45,306 bases of DNA from the NCBI GenBank assembly GCA_019359155.1, contig JAHHHV010000022.1, forward strand, positions 1 through 45,306. Direction: 5' to 3'. Position 1 is the stretch's first letter, and each line of letters opens with the position of its first letter. The stretch is from Pegethrix bostrychoides GSE-TBD4-15B. GTDB lineage: Bacteria > Cyanobacteriota > Cyanobacteriia > Elainellales > Elainellaceae. The notes under the pieces were generated by a model, which had not been told where the DNA came from, ran no database searches, and worked only from the letters and a program-made list of their open reading frames with translations. This document shows positions 1 to 45,306 of the stretch, piece after piece. The position numbers and the translations under genes were made by a program.

Positions 1-164
1 GCGCGACTTTTTTATACATCTACTCAAACAACCGACATTGTAAAAGTACCAAAAGCGCTCCTAGACTGCTGGTCTAGCCTCTTGTGCTACGCAGCCTAGA
101 TGGATAAAGTCGAGCTAAGGCTTGATGGGATCAATGTCGCGCGATTTTTGCGGCAATTGGGTTT

Positions 165-236
165 CCAGCTCACTGCCTTCAGCTCACTGTCTTCAGCTCA
201 CTGTCTTCAGCTCACTGCCTTACCAACTCACTGCCT
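165..236. repeat. 14-bp direct tandem repeat in the left-edge intergenic region
   Basis: Four 14-bp units built on the core CAGCTCACTG are followed by a fifth, slightly longer variant. The middle two units are identical. Positions 1-290 otherwise show no convincing gene on either strand. The repeat lies just downstream of the Uma2 gene, which is on the minus strand. No coding or hairpin logic is visible, so this is probably a slippage-generated simple tandem repeat. Confidence 0.7.
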
Positions 237-290
237 TACCCGCATCATATGAACTGGATGACGTTCTACCCGCAGGATAAGGCGACTTAA

Positions 291-899
291 CTACCGTCCT
301 GCTGTAAATACTTGCTCTGCTGTCAGCGCTAGTTTGGGAAAGGCTGCTGAGAGGATGCGATCACTGCCCCGAAACTGCTGCGTCTTATATTCGCCGTTCA
401 TCAGACTGTAAACGCTGAAGGTCGGCTGCTTCGGCGACCCAATCTGCTTTTTGCCACCCAAGCCTCGATAGTCAACAATCCAATATTCAGGAATGCCCAT
501 GGATTCATAGTCCTCCAGCTTTCGGGCATAGTCAGTCTCCCAGTTTGTACTCATGACTTCTACCACTAGCTTGACGCTTGAGCCTTGAGTGATGGTTGCC
601 TGCTGCTGCCACAGCGGCTCATGGACAATTGCCGCTAGATCTAGCACTAGCACATCGGCTAAATATCCTGTCCCCCAACTAGGAGCCTTTAGGAGTGCTC
701 GCCGTGGAAACTTGTAGAGTAACTGTTCCTGCACTGCTTCTACCGTAAGCTGCGTTGAAATGAACTCAGTTACGTCTTCATGCTCTCCGGTGGGCTGCAT
801 CTCGAAGGCCACTCCATCAATTAACTCGTAGTGACCGTCTTGAGGGAGCCAGGTCGTGAATTCCTCAAAGGACATTAAATTGGGCAATGCCTGGATCAT
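291..899 (-). CDS. Uma2 family endonuclease (DUF820)
   Basis: This 202-residue protein belongs to the Uma2/DUF820 family, which has a PD-(D/E)XK restriction-endonuclease fold and is greatly expanded in cyanobacteria. Visible family marks are the N-terminal MSFEEF...YELIDG block, the central KLVVEVMSTNWETDYARK block with the catalytic-type Glu, and GIPEYWIVDYRG near residue 140. A GAGGT ribosome-binding site lies 7 nt before the ATG, which supports the start. It stands alone, about 100 bp from the 3' end of the CHAT gene on the same strand. The biological role of Uma2 proteins is unsettled; association with mobile DNA or DNA processing is often proposed. Family assignment is firm, function is not. 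Confidence 0.9.
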   Translation of the reverse strand: MIQALPNLMSFEEFTTWLPQDGHYELIDGVAFEMQPTGEHEDVTEFISTQLTVEAVQEQLLYKFPRRALLKAPSWGTGYLADVLVLDLAAIVHEPLWQQQATITQGSSVKLVVEVMSTNWETDYARKLEDYESMGIPEYWIVDYRGLGGKKQIGSPKQPTFSVYSLMNGEYKTQQFRGSDRILSAAFPKLALTAEQVFTAGR

Positions 900-1005
900 G
901 CGTTTACCTCAGTTCTGCCTAACAGCCCAGCTCTCAGTTAATTCTAATAGCGCTCACTCAAGCCTACAGTGTTTGCAGAATCAGCATCCGACTCTTCGCA
1001 GAGAA

Positions 1006-4000
1006 TTACCGCGTCACTGCATTGGGGTCGAACAGCCAGCCGTCGCCAATTATCGCCTCTAGCCGCTGGTTGAGCTGGGGCAGGAAAACACTGGGGTCGT
1101 TGAGCTGCTGTTGAATGAACCATTCGTCGAAAGCTTCTTGAGTTTGAATACCCTGCGCGTTGGCTGCGATGCTCATCAGTTTGAAGCTATCCTCTTGCAG
1201 TTGCTCTATCTGCGGATGCCCCTCTCCCCGCGCGTTGCAGAACCACAGCGCCGTGGCTGCCAGCAGCATTTTTAGCGCATCACCTTGCGGTACAGCGTTG
1301 AATAAAAATCTGATACGCTTCAGTGTACTCACTAACGGCGCTTGGATTCTAAGGCAGAGCCAGATCGCTTGCGATAGATACACAAGCGCATTACCCTCAG
1401 CCATTCCACCTAAATTGCCGAGCACAGTCACCAGATCGACATAGGCTCGTACTTGCCCCAACGCTTGGGCAGCTTGCAAATTCAGCGTGAGCTGACGAGC
1501 TTTATCGCCCGTTTCACCCGCAGTGTAAGCCATATTCCCTAGCGTGGTGGCTTTGCCATGCACATTATTGATGCGCTCATAGAGTTGGAGAGACTCATTC
1601 CACAACCGCATCGCCTGCTCGATGTCACCTTGATCGGCAATCACACCGGCCATATTCGCTAGCGTGTCGGCTTTGCTCTGCACATCATTGATGCGGTCTT
1701 TGAGTTGGAGAGACTCATTCCACAACCGCATCGCCTGCTCGATGTCTCCTTGATCCGCAATCACACGGGCCATGTTATTCAGCGTGGCGGCTTTGCCCTT
1801 CACATCATTGATGCGCTCTTTGAGTTGGAGAGACTCATTCCACAACCGCATCGCCTGCTCGATGTCTCCTTGAGCGGCAATCACACGGGCCATGTTGCCC
1901 AGCGTGGCGGCTTTGCCCTGCACATCCCCGGTGCGCTCAAGGAGTTGGAGAGACTCATTCCACAGCCGCATCGCCTGCTCGATGCCCCCTTGATCCGCAA
2001 TCACACGGGCCATGTTGCCCAGCGTGGCGGCTTTGCTCTGCACATCATTGATGCCATAGAGTTGGAGAGACTCATTCCACAACCGCATCGCCTGCTTGAT
2101 GTCCCCTTGAGCGGCAATCACATTCGCCATGTTATGCAGCGTGGCGGATTGCCTTGCTAGGTCATCTTCAGGGCAAGCGGCCAAAGCTTGCTGGTAATGC
2201 GCGAGAGCTTCGTCAACCTGTCCTAAAACTTGCTCAGCGTCAGCGACTGTGCCCAGAATCCGATAATCCTGGAAAACGGCTAGAATTTTCTGACAGAGCG
2301 CCTCTGCCTCCGCAAAGCGGGAATTGTTCACCTGCCGGGTCGCGACTCTACCTCCCACCGTGACGGCAATTTCCTGGTTCTGGGCCAAAAGTCCCAAGCG
2401 TACTATTTCCAGCCCTCGTTCTTCAGTTGAACTGTCTGCACCCTCCCACCAAGTTTTATAAACCGCCTGTGCAGCCTGTTGCTGCGTCTGCTGCCAAACT
2501 TCTGCGCTCAGCGTTGATTCCAGCAGCTGTTCCAAAATCGTTGGCACACGATACTCTGCTTCGCTGTGGGTAGTAGCCGATTCCACTAAGCCCAAGTTGA
2601 GCAGTGGCGTTAGCGATACCTCCGCCCCAATCACCGCATCTGCAATTTCTCGCGTCACCGGCAGCCGAAACAGACTCAGCTTCGCCAACACCTGCCGGTC
2701 TTCAGGCGACAAAGCATCCAGCAGCAGCGTCGCCAGCAGATTCTCGCGGAACTCCGCCTGCGTCCTTTCCAAATCATTCAGCAGCCCATCCGCATCCACC
2801 TGCGCCTGCTGCAACAGCTTCAGCAACCATTCCAGCAGGCGCGGGTTGCCATCCGCAATCTTGATCACCCGCCGGTATTCAGGATGCTTCACCAAGTCGG
2901 CATAGTCCGGCAGCAGCCGACATTTCTTGGCAATATCCGCTGGCCGCATCGCCGCTAGCTGTTCGATATGCAGCCGATGGGGCGGCAGCGGACAGCCATA
3001 GCGACAGGTAACAATCACCCGGCTCACCGCCCCCGTCTCCGCCAGCGCCGCACAGATTGCCCCCAGCAGGTCATACGCCTCAGTAACCAGCCGCAGCGAG
3101 CCGTCGTCTACGTTCGCCTGCGGAATATTTTGCTCAAAGTCATCCAGCACCAGCAGCAGCGGACGATCCAGCGCCTCAACCGCCTCAAAGAAATTCTGCA
3201 AGCGCCCCTTCAGCGAAACCCCCGGCTGATTCAGCAGCTCCGGAATCTGCGGAAACTGCTCATACTTGCTCGATAGCTTTTGCAGCAAAGTCTGCTGCGT
3301 CAACACGCCTATCAACACCACCTGCTGCATCGTCTGCCGCTGCGCCCGCACCCGCAAACAAAGCCGCGCCGCCAGCGTACTCTTGCCCAACCCGCCCATA
3401 CCCATAATAAACACACCCGTCTGGTCGCTAGTCTCCTTCAATGCCTTCAAGCAACGCTGCAACGGTCGCCGCCGCCCGACAAAGGCATATTGCCCCGCCA
3501 CCTTAACTTGGCCCTGCTCATCCAAAAATTCCTGCTCCGCCAGAATCGGCTTCAGCTTCTCGCGTTCTCGTGTCCGCAGCGGCGTTACCAGCGCCCCCAG
3601 CAACTGCGAATCGCGATAGACGCGCAGCAGATGCCAGTCCGGGCAGTTGGCTTGCAGCATTGCCAGCACCGCCGCCTCAATCGCCGCCTCCACCGCATCC
3701 CCCGCCGCCAAAGATCTGTACAGCGCCTCAGCCGCCACAATCGCCGTGCTGTCATAGACCGGACGCGCCCAGCCCAGCACCATCGGCACACCCGCCTGCA
3801 CTAGCGCCTGCGCCATACTCGGCAGGCTGCCTTCATCCGGCAGTTCCCCCGTGTGGCAACCCGACAAAAACACCAGCTTCGGAAACCGATTGCCAAACGC
3901 TCTCGCCAAATCTTTCGCGGTGGTAAGCTGCAAGCCGCCTAGCTCGTCTTCAGTGATAAAGCAAGGCGTTTGATCCGCAATCGGCGCAGCCTGAATTTCT

Positions 4001-4734
4001 GCCCTCAGCTTGCCAAAATTCTGCTCCGTAAAAATCAAGCCATGCCCCGTGAGATGAAACACATCAAAATAACCCTGCGGGTAGAACCGCACCAGATTAG
4101 CCAGCTCCACCACCGAACCGCTCTCTTCCACCGCTGCCAGCAGCGGCTGGTCGCGCGTTGCCTGCAAAATATTCGCCTCTTCCTGCTCATACTGCAAGTC
4201 CGCAATGCCGGGATATTCCGACGAAGTCGCCATCAGCAGCAAATGCAAGGGTCGGTTTTCGGGCGGCGGCGCGGCGCTAGCTCCATCCTGCCCGCCGCGC
4301 TGCTGCACCACCCGCAAAGGCGGCAGATTCAGCTTCTGCTGTTTAATTAAAAACTCCTGGCCGTCATGCAGCAGCTCCCAAGGCAAATGCGCCAGCCGCA
4401 GCGCAATTGCGTCAGTGTTGCTGTTTAATGCCTGCGTCTCGCGAGCCTGAACTAAATCAAACACAAACATCTGCGCGCCGCCGTCATTCAGCACCCGCCG
4501 CAGCCAGCCCTGATCACCATCCAGCCACTTGTACAGCCGCTGCCCCATCTCCACCAGTTCTGCTGGCAAATCGTAGAGCTGTCCCTGCCTAGTCTGAGAT
4601 CTACCGCTGTAATAGCAATATTCACAGTCCTCAATTAGCGCCACCAGCTCCGACTGCACCAGTCGCCGCACCAGCTCGCCGCAGCGCAACTCAAAATGCT
4701 GCTGACTTAAATCAAACGTGAATATAACTGGCAT
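1006..4734 (-). CDS. CHAT protease - STAND NTPase - TPR protein
   Basis: This is a 1242-residue three-part protein. The N-terminal third carries a CHAT (caspase-like) peptidase domain, with the catalytic dyad visible as His231 in HLTGHG and Cys293 in SGCHTG. A STAND/NB-ARC-like NTPase follows, with Walker A GMGGLGKST at about 445-453 and Walker B PLLLVLDDFEQN near 525. The C-terminal third holds five nearly identical 40-residue TPR-type units (core QAMRLWNESLQL), a diverged sixth, and a unique tail. The architecture is that of a ligand-sensing switch: the TPR sensor binds a partner, the NTPase oligomerises, and the protease is activated. Similar proteins occur in cyanobacterial caspase-like (orthocaspase-type) and defence contexts. 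The target and trigger cannot be read from the sequence. It is divergent from the 163-aa gene at 4868, leaving a shared ~130-bp control region. Confidence 0.9.
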   Translation of the reverse strand: MPVIFTFDLSQQHFELRCGELVRRLVQSELVALIEDCEYCYYSGRSQTRQGQLYDLPAELVEMGQRLYKWLDGDQGWLRRVLNDGGAQMFVFDLVQARETQALNSNTDAIALRLAHLPWELLHDGQEFLIKQQKLNLPPLRVVQQRGGQDGASAAPPPENRPLHLLLMATSSEYPGIADLQYEQEEANILQATRDQPLLAAVEESGSVVELANLVRFYPQGYFDVFHLTGHGLIFTEQNFGKLRAEIQAAPIADQTPCFITEDELGGLQLTTAKDLARAFGNRFPKLVFLSGCHTGELPDEGSLPSMAQALVQAGVPMVLGWARPVYDSTAIVAAEALYRSLAAGDAVEAAIEAAVLAMLQANCPDWHLLRVYRDSQLLGALVTPLRTREREKLKPILAEQEFLDEQGQVKVAGQYAFVGRRRPLQRCLKALKETSDQTGVFIMGMGGLGKSTLAARLCLRVRAQRQTMQQVVLIGVLTQQTLLQKLSSKYEQFPQIPELLNQPGVSLKGRLQNFFEAVEALDRPLLLVLDDFEQNIPQANVDDGSLRLVTEAYDLLGAICAALAETGAVSRVIVTCRYGCPLPPHRLHIEQLAAMRPADIAKKCRLLPDYADLVKHPEYRRVIKIADGNPRLLEWLLKLLQQAQVDADGLLNDLERTQAEFRENLLATLLLDALSPEDRQVLAKLSLFRLPVTREIADAVIGAEVSLTPLLNLGLVESATTHSEAEYRVPTILEQLLESTLSAEVWQQTQQQAAQAVYKTWWEGADSSTEERGLEIVRLGLLAQNQEIAVTVGGRVATRQVNNSRFAEAEALCQKILAVFQDYRILGTVADAEQVLGQVDEALAHYQQALAACPEDDLARQSATLHNMANVIAAQGDIKQAMRLWNESLQLYGINDVQSKAATLGNMARVIADQGGIEQAMRLWNESLQLLERTGDVQGKAATLGNMARVIAAQGDIEQAMRLWNESLQLKERINDVKGKAATLNNMARVIADQGDIEQAMRLWNESLQLKDRINDVQSKADTLANMAGVIADQGDIEQAMRLWNESLQLYERINNVHGKATTLGNMAYTAGETGDKARQLTLNLQAAQALGQVRAYVDLVTVLGNLGGMAEGNALVYLSQAIWLCLRIQAPLVSTLKRIRFLFNAVPQGDALKMLLAATALWFCNARGEGHPQIEQLQEDSFKLMSIAANAQGIQTQEAFDEWFIQQQLNDPSVFLPQLNQRLEAIIGDGWLFDPNAVTR
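1531..2150 (-). repeat. 120-bp coding repeats encoding the TPR units of the CHAT protein
   Basis: The segment repeats with a 120-bp period (one unit is 117 bp). The block ATTCCACAACCGCATCGCCT recurs near 1597, 1717 and 1837, with close variants near 1957 and 2074. The units are far more alike at the DNA level than TPRs usually are, which points to recent duplication or gene conversion. Copy number could therefore differ between relatives and change the sensor length without breaking the frame. Confidence 0.85.
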
Positions 4735-4867
4735 AAATTAGATGCATCCAACAGGGAGCGTTGCAGCCAGACTAACCCAGCTTCATAGGGTACGGCAAGC
4801 AGTTCGATCTAATCTCACTCAGCGGGAACGCTATCAGCGTACTGTGAAACAATTCAGGACTGCAATC

Positions 4868-5359
4868 ATGCCATACCAAAACCTCAACACCAGCCTCACC
4901 GATGCCGACCGCCAAGCCATCAAGCAAGCCATCGCCACCATTCAGCAAAAGCTGCCCTTCCTGATTACCCTCAGCGCCGACGAACGCAAGCGGCTCTACA
5001 AAATGGGCGACAAACGCCTTGCCTTCGTCCAAAACAGCCTCAACGCCGCCCAAAGCAACCGCAATATTCTGCCCGCTAGCTTCGACCTCGACAGCTTCAG
5101 CAACGACTACCAGCTCAGCGCCGACCTCAGCGAGCTATTGATGCTGCTCAACCAGCTCACCGAACAAGTAGACGATACCCTGATGGCCGTCAGCAGCGAA
5201 GCCATGAGCAGCAGCCTCACCGTCTATGATTACGTCAAAACTGCCGCCAAAAAGACCCCCGGACTCAAAGCAATCGCCGAGCAGCTCGGCAGCTTGTTTA
5301 AGGCGATCCGAACCAAGCCCGCCAAACCTGCCAGTCCCGTCACCGCACCCGTCAACTAG
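4868..5359 (+). CDS. Conserved-looking small helical protein of unknown function, beside a 21-bp repeat array
   Basis: The 163-residue product starts MPYQNLNTSLTDADRQ. This ATG is preferred over one at 4742 because an AGGA box sits 8 nt upstream and the extra N-terminal 42 residues look like translated intergenic DNA. The protein is predicted almost entirely alpha-helical. It has an IQQKLPFLITLSADERK segment, a KMGDK motif near residue 45, a TEQVDDTLMAVSSEA segment near 105-120, and a basic, Pro/Ala-rich tail. There is no signal peptide, membrane helix or recognised catalytic motif. I recall similar short proteins in cyanobacteria and Bacteroidetes but know no assigned function. The stop codon is 17 nt before a degenerate array of 21-bp units. 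It is divergent from the CHAT gene. Confidence 0.8.
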   Translation: MPYQNLNTSLTDADRQAIKQAIATIQQKLPFLITLSADERKRLYKMGDKRLAFVQNSLNAAQSNRNILPASFDLDSFSNDYQLSADLSELLMLLNQLTEQVDDTLMAVSSEAMSSSLTVYDYVKTAAKKTPGLKAIAEQLGSLFKAIRTKPAKPASPVTAPVN

Positions 5360-5376
5360 GCTGGCGTACTGCCAAA

Positions 5377-5586
5377 CATCGCGCTTGAACCCCGGAGTAT
5401 CGCGCTTGAACCTCCAAGCATCACGCCCGATCCTCTCGACATGGCGCTTGAACCTTTAAGCATCAGCGCCAAAGCTCAAACCATCTCGCCCAATGCTCAG
5501 CGGCTCGTCGTTGAACTCCAGTAAATCCTCAACGTACCGCCAAGATTCAGCGCCGATGCCCAGAGATTCAGCTGGGCTGTTCTGCA
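5377..5586. repeat. Degenerate tandem array, exact 21-bp period, about 10 units (array A)
   Basis: Units begin at 5377, 5398, 5419, 5440, 5461, 5482, 5503, 5524, 5545 and 5566, with no length change between them. The first two and the fourth share CATCGCGCTTGAACC-type sequence (TATC and CATG variants), and later ones drift. By eye, column 3 is T in 10/10 units, column 4 is C in 9/10, column 17 is C in 9/10 and column 11 is G in 8/10, while other columns vary. The array lies between the 163-aa gene (stop at 5359) and the 3' end of the convergent HDAC-like gene (5615). No long open frame with protein-like composition covers it. Unit phase is certain for the first six and weaker for the last four. 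Confidence 0.75.
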
Positions 5587-5614
5587 CAGAGCTGCCGTAG
5601 AGTTGCTTTGCGCT

Positions 5615-6538
5615 TCAGCCCGCCAAACAGCGCTCAATCGTGCTCACCACCGACTGCCCCAGCGCTTCATAGTCATAGCCACCTTCGAGTCCAAACAGAA
5701 TTTTGGGCGTGACCGACAGCAGCAGCCCGGTAAAAATCCCAAAGTCCTCTGGCTGGAGCGCCATCTGCGCCAGCGGGTCAGCCTTGACCGCATCGTAGCC
5801 TGCGCTGACAATCAGTAAATCGGGCTGAAGCTGCCTGATCCAAGGCAAAATCTGCTGCTCAAAAATTGGCAGATAGTCTGTCAAACTGCTGCCCGCCTGC
5901 ATCGGAAAATTGCGAACGTTCTGGTGCTGGCCTCGCTCTTGAGCTGCGCCTGTGCCGGGATAGTGCGGAAACTGATGCAGCGAACAGTAGGCAATCTGCG
6001 AATCAGACTCAACGATGGCCTGCGTGCCATTGCCGTGATGCACGTCCCAATCCAGGATGAACAGCCGCCCCGCGCCTTGAGTCAGGGCGTATCGGGCGGC
6101 AATGGCGGCATTTGAGAAAATGCAGAAGCCCATACCGCCGCCAGCCAGCGCGTGATGTCCGGGGGGGCGAGTCAGCGCAAAGGCAGGTTGTCCAGACTGC
6201 CACACTTGATCTACACCGTCGAGCCAAGCGTTGACGGCCAGCAGTGCCACATCGTAGCTCTGGGGCGAAATGCGGGTGTCGGGATCGATCTGGCCGCCGC
6301 CTGCTGCCGCGAGCTGCCGGACGGCCTCAACGTAGCGCTGGGGATGCACGGCATAGAGCGCTTCGGCTAAACGAGCGTCTTCCAGGCTGGCTGGAGTAGG
6401 GAGCTGCCAGTCGAGTTGATCTGCCCAAGGGCTGGCTTTGAGGGCACGGGTGATGGCGGTGAGGCGACCAGCGTTTTCGGGATGGTAAGCGCCCGGATCA
6501 TGGTCTAAAAACTGGTCGGAATAGAAAATTGGGAACAT
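5615..6538 (-). CDS. Histone deacetylase-like amidohydrolase (acetoin utilisation/HDAC family)
   Basis: This 307-residue class II-type HDAC/acetylpolyamine amidohydrolase-like protein has all the zinc-site signatures: TRPPGHHA, the [14 protein letters not shown] block, [11 protein letters not shown] and FGLEGGY near the C terminus. Bacterial members remove acetyl groups from small amines or from lysines of proteins. Which substrate applies here cannot be told. Length is normal for the family and the protein should be cytosolic. It follows the cupin gene on the same strand after only about 30 bp, so the two may be co-transcribed. No clear ribosome-binding site precedes the ATG. Confidence 0.93.
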
Positions 6539-6567
6539 GGCGTAGTATTAAATCCAGCTAAATCCAG

Positions 6568-6933
6568 CTAAATCCAGCGATCGGTTTGAGCCGTCAGCGC
6601 CCCGCCTGCTGTCCCGGTGTTGACTACGCCGCTAGGCTCAATCAGCAGCATTTTGACCTCTTGTTCTGCGTAAGGCTTGTGCTCTACGCCTTTTGGAACC
6701 ACATACATTTCGCCAGCGGCAACGGTGACAAAGCCATCTCTAAAGTCAATCCGCAGTTCACCGTCCAAGATAATAAACGTCTCATCTGTATCGGGATGAT
6801 CATGCCAAACAAAATCGCCTTCCACCTTAACAAGCTTGAACTGATAATCGTTCATTTCTGCGATCACTCTAGGCGACCAATGCTCGGCAAATAGACCAAA
6901 CTTTTCCTCGAAATTGAGTGCTGTATGCTTCAT
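6568..6933 (-). CDS. Single-domain cupin protein
   Basis: This 121-residue cupin_2-type beta-barrel protein shows motif 1 as WHDHPDTDETFIILDGE (His, His, Glu metal ligands) and motif 2 as GEMYVVPKGVEHKP. Such small cupins bind a metal and are annotated as mannose-6-phosphate isomerase-like, though their substrates are usually unknown. It is upstream of the HDAC-like gene on the same strand. Its stop codon lies inside a 10-bp tandem repeat (AATCCAGCTA, three copies at 6551-6580), which could make the 3' end variable. Confidence 0.88.
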   Translation of the reverse strand: MKHTALNFEEKFGLFAEHWSPRVIAEMNDYQFKLVKVEGDFVWHDHPDTDETFIILDGELRIDFRDGFVTVAAGEMYVVPKGVEHKPYAEQEVKMLLIEPSGVVNTGTAGGALTAQTDRWI

Positions 6934-6973
6934 GAATTGAGCTAATGGAGATAAGTATTTCTTTGCATCCAGT

Positions 6974-9793
6974 CTATCCCATATCGTTCTTTATCCTGCC
7001 CTTAGGACGAGCTGTTCGGCGCAGCAGCAGCTTCTGGGCTTCAACAATCCAAAAGCCAAGGGTGGCAATATTCAGGCTCAGCAGCAGCTCAGCAGGCAGC
7101 AGAGCCTGGGTTTGGAAGATGGGCTGGAGCCAGGGACTATAGATGACGACGAGCTGAAGGATAAAGGTGAGCAGCACTGCCCCCAGCATGGCTCGATTCG
7201 TGAGGATGCCTTTGGTGATGATTGACTCGCGCTCTGAACGCATGGCGAGCGCCAGAAAAATCCGCGAAAACGCCAGCGTTGCAAAAGTCATGGTCTGCCA
7301 GTGCCAGCCTGCGGCCTCGGTGAAGTAGGCCATGCCAAGAATTGCCAGCCCAATCAAAATCCCAAACGTCACAATATCACGCCCTACGCCGCGGCTAAAG
7401 ACGCTCTCGCTGGGCGGATAGGGCGGACGCTGCATCACGTTTTTCTCACCTGGTTCAACGCTCAGCGCCAGCGCCAGCAGGCCATCAGCCAGCAGGTTGA
7501 TCCAGAGAATTTGGGTAGGACGCAAGGGCTGGCTGAGAAATAGCAGCGGGGCAAATAGCATGATTACCACCGTGCTGGCGTTTCCAGTCAGGCTGTAGCG
7601 AATAAATTTGCGAATATTGTCGTAGATGACTCGGCCTTCCTCGACTGCCGCTACGATTGTGGCAAAGTTATCGTTGAGCAGCACAATATCAGCCGCTTCT
7701 TTAGCCACGTCTGTTCCGGCAATACCCATCGCCACGCCAATATTGGCCTTGCTGAGGGCGGGGGCATCATTCACACCGTCGCCCGTCATCGAGACAATCT
7801 CGCCCTGCCGCTGAATGGCATCCACAATTTTCAGCTTCTGCTCTGGTGAAACCCTGGCATAGATCGAAACTTGCTGCACCTGCTCTGCGAGTTCGCGGTC
7901 GCTGAGCTGGCTGAGCTGCTGTCCGGTCAGGTATTTACCGTTGCGCGCAATCTCCAAGTCTTCGCCGATATGCTTGGCCATCAGCGGATGATCGCCCGTA
8001 ATCATAATTGTCCGAATCCCGGCCTGATTGCAGGTCTGTATGGCAGCTCTGGCTTCTGGTCGCGCCGGGTCGAGCATCCCCACGAGCCCCACGAGCACCA
8101 GCTCTTGCTCAACGCTCAGCTCTTGCCCTACAGCAGGCAGCTGGTCGAGTAGCCGGAACCCAACCCCCAAAACGCGCGTTCCAGTCGCGGCCATCTTGTC
8201 GTTCTCGCTCTGGATTCGCTGAATCATTGCTGTATCCAGCGGCTCGACGTGATCCTCCTGCCAAACCTGCGTCGCTACCTCCAGCAGGCTATCGAGTGCT
8301 CCTTTGGTGAAGGCAATATAGGGCTTTTGCAGGTGCGGCTTGAGGCTGCGGATCTGCGCTGCTACGGGGGATGACCAGTCGCGATCGCTGAGCCTGTGCA
8401 GGGTCGTCATCCGCTTGCGATTGGAGTCAAACGGCGCTTCGGCCACGCGCTCAAACAGCAGTTCCAGCTCATCTTTGTCCAGTCCCATCCGGTCAGCCGC
8501 CACAATCAGCGCGATTTCGGTCGGATCGCCCAATGCCTGCGGAGCGCCAGATCCAGATCCAGATCCAGATTCAGAGCCAGATTCAGGTTCAGCCCCCTCA
8601 CGATCCCCTAAATCGGCATTGTTACAGAGTGCGCTTCCCAGCAGCGTCAGCGCCAGCGGCACCTGCATGGCTGCGCCTTTGCCCGGTTCAAAAATTGACT
8701 TTTTACCATCTAGCCGCGAGGTAATCTCGGCATAAGATTCTTTCATCTCGACCCGCTTTCCGGCCAGATCGACGAGCGTCACCGTCATCCGGTTTTCGGT
8801 CAGCGTTCCCGTCTTGTCTGAGCAAATTGTGGTGACTGAGCCGAGCGTTTCGACCGCGGGCAGCTTGCGGATCAGCGCCTGCCGCTTCAGCATCCGACTC
8901 GCGCCAATCGCCAGCGCAATCGTCACGACTGCTGGCAGACCTTCTGGGATGATGGCCACGGCCAAGCTGACGGCTGTTAAAAACAGCTGGGTCAGATTTT
9001 CGCCGCGCCAGAGGCCGAAGCCAAAAATCACCGTCACCAGCGCTAGCGCCACAGCTGCCAGTCGCTTCCCCAGCCCGTCGAGTCGCTTTTGGAGTGGGGT
9101 TTGTTCGGCCTCAACGTTTTGAATGGAGTCGGCAATTTTGCCCAGCTCAGTCTCCATGCCGATTTCGGTGACGACCGCTTTGGCGCGCCCGTAGGTGACG
9201 GCAGTGCCCATATAGACCATGTTGCGCCGATCGCCCAGCGGCAGATCTTGGCCAGCAATCGGCGGCAGGCTTTTTTCAATCGGCTCTGATTCGCCCGTAA
9301 AAGCGGCCTCCTGGGTTTTGAGGTTGGTGTTTTCTAGCAGGCGACCGTCGGCTGGCACCTGATCGCCGTCTTCGAGCTGAAAGATATCGCCCGAAACCAG
9401 CTCGCTGGCGTTAATCTGCTGCCACTGGCCGTCCCGCCAGGTTTTGGCCTTGGGAATTGCCAGCTTGCGAAGGGCCGCAAACTCTTTGCCCGCGCGGTAT
9501 TCCTGCGTAAAGCCCAGAATGGCGTTGAACAGCACGACCGCAAAAATGGCGACTGCATCTTTATAGTCTTGCAAAAACAGCGTTACGACACCTGCGGCAA
9601 TCAGCACTAGCACGGTCGTTGAGGTGAACTGCTCCCAGAGCATTAGCCAGGGGCTTTTGGCGGCAGCTGCGCGCAGCTCGTTGGCTCCATGCTGCTGTCG
9701 CTGGCTCACCTCGGCGGCGCTGAGTCCAGTCTGTTGGTCGGTCTGGAGGGCTTGTAAAACCTGGGTGGCTTCCTGCTGATACCAATCGCTCAT
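6974..9793 (-). CDS. Type II cation-transporting P-type ATPase (PacL/SERCA-like)
   Basis: This is a roughly 939-residue membrane pump. Visible landmarks are the cation ATPase N-terminal domain, the TGES-type actuator motif in [10 protein letters not shown], the M4 ion-site motif PEGLPAVV, the phosphorylated aspartate in [12 protein letters not shown], the TGDG.ND hinge in [10 protein letters not shown], and a C-terminal bundle of about six helices. PEGLP in M4 and overall length place it with Ca2+ (or Na+/K+) type II pumps such as PacL; the exact ion is not determined. I prefer the ATG at 9793 ([11 protein letters not shown]) over one 14 codons upstream because family members begin close to this motif. 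The nucleotide-binding domain contains an odd Ser-Gly-Glu run encoded by hexanucleotide repeats (about 8547-8590). Confidence 0.93.
8547..8590 (-). repeat. Hexanucleotide (CCAGAT-type) coding repeat inside the P-type ATPase
   Basis: A run of imperfect CCAGAT units encodes alternating Ser/Gly/Glu/Asp residues in a loop of the ATPase nucleotide-binding domain, just before the ALGDPTE segment. The run keeps the reading frame. It is probably a slippage-prone, structurally tolerant surface loop. Confidence 0.7.
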
Positions 9794-9967
9794 AGCTCTA
9801 ATCTGATGCAACGCTGAAGCTAATTTACCACCCACATCCTATGGTCAGTAAACTAATCGCTGAATCTATGCCTAACGCCATAGGAAGGCGCACCGTGACG
9901 CATGGTAATTGAAATCGGCATTTGGAATACACTGAATGCAGGTAAATCGCAATCAGGAGCCAGTTGG

Positions 9968-10552
9968 ATGACCACCGCCACGCCAAAGCTCAGCTTCGAG
10001 GACTACCTTGCCTACAGCGACGACACTGACACTCGCTACGAACTCGTCGATGGAGAACTCGTCCCCATGAGCTTAGGCACTGGCAAGCACGGCAGCATTA
10101 TCGAATTCTTGTATGACCAATTCCGTGATCAAATTAACCGCCGAGAACTGCCTTGGACTGCCAAACAAGCAGCGGTTGGTATCCGTTCGCCGCGCGGCAG
10201 ACGTTGGGACACCTCTCGTATTCCGGATGTAATGGTGCTGCCGCTGGCGCAGTGGGAGGCGATGGAAAACCGAGAGGCGATTATCAATTTCAACGAGCCG
10301 CCGCCGATTCTGGTAGTGGAAGTGGTGAGTCCTTCGACTAAAACTGACGACTACCGCTCAAAGCGCGGCGAGTACGGGCTGCTAGAGATTCCAGAATATT
10401 GGATTGTCGATCCGCTAACGGCAAAGGTAACGCTGGGCATTCTCGATCACGAATTTTATGACCTGGTGGAATATCAGGCAGATCAGGTGATTCAGTCGCC
10501 AATTTTCCCAGATTTACAGCTCACTGCCGCGCAGGTTTTGGCCGCGAAATAG
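9968..10552 (+). CDS. Uma2 family endonuclease
   Basis: This 194-residue Uma2/DUF820 protein starts at MTTATPKLSFEDYLAY. The start is chosen because an AGGAG box lies 7 nt upstream, while the upstream in-frame extension looks non-coding. Motifs are YELVDGELVPMS, ILVVEVVSPSTKTDDY and IPEYWIVDPLTAKVTL, matching the PD-(D/E)XK-type core. It is 65 bp upstream of a second Uma2 gene on the same strand and the two probably form a small operon. Their sequences differ enough to be old paralogs rather than a fresh duplication. Confidence 0.9.
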   Translation: MTTATPKLSFEDYLAYSDDTDTRYELVDGELVPMSLGTGKHGSIIEFLYDQFRDQINRRELPWTAKQAAVGIRSPRGRRWDTSRIPDVMVLPLAQWEAMENREAIINFNEPPPILVVEVVSPSTKTDDYRSKRGEYGLLEIPEYWIVDPLTAKVTLGILDHEFYDLVEYQADQVIQSPIFPDLQLTAAQVLAAK

Positions 10553-10617
10553 GCAAACCTGTAGATTGCCATCTGCTCAAGATCTGTTTTAAGCGAAATG
10601 TGAATGGGAGGCTTGAG

Positions 10618-11205
10618 ATGACGCTGACGGCCACTAAGATGACATTTGAGGAATTCTTGAACTATGACGATGGCACAGAGAGTTTATATGAACTGGAGAA
10701 TGGGAAACTGATTGCAATGCCTTCTGAGAGTGAAATTAATCGTCGGATTGCGATGTTTTTAGTGGCAACTTTTTTGAAGCTGGGCATCCCGTCTACTCGC
10801 CTGACGCTGAAGACTGAGCTGGCGGTGAGCGGGGCGCGGCTATCGGTGCGTGTTCCTGATCTGGTGGTGCTGTCGGAGGAGTTGGCAGGGGTGCTAGCGG
10901 GGGCGAGTCGCTCGATTGTGCTGCTGGAGATGCCGCCGCCTTTGCTGGTGGTGGAGGTGGTTAGCCCGAATCAGGAGAAGCGTGACTATCGCTATAAGCG
11001 TTCGGAATATGCGGCGCGGGGAATTTTGGAATATTGGATTGTTGATCCGTTGCAGCAGCGGGTGACGCTATTGGAATGGGTGGAAGGGCTGTATGAGGAG
11101 CAGGTGTATAGTGGTGATCAGGTGGTTGTTTCGCCAGTGCTGGCTGCGGCTGCGCTTGCTCAGCAGGTGGAGTTGACGGCGGCTGTGATCTTGCGGGGTG
11201 GTTGA
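10618..11205 (+). CDS. Uma2 family endonuclease
   Basis: This 195-residue Uma2/DUF820 paralog has FEEFLNYDDGTESLYELENG near the N terminus, the LLVVEVVSPNQEKRDYRYK catalytic block and ILEYWIVDPLQQRVTLLEW. A strong GGGAGG box 6 nt before the ATG at 10618 favours that start over an in-frame GTG at 10600. It is the second member of a tandem Uma2 pair. Function is unknown beyond the nuclease fold. Confidence 0.9.
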   Translation: MTLTATKMTFEEFLNYDDGTESLYELENGKLIAMPSESEINRRIAMFLVATFLKLGIPSTRLTLKTELAVSGARLSVRVPDLVVLSEELAGVLAGASRSIVLLEMPPPLLVVEVVSPNQEKRDYRYKRSEYAARGILEYWIVDPLQQRVTLLEWVEGLYEEQVYSGDQVVVSPVLAAAALAQQVELTAAVILRGG

Positions 11206-11769
11206 GCTTTGCAGCTTTGTGGCTCAAGATCGGCGTGACGCACAGTTGACGATGGACTGAGCAGCTTCGAGTTAAGCCAGCGGATGATCTAAATGGTACG
11301 GCAAGAGACATTGCTGAATCAAACTGTGATTTACCCCCTGGACTCCAATTCATAGCCTTACGGATCGCAAAGCAAGAAGGATTTGGGGGATGCGGGAACT
11401 AGCACCAGCGGCAACAGGATATGGACGATAGCCGATCATCAATTGCTAAACAGATCAACTTGCAATTCAAATCCGGGCAGCAGGAATTCACCTAGCTGAT
11501 TTTTTTGATCGCAGGTTTGAATTTTGGGCTTGTGTAAGCCAGACTTTTGCTCTATGCTTTTCAGACTGGCATCAAAACCAGTGAAACCTGGACTTGAGGC
11601 GAGGTCGCTGACTAGAAGTGCTTGGTACCACAACTAGCCAGCTAACCCTAACTCTGTGAGTTGGTCACAGGGCGGGGCTGTGCTATTTTTGCACACCTTG
11701 TTCATACGTGGTTGGGCTATCGCCGCTGCCTTGAGTCCTCTAACCCTAGTCAAAATTGAGGCCAAATCT
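11206..11769. other. Intergenic stretch with only a Uma2 relic
   Basis: Apart from the 57-bp Uma2-like tail at 11439-11495 (listed separately), no gene, clear hairpin or repeat is visible. Short open frames here lack a ribosome-binding site and have compositions typical of shadow or random translation. Confidence 0.5.
11439..11495 (-). pseudogene. C-terminal relic of a Uma2 gene
   Basis: The minus-strand frame ends with LGEFLLPGFELQVDLFSN and a stop codon. This closely matches the C terminus of the intact Uma2 at 14426-15007 (LSGEAVLPGFELQMERFG). Upstream of this piece the frame no longer resembles Uma2. The likely reading is the decayed tail of a further Uma2 copy. The match is short, so the call is moderate. 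Confidence 0.5.
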
Positions 11770-11970
11770 ATGTCTACAGAGTTCAACGAACTGCTGCAAT
11801 GTTCGGGTGGCGATAGTTTGCAAATCTGGATTGTGGGCAGCCGCGAGCGGGTGATGCATACGATCAACGAGTTTCAGGTGAAGCGTGTGGTGAGTGATCG
11901 CAGCGAGTTTAGCCCGCTGATTCCGGCTCCGCTGGCTCCGGGTAAGTATATGACGCTGCTGGTGCGGTAG
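11770..11970 (+). CDS. Small protein of unknown function
   Basis: This 66-residue product starts MSTEFNELLQCSGGDSLQ and contains WIVGSRERVMHTINEFQVK, ending in PLAPGKYMTLLVR. The ATG at 11770 is chosen because a GAGG box lies about 9 nt upstream; an upstream ATG at 11656 would add residues without protein character. The regular sequence and ribosome-binding site argue for a real small gene. It has no membrane segment, signal or recognised motif. Neighbours are Uma2 genes and an antitoxin-like gene, and no functional inference can be made from them. Confidence 0.65.
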   Translation: MSTEFNELLQCSGGDSLQIWIVGSRERVMHTINEFQVKRVVSDRSEFSPLIPAPLAPGKYMTLLVR

Positions 11971-12091
11971 GCTGCGGCTGCGCTCAGCTCTCGTTGACGG
12001 GTTTGGGGGCTGAGCATTGCTGAGGCTTGTGGTGTTTCACTATTATTTCAATTAGCTAAAATTGGATTGTTGCAAGTTATCTGGATGCCTC

Positions 12092-12355
12092 ATGAATCTG
12101 GCAGAGCAGGAGCTACTCGAAAAATGGCGCTATCTCCCACCTGAACAACAGCAAGAGATTCTAGATTTTGCTGAGTTTCTGTTGCAAAAAATGCGGCGGC
12201 ATTCTGGCGAGGCAGTTGTGCAGCAGCTGTTGCGGCCAGAACAGCAGAATAATGGCTCGAAACTATTGGGAGAACGCCTTCGAGAGCTTCGTGAACAGAT
12301 TGTGGCTTCTGGAGAACGGCTGCTGACGGCTGAGGAAATTGAGCGATTTTATTAG
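12092..12355 (+). CDS. DUF2281/VapB-like antitoxin-type protein, without an adjacent toxin
   Basis: The 87-residue product shows the DUF2281 signature WRYLPPEQQQEILDFAEFLLQK at its N terminus, followed by a polar, disorder-like stretch and an LLTAEEIERFY tail. In many cyanobacteria such proteins precede a PIN-domain toxin. Here the next gene is convergent and overlaps the last 4 bp, so no toxin follows. It could be an orphan antitoxin or a remnant of a pair. The ATG at 12092 is preferred over an upstream one at 12062, which adds Cys-rich, unlikely residues. Confidence 0.75.
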   Translation: MNLAEQELLEKWRYLPPEQQQEILDFAEFLLQKMRRHSGEAVVQQLLRPEQQNNGSKLLGERLRELREQIVASGERLLTAEEIERFY

Positions 12356-12723
12356 CCCGCGATGGCGACTCTTTGACGGGTGGGGCGTTTGCGATCTGAT
12401 TTCTTCTTCAGACCAATCGACTGGGCTTCGTCGCTATCTACGCCGTACTGTCCGCGCACGACTTCTTTCATGGCCAGCACGCTGTTGTGAAATTCCCATT
12501 CGGCCAAACGCGCAGCGTCGGCAGCAGCGCGATAAAGCGCCAGTTTTTCGGTCTCGGCTTGCTGAAATGCCAGCATGGCCTGATAGGCTTTTTGCAGGGC
12601 TTCAGGGGTGGCGGCTTGGCGCTTAGTGCTGTATCCCTGGATGGTGTTGAAGCCGTTGAGCGAGTCGATATCTTGATTCAGCAACTGGGCGGCGAGGCGG
12701 CGGCTGGTGTTTTGGGGTGCCAT
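12352..12723 (-). CDS. Small helical protein with basic C-terminal tail, unknown function, preceded by a 21-bp repeat array
   Basis: The 123-residue product starts MAPQNTSRRLAAQLL. An AGGGA box lies about 8 nt before this ATG. A longer frame runs on upstream into the repeat array but has no good start and stops there. The N-terminal half is a polar LNQDIDSLNGFNTIQGYS segment. A long Ala/Gln-rich helix (about 45-85) follows, then WEFHNSVLAMKEVVRGQYG, DSDEAQSIG and a strongly basic LKKKSDRKRPTRQR tail. The tail suggests nucleic-acid contact; this is inference. I recall similar short proteins in cyanobacteria and Bacteroidetes with the IGLKKKS...KRP ending but no described role. Eighty bases upstream lies a seven-unit 21-bp array, so the array may be in its 5' leader or promoter. 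Confidence 0.8.
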   Translation of the reverse strand: MAPQNTSRRLAAQLLNQDIDSLNGFNTIQGYSTKRQAATPEALQKAYQAMLAFQQAETEKLALYRAAADAARLAEWEFHNSVLAMKEVVRGQYGVDSDEAQSIGLKKKSDRKRPTRQRVAIAG

Positions 12724-12803
12724 GGGTTTGTCCCTGTGGTAAACGATGCATTTAGTCTGCCCATTAGCTTCTTGCAATAAACCAAAGCAATGGTGAGCCG
12801 CAA

Positions 12804-12950
12804 CAATGCCTTTGCGGGGCGGGACAATACCTTTGTAACGGGTCGCAATTTGAGGGTGAGTGGCCACAATGCTAAAGAGGAAGGGCGCAATGGCATTGTC
12901 AGGCGTGACAATTTAAAGGGGAGCGGTGACAATTGAGTGGCGAGAGAAGA
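12804..12950. repeat. Degenerate tandem array, exact 21-bp period, 7 units with variable cores (array B)
   Basis: Units start at 12804, 12825, 12846, 12867, 12888, 12909 and 12930, each exactly 21 bp. Columns 1-4 are CAAT in 7/7 units, column 11 is G in 7/7, column 18 is G in 6/7, and the 3' edge tends to GGTGA or GGCGA. Columns 5-10 and 12-16 vary strongly. A further CAAT at 12788 is 16 bp away and out of phase. The array sits upstream of the minus-strand 123-aa gene and ends exactly where a 78-bp palindromic element begins (12951). Stops interrupt the frames through the array, so it is unlikely to be coding over its whole length. Confidence 0.85.
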
Positions 12951-13028
12951 GATCCCCCAACCCCCTTAAAAAGGGGGCTTCGGAGCATTTCGGTTCGGTT
13001 CCCCCTTTTTAAGGGGGCTAGGGGGATC
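12951..13028. repeat. 78-bp palindromic intergenic element (GATCCCCC-type)
   Basis: The ends are perfect inverted GATCCCCC...GGGGGATC, and the arms of about 27 bp match almost throughout (C-runs, TTAAAAA, G-runs) around a ~20-bp loop. Palindromes of this type are scattered through many cyanobacterial genomes and behave like MITE or REP elements. Folded as RNA it would form a very stable hairpin and could also act as a terminator. Its left border abuts array B with no spacer. Confidence 0.85.
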
Positions 13029-13154
13029 GGCTTTGAGCGTCTCAGTTCAACCGAAATTTATCTCTGCGTTTAGCAACGCTGAGTATCAAGTCCCGACAGC
13101 TTCTCTGCGGCTAACTTCTAAGTCAAAGGCTGGCTCAGGTCGATTCTCATGAGA

Positions 13155-14168
13155 CTATTGCTCAAAGAGAAACCTGAGCCGAGCGTCTTGCGGATGAATA
13201 TTCCAAGCTTGCAGTGTTGGTCTAGGGTCGCCACCGTTACGGCCTAGACGATTCAGCTTCTGCTGATGGCAGTCAAGGAAGTAAGCATCAGAGTAATAGG
13301 TTTCAGAGACTTGAGGGATACACAATAAAATATCATCGTTGATGCGGATAAGCAGTGGCTCTCGATAATCGCGGGCAAGTTGCGGAATTGCGTCTTCATC
13401 TTCCATCCATTGCCCGAAAGCAGAACGTGGAGAAACCTTAACATGGCAGTCTGGTTTCTCTGCCAGCCGCAGTGCTAGGGTTACTTTGTCTGCTAGCTCA
13501 ACTGTTGTAGAAACCCAAGAGCCAGAGCTGAGTAGAGAACTCACTTGCCACCGCATATTCAGCGTTTTATCGCTGCAACCAGACAGTCCTAGACAGACTG
13601 TCTGGGATGGCTTCTGGTGTTCCGGTCTTGTTCCATCATCTGGCAGATAGCTAGTTGCAGCATAAGCATCCTCGAATGAGAGCCGATTGACTGCACTCAG
13701 CAAGCAGGCACTATGAAAGAGACTAGAGCTGTATAGCTGTTCAAAAGACTTGGGCGGGTTCTCGCCATACAGCTCTGGCATAGGACGGCAGTAACCATAA
13801 ACTCGGTCGTCTTCAGCCAGAGCCTCAATCAATCTCAGCGTCTCATATAGGCAGGTAATTGACCCACCGCTGTTGAAGTTGTCGGTAGCAGGATGATAGC
13901 CATAACTCCAGGGATGAGCTTGTCTTGGCTTCAGGAATATCCAATCTACGTCCAAAGGGTGAGCTGGATCTGGCACTATTGCAAATAGCCAGTCTGGAAG
14001 ATGGCCTCGATTAATCGCCTCGTGGTAACCGGTATCAAAGAACATATCACTCTGCATGACCGGATACACCAGCGCAATTTTATTCCAGTAGATTTTCACA
14101 AAGTTAGTCAGAAATGGCTCTTGAATGTAGTTCAGCTTGGCATCATCAAGAATCAACAGGTTGTGCAT
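13155..14168 (-). CDS. Hypothetical protein, 337 residues
   Basis: I do not recognise this protein. It is a long, well-formed frame rich in aromatic residues and Trp/Tyr/Pro motifs (FLKPRQAHPWSYGYHPATDNF near residue 80, YGYCRPMPELYGE near 125). It contains a Ser-rich central part (QVSSLLSSGSWVS) and an acidic FGQWMEDEDAIPQLARDYREP segment. There is no signal peptide, membrane helix or P-loop. It stands alone downstream of an intergenic palindrome, with a gap of about 250 bp to the next gene. It could be an enzyme or a cargo-type protein of accessory DNA. Confidence 0.7.
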   Translation of the reverse strand: MHNLLILDDAKLNYIQEPFLTNFVKIYWNKIALVYPVMQSDMFFDTGYHEAINRGHLPDWLFAIVPDPAHPLDVDWIFLKPRQAHPWSYGYHPATDNFNSGGSITCLYETLRLIEALAEDDRVYGYCRPMPELYGENPPKSFEQLYSSSLFHSACLLSAVNRLSFEDAYAATSYLPDDGTRPEHQKPSQTVCLGLSGCSDKTLNMRWQVSSLLSSGSWVSTTVELADKVTLALRLAEKPDCHVKVSPRSAFGQWMEDEDAIPQLARDYREPLLIRINDDILLCIPQVSETYYSDAYFLDCHQQKLNRLGRNGGDPRPTLQAWNIHPQDARLRFLFEQ

Positions 14169-14425
14169 GAGATAGGCTCAGTAAGTTGTCCCCCTAATAG
14201 TACGGAAGTCCTACTAATGCGGTTAGTGAAATAACCGTACCTCTTAATTCGGTTCTTTCCTGGTTTACAGCTTTGAAGATTCCAGCAACCAATGGGGCGA
14301 ACTCAAAAATCCTCACCCCAGAGGGCGATTATCTTTGGCTCTGTGACCATCACGCGCGATTCTTCAAGCCTTGAAAATTCTTGAATAAGTGGCGAGATTC
14401 TCAAAGTCTCCCACTTGTGGGGGAT

Positions 14426-15007
14426 TTAGGGAGCATCCCCAAACCGCTCCATCTGCAACTCAAATCCAGGCAGGACAGCCTCGCCCGAAAGCTTCATCGG
14501 CAAAGCTTCTATCGCTTTCACCTGCCCAGTTCGATAGATTTCCACCTGCTGATCTTGCGGGTTAATCAGCCATCCTAGCTTTAGTCCACAGTCTATATAC
14601 TCCTGCATCTTTTCTTGCAGCGGCTTCAGACGGTCACTACGAGACCGCAGCTCAATCACAAAATCAGGGCAGATTGGCGGAAACCCTTGCCGTTCTTCCA
14701 GGCTCAGACTCTGCCAGCGCTCAAGCTGCACCCAAGCCACATCCGGCGAGCGGTCTCCCCCTCCCGGCAGGCTGAACACCGTCTGCGAGCTAAACACAAT
14801 CCCTAAATTCGTTTGGCGATTCCAAATGCTGACATCAACAATTAGATTCGCCTCACGCCTACCGCCTTCTCCACCCATCGGGGTCATGATGATTAAATCT
14901 CCATGTGGGCCACGCTCCATCGGCAGGTCTGGATTGGCCAGACAGAGCTGATAAAACTGGGTTCGCGTCAACCTGGTAATTGGCTCTAGATTGAGGATTG
15001 TTGTCAT
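14426..15007 (-). CDS. Uma2 family endonuclease
   Basis: This 193-residue Uma2 protein is of the LTRTQFYQLCLANPDLPMER subgroup, distinct from the other copies in the window. The motifs SPDVAWVQLERWQSL and PPICPDFVIELRSRSDRLKPLQEKMQEY carry the catalytic-type Asp and Glu, and the C terminus VLPGFELQMERFG matches the relic at 11439. It is divergent from metH with about 200 bp between them. Confidence 0.92.
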   Translation of the reverse strand: MTTILNLEPITRLTRTQFYQLCLANPDLPMERGPHGDLIIMTPMGGEGGRREANLIVDVSIWNRQTNLGIVFSSQTVFSLPGGGDRSPDVAWVQLERWQSLSLEERQGFPPICPDFVIELRSRSDRLKPLQEKMQEYIDCGLKLGWLINPQDQQVEIYRTGQVKAIEALPMKLSGEAVLPGFELQMERFGDAP

Positions 15008-15055
15008 TGCCGTCTGGCTCAGGTATCTAGCTGTGTATGGCTGTATCGATCCTAC

Positions 15056-15085
15056 CTGTGATTGTAGAATCTGTGATTGTAGAAT
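15056..15085. repeat. 15-bp perfect tandem duplication upstream of metH
   Basis: CTGTGATTGTAGAAT occurs twice back to back in the Uma2-metH divergent gap. I see no cobalamin-riboswitch core (B12 box) in this gap, so the duplication is the only notable feature. It is probably simple slippage. Confidence 0.6.
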
Positions 15086-15210
15086 GCTGCTGCCCCCAAC
15101 TTCGTCAACTCTTCACCCTTTTCCCAGCCTCCAGTCCCGCACACCACTTCCAGAGTCACGGCCAGCTTGGTATTCTAGAGATGTTACTTCAAAAAACGTT
15201 ACGCCTCGCC

Positions 15211-18200
15211 ATGCCCCACCCCTTCCTCGAACGCCTGCATAGCCCCGAACGCCCCGTGATTGTCTTCGACGGCGCGATGGGAACCAACATTCAGTCGCAA
15301 AACCTGACGGCTGCGGACTTTGGCGGCGCAGACTACGAAGGGTGCAACGAGTATCTAATCTTCACCAAGCCCGAAGCCATCGCCAAAGTCCACCGCGACT
15401 TCTTGGCCGCAGGCGCAGACGTGATCGAAACCGACAGCTTTGGTAGCAGTCCGCTGGTGCTGGCCGAATACAACCTAGCCGACCAAGCCTATGCCCTCAG
15501 CCGCCAATCTGCCGAGTTAGCCAAGCAGTGCGCCGCCGAATTCTCCACCCCCGACCAGCCCCGGTTTGTGGCCGGCTCAATTGGCCCCGGCACAAAGCTG
15601 CCGACGCTGGGGCATATCGGTTACGACGAGCTGAAGGCCGCTTTTGTGGTGCAGGCGGAAGGGCTGTTTGACGGCGGCGTTGATCTGTTTATTATCGAAA
15701 CCTGCCAGGACGTGCTGCAAATCAAGGCAGCGCTGAATGCCGTGGAACAAGTCTTTGCCAGCAAGGGCGAGCGGCGACCCCTGATGGTTTCAGTGACGAT
15801 GGAAGTGCAGGGCACCATGCTGGTGGGCACCGATATCAGCGGCGTGCTGGCCATCCTCGAACCCTACCCGATTGATATTCTGGGGCTGAACTGCGCCACG
15901 GGGCCCGACCGGATGGCTGACCACATCAAATACCTCACGGAAAACGCCCCCTTCACGGTTTCCTGCATCCCCAACGCCGGACTGCCCGAAAACATTGGCG
16001 GCCACGCCCACTACAAGCTCACCCCCGTCGAGCTGCAAATGGCGCTGCATCGGTTTGTGGAAGACTGGGGCGTGCAGGTGATTGGCGGCTGCTGCGGCAC
16101 GCGCCCCGAACATATCAAAGCGCTGGCCGAAATTGCCGCAACGCTGAAGCCGAAACCACGCCCGGTGCGAATTAACGAGCGAGCTTGGCTGAACGGTCAG
16201 GTGAACGATTCCGAAACGCCCCGTCCAGCCCTTGGCTACGCGCCCGCTGCGGCTTCCATCTATACCGCCCAGCCCTACGAGCAGGACAACTCATTTTTGA
16301 TTGTCGGCGAGCGGCTCAACGCCAGCGGCTCCAAAAAGGTGCGCGAGCTGCTGAATGTCGAAGACTGGGACGGCCTGATTGGAGTGGCCAAGTCGCAGGT
16401 GAAGGAAGGGGCGCATGTGCTGGACGTGAACGTAGACTACGTGGGACGCGACGGCGAGCATGACATGCACGAGCTGGTTTCGCGCCTAGTCACCAACGTC
16501 ACCCTGCCGCTGATGCTCGACTCCACCGAATGGCAGAAAATGGAGGCAGGCTTGAAGGTGGCGGGCGGCAAATGCATTTTGAATTCCACCAACTACGAGG
16601 ACGGCGACGAGCGCTTCTTCAAGGTGCTAGAGCTGGCCAAAGCCTACGGCGCGGGCGTGGTGATTGGCACCATCGACGAGGAGGGCATGGCGCGGACGGC
16701 GGAGCGTAAGTTTCAAATCGCCCAGCGTGCCTACCGCGACGCGCTGGAATATGGATTGCCGCCGCACGAGCTGTTCTACGATACGCTAGCGCTGCCGATT
16801 TCCACCGGGATTGAAGAAGACCGCGAAAACGGCAAGGCGACGATTGAGTCGATTCGGATGATTCGCGAGCAGCTCCCCGGCGTGCATTTCATGCTGGGCG
16901 TTTCCAACATTTCGTTTGGCCTCAGCCCCGCCGCCCGGATCACGCTCAACTCAATGTTTCTGCACGAGGCCACCCAAGTCGGCATGGACGGGGCGATTGT
17001 CTCCGCCGCCAAGATTCTGCCGCTGGCTAAAATTGAGCCGGAGCATCAAAAGGTCTGCACTGACCTGATTTACGACCGCCGCCAGTTTGACGAAAACGGC
17101 ATCTGCACCTACGATCCGCTCACCAAGCTCACCCAGCTGTTTGAGGGAGTCAGCGCCAAAGATGCCCGCTCCAACAGCTCTCTAGCTGACCTGCCCATTG
17201 AAGAACGCCTGAAGCAGCATATCATCGACGGCGAGCGAATTGGCCTGGAAGATGCGCTGAAGCTGGCGCTGGAAACCTACGAGCCGCTGCATATTATCAA
17301 CACCTTTTTGCTCGACGGCATGAAGGTGGTGGGCGAACTGTTTGGCTCTGGTCAAATGCAGCTGCCGTTTGTGTTGCAGTCTGCCGAAACGATGAAATCA
17401 GCCGTAGCCTTCTTGGAGCCGCTGATGGAGAAGACGGATAGTGACGGCTCTGGCAAGGGCAAATTTCTGATCGCGACCGTTAAAGGTGACGTTCACGATA
17501 TCGGTAAAAATCTGGTTGATATCATTCTGACCAACAACGGTTACAAGGTCATTAACCTGGGAATCAAGCAGCCGATTGACGCAATTGTCGATGCCTATAC
17601 CGAGCATCTTCCTGACTGCATTGCCATGAGCGGCCTGCTGGTCAAGTCTACTGCGTTCATGAAAGAGAATCTGCAAGTTTTCAACGAGCGCGGCATTTCG
17701 GTGCCGGTGATTCTAGGCGGCGCAGCACTCACGCCCAAATTCGTTTACGAGGACTGCCAAAACGTATACAGCGGCCAGGTCATTTACGGCAAAGATGCCT
17801 TTGCGGATCTGACCTTCATGGATCGGCTGATGCCTGCCAAGAAAGCCGAGAGCTGGAGCGACACAGCAGGCTTCCAGGGTGATTACGCCGAGTTTAATCA
17901 AAAAGGCCGCAAGGCAATTGAGCAAGCCGAGCTAGAGCTAAACGGCCCGCCCAAACCTGAAAAACCCGCTGAGTCAGCAGTGATCGATACGCGCCGCTCA
18001 GAAGCCGTCGAACTTGACATTGCCCGTCCCCAGCCGCCGTTTTGGGGCACGCAAATCCTCAGCCCGGATGACCTTTCCTGGGACGAAATCTTCTGGCATC
18101 TCGACTTGCAGGCGCTCGTGGCCGGACAGTGGCAGTTCCGCAAGCCCAAAGAGCAGTCCCGCGAAGCCTACGATGCGTTCCTAGCCGAGAAAGTTTATCC

Positions 18201-18852
18201 GGTGCTGGAGCAGTGGAAGCAGCGCATCAAAACCGAAAATCTGCTGTATCCGCAAATTATCTACGGATATCTCCCCTGCGTTGCTGAAGATAACTCGGTG
18301 CATATCTACGACCCCAGCGTCGTTGAGCAAAATCTAACGCCCCAGACTGCAACACCCATCGTCACCTGGACCTTCCCACGCCAGAAATCTCTGCGTCGTC
18401 TCTGCATCGCCGACTTCTTCCGCCCGCTGAGCGAGAATCAGTTCGATGTTTTCCCGATGCAGGCTGTTACATCCGGCCATGTCGCCACCGAATTTGCCCA
18501 GACTTTATTTGCCGCCAACCAGTACACCGACTACCTCTACTTCCACGGACTCGCCGTGCAGGTCGCCGAAGCGTTGGCCGAATGGAGCCACGCCCGCATC
18601 CGCCGCGAGCTGGGCTACGGCGACCTCGAACCCGACAACATCCGCGATATGCTGGCTCAGCGCTACCAAGGTTCGCGCTACAGCTTCGGCTATCCTGCCT
18701 GCCCTAACGTATCCGACCAGACTCAGCAGCTAGCGTTGCTCAAAACTGAGCGGATCGGCATGTCGATGGACGAAAGCGAGCAGCTATTCCCAGAGCAGTC
18801 TACAACCGCGCTAATCGTCTATCATCCGGTGGCGAAATACTTCAGCGCTTGA
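15211..18852 (+). CDS. metH: Methionine synthase, cobalamin-dependent
   Basis: Cobalamin-dependent methionine synthase (about 1213 residues) transfers a methyl group from 5-methyl-tetrahydrofolate to homocysteine through B12. Domain order is clear. The homocysteine-binding barrel has zinc ligands Cys228 (GLNCATGP), Cys294 and Cys295 (GGCCGTRP). The pterin-binding barrel contains [14 protein letters not shown]. The B12 module has [12 protein letters not shown] with axial His762, and the C-terminal reactivation domain ends in [11 protein letters not shown] and VYHPVAKYF. Start choice is uncertain: ATG 15211 ([15 protein letters not shown]) resembles family N termini, while ATG 15181 adds 10 residues; neither has a strong ribosome-binding site. 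It is divergent from a Uma2 gene and convergent with the toxin gene. Confidence 0.96.
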
Positions 18853-18870
18853 TTTGCATCTGGGATCGCG

Positions 18871-19356
18871 TCACTCCTCTACCTGCTGCAAAGTGCGATT
18901 GTAAAGCGTTTGGCTGACTCGAAATCCTGCCTGATTCATGAGAGCATCCAATGCGGGCTTGACCTCGGCAATCAAACCCAAGTTTTTTGCAGCAGTCAAG
19001 AGTCCCAAAAGGCCCGTGATCTTCAAGTTAAATTGCAGTGCGGTCCTCCGTCCTAGCCGCTCGTCAATTAGCAAGCGATCCGCATCGAGTTCAACAGCCA
19101 GCGCAATTACCTCTGCTTCGCCTGCGTCCAGATCAACCAGCAATCTTTGAACCAAACCAGTATCCTGAGGTGCTTGCACTTGCAGCCACCCGTTGTTTAG
19201 CAACGGCGCAACCTCAGATTGAAACTGCTGGAGGTTCGTTAATTCTTGATGCACTGCTGGAGGAACTACAATGCCTGCATAAATTTGCTGAAGGATGACC
19301 AGTTCTCCAATTACCGCCAAATTACTCAACGGGGACGTGTTGCTGACAATAATCAT
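18871..19356 (-). CDS. DUF3368 PIN-like toxin of a toxin-antitoxin pair
   Basis: This 161-residue DUF3368 protein has a PIN-like RNase fold. It starts IIVSNTSPLSNLAVIGEL, with the Asp-to-Asn/Ser type N-terminal motif typical of this family. LDAGEAEVIALAVELDADRLLIDERLGRR carries the acidic residues expected in the active site. Its ATG overlaps the stop of the upstream UPF0175 gene by 4 bp (ATGA), so the two are translationally coupled, antitoxin first. The predicted role is a cytosolic RNA-cleaving toxin held in check by its partner. Confidence 0.88.
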   Translation of the reverse strand: MIIVSNTSPLSNLAVIGELVILQQIYAGIVVPPAVHQELTNLQQFQSEVAPLLNNGWLQVQAPQDTGLVQRLLVDLDAGEAEVIALAVELDADRLLIDERLGRRTALQFNLKITGLLGLLTAAKNLGLIAEVKPALDALMNQAGFRVSQTLYNRTLQQVEE

Positions 19357-19598
19357 CGCCAGCCGTTTTCTTGCAGGCTTTTAATATCTGCCTCGTACTC
19401 TGCGACATCATAGTGAAGGCAGATATTCCGAGTGGCTAAGAGCTGCTGAAACTCAATTTGATTCAGTCCTGCAAGCTGGCTCGCTTTGCCCAATGTAATC
19501 CGCTCCTGCTGAAATAGCATGACGGCAATTTCGCGCATCAGATCGGCCTCGCTGATCTTCGCAGCTTGAAGAACATCGTCTGAAATAACTAGGCTCAC
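19353..19598 (-). CDS. UPF0175 family antitoxin
   Basis: This 81-residue UPF0175 protein (core AAKISEADLMREIAVMLFQQERITLGKAS) is the usual partner of DUF3368 toxins. The central LGKASQLAGLNQIEFQQLL is helix-turn-helix-like and fits DNA binding and autoregulation. The start is a GTG with a GGAGAG box 8 nt upstream. It is first in the two-gene operon. Confidence 0.87.
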   Translation of the reverse strand: MSLVISDDVLQAAKISEADLMREIAVMLFQQERITLGKASQLAGLNQIEFQQLLATRNICLHYDVAEYEADIKSLQENGWR

Positions 19599-19676
19599 AA
19601 GGATCTCTCCAGGTCAGCTAAACAAAACCTAGGGTCAACAATCATGCTCTCATTCTAGCTGTCTCAAACCAGCTAA

Positions 19677-19706
19677 CAAAAGCCTCCCGGTTATGGAAGG
19701 CTTTTG
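19677..19706 (-). terminator. Rho-independent terminator after tkt
   Basis: A perfect 9-bp stem CAAAAGCCT/AGGCTTTTG with a 12-nt loop lies 48 bp past the tkt stop. On the minus strand the stem ends in CTTTTGTT, a modest U-tract. The hairpin could also work on the opposite strand. Confidence 0.7.
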
Positions 19707-19754
19707 AGACTTTTGAAATGCTCTAGAGACTTAATCTAGAACTTAATACAGAAC

Positions 19755-21761
19755 CTAGCCCAGCAGCGCCTTCGCTTTGGCCAGCACGTTGTCAACCGTG
19801 AAGCCAAATTTCTCCATGCAGACCCCGCCCGGAGCCGAAGCGCCAAACGAGTCGATGGCAACAATTTCGCCCTCAGCGCCCGCATATTTACACCAGCCCA
19901 TGCTGATCCCAGCCTCGACTGTGATTCGCTTGGTGACGGCTTTGGGCAGCACCGACTCCTTGTAGGCGGCATCCTGCGCTTCAAACAGCTCCCAGGAGGG
20001 CATCGACACGACGCGCACCTTGCGGCCTTCCAGCTTTTCGGCCACCTGGACGCAGAGGCCAACTTCCGAACCTGTGCCAATCAAAATCAGCTCTGGCGTA
20101 CCGTCGCAGTCGATTACCGGATAGGCTCCTTTGGCCACCCCTGCCATCGAGCTACCCGCCAGGTTGGGCAGATTTTGGCGCGAGAAGGCCATCAGCGTGG
20201 GGCGGTTATTTTTCGAGTTTTCAATCGCCACTTTGTAAGAGCCAGAAGTTTCGGTGCCGTCAGCCGGACGCAGCACGGTGAGCTGAGGAATGGCGCGCAG
20301 CGAAGCGATAATTTCGACGGGCTGGTGGGTTGGGCCATCTTCGCCCAGCGCCACCGAGTCATGCGTCATCACCCAGACGGAGCCTGCCCGCGACAGCGCC
20401 GAGAGCCGGATTGGGTTCCGCATGTAGTCCGTGAAGATCAAGAAAGTTGCGCCATAGGGAATCAGGCCGGAACCATGCAGGGCGATGCCGTTGCAGATCG
20501 CGCCCATCGCATGTTCGCGAACGCCAAAGTGAATGTTGCGGTTCTCGTACTGGCCTTTCTGGAACTCGCCGGAGCAGTCTAGCTCGGTGAGATTAGAGTG
20601 GGTCAAATCGGCTGAGCCGCCAATCAGTTCCGGCAAGACTTCGGAGATCTTGTTGAGGCAGATTTCGGAATGCTTGCGGGAGGCCAGCGCCTTGTCTTCG
20701 GGCTTGTAGGTGGGCAGGCATTTCTCCCAGCCTTCGGGCAGCTTGCCGCTGCGCATCCGCTCAAACAGCGCCCCTTCCTCAGCATATTTGGTTTTGTACT
20801 GAGCCAGAGTTTTATCCCATTCGGCTTCGCTGCTGGCTCCGCGCTCGATGGCTTTACGCATCTGCGCCATTGCGTCATCTGGGATCACAAACGGCTCGAA
20901 GCCCCAGCCGAGGTTGTCGCGGGTCAGCTTGTTTTCGTCAGCTCCCAGTGGCGCACCATGCACTCCGCCCGTGTTCTGCTTGTTGGGCGAGCCGTAGCCA
21001 ATCGTCGTCGTGACTTTGATCATCGTCGGACGGTCGGTGACTGACTTGGCCTCCTGGATCGCGGCGGCGATAGCGGCTAGGTCAGTGTTGCCATCTTCGA
21101 CATGCAGCACGTGCCAGCCGTAAGCTTCAAACCGCTTCGAGACATCTTCGGTGAAGGCGACTTCGGTGGAGCCGTCGATGGAGATGTGGTTGTCGTCGTA
21201 GAGCGCAATCAGCTTGCCCAAGCCCAAATGTCCGGCCAGCGAGCAGGCTTCGCCCGAAATGCCTTCCATGTTGCAGCCGTCGCCCAAAATCACGTAGGTG
21301 TAGTGATCGACCAGGGTGAGATCGGGCTTATTAAACTTGGCAGCCATATGCGCTTCAGCCATCGCCAGCCCTACGCCGTTAGCAATTCCCTGACCCAGCG
21401 GCCCCGTTGTCACCTCAATCCCCGGCGTTTCAAAGTTTTCCGGGTGGCCAGGAGTTCTCGAACCCCACTGCCGAAAATTCTTGATCTCGTCGATGGTGAC
21501 GCTTTCGTAGCCCGTCAGGTACATCAGGGCATATTGCAGCATACAGCCGTGACCCGCCGAGAGCACAAACCGATCGCGGTTGTACCAGTAGGGGTTTTTG
21601 GGGTTGTGGCGCATGAACTGATCCCAGAGCACAAAGGCCATTGGCGCTGCGCCCATCGGCAGTCCGGGATGCCCCGACTTAGATTTTTCGACCGCATCGA
21701 CGGCCAGGAATCGGATTGAATTGACGCAAAGTTCTTCGAGAGACTGGGTTGCAGCTATCAT
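19755..21761 (-). CDS. tkt: Transketolase
   Basis: This 668-residue thiamine-diphosphate enzyme of the Calvin cycle and pentose phosphate pathway transfers two-carbon ketol units. The N-terminal [21 protein letters not shown]-site [28 protein letters not shown] and the pyrimidine-domain [11 protein letters not shown] and [18 protein letters not shown] motifs are intact. The C terminus ([20 protein letters not shown]) is complete. It is a single gene with its own terminator. About 275 bp upstream of its start, shared with the GIY-YIG gene on the same strand, hold short tandem repeats. Confidence 0.97.
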
Positions 21762-21824
21762 AGTTTCTACTCAACAATGGCTAAACAGCTAGAGTGGCTA
21801 ATGCTAGGATGGACGGGCGAGAAT

Positions 21825-22000
21825 GCTGGACGGCAGAGGGTTAGGGGGCAGAGAGTTGTGTGGCAGAGAGTAACGTTTACCTAAAAACCGTTCACTTAAA
21901 AACAGTAAGTAACTATACCTATAGTCCTTTCTTATAGTTATAGCTTAAAGCGGTTCCAACTAATCCTCCCACAAGATCCTCCCAGAAGATCCTCCCACAA
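21825..22000. repeat. Two short tandem repeats upstream of tkt
   Basis: A 15-bp unit ending GGCAGAG occurs three times imperfectly at 21825-21869. A 13-bp unit ATCCTCCCACAAG occurs about three times at 21963-22000. They occupy the 275-bp gap between tkt and the upstream gene. The AT-rich stretch between them (about 21890-21955) is the likeliest place for the tkt promoter, but no clean -35/-10 pair was found. Confidence 0.6.
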
Positions 22001-22036
22001 TTAGCGCTTCCTGATGAGAGACTCACTATCAGAGAC

Positions 22037-22651
22037 TCACTCGCTTTGGACAAATGGTGTCCCCCAAAACTGCCAATTCTCTTTATTAAAGGGCGACCGC
22101 CATCGCTGAATCAGCGCTCGCTCTAGGCGCTGTCGCGGGCGAGTTTGAACGGGAGCCTCAGCCCAGAAGCCAATTCCCAGCGCTGAAGCCAGCCCGTGCT
22201 GATAATGCGCCTGCCGATAGTTGAGCAGGTAGCGCTTGCAGTCATGTTCGCCCCGCCAGCGCTGGTTGGACTTGACGGTTTCGCCCACATAGAGCAGCAT
22301 CGGTAGCTCGTAGTCAATCACAAAGTAGAGCGCCGAAGCTCCCAGATCTGTGGCCTTCCAGCGCCAGAACTCGATGTTTTGGCGGGGCAGCGTCAGGGGG
22401 TCGAGCGAGTCTGGATCAAGACAATCTGCACCATAGCTGACCTCTGATTCAAACAAACTGCCCTGCTGCATCGGCAGCTGCGCCCGCACCTGCTGCTGAT
22501 ACTGCCAGATTCGCTGCTTCCAGGCTCTCAAGGCTGATACGCTAAGCTGTGAACCAGCGGCAGGCGTGACCGCATAGCAGCCCTTTAGCTCGGCAGCTGT
22601 AAACAGGGAAGGCTGGCTGCTCTGGTTGCTTTGGTCGCTCTGGTTGCTCAT
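22037..22651 (-). CDS. GIY-YIG-like nuclease family protein
   Basis: The 204-residue protein has a GIY-YIG-like core: ALYFVIDYELPMLLYVGETVKSNQRW supplies the paired Tyr and YVGET elements. EHDCKRYL follows, and RLERALIQRWRSPFNKENW supplies the expected Glu and Asn late in the domain. The N terminus is a low-complexity Ser/Gln/Asn run (NQSDQSNQSSQ). GIY-YIG domains cut DNA in repair and homing systems. Divergence is large here, so activity is not assured. A GAGGA box 9 nt upstream supports the start. It is divergent from the membrane-protein gene at 22747. Confidence 0.65.
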   Translation of the reverse strand: MSNQSDQSNQSSQPSLFTAAELKGCYAVTPAAGSQLSVSALRAWKQRIWQYQQQVRAQLPMQQGSLFESEVSYGADCLDPDSLDPLTLPRQNIEFWRWKATDLGASALYFVIDYELPMLLYVGETVKSNQRWRGEHDCKRYLLNYRQAHYQHGLASALGIGFWAEAPVQTRPRQRLERALIQRWRSPFNKENWQFWGTPFVQSE

Positions 22652-22746
22652 TGGGCGCAGTCCTCAAGCTCTCGCCTGTTAGTGTGGCACAAGATCGCTC
22701 GACGAGGATCAAGCAGGCAAGTAGGCAAGCAGGCAGGCAAAGCAAC

Positions 22747-24441
22747 ATGTGGCCAAAGATGCAGAGCTGGTTTGATCCCGTAGAGCCGCCATTCTCGATT
22801 CCAAATCGGCAGGTTTGGGGCTGGCTGGTCTTGAGCCTCTGCGTCCCGCTCTACTTTGGGGGCGTGACGCTGCTGCATCAGCTTAGCCATGCCTACATTG
22901 TTCAAGATGATGCGCGGCAGCATGTCGTCTATCTAGCGCGCTGGCTCAACCCACAGCAGTTTGCCCAGGATTTGATCGCTGACTACTTCACGGCGGTTGC
23001 GCCCGTTGGCTACAAGGCAATCTACTGGGCAGCGGCTCAGGTTGGGATTGCGCCGCTGCTGCTGGCGAAACTGCTGCCGCTGCTGCTGAGCCTGATTGCC
23101 ACAGGATATTTGTTTTTCTGCGGCCTCTATATTTTTCCAGTTCCGCTCAGCGGCTTTTTGACGACTCTGATTTTTAACCAGCAAATCTGGCTGAAAAGCG
23201 ATCTGGTTTCGGCGACTCCCAGAGCATTTGTCTACCCAATTTTTGCGGCTTTTCTCTATTATCTGCTTCGCCGCGCTTTGATTCCCTGCTTGCTGACGGT
23301 TTTGCTCCAGGGCGCATTCTTTCCGCAGCTTGTCTTGGTGCAGGCTGGCGTTTTGCTGTTGCGCTGTCGCCGCAACCCGGCCTTCTGTCTGCCTGGGCTA
23401 CTGACTGCCGGACTGGTAATCAGCGCCTATGCCGTCACGAGATCAGAGTTTGGTGCAGCCATCACCGCCAGCCAGATGCGACAGATGCCCGAATACGGAC
23501 TGGGAGGGCGAAACGAATATTTTGGCGTCAAGCCGCTGGCCTTTTGGCTGCTGGGCAATAGTGGACTGAGAATTCCGGTGTTTCCGTCGATTATTTGGGC
23601 TGGGTTTGGCCTGCCCTGGCTGCGGCGGATCAGGCTGAATCAGGTGACTCTCTTGGGTCAGGTCTTGCTGGCCTCGCTGGGGAGCTACGGGCTGGCGCAT
23701 TTGCTGCTGCTGAGGCTGCATTTTCCCAGTCGATACACGTACCATACGCTCAGAATTATTTTGGCGGCGGCGGCGGGCATTGTCTTGACCCTGCTGTTGA
23801 AAGCGGGCTGGCGCTGGCTCAGTTTAGCCGATCTATCGCGGTGGCGCGCTCAAGTTTGGCTCGGTCTGAGCGCAGTTTTGGCAGCAGCTCTGCTGATTAT
23901 TCCGGCAGTGCCGCCGCTGTTTTTGCAGTTTCAAGGCTGGATCATTGGTGACGCGCCTGCTGTTTACGACTATCTTTTGGCACAGCCTCCCGGACTGCTG
24001 GTTGCCTCGCTTGCTCCAGAGTCCAACAATCTGCCAGCGTTCACAAAACAATCTACGCTAGTTGGTCGCGAGTTTGCGCTGCCGCATCACCCGCAGTATT
24101 ACGATCAGTTTATACAGAGAACTCGCGATTTGATTCAGGCACAGTATAGCCATAAGGCTGTAGATCTAGCTAATTTTATTGAGCAGTACGGCGTTGATTT
24201 CTGGCTGCTGGAGCGCAACGCTTTTGCGGCTGATTACTTCAGCAGTCAGGACTGGTTAATTCACAGCAGGTTGCAAGATACTCTGGCCGAGGTGGCAACG
24301 CAGCTTCAGCAAGGGACACAGCCCGCTATTCTGCAAGTGGCAGATCGCTGCACCGCCGTCTCGACGGAGCGCCTGATTTTACTCAAAGCTGACTGTATGC
24401 AGCAGGAGTTCGCCGCAATTCAGACCCAACAGAATTTCTAA
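22747..24441 (+). CDS. Polytopic membrane protein, possibly a GT-C-type glycosyltransferase
   Basis: This 564-residue protein has roughly ten hydrophobic segments. After the first helix comes a short acidic QDDARQHVVYLARW segment in the external loop, a position where GT-C glycosyltransferases carry their acidic catalytic motif. A soluble C-terminal part (about 430-560) follows the last helix. I do not recognise the exact family, so the glycosyltransferase idea is inference from topology. The ATG at 22747 (MWPKMQSWFDP) is preferred. Upstream in-frame residues translate a GGCAAGCA-type short repeat. It ends 85 bp before dxs on the same strand. Confidence 0.75.
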   Translation: MWPKMQSWFDPVEPPFSIPNRQVWGWLVLSLCVPLYFGGVTLLHQLSHAYIVQDDARQHVVYLARWLNPQQFAQDLIADYFTAVAPVGYKAIYWAAAQVGIAPLLLAKLLPLLLSLIATGYLFFCGLYIFPVPLSGFLTTLIFNQQIWLKSDLVSATPRAFVYPIFAAFLYYLLRRALIPCLLTVLLQGAFFPQLVLVQAGVLLLRCRRNPAFCLPGLLTAGLVISAYAVTRSEFGAAITASQMRQMPEYGLGGRNEYFGVKPLAFWLLGNSGLRIPVFPSIIWAGFGLPWLRRIRLNQVTLLGQVLLASLGSYGLAHLLLLRLHFPSRYTYHTLRIILAAAAGIVLTLLLKAGWRWLSLADLSRWRAQVWLGLSAVLAAALLIIPAVPPLFLQFQGWIIGDAPAVYDYLLAQPPGLLVASLAPESNNLPAFTKQSTLVGREFALPHHPQYYDQFIQRTRDLIQAQYSHKAVDLANFIEQYGVDFWLLERNAFAADYFSSQDWLIHSRLQDTLAEVATQLQQGTQPAILQVADRCTAVSTERLILLKADCMQQEFAAIQTQQNF

Positions 24442-24526
24442 TCATTTACACAAGTTATACTCACCTCTCCCCGGAATCGGATTAGAGTAAGAAGATAAAG
24501 ATAGTCTTGTTTTCAAGGTTTATGCT

Positions 24527-26428
24527 ATGCATTTGAGTGAAGTAACCCATCCCAATCAGCTTCATGGCCTGTCGATCACTCAGCTGAAGCAGATTGCTCG
24601 ACAGATTCGCGAGAAGCATTTGGAAACGGTGGCCACGAGCGGCGGACATTTAGGGCCAGGATTGGGCGTGGTGGAGCTGACCCTGGCACTCTATCAAACG
24701 TTAGATTTAGATCATGATAAGGTCGTTTGGGACGTTGGACACCAGGCCTATCCCCACAAGCTGATCACCGGACGCTACGATCGCTTCCATACGCTGCGCC
24801 AAAAAGATGGCGTGGCGGGCTACCTGAAACGCTGCGAAAGTAGTTTTGACCACTTTGGCGCAGGGCATGCCTCCACCAGCATTTCGGCGGCGTTGGGGAT
24901 GGCGCTGGCTCGCGACCGCCAGGGCGAACACTATAAGGTGGCAGCCGTGATTGGCGACGGAGCCCTGACGGGCGGCATGGCGCTAGAGGCGATCAACCAT
25001 GCGGGGCATCTGCCCAAAACTAACCTGCTGGTAGTGCTCAACGACAACGAAATGTCGATTTCACCTAACGTTGGGGCAATTCCGCGCTATCTCAACAAAA
25101 TGCGCCTCAGCCCGCCGCTGCAATTCCTCACCGATAATCTGGAAGAGCAGTTCAAGAACCTGCCGTTTGTCGGCGATAGCCTCACGCCGGAGCTGGGCCG
25201 GATCAAAGAGGGCATGAAGCGCTTGGCCGTGCCAAAAGTGGGAGCTGTGTTTGAGGAGCTGGGCTTTACCTATATGGGGCCAGTAGACGGCCATAATCTC
25301 GCAGATCTGATTGCGACCTTTACCGCAGCCCACAAGCTATCTGGCCCTGTTTTGGTGCATGTTGTTACCACCAAAGGCAAAGGCTACGCAATCGCCGAAG
25401 CTGATCAGGTGGGCTATCACGCTCAAAATCCATTTAACTTGGCGACCGGGAAAGCAGCTCCGGCCAGCAAGCCCAAGCCGCCCGCCTATGCTAAAGTCTT
25501 TGCCCATACGCTGACCAAACTGGCCGAAAACGATCCGAATATTGTCGGCATCACGGCGGCCATGGCGACGGGCACGGGGCTGGACAAGCTTCAGCAAAAG
25601 CTGCCCGATCAGTACATCGACGTGGGCATTGCCGAACAGCATGCCGTAACGCTGGCAGCCGGGATGGCCTGCGAAGGGCTGCGCCCCGTCTGCGCCATCT
25701 ACTCGACGTTTTTACAGCGCGCCTTTGATCAGATCATCCACGATGTCTGCATCCAAAATCTGCCCGTATTCTTCTGCCTTGACCGCGCCGGAATTGTAGG
25801 CGCAGATGGCCCGACGCACCAGGGCGCTTACGACATCGCCTATCTGCGCTGCATCCCCAACATGGTGGTGATGGCTCCCAAAGACGAGGCCGAATTGCAG
25901 CAAATGCTGGTGACGGGCGTGCAGCACAACGGCCCCATCGCGATGCGCTACCCCAGAGGCAATGGCTACGGCGTACCGCTGATGGAGGAGGGCTGGGAGC
26001 CGCTGCCGATTGGCAAGGCTGAAATCTTGCGCCAGGGTGACGATATGCTGCTGCTGGGCTATGGCTCGATGGTTTACCCCGCCATGCAGACTGCTGAGAT
26101 CCTGAGCGAGCACGGCATCGAAGCCACGGTGATCAACGCCCGCTTTACCAAGCCACTGGACACAGAGCTAATTCTGCCGATTGCCCGCCAGATGCGGCGT
26201 GTGGTGACGCTGGAGGAAGGCTGCATTATGGGCGGCTTTGGCTCAGCGGTGGTCGAGTCGCTGATGGATCATGAGGTGATGGTGCCAGTAACACGACTGG
26301 GTATTCCCGACGTTTTGGTGGATCACGCCACGCCCGATCAGTCCTACGCAACGCTGGGACTCACGCCGCCGCAGATTGCCGAGCGGATTTTGAAGCTGGT
26401 GCAGCCGCAGGCAGTGACGGTTAGCTAG
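24527..26428 (+). CDS. dxs: 1-deoxy-D-xylulose-5-phosphate synthase
   Basis: DXS catalyses the first step of the MEP isoprenoid pathway, condensing pyruvate and glyceraldehyde 3-phosphate with thiamine diphosphate. The 633-residue protein shows [35 protein letters not shown], the TPP motif [18 protein letters not shown]...LNDNEMSIS, and the transketolase pyrimidine-domain block [18 protein letters not shown]. Length and termini are normal. It supplies precursors for carotenoids, the phytol chain and quinones. A terminator follows. Confidence 0.97.
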
Positions 26429-26461
26429 ATTACTTTGAACTCGCGCTCGATTTTTGGGTAA

Positions 26462-26493
26462 GGTCGTCTCGGTTTAGGGGGCGACCGTTTTTT
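26462..26493 (+). terminator. Rho-independent terminator of dxs
   Basis: Stem GGTCG/CGACC with a loop of about 15 nt is followed directly by GTTTTTT, 33 bp after the dxs stop. A second T-run follows. The stem is short but GC-rich and well placed. Confidence 0.7.
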
Positions 26494-26551
26494 AGGTGTT
26501 TTTTAGGTGTCCTGAATCAAACCTGAATCAAAATAAACATCACGCCGATAG

Positions 26552-27019
26552 CTACTCAAACCCCCATTCTGAGTCGGTCAGAATTCGCGCTGCGCCAATG
26601 CCGCTCACTAACGCCACAACGCTAAACCCAGCCTCAATGCCGCTTCTCAAGCCGCCCAAAATATCGCCCTCCCGGAAATAGACCAGCACTTTATAAGTCG
26701 GGATACCTGGCACCATGCAGATAATCCCGGTGATCGCAAACAGCACCAGCGGCAGCTCAAATCGGCGCGCTGGCCAAATGCCCACCAGCCCCACAAACAG
26801 CGCCCCGCAAAACGTGGCAATCGTCAGGTCTAGACCTAGCATATGCAGCGCAGAGCGCAGCACATAGCCGCCCATGCCGATACTAGCGCAGAGCAGCAGG
26901 ACTTTACGGGGCACTTGATAGAGGAAGGCAAACCCCAGCGTGCTGATAAAGCTGAGCAGCGCGTCTCGTAGCAGCATGGAAAAATCGAGCATGAGGGCGC
27001 TAAAGAATTGGAACGTCAA
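26552..27019 (-). CDS. ThrE-type exporter, C-terminal half (DUF3815-like)
   Basis: This 155-residue membrane protein has about four to five helices and matches the C-terminal half of ThrE threonine/serine exporters (GFAFLYQVPRKVLLLCASIGMGGYVLR, ITGIICMVPGIPTYKVL). Its start overlaps the 3' end of the N-terminal half by 20 bp; an internal ATG at 26992 would remove the overlap. The two halves are expected to form one exporter in the inner membrane. Substrate (amino acid or small dicarboxylate) is not determined. Confidence 0.85.
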   Translation of the reverse strand: MTFQFFSALMLDFSMLLRDALLSFISTLGFAFLYQVPRKVLLLCASIGMGGYVLRSALHMLGLDLTIATFCGALFVGLVGIWPARRFELPLVLFAITGIICMVPGIPTYKVLVYFREGDILGGLRSGIEAGFSVVALVSGIGAARILTDSEWGFE

Positions 27020-27809
27020 TGAAAGTCATCACAATTAGGATGCCAATTGCGACGCTAAAGAGCTGTATTAGGGAATACGTCACCCGCCCCATACCAGAGA
27101 TCAGATCCAGCCGCACCAGATCCAGCGTCGCCGTCACTAGCAGCATTCCCGGCACCTGAAACAGCACTGAGGCTAGAAAGCTGGCTTTGGGCGTGGGAGA
27201 CTCGATCTCCCAGAGCGACAGCCCCAGGATCAGCAAATGGCAAATCAGCGTGGCCACTGCCGAACAGATCATCGTCGTGGCGATTGGGTTGAGCCGGATT
27301 GCCTGAAGCCGCATTCGCAGTGACAGCCCCAAACCCGCACTGATAAACGCCGTCAAGCAGTCGAGCCAGCCACCGCCGCTGATGACGGCAAACGATCCGC
27401 AGGCCGCCGCCACAGCCAACAAAACCACTCGGCGCGAGTAAGGTGGCGGCGTTTGCTCAATTTTGTCAAGCTGCATCTGAAGATCCCCAGGCAAAATCAC
27501 CGCAGGCAAATGCTTGCTCAAATGTTCGACCGCGCCTAGCCGACTCATATCCACACCGATTCCCTTAACGGTAGCGATTTGGGTATAGTGCTGGTCGCCG
27601 CAGTGGATTGAGGCCGTAATCCCCGTGATGGTGACGTAAGCATCCAGCCGCTCCGCCCCCAGCGCCAGCGCCACCCGCTGCATTGCCTGATCTACCCGAA
27701 AGCTGATCGTGCCGCTTTTGAGCATCAACACCCCAACCCGCATCACCACCTGCATGATCTCGGCTAGCTCTTGGAACGTCAACTGAAGCCGCTCTGATGC
27801 TCTGCCCAT
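27000..27809 (-). CDS. ThrE-type exporter, N-terminal half (DUF1212)
   Basis: This 269-residue protein of the DUF1212/ThrE family has a soluble N-terminal domain (VGVLMLKSGTISFRVDQAMQR, ITASIHCGDQHYTQI) followed by about five membrane helices. In Corynebacterium-type ThrE this is fused to the DUF3815 half. The split two-gene form is also common in bacteria. Together with the overlapping downstream gene it should make a heteromeric exporter. Its ATG is 2 bp from the stop of the AI-2E-family gene upstream, so all three are likely one operon. Confidence 0.88.
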   Translation of the reverse strand: MGRASERLQLTFQELAEIMQVVMRVGVLMLKSGTISFRVDQAMQRVALALGAERLDAYVTITGITASIHCGDQHYTQIATVKGIGVDMSRLGAVEHLSKHLPAVILPGDLQMQLDKIEQTPPPYSRRVVLLAVAAACGSFAVISGGGWLDCLTAFISAGLGLSLRMRLQAIRLNPIATTMICSAVATLICHLLILGLSLWEIESPTPKASFLASVLFQVPGMLLVTATLDLVRLDLISGMGRVTYSLIQLFSVAIGILIVMTFIDVPIL

Positions 27810-27811
27810 GA

Positions 27812-29065
27812 TCAGTTGGGCTTGGGGAGTGGATCGGAGCGGCGCTCAAGGCTGGGTTTTTCGAGATTGGGCTTTTCGAGATTGGGCTTTTCGCTCAGGC
27901 CAAATTCATCGGCGCGGCTAGCTCGTGGGTCAGGGTCTTTGTCCGGATCGTCGGCCTGTCGAGTCGAGCGCACGGCTCCCAGCGCCTCTTTCACTACCAC
28001 CGCCATTGGCACAGCCACCACCACGCCCAGCAGTCCGCCCACCCGCGCTCCGGCCAGCAGTGAGACAAATACCCAAAATGGGTTGAGTCCGGTGACACTG
28101 CCCAAGACGCGAGGCGCAACGCCGTTTTCGACGATTTGCTGCACAATCAGCGAGACGGCTAGCACCTGCAGCGCCAGCCCAATGTCACGCAGCGCCACTA
28201 GCAAGACAATCAGGATAATGCCCGCCGTGCCGCCAAACGGGATCAGGGCCATCAGGCCAATTGTTAGGCCAAACAGCAGGCCAAATGGCACTTTCATCAG
28301 CAAAAACACTGAGGTAAGGCCAACCCCCATACAGGTGGCCGAAATAATTTGACCCAAAAAATAATTCTGGAAGCTAGAGCGCAGCGTCCGCGAAAAGGGC
28401 TGCTGAACCTTGGTGGGCAACCAGTCCACCAGACTCGTCCAGACATCGCGTCCATGCTGAAGCAGATAGAGGGTCGAGATGGCAATCAGCACCACGTCCA
28501 GCAGCTTCGCCACCGTAAACACGGCCAGATTTAGGCTGAGATTCAGCGCCTGCCCCGCAATAATCTGGAGCTGCATTTTCAGTCGGTCATTAATTTGGGG
28601 AATGATGCCGTCTAGGCTAATGGGCAACCCCAGCGTGTCAATCCGGTCGTTGAGCATCATCAGCTGCCGCTGCCCGGAGTCAAACCATTCTGGCAGACGC
28701 GCTACAAGCTGCTGCGCCTGACCAATTGCCAGCGGCAGCAGCGTTACGCCCGCCACCGATAGCAGCAGCAGCGCTCCCAAAAACACCAGTATTGCCGCCT
28801 GAGTCCGCCGAAACCCGCGAGTCTCCAGCCAAGCCACCGGATAGTTGAGAATAAACGACAGCAGAGCCGCCACCAGCATCACCACCGCTAGCGACTCAAA
28901 GTAGCTAAAAATAGTGGCCAAAGCCCAGACGTTCAGAACTAGCAGCGGTGCGGCCAGCGCAATCGCCAGAAAGCGGGAGAGCGAAGATAGAGAGTCCCAC
29001 CAGGTCAGAAGACGACTGCGTTTTTGCATGGATGCCCCAGAACTAGACGACCCAGAACTCATCAT
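27812..29065 (-). CDS. AI-2E/PerM family permease
   Basis: The roughly 417-residue protein of the AI-2E transporter (PerM, formerly UPF0118) family has about eight helices. The family pattern is visible in FGGTAGIILIVLLVALRD and VTGLNPFWVFVSLLAGARVGGLLGVVVAVP. Members export small molecules or sodium. The AI-2 role does not hold for all of them. The C-terminal cytosolic tail carries a repeated EKPNL motif encoded by a 15-bp tandem repeat (about 27852-27894). It is first of a three-gene operon with the split ThrE pair. A GGAG box favours the second of two adjacent ATGs. Confidence 0.9.
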   Translation of the reverse strand: MMSSGSSSSGASMQKRSRLLTWWDSLSSLSRFLAIALAAPLLVLNVWALATIFSYFESLAVVMLVAALLSFILNYPVAWLETRGFRRTQAAILVFLGALLLLSVAGVTLLPLAIGQAQQLVARLPEWFDSGQRQLMMLNDRIDTLGLPISLDGIIPQINDRLKMQLQIIAGQALNLSLNLAVFTVAKLLDVVLIAISTLYLLQHGRDVWTSLVDWLPTKVQQPFSRTLRSSFQNYFLGQIISATCMGVGLTSVFLLMKVPFGLLFGLTIGLMALIPFGGTAGIILIVLLVALRDIGLALQVLAVSLIVQQIVENGVAPRVLGSVTGLNPFWVFVSLLAGARVGGLLGVVVAVPMAVVVKEALGAVRSTRQADDPDKDPDPRASRADEFGLSEKPNLEKPNLEKPSLERRSDPLPKPN

Positions 29066-29125
29066 GACTCCATCTTGAGCAACATGTCAGATATTATCCT
29101 TCAATTTTCAGGATAGGCTGACAGA

Positions 29126-30430
29126 CTAGGGATCATCTTTACTCAGATTGCTAGATCCACTCAGATTTCCGGGCTGCTGAGAGATGGCTGGCTGTCGTCC
29201 CAACAAGCCCGTCATCAATTGCAGCGCCAGATACCTCAGCAGAGGCAACCGCCGCATCGCCCGCAGCCCCAGCCGACGAGTCGCCACCAGCGGCCAAAAC
29301 CGACTCGAAAAGCAGCGATCCAGCAAATCGGTGAAGCCCAGGATCGCCCAGTTTTCCAGCCGCCGCCAGCGCTCGTAGCGTTGTAGCACCCGCAGGTCAC
29401 CCAGATCTTCGCCCTGCTGCTGCGCCGTCTGCAACACCTGCGCCAAAGCCGCCGCATCGCGAATTCCCAGATTTAGCCCCTGCCCGCCCACTGGATGGCA
29501 GCAGTGCGCCGCATCGCCCACCAGCACCAGTCGCGGGCGGCTGTACTGTTGGCTCTGCATCAGCTTGACGGGAAACAGCACTTGCTGGCTCAACAGCTCT
29601 AGCTCGCCTAGCTCGCCCTGATAGCGGCGCTGGAGTTCGGCCAAAAATTCTGCGGGTGCAGCTTCAGTCCAATGTTGAGCCTCGGCGTGAGGTGCGGTCA
29701 GCACAATCTGGCAGCGGTTGTCGGGCAGGGGCAGCGTCGCGAAGGGGCCGCTCGGCCAGAAATGCTCACGGGCAATGTTGGCATGGGGCTGCGCCGGACG
29801 AATCACCGCCGTGACGCAGGACTGCCAGTATTGCCAGCCCGCCGTGCGAATTCCCGCCCACTGCCGAATCGCGGAGCGTGAACCGTCGGCGGCAACGAGC
29901 AGTCCGGTGCGAATCTGGCGCGTTTCTCCTAGCGTCAAGAGCGACAGCACTGCCGCATCGGGCTGATAGTCAACCTGTGTGACTTCAGCGGGAGAGAGCC
30001 AGGTGATTGTTTTGGCAGCGGCTAAAGCATCCAGCAAAGCCTGTACCAGCACGCAATGTTCGCCGACGTAGCCCAGCCCGGCTGGATCCTGCCCAGCCCT
30101 GCCCAAATCTTGGGGACTCAGCCGCACGACGGCTGGACTTTCAGCATCACTCAAGCGAATTTCTGTGAAGGTAGTAATTTGCGGCAAAATCTGCGACCAG
30201 ATGCCCAGCCCCGCAAAAATTCGGCCTGTCATCAGAGTCAGGGCATAGGCGCGGCGCTGCTGTAGGCCAGTCTGGCGGGGCTGCGCGTCAATCAAGGCAA
30301 TTCGCAGGCCAGAATCTTTGAGCAGACAGGCGAGCGTCAGGCCAACGATGCCGCTACCTGCAATGGTCAGATCGTAGTCGAGCCTTGGCTGGGCGGCGGC
30401 GGAATTTGGAACGGAAGCAACTGCTGTCAT
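29126..30430 (-). CDS. FAD-dependent hydroxylase, UbiH/COQ6 family
   Basis: This 434-residue flavoprotein monooxygenase has the N-terminal dinucleotide-binding motif AGSGIVGLTLACLL, the central AADGSRSAIRQWAG and the C-terminal FAD motif LVGDAAHCCHPVGGQGLNLGIRDA. Family members hydroxylate the ring of quinone or other isoprenoid-linked precursors. In cyanobacteria the precise substrate of this clade is not firmly established. It is about 60 bp downstream of the AI-2E gene's start region on the same strand and may be transcribed alone. The C-terminal tail is Ser/Gln/Asn-rich. Confidence 0.9.
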   Translation of the reverse strand: MTAVASVPNSAAAQPRLDYDLTIAGSGIVGLTLACLLKDSGLRIALIDAQPRQTGLQQRRAYALTLMTGRIFAGLGIWSQILPQITTFTEIRLSDAESPAVVRLSPQDLGRAGQDPAGLGYVGEHCVLVQALLDALAAAKTITWLSPAEVTQVDYQPDAAVLSLLTLGETRQIRTGLLVAADGSRSAIRQWAGIRTAGWQYWQSCVTAVIRPAQPHANIAREHFWPSGPFATLPLPDNRCQIVLTAPHAEAQHWTEAAPAEFLAELQRRYQGELGELELLSQQVLFPVKLMQSQQYSRPRLVLVGDAAHCCHPVGGQGLNLGIRDAAALAQVLQTAQQQGEDLGDLRVLQRYERWRRLENWAILGFTDLLDRCFSSRFWPLVATRRLGLRAMRRLPLLRYLALQLMTGLLGRQPAISQQPGNLSGSSNLSKDDP

Positions 30431-30560
30431 TGGAATCGGGAGAATCTAGCACCTTGGGGCTGGCATGAATCAGCCCTGAATCGAGTCATATAGAGTCTCA
30501 TATAGAGTCATATATCTTTACATTCTCGCTCGATTTGCGGCAGTAATCAAGCTTGAAGCC

Positions 30561-30600
30561 AGATTCTTGGACAGAATTCTTGGACGGAATTCTTGCCCAG
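30561..30600. repeat. 13-bp imperfect tandem repeat (AATTCTTGGAC core)
   Basis: Three copies of a 13-bp unit around ATTCTTGGAC lie between the ATP-grasp gene's 3' end and the hydroxylase start. A second small repeat (GAGTCATATA-type, three copies) is at about 30483-30515. No promoter or hairpin was recognised here. Confidence 0.55.
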
Positions 30601-30618
30601 GCTCGCATCCCCTCCACC

Positions 30619-31752
30619 CTAGACCATCTGCACTTGCGGAATCGGCTGCGCCAATCGCTGCTTTAAGCTGGCTCTGAGGGACTGCTGCTGGTCGCGTGAG
30701 CCAGCCAGCAGGACGCCAACCTTACCCACCAAGATGCTGCCCCAGTTCACCAGAATCACGCCCGTACCGCTGGTCGGATCATACTCCAGGCCAGACAGAT
30801 CCAGCTTGCTCAGCGATCGGCACTGCGTCTTGAAGCTTTCGTTCGCCCAAGCGCTCAGGCTCAGCTTCTGAGCAATCCCCGTCGGATAAGATGCGCCGTT
30901 GAAGCGCGGGTTGCATTCAATCGCCAGGTACTGCTTTGCCCCATCTGTTTCAACAACCGCCAGATCAAAAGCAAACACCCCCTTCATGCCGCGCACCGCC
31001 AGCCAGTCAGCTAGAGGATCGAGGAGTTCCCAGGGCTGGTCGGCAGAGGGATAGCGGTTGCCAATATGGGCGCAGCCTTCCAGAATTTGAGCAGTGACAG
31101 CCCAGCGCTCGGCCTGCCGATTAACGATGCGATACTGGATGTTGAGGAATTCTTTGGCCCGTACCTCCTGCTGAATTTGCAGCGGAATTTCCTCGGCAAT
31201 CGACGCGAGCGCAAGCCGCAGCTCGGCCTCATCCTGACAGCGGCAGATTCCCGCTCCGTTCACCGAGATTGCTGGCTTGAGGTAGCAGGGGTAGGGGAGC
31301 TGAGCAAAGTTTTGAATCGCGGTCTTGCTGGAGAAGCAATGGGTAGCAGGAGTCGGGATTTTGAGGCTTTCGGCCAGCTGGATAAAATTATTTTTGCAGT
31401 TGATGTATTCCACCACCTCAGTCCAGTCTGGATCTAGGCGGCGGAACCACTCGCGGGTCGGGCTATCCTGCGAAAGCGAATCACCAAAATAGAACACGGA
31501 GGGATCGTAGTCTGGGTATTCATTCAGGACATTGAGCGAAACCGCCCAAATAATATTCTGACTATGTGTGAGGCCAATCCGGTCGTAGTGAGCGCTGATT
31601 GCCGTCCACTCCGAGCGCAGGTGCGGATGAAGCTGCACGATATCGACTGGCTCTGTGCTGCCCAAGATACGACCACAGTAGAGATAGTTTCCTGTCACCG
31701 TTTCATGGGTGCAGGTCATAATATCGTGGTTAAAAATTTTGGGTCTCTTCAC
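30619..31752 (-). CDS. ATP-grasp domain protein
   Basis: This 377-residue ATP-grasp-type ligase has LPYPCYLKPAISVNGAGICR as the nucleotide-binding Lys region, and the metal-binding end is GVFAFDLAVVE...YLAIECNPRFNGASYPTG, with the canonical E.NPR. Such enzymes join a carboxylate to an amine or thiol using ATP; the substrate is unknown. I place the start at a GTG (VKRPKIFNHD) because a GAGGG box lies 8 nt upstream. Longer frames upstream have no ribosome-binding site and look unlike protein. It is a monocistronic gene with a 500-bp upstream gap. Confidence 0.8.
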   Translation of the reverse strand: MKRPKIFNHDIMTCTHETVTGNYLYCGRILGSTEPVDIVQLHPHLRSEWTAISAHYDRIGLTHSQNIIWAVSLNVLNEYPDYDPSVFYFGDSLSQDSPTREWFRRLDPDWTEVVEYINCKNNFIQLAESLKIPTPATHCFSSKTAIQNFAQLPYPCYLKPAISVNGAGICRCQDEAELRLALASIAEEIPLQIQQEVRAKEFLNIQYRIVNRQAERWAVTAQILEGCAHIGNRYPSADQPWELLDPLADWLAVRGMKGVFAFDLAVVETDGAKQYLAIECNPRFNGASYPTGIAQKLSLSAWANESFKTQCRSLSKLDLSGLEYDPTSGTGVILVNWGSILVGKVGVLLAGSRDQQQSLRASLKQRLAQPIPQVQMV

Positions 31753-32252
31753 GCTAGTTTCCCTCACGCTTTGTGTATACAGCTTTTGTCTCTGCGTCTT
31801 CCACCGCAATGCCTGCATACAGTATTCTGAATGGCAAATCCAACGCTTCAACCCATAGCTGAGCAATATACCGCATCCATCTAGAGCTGCTCAATGGGGG
31901 GTTTATCTGACGAACTGAACTCATCGCTAACCTCGACTCAAAAACAGGATACACAGTATACAGACACGATCTAGACAGAATCCAGACAGATAAACTCTTA
32001 GCAGACAGCAACGTATCTCAAGTCGATCTCAGTTCGGCTCAGACAGGTTGCAGCAGGCTCTGCACAGGTTACACAGAAATGATGCAGAGACGTATCTGCA
32101 TCTCACTCCTCATAGTCTGCATTTGACGGCAAGATGTCAATGAAGCAATCTTAAGAAAGTTAAAATCACCTCGAAATCTTTAGAAATGTGATGAATTGCT
32201 GACAATCCTCTCTCACAGGCTGTAAAACAGTCTATCTCGCAGCCGTCAGAAT
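31753..32252. other. 500-bp intergenic region upstream of the ATP-grasp gene
   Basis: No convincing gene. It holds several CAGACA words (about 31957-31990) and a palindrome with 7-bp arms, ATGCAGA...TCTGCAT at 32092-32111, which could be an operator. A minus-strand frame of 85 codons here has no supporting ribosome-binding site and a Cys/Ser-rich random look. Confidence 0.45.
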
Positions 32253-32984
32253 CTATTGAGGAGGCTGGACTGACGGGCTGGGCTGGGGGGATGGGGCTGC
32301 TGGTGATGGGTTTGGCGACTGGTTTGGCGACTGGTTTGGCGACTGGTTTGGCGACTGGTTTGGCGACGGCTTAGCCTGAGGCTGAATCTGGTAGCTATTC
32401 ACAATAGTTTCAGCATCGCTGTTGTAATTCTGGTAAGGCTTATCGATGCCGAAGAGATTTAGCACGTAGATATAGTTGCCGCGCTGCTCGACTAGGCTCA
32501 CTGCATCCAGCGCATTGTCGCTCTTGTCTTTGCCCGTCCAGTCGAGCCGCAGGCTGCCATCCGGCTGCGGCTTGGTGGTTTGCCAGCTCACTTCTTTGAG
32601 GCGGTTGGCAAATTCGGCCTTCAGCGAGGCTTCAAGCTGCTGGTTGTTGAGCTGTTTACCCTCAGCAGAGCCATAGTCAACCGCCCCCGCAAACTTCTGA
32701 TCTGCCGAGACAAACGCCACTCCGCTGCTGGTGGTTTTGAACTTGTAGCCTCTGGGAAACGAGATTTCAAACAGGTTGTCTTTATGGCGATAGGTCTGAA
32801 TCTCTGGGGATGGGCTGGCCTGGGGCGCAGGGACAGACAGACTAGAGGGCAGGGGTAGGGGCGAAGGCGAAGCGCTGGGCAGCACGGCAACGGGCGGCTT
32901 GACGCAGCCGACCAAGCTTAAGCCCGCAGCTAGCAGTATTTTACAAGCTAGTATTCGACGAGGCAGTATTTTACAAGTTCTCAA
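32253..32984 (-). CDS. Lipoprotein with a Pro/Ser/Gln-rich tail
   Basis: This 243-residue protein has a type II signal peptide: positively charged start, hydrophobic [10 protein letters not shown] and a lipobox ending in LVGC. A Pro/Ser-rich linker follows, then a folded domain (about 60-205, starting [18 protein letters not shown]) reminiscent of PsbP-like or DUF1795-like folds. The tail contains NQSP repeats. The resemblance to PsbP is only at pattern level. The start overlaps the lysS 3' end by 14 bp, implying coupling. A 15-bp direct repeat (GCAGTATTTTACAAG, 30 bp apart at 32933 and 32963) falls in the signal-peptide coding start. Confidence 0.78.
32309..32368 (-). repeat. 12-bp coding repeat (GGTTTGGCGACT), five copies
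   Basis: Four identical 12-bp units and a fifth differing at the last base encode the NQSP run near the C terminus of the lipoprotein. Because the unit is four codons, slippage would change tail length without a frameshift. Confidence 0.9.
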
Positions 32985-34494
32985 GCGATTCTCCTGTTGT
33001 CACCTCTGGTTTGAGCAGCGGGAATGCAATTACGTCTCTGATACTGGCACAGTCGCAGAGCAGCATGATTAGCCGATCAATTCCCATCCCCATTCCCACA
33101 GTCGGCGGCAAGCCATATTCTAGTGCGGTCAAAAAGTCTTCGTCTACGCCCTGCGCCTCTAGGTCTCCGGCGGCTTTACGGGCAGCCTGTGCCTCAAAGC
33201 GCTGTCGCTGGTCGATGGGGTCGGTTAGCTCTGAGAAGCCGTTGGCGGTTTCGCGACCGACGATAAACAGCTCAAAGCGCTCTACTAATCCTGGCTGGCT
33301 GCGGTGCGGCTTGGCCAGCGGCGAAATCTCAACCGGGTAGTCGATGACGAAGGTCGGCTGGATCAGCGTTGCTTCTACGGTCTGCTCAAAGGCTTCGTTC
33401 AGCAGCCGACCGATTGAATCGCAGCCCGCAATATCTTTGAGTCCGGCGGCAGTCGCGGCAGCTTTGGCGGCTGCTAGCGAGTCAAACTGACTGAAAGCTA
33501 GACCCGTTTTTTCGGCTACAGCCTCATGCATCGTGATTCTGCGCCAGGGCGGAGTCAGGTCAATTGCTTCGCCCTGATAGCTAATTTTCAGGCTGGGCAA
33601 AATTGCCTCAGCCGCCGTCACGATCAGCTCTTCCACAGTGGTCATCATGTCCTGGTAGTCGCCATAAGCCTGATACATCTCAATTGAGGTAAATTCAGGA
33701 TTGTGACGGGTCGAGATGCCCTCGTTGCGGAAAATGCGCCCCATTTCATAGACGCGCTCAAAGCCGCCCACCACCAGTCGCTTTAGGTGCAGCTCGGTGG
33801 CAATCCGCAGGTAGAGCGTCATGTCGAGGCTGTTGTGATAGGTGACAAACGGACGAGCATCCGCGCCGCCTGCCTCGCTCATCAGCACAGGCGTTTCGAT
33901 TTCTAAGAAGCCTTGGCTGTCCAGATAGCGCCGAATCGCCGCCGTCACCAGCGCTCGCTTGCGGAAGGTGTCGCGCACTTCTGGGTTGACGATTAGATCC
34001 ACATAGCGCTGGCGATAGCGCTTTTCGACATCGGTGAGACCATGCCATTTGTCGGGCAAGGGCAGCAGCGCTTTGGTCAAGATCTCAAAGTAGCGGACAT
34101 AGACCGACAGCTCGCCCTTTTCGGTACGCTTGACGCTGCCTTTGGCTCCCAAAAAATCGCCCGCATCCGTCAGCTGCTTAATGCGGTCGAAGGCAGTGGG
34201 GTCATCGGGCATCTCGGCCTCAAATGCTTTTTTGTCTAGGTAGAGCTGAATCTGCCCTGTTTCGTCTTGCAGCGTAAAAAAGGCCAGCTTGCCGAAGACG
34301 CGCCGCGCCATGATCCGGCCTGCCACCGCCACGTCCACCGCCACTTCTTCGCCTGCGGCCAAATCAGCATATTGGGCTTGCAGCTGGGCGGCATGATGCG
34401 TGATTGGCCAGCGGTAGGCGTAGGGCGTGAGTCCCTGCTGGCGAAGCTGGTCTGCTTTTTCGAGGCGAGTTGCGCGCAGGTCGTCGGAGGCCAT
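32971..34494 (-). CDS. lysS: Lysine--tRNA ligase, class II
   Basis: This is a 507-residue class II lysyl-tRNA synthetase. The N-terminal OB-fold anticodon domain contains [23 protein letters not shown]. Motif 1 is around [21 protein letters not shown], motif 2 is [20 protein letters not shown] and motif 3 is [18 protein letters not shown]. It is full length and essential for translation. Its last 14 bp overlap the lipoprotein gene on the same strand. A 13-bp direct repeat CTGTAAAACTATC occurs twice just upstream of its start. Confidence 0.97.
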
Positions 34495-34543
34495 GTTGTC
34501 TCTGTAAAACTATCTGTCTGTAAAACTATCGAGCATACTAATC

Positions 34544-35356
34544 CTAATCCTGCTGGTGGGCAAACTGGTAGGCTCCGGCCATAGCCAGCCCAATCGCCAT
34601 AATTAGCAGGACGGGGATACTGTACCAGGGAAATTCGCTCAGCGGCAAGTAGACGGCAGCGCGCAGGCCGGTGCTGGTATAGGTGAGCGGCAGCAGGTAG
34701 ACAATCGCCTTCAAGACAACAGGCAAGCCCTGCGGATCAAAAAACGTCGCGCCCAAAAACGACATCGGCACGATCAAGAAGTTGTTCAGCAGCCCCACAC
34801 CTTCTAGCGACTTGACGTTCAAGCCGACAATCACGCCCAGTCCGGCAAACACCGCCGAGTTGAGGATGAGCAGCAGCAAAAACAGCGGGTTGAGAAATTC
34901 CAACCTGCCCGTCACCAGCACCGCAATCAAAATCACCGAGGCCGAGGTCATCAGCCCCCGCACCACGCCCGCCAGCATCTTGCCCAAAAACAGCGACAGC
35001 GGATGGACTGGCATCAGCAGCGTTTCTTCAAAGGTTCTGGAATAGAGCCGCTCGCCGCAGATCGAGAAAGTTGTGCCGCCAAAGCTGATCGTCATTGAGG
35101 AAAGCGCCACCATCCCCGGCAGAATAAACTCCAGGTAGCTGTCGCCAATCGGTGGCTTCACGGCCAGCGAACTGCCCAACCCCAGTCCGAAGGCCAAAAT
35201 ATAGATAATGGGCGAAATTAGCCCTGAAGCCACAACCTGCGTAATTCGGACACGCAGGTCGAGCCAGTCGCCCCAGAATACGGTGAGGCTGTCGGTTAAA
35301 ATGCCGCGCAGGGCGCTTGGCTTCAGCCCGCGATGAGAAGAGATTTGAGCCGCCAT
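34544..35356 (-). CDS. ABC-2 type transporter permease
   Basis: This integral membrane permease of about 270 residues has six helices and the ABC-2 pattern (VASGLISPIIYILAFGLGLGSSL, LPGMVALSSMTISFGG, FEETLLMPVHPLSLFLGKMLAG). Such permeases pair with a separate ATPase to export lipids, polysaccharides or drugs. No ATPase is adjacent here. I prefer the ATG at 35356 (MAAQISSHRGLK) to a TTG 11 codons upstream. It lies about 50 bp upstream of lysS on the same strand. Confidence 0.88.
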   Translation of the reverse strand: MAAQISSHRGLKPSALRGILTDSLTVFWGDWLDLRVRITQVVASGLISPIIYILAFGLGLGSSLAVKPPIGDSYLEFILPGMVALSSMTISFGGTTFSICGERLYSRTFEETLLMPVHPLSLFLGKMLAGVVRGLMTSASVILIAVLVTGRLEFLNPLFLLLLILNSAVFAGLGVIVGLNVKSLEGVGLLNNFLIVPMSFLGATFFDPQGLPVVLKAIVYLLPLTYTSTGLRAAVYLPLSEFPWYSIPVLLIMAIGLAMAGAYQFAHQQD

Positions 35357-35563
35357 GCTGCTGTTCTTGCTGCCGTTACGAAAAGTCAAGTACCTTTATA
35401 TTCTGTCACGTCTTGGCCGGCAATTTTGGGCAGCTGAGTGCTGATCCGGCTGATCCGGTGGTGCTACTTCATGCGCCACTCTAGCAAACTCCAGCAAATA
35501 TACAGATAAGCTAGAATTAAGCCGTGCTAAGTTATTTTTAGCTAGCGACTTGTCAAACCTGCT

Positions 35564-36280
35564 ATGAGCCGTAGACCCAAAGTGCCACCTCGTATTCCCC
35601 GTGACCGCTACTCAGATCGATATTCTGACTCGTCGCGCTCAGAGGCATCGCGTTCAGATGCTTCGCGGTACGACGAGCCGTTGCGCTACGACGACTATGA
35701 GCCTCGCAGTGAGCGTTCTGGCGGCGGCGGCAATAGTGGCAGCGGCGGCGGTGGATTCGGCGGCGGGGGCGGCGGCAACAACAATCCTAAAAATCCTCTC
35801 ACCTGGGCAACGGGCGCTGTTTTGGCTGCTGTGATGCTGCTGGGGATCGGCTTGGGCATTTTGTTTAGTTCGGGCACAACTTCGGATGTGGGCAATGTGG
35901 CCACGCGCTACGACATCGACCGCAGCGCCCCCAACCCAGAAATTTGCGTCCAGTTTGGAGCCAGCGCTATTTCGGTGGATCTGCGTGCCTACGTGACGCT
36001 TAGCCCATTCAGCGTGTTTATTTCACAGCCGCGAATGCAGCCGGGATGCGTGCTGCGGGGTAGCAACTGGGAGATTCTGCAAAGCCGTAATCTGGTCTCC
36101 TCTGAAGATGTGAATCAGTGCCGTCGTCGGATGAACACCTTTGGCTTTACCGGAGATCTCAACAACGCTGCTGACAAGGCCACAGTGGATTGCGTCTATC
36201 AAAACGATGCGGCTCGCAACCTATTCCTGCCGCAGACGGGCAACAACGCCGCGCCGCCGGAAGTGGAGCAGTTCAAGTAG
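35564..36280 (+). CDS. DUF3172 family membrane-anchored protein
   Basis: This 238-residue cyanobacterial DUF3172 protein has a charged N-terminal region of Arg/Asp/Ser repeats (RYSDRYSDSSRSEASRSD), a Gly/Asn-rich linker and one membrane helix (LTWATGAVLAAVMLLGIGLGIL). A soluble domain follows with conserved cysteines (PEICVQFGASAISVDLRAYVTL, QPGCVLRGSNWEIL, RNLVSSEDVNQCRRRMNTFGF). The function of the family is unknown. The layout suggests a single-pass thylakoid or plasma-membrane protein with its Cys-containing domain in the lumen or periplasm. Confidence 0.9.
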   Translation: MSRRPKVPPRIPRDRYSDRYSDSSRSEASRSDASRYDEPLRYDDYEPRSERSGGGGNSGSGGGGFGGGGGGNNNPKNPLTWATGAVLAAVMLLGIGLGILFSSGTTSDVGNVATRYDIDRSAPNPEICVQFGASAISVDLRAYVTLSPFSVFISQPRMQPGCVLRGSNWEILQSRNLVSSEDVNQCRRRMNTFGFTGDLNNAADKATVDCVYQNDAARNLFLPQTGNNAAPPEVEQFK

Positions 36281-36328
36281 GTGATTCAGCAGTTAGTAAA
36301 AATAGTAAAAGCTAGATCTTGAAAGCTG

Positions 36329-38665
36329 CTAGACCTTACGGTTGAATCGCGCTTTCAGGTCATCTAGGCTGGCGGGCTGATTGGCAGACTGATTGGCGGG
36401 CTGCTTCTGCTGAGCGGATTTGGTCGGCGCTGGCTGAGTTTGGATTTGCTTAGCTTGAGGCTGAGTTTGAGGTTTAGCCTGCGGCTGAGCAGCTGCTCTC
36501 GACGGCTCGGAGTCACCCGCATCAGATCGCATCGAGAGACTGATCCGCTTGAGGGCTGTGTTGACTTCCAGCACGCGCACCTGCACCACCTGCCCAACTT
36601 TGACCACCAGCTTCGGGTCACTGATGAAGCGATCGGCCAGCTGCGAGACATGCACCAAGCCATCCTGATGCACGCCTACATCGACAAATGCGCCAAAGTT
36701 AGCGACGTTGGTGACCACGCCTTCGAGCTGCATTCCCGGCTTCAGATCGCTGATTTCGGTAATTCCGGCTTTGAACGTCGCGTAGGTAAATTCAGCGCGG
36801 GGGTCGCGTCCTGGCTTTTCGAGTTCGCTCAAGATATCCCGCAGAGTTGGCTCACCAATCGTTTCAGTGACGTACTTCTTCAGGTCGAGGCGGCGGAGCT
36901 GCTCAGACTGAGCGATTTGAGCAAGTGGCGTTCCCAGGTCTTGGGCAATTGCTTCCACTACGCCATAGCTTTCAGGATGCACCGCCGTATTGTCCAGCGG
37001 GTTTTTGCCGCCCCGAATCCGCAGAAAGCCTGCCGCCTGCTCAAAGGCCTTGGCTCCCAGCTTCGGCACTTTCAGCAGCTCCCGTCGACTCTGAAACGCG
37101 CCGTGCTGGTTGCGGTAAGCGACGATATTGTTGGCGACTGCTGCGGTAATTCCTGAGACCGAAGTCAGCAGCTCTTTAGAAGCAGTGTTCAAATCCACGC
37201 CCACGTAGTTGACGCAGCTTTCCACGGTTTCATCCAGCTTTTTCTTGAGCAGTTTTTGATCCACATCATGCTGATATTGCCCCACGCCGATTGATTTGGG
37301 ATCGATCTTGACCAGCTCAGCCAGCGGATCTTGTAGCCTGCGACCAATGCTGATTGCACCCCGCACCGTCACGTCTTGGTCGGGGAATTCAGCAATTGCC
37401 ACCGGGCTGGCCGAATAGACCGAGGCTCCGGCTTCGCTGACGATCACTTTAATCGGCGGACGCTCCAGTGTTTTGATGGCCTCAGCCACAAACTCGTCGG
37501 TTTCGCGGCTGGCCGTACCGTTGCCAATCGCAATCAGCTCAACCTGATGAGCGGTAATCAGCCGCTGTAGCGTCTGGATGGCCTGCTGGCGCTGCGCGGC
37601 GGCCTGATGCGGAAACAGGGTCTGGTATTCCAAAAATTTGCCCGTCCAGTCGAGTGCCGCCACCTTACAGCCTGTGCGAAAGCCCGGATCGACTGCCAGC
37701 GTCGGCTTCATGCCTGCCGGAGCGGAAAGCAGCAGCTCGCGCAGGTTCGCCTCGAAGGTTTTGATTGATTCAATATCGGCCTCGCTCTTTTTGGCAGCGC
37801 GGATTTCGCTAATCAGCGAGGGTTTGATCAGCCGATTGAAGGCATCTTCGAGCAGTCTCCGATAAAACTGGCGCAGGGCGGGCTGATTGCTGCGGATTTC
37901 CTGCTGCTCCAGGTAGCCCGACGCCGCCGATGGATCAAACTCCAGCTCAACCTGCAAAATGCCTTCCGCCTCACCGCGACAGAGCGCCAGCAGGTTGTGC
38001 GGCGCAATCGCCTTGACCCTGGCCTGAAAGCTGCGATACATCTCAAATTTGGTGCTGCCTTCAGGATGCTCGGCCTTGATCCGCGAGCTAAACAGCCCCG
38101 TCTCCAGCAGGTGCTCGCGTAGATACGCCCGCAGATTGGCCTTTTCAGCTACCGCCTCCGCCAAAATATCGGCTGCACCCTGTAAGGCGTCCTGCGCCGA
38201 CTTCACGCCTTTAGCCTCAGAGATATAGTGGCTCGCCTCTGCCGCCAAATCTGCCGCTGCGCCGGATAGATTCAGCGCTTTGATCCAATCTGCAAGCGGC
38301 GCTAAACCTTTTTCGCGGGCGATGGTGGCCTTGGTGCGGCGCTTGGGGCGGTAGGGCAGGTAGAGATCTTCTAGCTCGGTTTTTTGCAGGCAGGGCTGAA
38401 TTTTAGCTTCGAGTTCGGGCGTGAGCTTGTCCTGCTCGGCAATCGATTTGAGAATCACTACCTTGCGCGCTTCGAGTTCGCTCAAGTAGCTGTAGCGATC
38501 CTGCAAGTCGCGCAGCTGCGTTTCGTCCATCTCACCCGTGCGTTCCTTGCGGTAGCGAGCAATAAACGGTACGGTCGCGCCTTCGGCAAAGAGCGCTAGG
38601 GCGCTTTGAATTTGGGCAGGCCGAAGCGACAGTTCTTGGGCGAGCAGCTGCGGAATATTCAGCAT
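36329..38665 (-). CDS. tex: Tex family transcription accessory/RNA-binding protein
   Basis: The 778-residue Tex protein has, in order, the Tex N-terminal helical domain (FIARYRKERTGEMDETQLRDL), the YqgF/RNase H-like core (LAVDPGFRTGCKVAALDWTGK), the HhH segments (VSGITAAVANNIVAYR) and an S1 RNA-binding domain (GVVTNVANFGAFVDVGVHQDG near residue 660). The C-terminal tail of about 50 residues is Gln/Pro/Ala-rich. Tex-family proteins bind nucleic acids and influence transcription and RNA turnover. Length is normal for the family plus the tail. It is convergent with the DUF3172 gene, about 50 bp apart. Confidence 0.95.
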   Translation of the reverse strand: MLNIPQLLAQELSLRPAQIQSALALFAEGATVPFIARYRKERTGEMDETQLRDLQDRYSYLSELEARKVVILKSIAEQDKLTPELEAKIQPCLQKTELEDLYLPYRPKRRTKATIAREKGLAPLADWIKALNLSGAAADLAAEASHYISEAKGVKSAQDALQGAADILAEAVAEKANLRAYLREHLLETGLFSSRIKAEHPEGSTKFEMYRSFQARVKAIAPHNLLALCRGEAEGILQVELEFDPSAASGYLEQQEIRSNQPALRQFYRRLLEDAFNRLIKPSLISEIRAAKKSEADIESIKTFEANLRELLLSAPAGMKPTLAVDPGFRTGCKVAALDWTGKFLEYQTLFPHQAAAQRQQAIQTLQRLITAHQVELIAIGNGTASRETDEFVAEAIKTLERPPIKVIVSEAGASVYSASPVAIAEFPDQDVTVRGAISIGRRLQDPLAELVKIDPKSIGVGQYQHDVDQKLLKKKLDETVESCVNYVGVDLNTASKELLTSVSGITAAVANNIVAYRNQHGAFQSRRELLKVPKLGAKAFEQAAGFLRIRGGKNPLDNTAVHPESYGVVEAIAQDLGTPLAQIAQSEQLRRLDLKKYVTETIGEPTLRDILSELEKPGRDPRAEFTYATFKAGITEISDLKPGMQLEGVVTNVANFGAFVDVGVHQDGLVHVSQLADRFISDPKLVVKVGQVVQVRVLEVNTALKRISLSMRSDAGDSEPSRAAAQPQAKPQTQPQAKQIQTQPAPTKSAQQKQPANQSANQPASLDDLKARFNRKV

Positions 38666-39387
38666 GGCGAAATCAATCTGGGGATCAGGTTAAGTCTCTC
38701 TAGGATAGAGGATCAGCCAGCCGGATCAGCTATTGAGCTGCCTGTCACTGGAGCAAAGTCTCCGAAAATCCGGCGGAGAGCACTGCGCTGACGATGCTAG
38801 ACCAGGTTGCATAATCAAGATTCAGTCGTCCTACCAAAATACCTTCTTACAGATGTCGTCTCAGAGAAGCATACAGGCATTGGCTCACCTAGTTGAGATG
38901 CCCGTCGAAACGTTCTCATATCCTCAGTATGCTCGCCTCTTGCAAACAACTTGGCTGCTGAATTCAGGCAATTAGCCTCTAAACTATCTTTTTCTGTTTT
39001 CTGTATAGATTGAGCGTTGATTTTTTCTTGTAGCACATGATGGTAGACCAACGCCCACGCAAGATTAAGATTATATAGATAACGAACCGCTTCACCCACC
39101 GCTAGGGTTATTTCAATCTCAAGCGACCACTTTACACGGTCGGTGTGTAAGCAACTTTTATACAGTGATAACACGACCAGTTAAGCCATAGGTTAAGCCA
39201 TAGAATGATTCTCATGTACGCATATCGTCAAGGAGTGAGCAACGAAATCTTCATTGGGATCCTTGCAAATATAAGGTTAGCAAGGAATATTCCCGGCTAA
39301 CGGGTCAGTGCCTACCTGAATCGTGTAAATTTGTATGACTTGTATCGACTGTTTTTAATTACACCTCATCCTCTGCCCCAAATAGCT
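38666..39387. other. 720-bp gap with no convincing gene
   Basis: A minus-strand frame of 119 codons (38815-39174) has an amphipathic middle (AVGEAVRYLYNLNLAWALVYHHV) but no ribosome-binding site or known motif, and could be a decayed gene. A perfect 12-bp tandem repeat GTTAAGCCATAG lies at 39180-39203. The region is AT-richer than its flanks and precedes exoD. Confidence 0.4.
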
Positions 39388-40083
39388 ATGGCTACCCTTT
39401 CCAGCGAACTCGAGACATTTTTCTTTAACAATGATCGTTGGCTGCAATCCGAGACTAGTGGGCTAACTGAACCTCCTGCAAATCTCCCGCAAGACCAAGT
39501 TCCCAAAGATCTTGTCAAAGTCACCCTCGGCGATATCCTCGATCTTGCCGGAGAGCGAGCCTTCGGTTTTCTATTTGTGCTGCTGTCGTTTCCGTCCGCC
39601 TTACCCATCCCGGCTCCTGGCTATTCGGTTCCCTTTGGATTTGCCATGTTACTGTTAGCTGGGCAGTTGCTTGTCGGGCAAAATGAACTCTGGTTTCCGA
39701 AGAGCTGGCGGAATCAGGGATTTGAAGTGAATAAAGTTCGCCAGGTACTAAAAATGGGCTTACCTTGGCTGCGGCGTATTGAGTCCATTTCCCGCCCACG
39801 CTTGACTCAAGTTTGCACCAGTCTCCCCGGTCGCACTGTCATTGGCCTAGTGATCGCACTGATGTCGATATCGATGATGATTCCGATCCCTGGCACTAAT
39901 ACTCTCCCAGCAATGGGGATCTTCGTCACAGGTTTTGGCTTGCTGGATGACGATGGGGCAATTAGCTTAGGTGGATTAGCTCTATGTGTCTGTGGTTTTA
40001 TCCTGACATCCTCGATTTTGCTGGCGATCGCCTTTGGGAGCAGCAGCCTACTCGACATAATTAAAGATGCTCTAGGGCGTTAA
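39388..40083 (+). CDS. ExoD family exopolysaccharide synthesis protein
   Basis: This ExoD-family membrane protein has 231 residues. The family core VTLGDILDLAGERAFGFLFVLLSFPSALPIPAPGYS is intact, and three to four membrane helices follow (VIGLVIALMSISMMIPIPGTNTLPAMGIF, LGGLALCVCGFILTSSILLAIAFG). ExoD was named for an exopolysaccharide defect in Rhizobium; its biochemical role is unclear. The ATG at 39388 (MATLSSELETFFF) is preferred to a TTG at 39331. It marks the border of the plastic region to its right. Confidence 0.88.
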   Translation: MATLSSELETFFFNNDRWLQSETSGLTEPPANLPQDQVPKDLVKVTLGDILDLAGERAFGFLFVLLSFPSALPIPAPGYSVPFGFAMLLLAGQLLVGQNELWFPKSWRNQGFEVNKVRQVLKMGLPWLRRIESISRPRLTQVCTSLPGRTVIGLVIALMSISMMIPIPGTNTLPAMGIFVTGFGLLDDDGAISLGGLALCVCGFILTSSILLAIAFGSSSLLDIIKDALGR

Positions 40084-40131
40084 ATCCAGGGGAATAATTC
40101 CGCTAAATCGCCAAGAAAACAGCTGAAGAAA

Positions 40132-40287
40132 CCTCTTACGTTGGTTTGGAAAATCCGTGTAACCAAGTCCAATGACAGTTACTCAAAACTGAGAGCGCAT
40201 TGGGGATGCTGAGGGTTATTGCATTCGTTATCGATCGAAATATGCTGTTGCCGTGCTTTTTCACCACAAATTAAGCTGTACGATCGA
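40132..40287 (+). repeat. ~155-bp direct repeat, copy 1
   Basis: Begins CCTCTTACGTTGGTTTGG and ends GCTGTACGATCG. It recurs at 41833-41987 in the same orientation with scattered substitutions and small indels. Long identical runs include the segment around GCATTCGTTATCGATCG. It does not encode a protein and lacks terminal inverted repeats. Copy 1 is followed by AT-rich DNA without a CRISPR-like repeat, unlike copy 2. Confidence 0.9.
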
Positions 40288-40373
40288 TTTATTCCAAGTA
40301 GCTCTACTGCATAACGGTGAAGTTGAGCGGCGACAGATCAACAAGAACGAAGTGAATAGACTTTGTTCGTCGC

Positions 40374-40390
40374 CCCAACGCATTGTTGGG
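40374..40390. other. Small hairpin CCCAACG...GTTGGG downstream of vapC
   Basis: A 6-bp perfect stem lies 8 bp past the vapC stop. It lacks a T-run on the vapC strand, so it is not a canonical terminator. Short CCCAACAATGCGTTGGG-type palindromes are frequent intergenic elements in cyanobacteria. Confidence 0.45.
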
Positions 40391-40398
40391 CTGCGCTG

Positions 40399-40782
40399 CT
40401 ACATGACGCTGACTGAGTAGGCACGAACTGCCGTATCCACTGTCGCAATTGTTAGACCATTTTGTAAGGCTTGACAGATCAGCATTCTATCAAATGGATC
40501 ACGGTGTAATGGTGGCAATTTAGCCAATTGAATCACACTGCTTTCGTCAAGAGCAAGGCTAGCAATTTGATGAAGATCGCGCTGTTTGGGTAAATACGTT
40601 TCGGGATGCTCAGGCAGAGGTAACTTGCCCAACTGATACTTGACAATTGCTTCCCAGACTGAAATTGCACTCAGATAAACCTCGTTGTCTGCATCACGAA
40701 TTGCATCCCGAACACCCGTTGACAACTGGGTATCGCCACTGATGAACCATAGAAAAATGTGGGTATCTAGCAGAATCCTCAT
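40399..40782 (-). CDS. VapC-type PIN-domain toxin
   Basis: This 127-residue PIN-domain ribonuclease starts RILLDTHIFLWFISGD. The expected acidic residues are present: Asp6, Glu44 (ISVWEAIVK), Asp95/Asp98 (HRDPFDRMLI) and Asp116 (IATVDTA). This sequence pattern fits type II toxins that cleave tRNA or rRNA. Its ATG overlaps the antitoxin stop by 4 bp. The pair is bracketed by the two ~155-bp direct repeats. Confidence 0.9.
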   Translation of the reverse strand: MRILLDTHIFLWFISGDTQLSTGVRDAIRDADNEVYLSAISVWEAIVKYQLGKLPLPEHPETYLPKQRDLHQIASLALDESSVIQLAKLPPLHRDPFDRMLICQALQNGLTIATVDTAVRAYSVSVM

Positions 40783-41015
40783 TTGCCCTCGAATGCGTTG
40801 AGAAGATCTTCCGGTAAAGGATCATCGAAATCATCTGGAACAATAAACTCACCTGCACACAAACCGAACGGGCGTAATTTCTTACTACTGGCAATAGGTC
40901 TAAGTTCGGCAATAGGCTTGTCAGATCTAACAATGACGAGAGTCTCGCCTGCCTCCACCTGTTGAAGGTACTTCAAGGGGTCACGTTGAATTTCATCAAT
41001 AGTTACATTCAGCAT
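40779..41015 (-). CDS. VapB/Phd-like antitoxin
   Basis: This 78-residue Phd/YefM-type antitoxin starts MLNVTIDEIQRDPLKYLQQV and contains AGETLVIVRSDKPIAELRPI, the typical DNA-binding fold of this family, with an acidic C-terminal toxin-binding tail. The ATG at 41015 is chosen because an AGGT box lies 6 nt upstream; six further upstream codons are part of the leader. The stop of the truncated transposase frame is 4 bp before this ATG. Confidence 0.88.
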   Translation of the reverse strand: MLNVTIDEIQRDPLKYLQQVEAGETLVIVRSDKPIAELRPIASSKKLRPFGLCAGEFIVPDDFDDPLPEDLLNAFEGK

Positions 41016-41019
41016 CAGC

Positions 41020-41757
41020 TTACCTCGGTGCAAATTTAATGAGCAAACAGGTCTCCAAAACCCATAAACAGTTCAGAGGCTCTCTAGGTAAAGAGTCTTG
41101 ATTTGAGAAGCAACCTACAAACCCCTGCACTGGGTCTGAACGCTTAATCGTCTCAAACACCCAGCGATAACGATCCATCACCCAACGCATAAACTCGACC
41201 CCCTCATAACCACCGTCCACCCAAATCAGCACCAATCGCCCAAACTGCTCTCGCATCTGCTCCAATTTGGCAAACACTAGCTTTGCCCCCTCTCGCTCTG
41301 GCACACTCGCTGCTGTGACAGCCACCGTTATCATCAAGCCCAACGTATCGACGACAAGATGTCGTTTGCGGCCTTTGACCCGCTTGCCCCCATCGTAGCC
41401 GACTGACTGTTGCACCATTGTCCCAGTTTTGACTGACTGGCTATCGAGAATAGCAGCCGATGGGCTGGACATCCTGCCTGCTGAGACGCGCACCCACTGC
41501 CGCAGTTTGTCATGAATCCGCTGCCAGTCTCCCTCTATGCGCCATTGCCGAAAGTAGTGATAGACCGTCTTGGGCTTGGGAAAATCATGGGGCAACAACT
41601 CCCAAGCACAGCCTGTCACCAAGAGGTAAAAAATGGCATTGACGACGGCTCTCATATCCACGGTTCTCGGTCGTCCACCGGGTTTGGCAGGCGGAATTAA
41701 AGGACTCAGCAGTTCCCATTGTTCATCGGTTAAATCGGTACGATAGGGTGAAGTCAT
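41020..41757 (-). pseudogene. IS5-family transposase, truncated and fused to flanking DNA
   Basis: The frame carries the IS5-group N terminus (LTDEQWELLSPLIPPAKPGGRPRT), the first catalytic Asp (AILDSQSVKTG) and the second (LIWVDGGYEG). The family C terminus with the catalytic Glu (VERTFGW-type) is absent. After ETIKRSDPVQGFV the frame runs out of the element and codes about 30 unrelated residues through the vapB leader. The likely cause is a deletion near the right end. It should be inactive. It may still drive transcription into vapBC. Confidence 0.85.
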
Positions 41758-41827
41758 GGCTCTCATCTCCTGTGTCTGTGTTTTTTCTAATCACAGGGTA
41801 ACAAGATGAGGGCTTTTATACTTCTCA
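41104..41827 (-). mobile_element. Internally deleted IS5-type insertion sequence
   Basis: The borders are inferred from matching outer ends: TGAGAAG at 41104-41110 and its complement CTTCTCA at 41821-41827, followed by similar A-rich sequence. At 724 bp it is shorter than complete IS5-group elements, which fits the loss of the transposase C terminus. No certain target-site duplication was resolved. The left end is 5 bp from repeat copy 2. Confidence 0.6.
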
Positions 41828-41832
41828 GATGC

Positions 41833-41987
41833 CCTCTTACGTTGGTTTGGTAAATCCGTGTGATCAAGTCCAATGACAGTTACCCAAACTGAGAACGCTT
41901 TGGGGATGCTGAGGATTATTGCATTCGTTATCGATCGAAATATGCTGTTGCCGTGCTTTTTCACCACGGATTAAGCTGTACGATCGC
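41833..41987 (+). repeat. ~155-bp direct repeat, copy 2
   Basis: Same-orientation copy of 40132-40287. Similarity starts right after the IS border and stops at CGATCG, exactly where a CRISPR-like repeat begins. This placement, 5' of the repeat on its sense strand, would suit a CRISPR leader, but no AT-rich leader promoter was proven. Confidence 0.88.
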
Positions 41988-42021
41988 TCTGACCCAGATT
42001 GCCGCTTAAGGGGATTGAAAC
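41986..42021 (+). CRISPR. Lone CRISPR-like direct repeat (36 nt)
   Basis: The 36 nt end in GGGGATTGAAAC, the 3' end typical of cyanobacterial type I/III CRISPR repeats, preceded by a near-palindromic CCGCTTAAGGGG stem. No second full copy follows within the next 100 bp, and no cas genes are in the window. A 9-bp echo (CCAGATTGC) occurs 40 bp later, too near for a normal repeat-spacer unit. Best read as a relic single repeat; coincidence is possible. Confidence 0.4.
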
Positions 42022-42171
42022 CGTCTGATTTTTCCAGATTGCTCCTAGCTGTAAACTTCTCCATTATAGATTTGACTCTCCTGTTGGGTGGAGAGCAAGT
42101 ACCACCATGCTTACCAAGAAATTTTACAAAGAATGGCGGAGAGGGATTAGGTTTCGCTGTAGCTAACTCCT

Positions 42172-42281
42172 GGTAGTGCCCTGAAGGGCAGGGAGAGTAG
42201 GAACTAAAAGAGCCGAAAGCTAGTTCTCTAAAGGTTCTATGCCTTTAATTCAGCTTCTACCCTTACCTTCAGGGCACTACC
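42172..42281. mobile_element. 110-bp MITE-like element
   Basis: The termini are a perfect 16-bp inverted repeat GGTAGTGCCCTGAAGG/CCTTCAGGGCACTACC, with partial matching inward to about 28 bp. The interior has no open frame. The length and ends fit a non-autonomous element mobilised by an IS that shares the ends. No clear target duplication was found. Confidence 0.75.
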
Positions 42282-42342
42282 CCAAGCTCAACAATCCCAA
42301 TCAGAGCAGTATGGCTGCATTCAAAGTGGGGCGAGGATTATT

Positions 42343-42486
42343 GTGCCGCTGAGTATTACTGAGTTACAGAGGTGGGTTTGGAGACTGCTGTTTTCAGTTG
42401 CTTGGTCGTTGGAGGATGTTCTGCATTGGTCGTTACGGCGCAGGGTGCATCAGGCTACTGCTCGTTTCTTCCACTACAACAAAGAG
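42343..42486 (+). pseudogene. C-terminal relic of a transposase
   Basis: The frame LSITELQRWVWRLLF...LHWSLRRRVHQATARFFHY resembles the C-terminal end of a cyanobacterial transposase family, with its W...RRRHQA.A.F.HY pattern. There is no N-terminal part. The frame then runs into the 3' end of the AAA ATPase gene on the opposite strand. The element's remainder was lost or displaced by the MITE-like insertion just upstream. Confidence 0.55.
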
Positions 42487-42527
42487 AGCAGGCTTATCAT
42501 CCGCCTATCTACAACTGTAATACTAGG

Positions 42528-44144
42528 TCAACCAGAGAGATACTCAAGTAGCTCAGCAGTTGCAGCATTTTTAATTAACCTTGCTCTAACAGGGCCAACA
42601 TTATATATCTTTTCAATAAGATTTTCTTCAGTGTTTTGATGCAGCTCTTCAATGGTATTGATTCCGGCTTCTTTTAACTTATCTTTTTGCCAATGGGTCA
42701 ATAACTGCAACACATCAATAGGCTTCTTAAGCATATTCTCCAGTGCATCATGGAATATACTTTCGTCTTCAGTAATAACACCCAGATCTTTGATGTCTTT
42801 ATATGCAATATGATTTTTCCCAAACTCTGGGAAATTCTTTGAAATCAAACATTCATAAAGCTTTTTAGAATCATTAACTGGATTCTTAGTTAAAGCTAGT
42901 ATACATCCATACTTGACTTCATATCTCGAACCTAGCTCAGAACGAGTCGCACGAATTGCAGAATCAATCTTTCTCAAAACGCTCGTATACGAAAGAAGTC
43001 TCAATGACTCTTTTACTGTCTCAAGGCAATCCTTATGCACCCAAAAATAAATACTAGATTCGTTTACGTTCCGTTCTTTTCTGTTTTCGTTATACTGTTC
43101 TATAGCAGGAATCACATATTTTTCCAAAAAATCTCTTCCCCAGTCAATTAAATGTTTGTGACCCTTATATTTATCTCCTAATTCTGTATGTTCTGTCCAA
43201 ATTTGATCTCTATAAAAAGTCTTAATAGTTTCATTCACTGATTTTGTATTAAACTTTTCAAGCTCCTGAATAGTTCTTAGGAGAATCCGAGGATTTCCAC
43301 CACAAGAGAAGGCTAAGGTGTTAAAAAGTTCTAAATTGTTGTCTATGGAGGTTTTCAGCAAATCATCAGCTTGCTTATAAACAATTTGTTTGAAGTAGAT
43401 TAAATAATCAGAATCCCGTATGTCCCTTTCAATTCTCTTATATACACAGTCATGAGTAGGTTCAAATGATCCGCCAAAATATGTAACACCAGGATATATT
43501 GCTGCGTTGCATGTTATGTAAGGTGAGCGCAGATCTTTGAATAAGTTAAAAAATTGTCTTTGTTGCTCAGGCCTAAATACGTGTGCAGCCTCATCAAAAA
43601 AGAAATAGATTCTTTCCAAATTGTTTTCCTGACAAATACTCTCAATTGCCTCCTTTACATCTTCAATATCGGGCAATAGATGAATCTCAACTTTGCCCTT
43701 ATCTCTCCTATAGGAATCCTCAAACTCCTTAACAATTTTCCCGAGAGCTTGCTCGATTTTTTCCTCGTTGCTGCTTTCGTCATTACTTAATAAATTGGCT
43801 GAATGGACTGAAACTAGATAGCCTTTCTTTCTTAGCTTATTTACAAGGGCTTTTAATGCCTTAGCTAACATCCAGTGGTAAAACTGTAGCGGATCATCAG
43901 TTTGCAGGAGAGAACTGATATTGAACGATACAAACACTGGCAAGAAGCTTTCATCAGCATTCTCAATTTCTAATTCCGCAATCCTCATTAGAAAAGATTT
44001 TCCTGTGCCCCTTGAACCTTCTAACAGGCAAGGTTCTGGTGAAGATAAAGCTGACAAGATACTCTTATCATGATCGTTAATGACACTAAGATCTAGTATA
44101 TCGCTTTGTTTTATACTCTCTGTTCTTAGATAGAAACTTGACAT
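42528..44144 (-). CDS. AAA+/ORC-CDC6-like ATPase with C-terminal helix-hairpin-helix
   Basis: The 538-residue P-loop ATPase has Walker A GSRGTGKS at 43-50 and Walker B IYFFFDEAA (Asp184, Glu185). A GGNPRILLRTIQELEKF segment follows that suits the sensor/lid of ORC-CDC6 or STAND-type AAA+ proteins. The last 50 residues (KEAGINTIEELHQN...IEKIYNVGPVRARLIKNAA) form a helix-hairpin-helix-like DNA-binding end. The ATG has a GGAG box 5 nt upstream, formed by the last codons of the preceding gene. That gene ends 2 bp before this ATG, so they form an operon. Low GC, unlike core genes in the window, points to horizontal acquisition. It could power a DNA-sensing or defence module; this is inference. Confidence 0.85.
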   Translation of the reverse strand: MSSFYLRTESIKQSDILDLSVINDHDKSILSALSSPEPCLLEGSRGTGKSFLMRIAELEIENADESFLPVFVSFNISSLLQTDDPLQFYHWMLAKALKALVNKLRKKGYLVSVHSANLLSNDESSNEEKIEQALGKIVKEFEDSYRRDKGKVEIHLLPDIEDVKEAIESICQENNLERIYFFFDEAAHVFRPEQQRQFFNLFKDLRSPYITCNAAIYPGVTYFGGSFEPTHDCVYKRIERDIRDSDYLIYFKQIVYKQADDLLKTSIDNNLELFNTLAFSCGGNPRILLRTIQELEKFNTKSVNETIKTFYRDQIWTEHTELGDKYKGHKHLIDWGRDFLEKYVIPAIEQYNENRKERNVNESSIYFWVHKDCLETVKESLRLLSYTSVLRKIDSAIRATRSELGSRYEVKYGCILALTKNPVNDSKKLYECLISKNFPEFGKNHIAYKDIKDLGVITEDESIFHDALENMLKKPIDVLQLLTHWQKDKLKEAGINTIEELHQNTEENLIEKIYNVGPVRARLIKNAATAELLEYLSG

Positions 44145-44146
44145 TT

Positions 44147-44851
44147 CTACTCCTTTAATCCACCTAAAAGTGCTCTAATACTATCATTATGCCCTAGTTC
44201 TTCTAATATAAAAGGCATTGAGTCAAGCTTCTCACTTGAAAATGACTTTAAAAACCGACAGCACAACGCGAATAGCAATACTTCTTTCACTAAATCAGAA
44301 TACTGAAAATACTTTCTGAGTAAATCATCATTCTTGGATAAAACTAAACCACTTGCTTCCCATGTTTCGTAGTTGCCATGCACAAATTCGGATAACTGAC
44401 GATAAACATTTGCAGCGGCAGTGCCATACTTCTCAGTATCCCGAGATAATTCCGGAAAGAATGCATTCGCAAAACGTATCGACAAAACACCATTTTCTCT
44501 ATCTATAATCTTTGACCATTTAATGTCAGTTTTGCCTCTCAACCATTCACGATATTCCAACTTAAAAGCTGAAAAATAAACCATTCCTAATCCCATTTCC
44601 AAGGCTAACCGAGTGGATGAAAAAGCCTGCCTATAGAGTCCAAAAGATACATTCAAGGCACTCATCTCAATTTGAGAACTAACTACTCTCAAAAGGTTTC
44701 CTTCTTCTTCTTCATTCAATTTATCTGCAAACTCAAATAGACAGGTGGAGAAGTAATGAACTTTCCCGAAAGACTCCAAATCGCTAATTGAACTATCAAA
44801 TATTGCTTGGCATGACTCATTGAGTTTCTTATAATAGTCCTGGACATTCAT
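44147..44851 (-). CDS. Helical protein with a HEPN-like motif, partner of the AAA ATPase
   Basis: The 234-residue protein is predicted nearly all alpha-helical. RQLSEFVHGNYETW (151-164) contains Arg151 and His158 in R-x6-H spacing, the arrangement of HEPN ribonucleases, and an earlier SSTRLALEMGLGMVYF helix resembles the other half of such bundles. The motif is suggestive only, as it also occurs by chance. It is the first gene of a tight operon with the AAA-HhH ATPase (2-bp gap). No signal peptide or clear membrane helix is seen. AT-rich codon use matches the ATPase and differs from core genes. The putative ribosome-binding box (AAGG) is unusually close to the ATG. Confidence 0.7.
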   Translation of the reverse strand: MNVQDYYKKLNESCQAIFDSSISDLESFGKVHYFSTCLFEFADKLNEEEEGNLLRVVSSQIEMSALNVSFGLYRQAFSSTRLALEMGLGMVYFSAFKLEYREWLRGKTDIKWSKIIDRENGVLSIRFANAFFPELSRDTEKYGTAAANVYRQLSEFVHGNYETWEASGLVLSKNDDLLRKYFQYSDLVKEVLLFALCCRFLKSFSSEKLDSMPFILEELGHNDSIRALLGGLKE

Positions 44852-45212
44852 ACCTTATAGTTTGAAACTGAGTGAATAGTGGATGTGAATTAGAGATATC
44901 CGTGAGTTAGAATCCTTACAAACTTAAGTCGCATACTTGCTAGCGCTCTAATGCTTGATGAGCATCACTTTGGGATTGAGAGTTACTTGAGTTGTTTTTG
45001 CAAGGATCCTTAATGTCTTTTCACGGTAGATTAATGAGTATATTTTATTGAGTTGAATCTCTAGGGGTTAGTGACTCTCAAGCTCCTTTTACATATAAAA
45101 TGATTAACACAGTCATGCATTATCACTTTGAAAGTCGAACAAACTAATACACTCCAAGGTGTACTGCAAACAGTCTCGCAGTCTGACAATCTAAGAAGAC
45201 GTAGTACCAGGG
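44852..45212. other. AT-rich intergenic region upstream of the HEPN-like operon
   Basis: No gene seen. It should contain the promoter of the HEPN-like/ATPase operon (minus strand, near 44860-44950), but no clear -35/-10 pair or repeat was identified. Confidence 0.4.
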
Positions 45213-45306
45213 TTATTTCATTCTAAATAATAACTTGAGTGTGCTCAGACCAAAGCCAGCGAGCCGTTGAGCTTGAGCCATATTCTCAAAACCATTGTGG
45301 CGATAC
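45213..45306 (-). CDS. C-terminal end of a gene running off the window, possibly a transposase
   Basis: The minus-strand frame is open to the window edge and ends ENMAQAQRLAGFGLSTLKLL, followed by a short basic end and a TAA stop. The style is that of a transposase C terminus and the neighbourhood is rich in mobile DNA, but the piece is too short to name a family. Confidence 0.35.
   Translation of the reverse strand, partial: YRHNGFENMAQAQRLAGFGLSTLKLLFRMK

Follow-up and report, generated by a model that had tools for sequence, protein, structure and literature searches.

A gene for a small basic protein and the 20–21-bp-period array beside its start: a putative module recurring across filamentous cyanobacteria

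The window analysed here is a 45,306-nt stretch of the Pegethrix bostrychoides GSE-TBD4-15B genome (contig JAHHHV010000022.1), in which a tandem array of short units lies upstream of the gene for a small basic protein (Table 1). This arrangement raises the question of whether array and gene belong together and what the protein might do with units that keep their length while their sequence varies. The initial annotation had described seven 21-bp units following one another without a change of length. This description holds, with units of constant length starting at 12804, 12825, 12846, 12867, 12888, 12909 and 12930. Columns 1–4 (CAAT) and column 11 (G), taken as invariant by eye, were found by column counts to be identical in all seven units, column 18 is G in six of them, and columns 5–10 and 12–16 are variable; variation across the 21 columns is thus uneven, where an even spread in related strains had been named as speaking against the reading. 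The lag-21 self-identity of the array is 0.524 (126 positions), a value reached by none of 5000 first-order Markov resamples of positions 12731–12960 in which lags 12–39 were searched (maximum 0.460). Since Tandem Repeats Finder does not list the array at a score of 30, it must be regarded as weak and degenerate. The start of the gene lies 80 bp from the first in-phase unit, the distance originally given, and the two out-of-phase CAAT copies sit 29 and 16 bp ahead of that unit (ATTG at offsets 169 and 182).

Table 1. Positions and strands of the features discussed, numbered from the first letter of the window.
Feature	Position	Strand	Remarks
Gene of the 123-aa small basic protein	12352..12723	-	Stop codon included; long helix 40–93, KKKSDRKRPTRQR tail
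Leader between array and start codon	12724..12774	-	Carries TAATGGGCAGACTAAATG, resembling the AATGGGCACATTAAAT element of relatives
Two extra CAAT copies	12775..12791 (12775–12778, 12788–12791)	.	Out of phase; possibly unit remnants
21-bp-period array	12804..12950	.	Seven units CAAT-N6-G-N10; same position as the arrays of 63/79 named relatives
48-aa ORF across the array	12790..12936	+	Rival coding reading, judged spurious; ATG start
MITE-like inverted repeat	12951..13028	.	Arms of 27 nt, 81% complementary; abuts the far end of the array; a neighbour, outside the module
Second small-protein gene, 205 aa, KMGDK motif	4742..5359	+	Of the array-linked kind; unrelated to the 123-aa protein
21-bp array at the 3' end of the 205-aa gene	5338..5470	.	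Unit CCAAACATCGCGCTTGAACCT; starts at the 3' end of the gene

Several other elements surround the array, and neither the ORF across it nor the adjoining inverted repeat is mentioned in the initial annotation. The arms of the inverted repeat read GATCCCCC...GGGGGATC, and similar sequences lie upstream of homologs at loci L022, L024 and L027. Three weak Rfam matches within 12300–13200 fall on this repeat (E 0.15 to 0.72, far below the gathering score). A 97-aa ORF (12062–12355, plus strand), with a DUF2281 match above and a VapB antitoxin match below the cutoff, shares 4 bp with the 3' end of the 123-aa gene, and genes of the Uma2 family (PF05685) lie within 5 kb of the array at 9902–10552, 10600–11205 and 14426–15007. 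A small ORF ending in ...PAPxAxGKYMTxLxR recurs beside copies of the 123-aa gene in the own genome (window 11656–11970, plus strand; L129 5391–5645, minus strand; start of L130), and is also found upstream of the L009 array and downstream of the L030 gene.

The proposed association between array and gene was borne out among homologs. Close homologs of the 123-aa protein occur in 18 of 60 related genomes and, fragments included, in 66 of 291 genomes of the class. A scan of a one-genome-per-species collection confirmed 211 relatives, the best 80 of which constitute the named loci; their record titles show cyanobacteria, for the most part filamentous genera such as Nostoc, Calothrix, Tolypothrix, Fischerella, Phormidesmis, Elainella and Nodosilinea. 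When the best lag within 600 bp upstream was taken at a self-identity threshold of 0.5, a lag of 20 or 21 was obtained in 62 of the 80 named loci (59 at 21 and 3 at 20) and two more passed at lags 14 and 27, as against 3 of 80 in the downstream control, at lags 14, 18 and 33. With arrays of 7- and 14-bp period excluded, a 20/21-bp array stands upstream in 63 of 79 named loci, which are related species rather than independent events. The corresponding downstream count is 0 of 80, and other genes in the same loci have such an array in 5 of 74 cases. This is the enrichment near homologs that the initial annotation had set as its test. At about eight Nostoc loci, gene and array are kept in place beside the same gene block; between these orthologs, copy number and unit sequence differ and the frame is kept. 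Among plasmid-borne homologs, the Nostoc homolog L112 has an array (0.95), as does L302 of Kovacikia (0.70), whereas L303, also from a Kovacikia plasmid, has none.

The linkage extends beyond close relatives. In the divergent superfamily, a lag-21 array was found upstream in 22 of 30 fetched loci and downstream in 2 of 30, the sample being 30 of 82 rows. Of these loci, L181 and L182 encode proteins already included in the search profile, and L191 and L206 were not new to the analysis. The 205-aa protein of the window has homologs in 24 of 60 related genomes, and in this second family (30 of 71 rows sampled) the array lies on the other side, downstream in 24 of 30 fetched loci and upstream in 2 of 28. 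The array at the 3' end of the window copy, judging by its position presumably array A of the initial annotation, has a lag-21 self-identity of 0.67 over 63 positions and 0.607 over 84. A second-family homolog on a gammaproteobacterial plasmid (L301) was not counted, its sole lag-21 signal (0.524) beginning inside the next gene.

In the closed genome G221, the close-family profile finds nothing; instead, 11 scored paralogs of the divergent kind are present, marked by a YGKxSxEYxxAGG-like motif, two weak matches (E 0.13 and 0.29) being left out of the gene count. An upstream array was found for all 11; the best lag is 21 in ten and 18 in L152, where a 63-bp (3 × 21) repeat makes up the array. 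Within 1.2 Mb of this genome, an array accompanies all seven family genes on the side where it is expected, compared with 20 of 857 other genes upstream and 29 of 857 downstream. This background rises to 78 and 117 of 858, respectively, when 7-bp arrays are left in; heptamer repeats dominate this segment and need to be excluded from any lag-21 count. Such heptamers (STRR) are familiar in cyanobacteria and, like the present arrays, are short, tandem and intergenic. Their period is 7 rather than 21, and 63 of the 79 named loci retain their array after lags 7 and 14 are excluded; both kinds occur in the same genomes. In the segment concerned (C1:600001–1800000, L241–L300), 104 intergenic arrays of period 7 were counted against 17 of period 21, and 8 further period-21 arrays lie inside called ORFs. 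The arrays of the G221 paralogs are mutually unrelated, with 0 of 55 pairs matching at p < 0.01 and a mean identity of 10.27 of 21 positions against 9.90 after shuffling. Array and gene are thus linked, on a fixed side (5' in this superfamily, 3' in the second family), at a near-constant period of two helical turns and with unrelated units at different paralogs.

An ancestral array might also persist beside the gene by slippage and unequal exchange, without function, its period inherited while its sequence drifts. Within an array the units have become alike, whereas different loci and strains, orthologs included, have different units. The more identical two proteins are, the more similar their units (r = 0.594, p = 0.0005, 66 loci), a correlation confounded by phylogeny for which shared descent alone could suffice. 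These observations and the decayed look of the arrays in the own genome agree with such passive hitchhiking. However, the same period recurs in two unrelated protein families, 5' of one and 3' of the other, and in 11 paralogs with unrelated units, ten of them at a best lag of 21 and one with its 63-bp repeat. Retention in 63 of 79 named loci and the joint change of dyad arms described below also count against mere persistence, which we consider distinctly unlikely. The same observations bear on the selection first proposed for the array in the window: spacing and edge are indeed kept while the sequence varies, whereas the homogenisation of units within relatives' arrays does not favour the idea that diversity inside the units is advantageous.

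Spacing in the arrays is nearly constant. Among 252 gaps between the cores of relatives' units, 228 measure 21 bp, 22 measure 20 bp, one 22 bp and one 16 bp, with none of 18 or 24 bp, which fits the two-turn helical period suggested at the outset. The arrays of L013 and L024 run at 20 bp, and those of L009 and L078 mix 20 and 21, so that a reading frame is lost there from unit to unit. This bears on the 48-aa ORF across the array in the window. Seven codons span 21 bp, the ORF is open and begins with ATG, every unit of the window measures 21 bp, and the N-x-x-V-x-G-like heptapeptides recall an ice-binding beta roll, with a weak match to Pfam LbR_Ice_bind (PF21300; E 0.0025) that reaches 18.3 bits against a curated cutoff of 30. 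The 20-bp and mixed arrays would shift the frame of such a protein, and orientation relative to the gene, judged by the spacer, also flips between loci (11 arrays one way and 6 the opposite way, of 38). For the relatives, heptad coding was rejected on these two features. For the array in the window, where all units measure 21 bp and the ORF is open, the non-coding assignment is by analogy, and coding is hardly credible.

In the close subfamily, the unit consists of a 13-bp dyad and an 8-bp spacer, the dyad being ACAAT-N3-ATTGT or GCATT-N3-AATGC (RCAWW-N3-WWTGY). The arms switch together: the inner pairs are complementary in 306 of 318 units, against 155 expected. Since units were picked by the pattern CAWW...WWTG, those bases are fixed by construction in the outer-base counts and the column information, while the inner choice of AT or TT is free; outer A..C combinations occur in 62 of the 318 units. 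Without any motif filter, the consensus dyad score of 79 close-subfamily arrays is 4.90 against 4.00 after shuffling, and that of 25 second-family arrays is 4.28 against 3.84. Arrays of divergent members show no excess (4.14 against 3.99, 35 arrays). A palindrome as a general rule was rejected on this contrast, and a single rule of symmetric dimers cannot cover all members.

Arms that change together, in an array upstream of a start codon, would also be expected if the units acted as RNA, as a repeated 5' leader or a small RNA, with the basic tail binding the hairpins; transcription into small RNAs is discussed for repeats of this size by Subirana and Messeguer (2021, PMC8161180). Yet stems of five pairs closed by 3-nt loops would be weak, judging by their size, and the outer A..C combinations count against an RNA role. 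The lack of dyad excess in divergent arrays, the varying spacer orientation and the position of the second family's array 3' of its gene also speak against it, and eight loci gave nothing in Rfam at the gathering score. We therefore judge an RNA role to be very improbable. The joint change of the arms fits recognition of the close-subfamily unit by a symmetric dimer.

Seen against this unit, the array in the window takes on a different appearance. On the strand of the 123-aa gene, it is a degenerate form of the relatives' ACAAT-N3-ATTGT-N8: all seven phased units have the ATTG arm, whereas the partner arm is complete in one (ACAATGCCATTGC) and partial in two (ACAAA and GCAAA). What had been described as a fixed edge around a variable core looks like a decayed ACAAT-N3-ATTGT dyad. 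AATGGGYACATTA is found at most 100 nt from the start in 34 of 105 relatives and a looser form in 67 of 105; the copy in the window fits neither pattern.

Among 835,623 bases sampled in the own genome, 13 lag-21 arrays were found, and each of the five intact family genes is accompanied by an array on the side predicted for its family (two on contig C22 and one each on C63, C44 and C85). A sixth family gene, on C45, is broken, and its sole array match lies inside the gene. No two arrays in this sample (836 kb) agree at 15 of 21 positions, and none of its stray arrays, those away from a family gene, matches a gene-linked one. A degenerate unit copy stands beside a gene remnant, and the own-genome arrays look decayed. 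Decayed copies of the 123-aa gene were noted at L129 (C75:115500–121982) and L130 (C92); two share their downstream flank, and one own-genome copy retains array and leader after losing most of the gene. Given the decay of the array in the window and the lack of stray copies in the sampled part, the array may here be a relic or a minimal operator.

In G221, the 19 stray arrays were compared with the consensus units of 11 superfamily arrays and one second-family array. Eight match one gene-linked consensus at p < 0.01, agreeing with it at 17 to 21 of 21 positions where the 99th percentile of the null is 14. With blastn (E ≤ 1e-4), 12 of the 19 match, and six of the remaining seven pair with one another. 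The count depends on how far upstream the gene-linked arrays are sought, 5 of 19 matching at p < 0.01 with a reach of 450 bp and 8 of 19 with 700 bp, because the arrays of L163 and L167 lie further out. In this one closed genome, stray arrays thus share the unit of one particular gene-linked array.

Counts of the two dyad types point partly in the same direction in other genomes. G063, of the Nostocales, has two family genes with two unit types, both of which are also found elsewhere in the genome. In five genomes with a single family gene each, GCATT-like and ACAAT-like matches are of the gene's own type only: 30 and 0 in G060, 0 and 90 in G066, 17 and 0 in G069, 13 and 0 in G071, and 11 and 0 in G072, counts that include the gene's own array and whose places are known in part. 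The matches of G070 (0 and 10) differ in type from its gene-linked array, and G061 (12 and 7) and G062 (158 and 0) have family genes without a clear array. The reversed-pattern control gave 0 in one genome set and, elsewhere, 14 in G060 and 1 and 4 in two genomes. Among the 291 genomes, 18 have at least two pattern matches, the seven of G303 being copies of a single identical sequence; five of the 18 lack a close homolog, and all five have distant members. An exclusive link between the array and the close gene family was rejected on this count and on the many Nostocales arrays away from the gene.

The stray arrays adjoin unrelated genes, and their origin deserves separate consideration. In REP/RAYT systems, a gene lies beside palindromic repeats and copies of the same repeat are dispersed through the genome. 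In Nostocales genomes and G221, the present arrays resemble them in pairing a gene with a repeat that has dispersed copies; in the own genome, there is a degenerate copy beside a gene remnant and no match within 836 kb. In contrast to the single or paired palindromes and the Y1 transposase of REP/RAYT, the repeats here are tandem 21-bp arrays, and no transposase domain was found in Pfam, NCBIfam or PHROGs. A selfish pair of this sort, in which the protein, alone or with a host enzyme, copies the array and the stray arrays are non-autonomous, would need no chromosomal function. The sharing of one gene-linked unit among stray arrays would follow from it, as would the copy of the cognate L164 leader carried by stray array 1176491 (84% over 135 bp), the end motif common to several stray arrays of G063 and G067, and the gene copies at different places, including the decayed ones of the own genome. 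From the leader copy, the common end motif and the decayed gene copies, we conclude that duplication or mobility plays a part in the stray arrays. A mobile element, however, needs no strict 20–21-bp spacing, and searches of Pfam, NCBIfam, PHROGs and PADLOC with the 123-aa protein brought up no domain of a transposase, nuclease or integrase. In addition, the 900 bp around each of 16 stray arrays of G221 contain no gene remnant by tblastn (E ≤ 0.01), which recovered a control locus, and the Nostoc loci mentioned above keep gene and array in place. As a full explanation, a selfish pair is unlikely. The end motif, AATTTGCTACGAATTAATGAAATGCTGTAC with variants, lies at the right edges of stray arrays L138, L140, L142 and L145 and also at L133, L134 and L141 (G063 and G067); weaker copies of its type occur away from such arrays in G221.

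Neither Pfam nor NCBIfam gives a family above its cutoff for the 123-aa protein, which ends in KKKSDRKRPTRQRVAIAG, and PHROGs gives no match at all. An AlphaFold2 model built from 37 rows (mean pLDDT 88.8, pTM 0.57) supersedes a single-sequence model with a pTM of 0.37. It predicts a short helix at 12–25, a long one at 40–93 and small ones at 98–102 and 108–111, followed by a basic tail of low confidence; from this, the protein probably dimerises as a coiled coil and bears a basic tail. None of the recognised DNA-binding folds is apparent in the model, and a PDB search with it returned nothing at E ≤ 0.001. The best match (VIA Z 3.8 over 53 residues), with only two chains aligned, is little informative for the long helix, and the fold may be a known one. 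Three other assignments were rejected. A role as a defence system was suggested by a PADLOC match to PDC-M32B in just one of 19 family members (E 0.0094). For a phage origin, no phage match was obtained at E ≤ 0.01, and none of 27 pattern matches in viral contigs was confirmed. As to a partner among neighbouring genes, 15 of 107 loci is the most that any neighbour family reaches, even with orthologous blocks counted.

Comparison with known repeat systems places these arrays more precisely. Plasmid iterons and the ParB-parS and ParR-parC centromere arrays consist of sites repeated in tandem at intervals of about two turns of the helix, next to the gene that encodes their binding protein. Unlike these, the present arrays have no constant neighbour gene, many copies are chromosomal, and several unrelated unit classes coexist in a genome; for the ATPase or actin-like gene that partition systems have beside the array, the general neighbour count gives no family in more than 15 of 107 loci. 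The unique spacers between repeats that characterise CRISPR arrays are absent, relatives' units running head to tail with lag-21 identities of up to 1.0.

A closer likeness is found in the constant-size repeats of 20–21 nt and variable sequence that Subirana and Messeguer (2021, PMC8161180) reported from many bacteria, including Cyanobacteria. In the passages of that article used here, such repeats form several families per genome, are generally non-coding and mostly keep a short motif; their role is recorded as enigmatic, and their fixed size is explained by a proposed protein that needs a constant repeat size and polymerises on DNA, small RNAs being the other suggestion. The arrays described here share the constant 20–21-nt period (lag 21 in the window, 228 gaps of 21 and 22 of 20 in relatives), unrelated sequences and several families per genome, as shown by the 11 unrelated gene-linked arrays of G221 and by five own-genome arrays that do not match one another at 15 of 21 positions. 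A motif is kept in every unit of the window (CAAT and G11, 7 of 7), and the 20-bp and mixed arrays, together with both orientations, make the relatives' arrays non-coding. They fit this known, unexplained kind. In contrast to those passages, in which no associated gene is named, two small-protein families are associated with the arrays here, each on a fixed side, with cognate stray arrays in one genome. Narrow search terms in the open-licence literature found no gene family linked to 20–21-nt repeats.

Taken together, gene and array may form one module that recurs across filamentous cyanobacteria and whose protein would recognise its own helically phased unit, an explanation that we regard as having an even chance of being right. 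The module would comprise a short gene, whose product is helical and carries a basic tail at its C-terminus, together with an array of 20–21-bp units beside the start of that gene. Each protein, as a dimer or oligomer, would recognise its own unit, successive units being bound on one face of the helix; in the close subfamily, a symmetric dimer would recognise the dyad. The array at the protein's own gene would be a putative autoregulatory (feedback) or nucleation site, and the stray arrays putative further binding sites where the protein bends, anchors or silences the chromosome. Oligomerisation and any effect on transcription or chromosome shape are, like the binding itself, putative. Against this explanation stand the model without a recognised DNA-binding fold, the arrays in genomes that lack a close homolog, the type mismatch in G070, the 16 of 79 named and 8 of 30 divergent loci without an array at the threshold, and the own genome with no matching stray array.

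A broader proposal is a system for addressing the chromosome, made up of numerous paralogs per genome. Each of these small coiled-coil proteins would polymerise, helically phased, along the 20–21-bp satellite arrays of one class, and the array beside its gene would serve for nucleation or feedback. This we put forward tentatively, as possible though doubtful. If it were true, the 20–21-nt repeats of many other bacteria would have comparable dedicated proteins. The linkage of two small-protein families to constant-size arrays in cyanobacteria gives repeats of enigmatic role a testable partner. If each protein binds its own unit, these families would represent a multi-paralog system of DNA recognition whose specificities could be read from the arrays.
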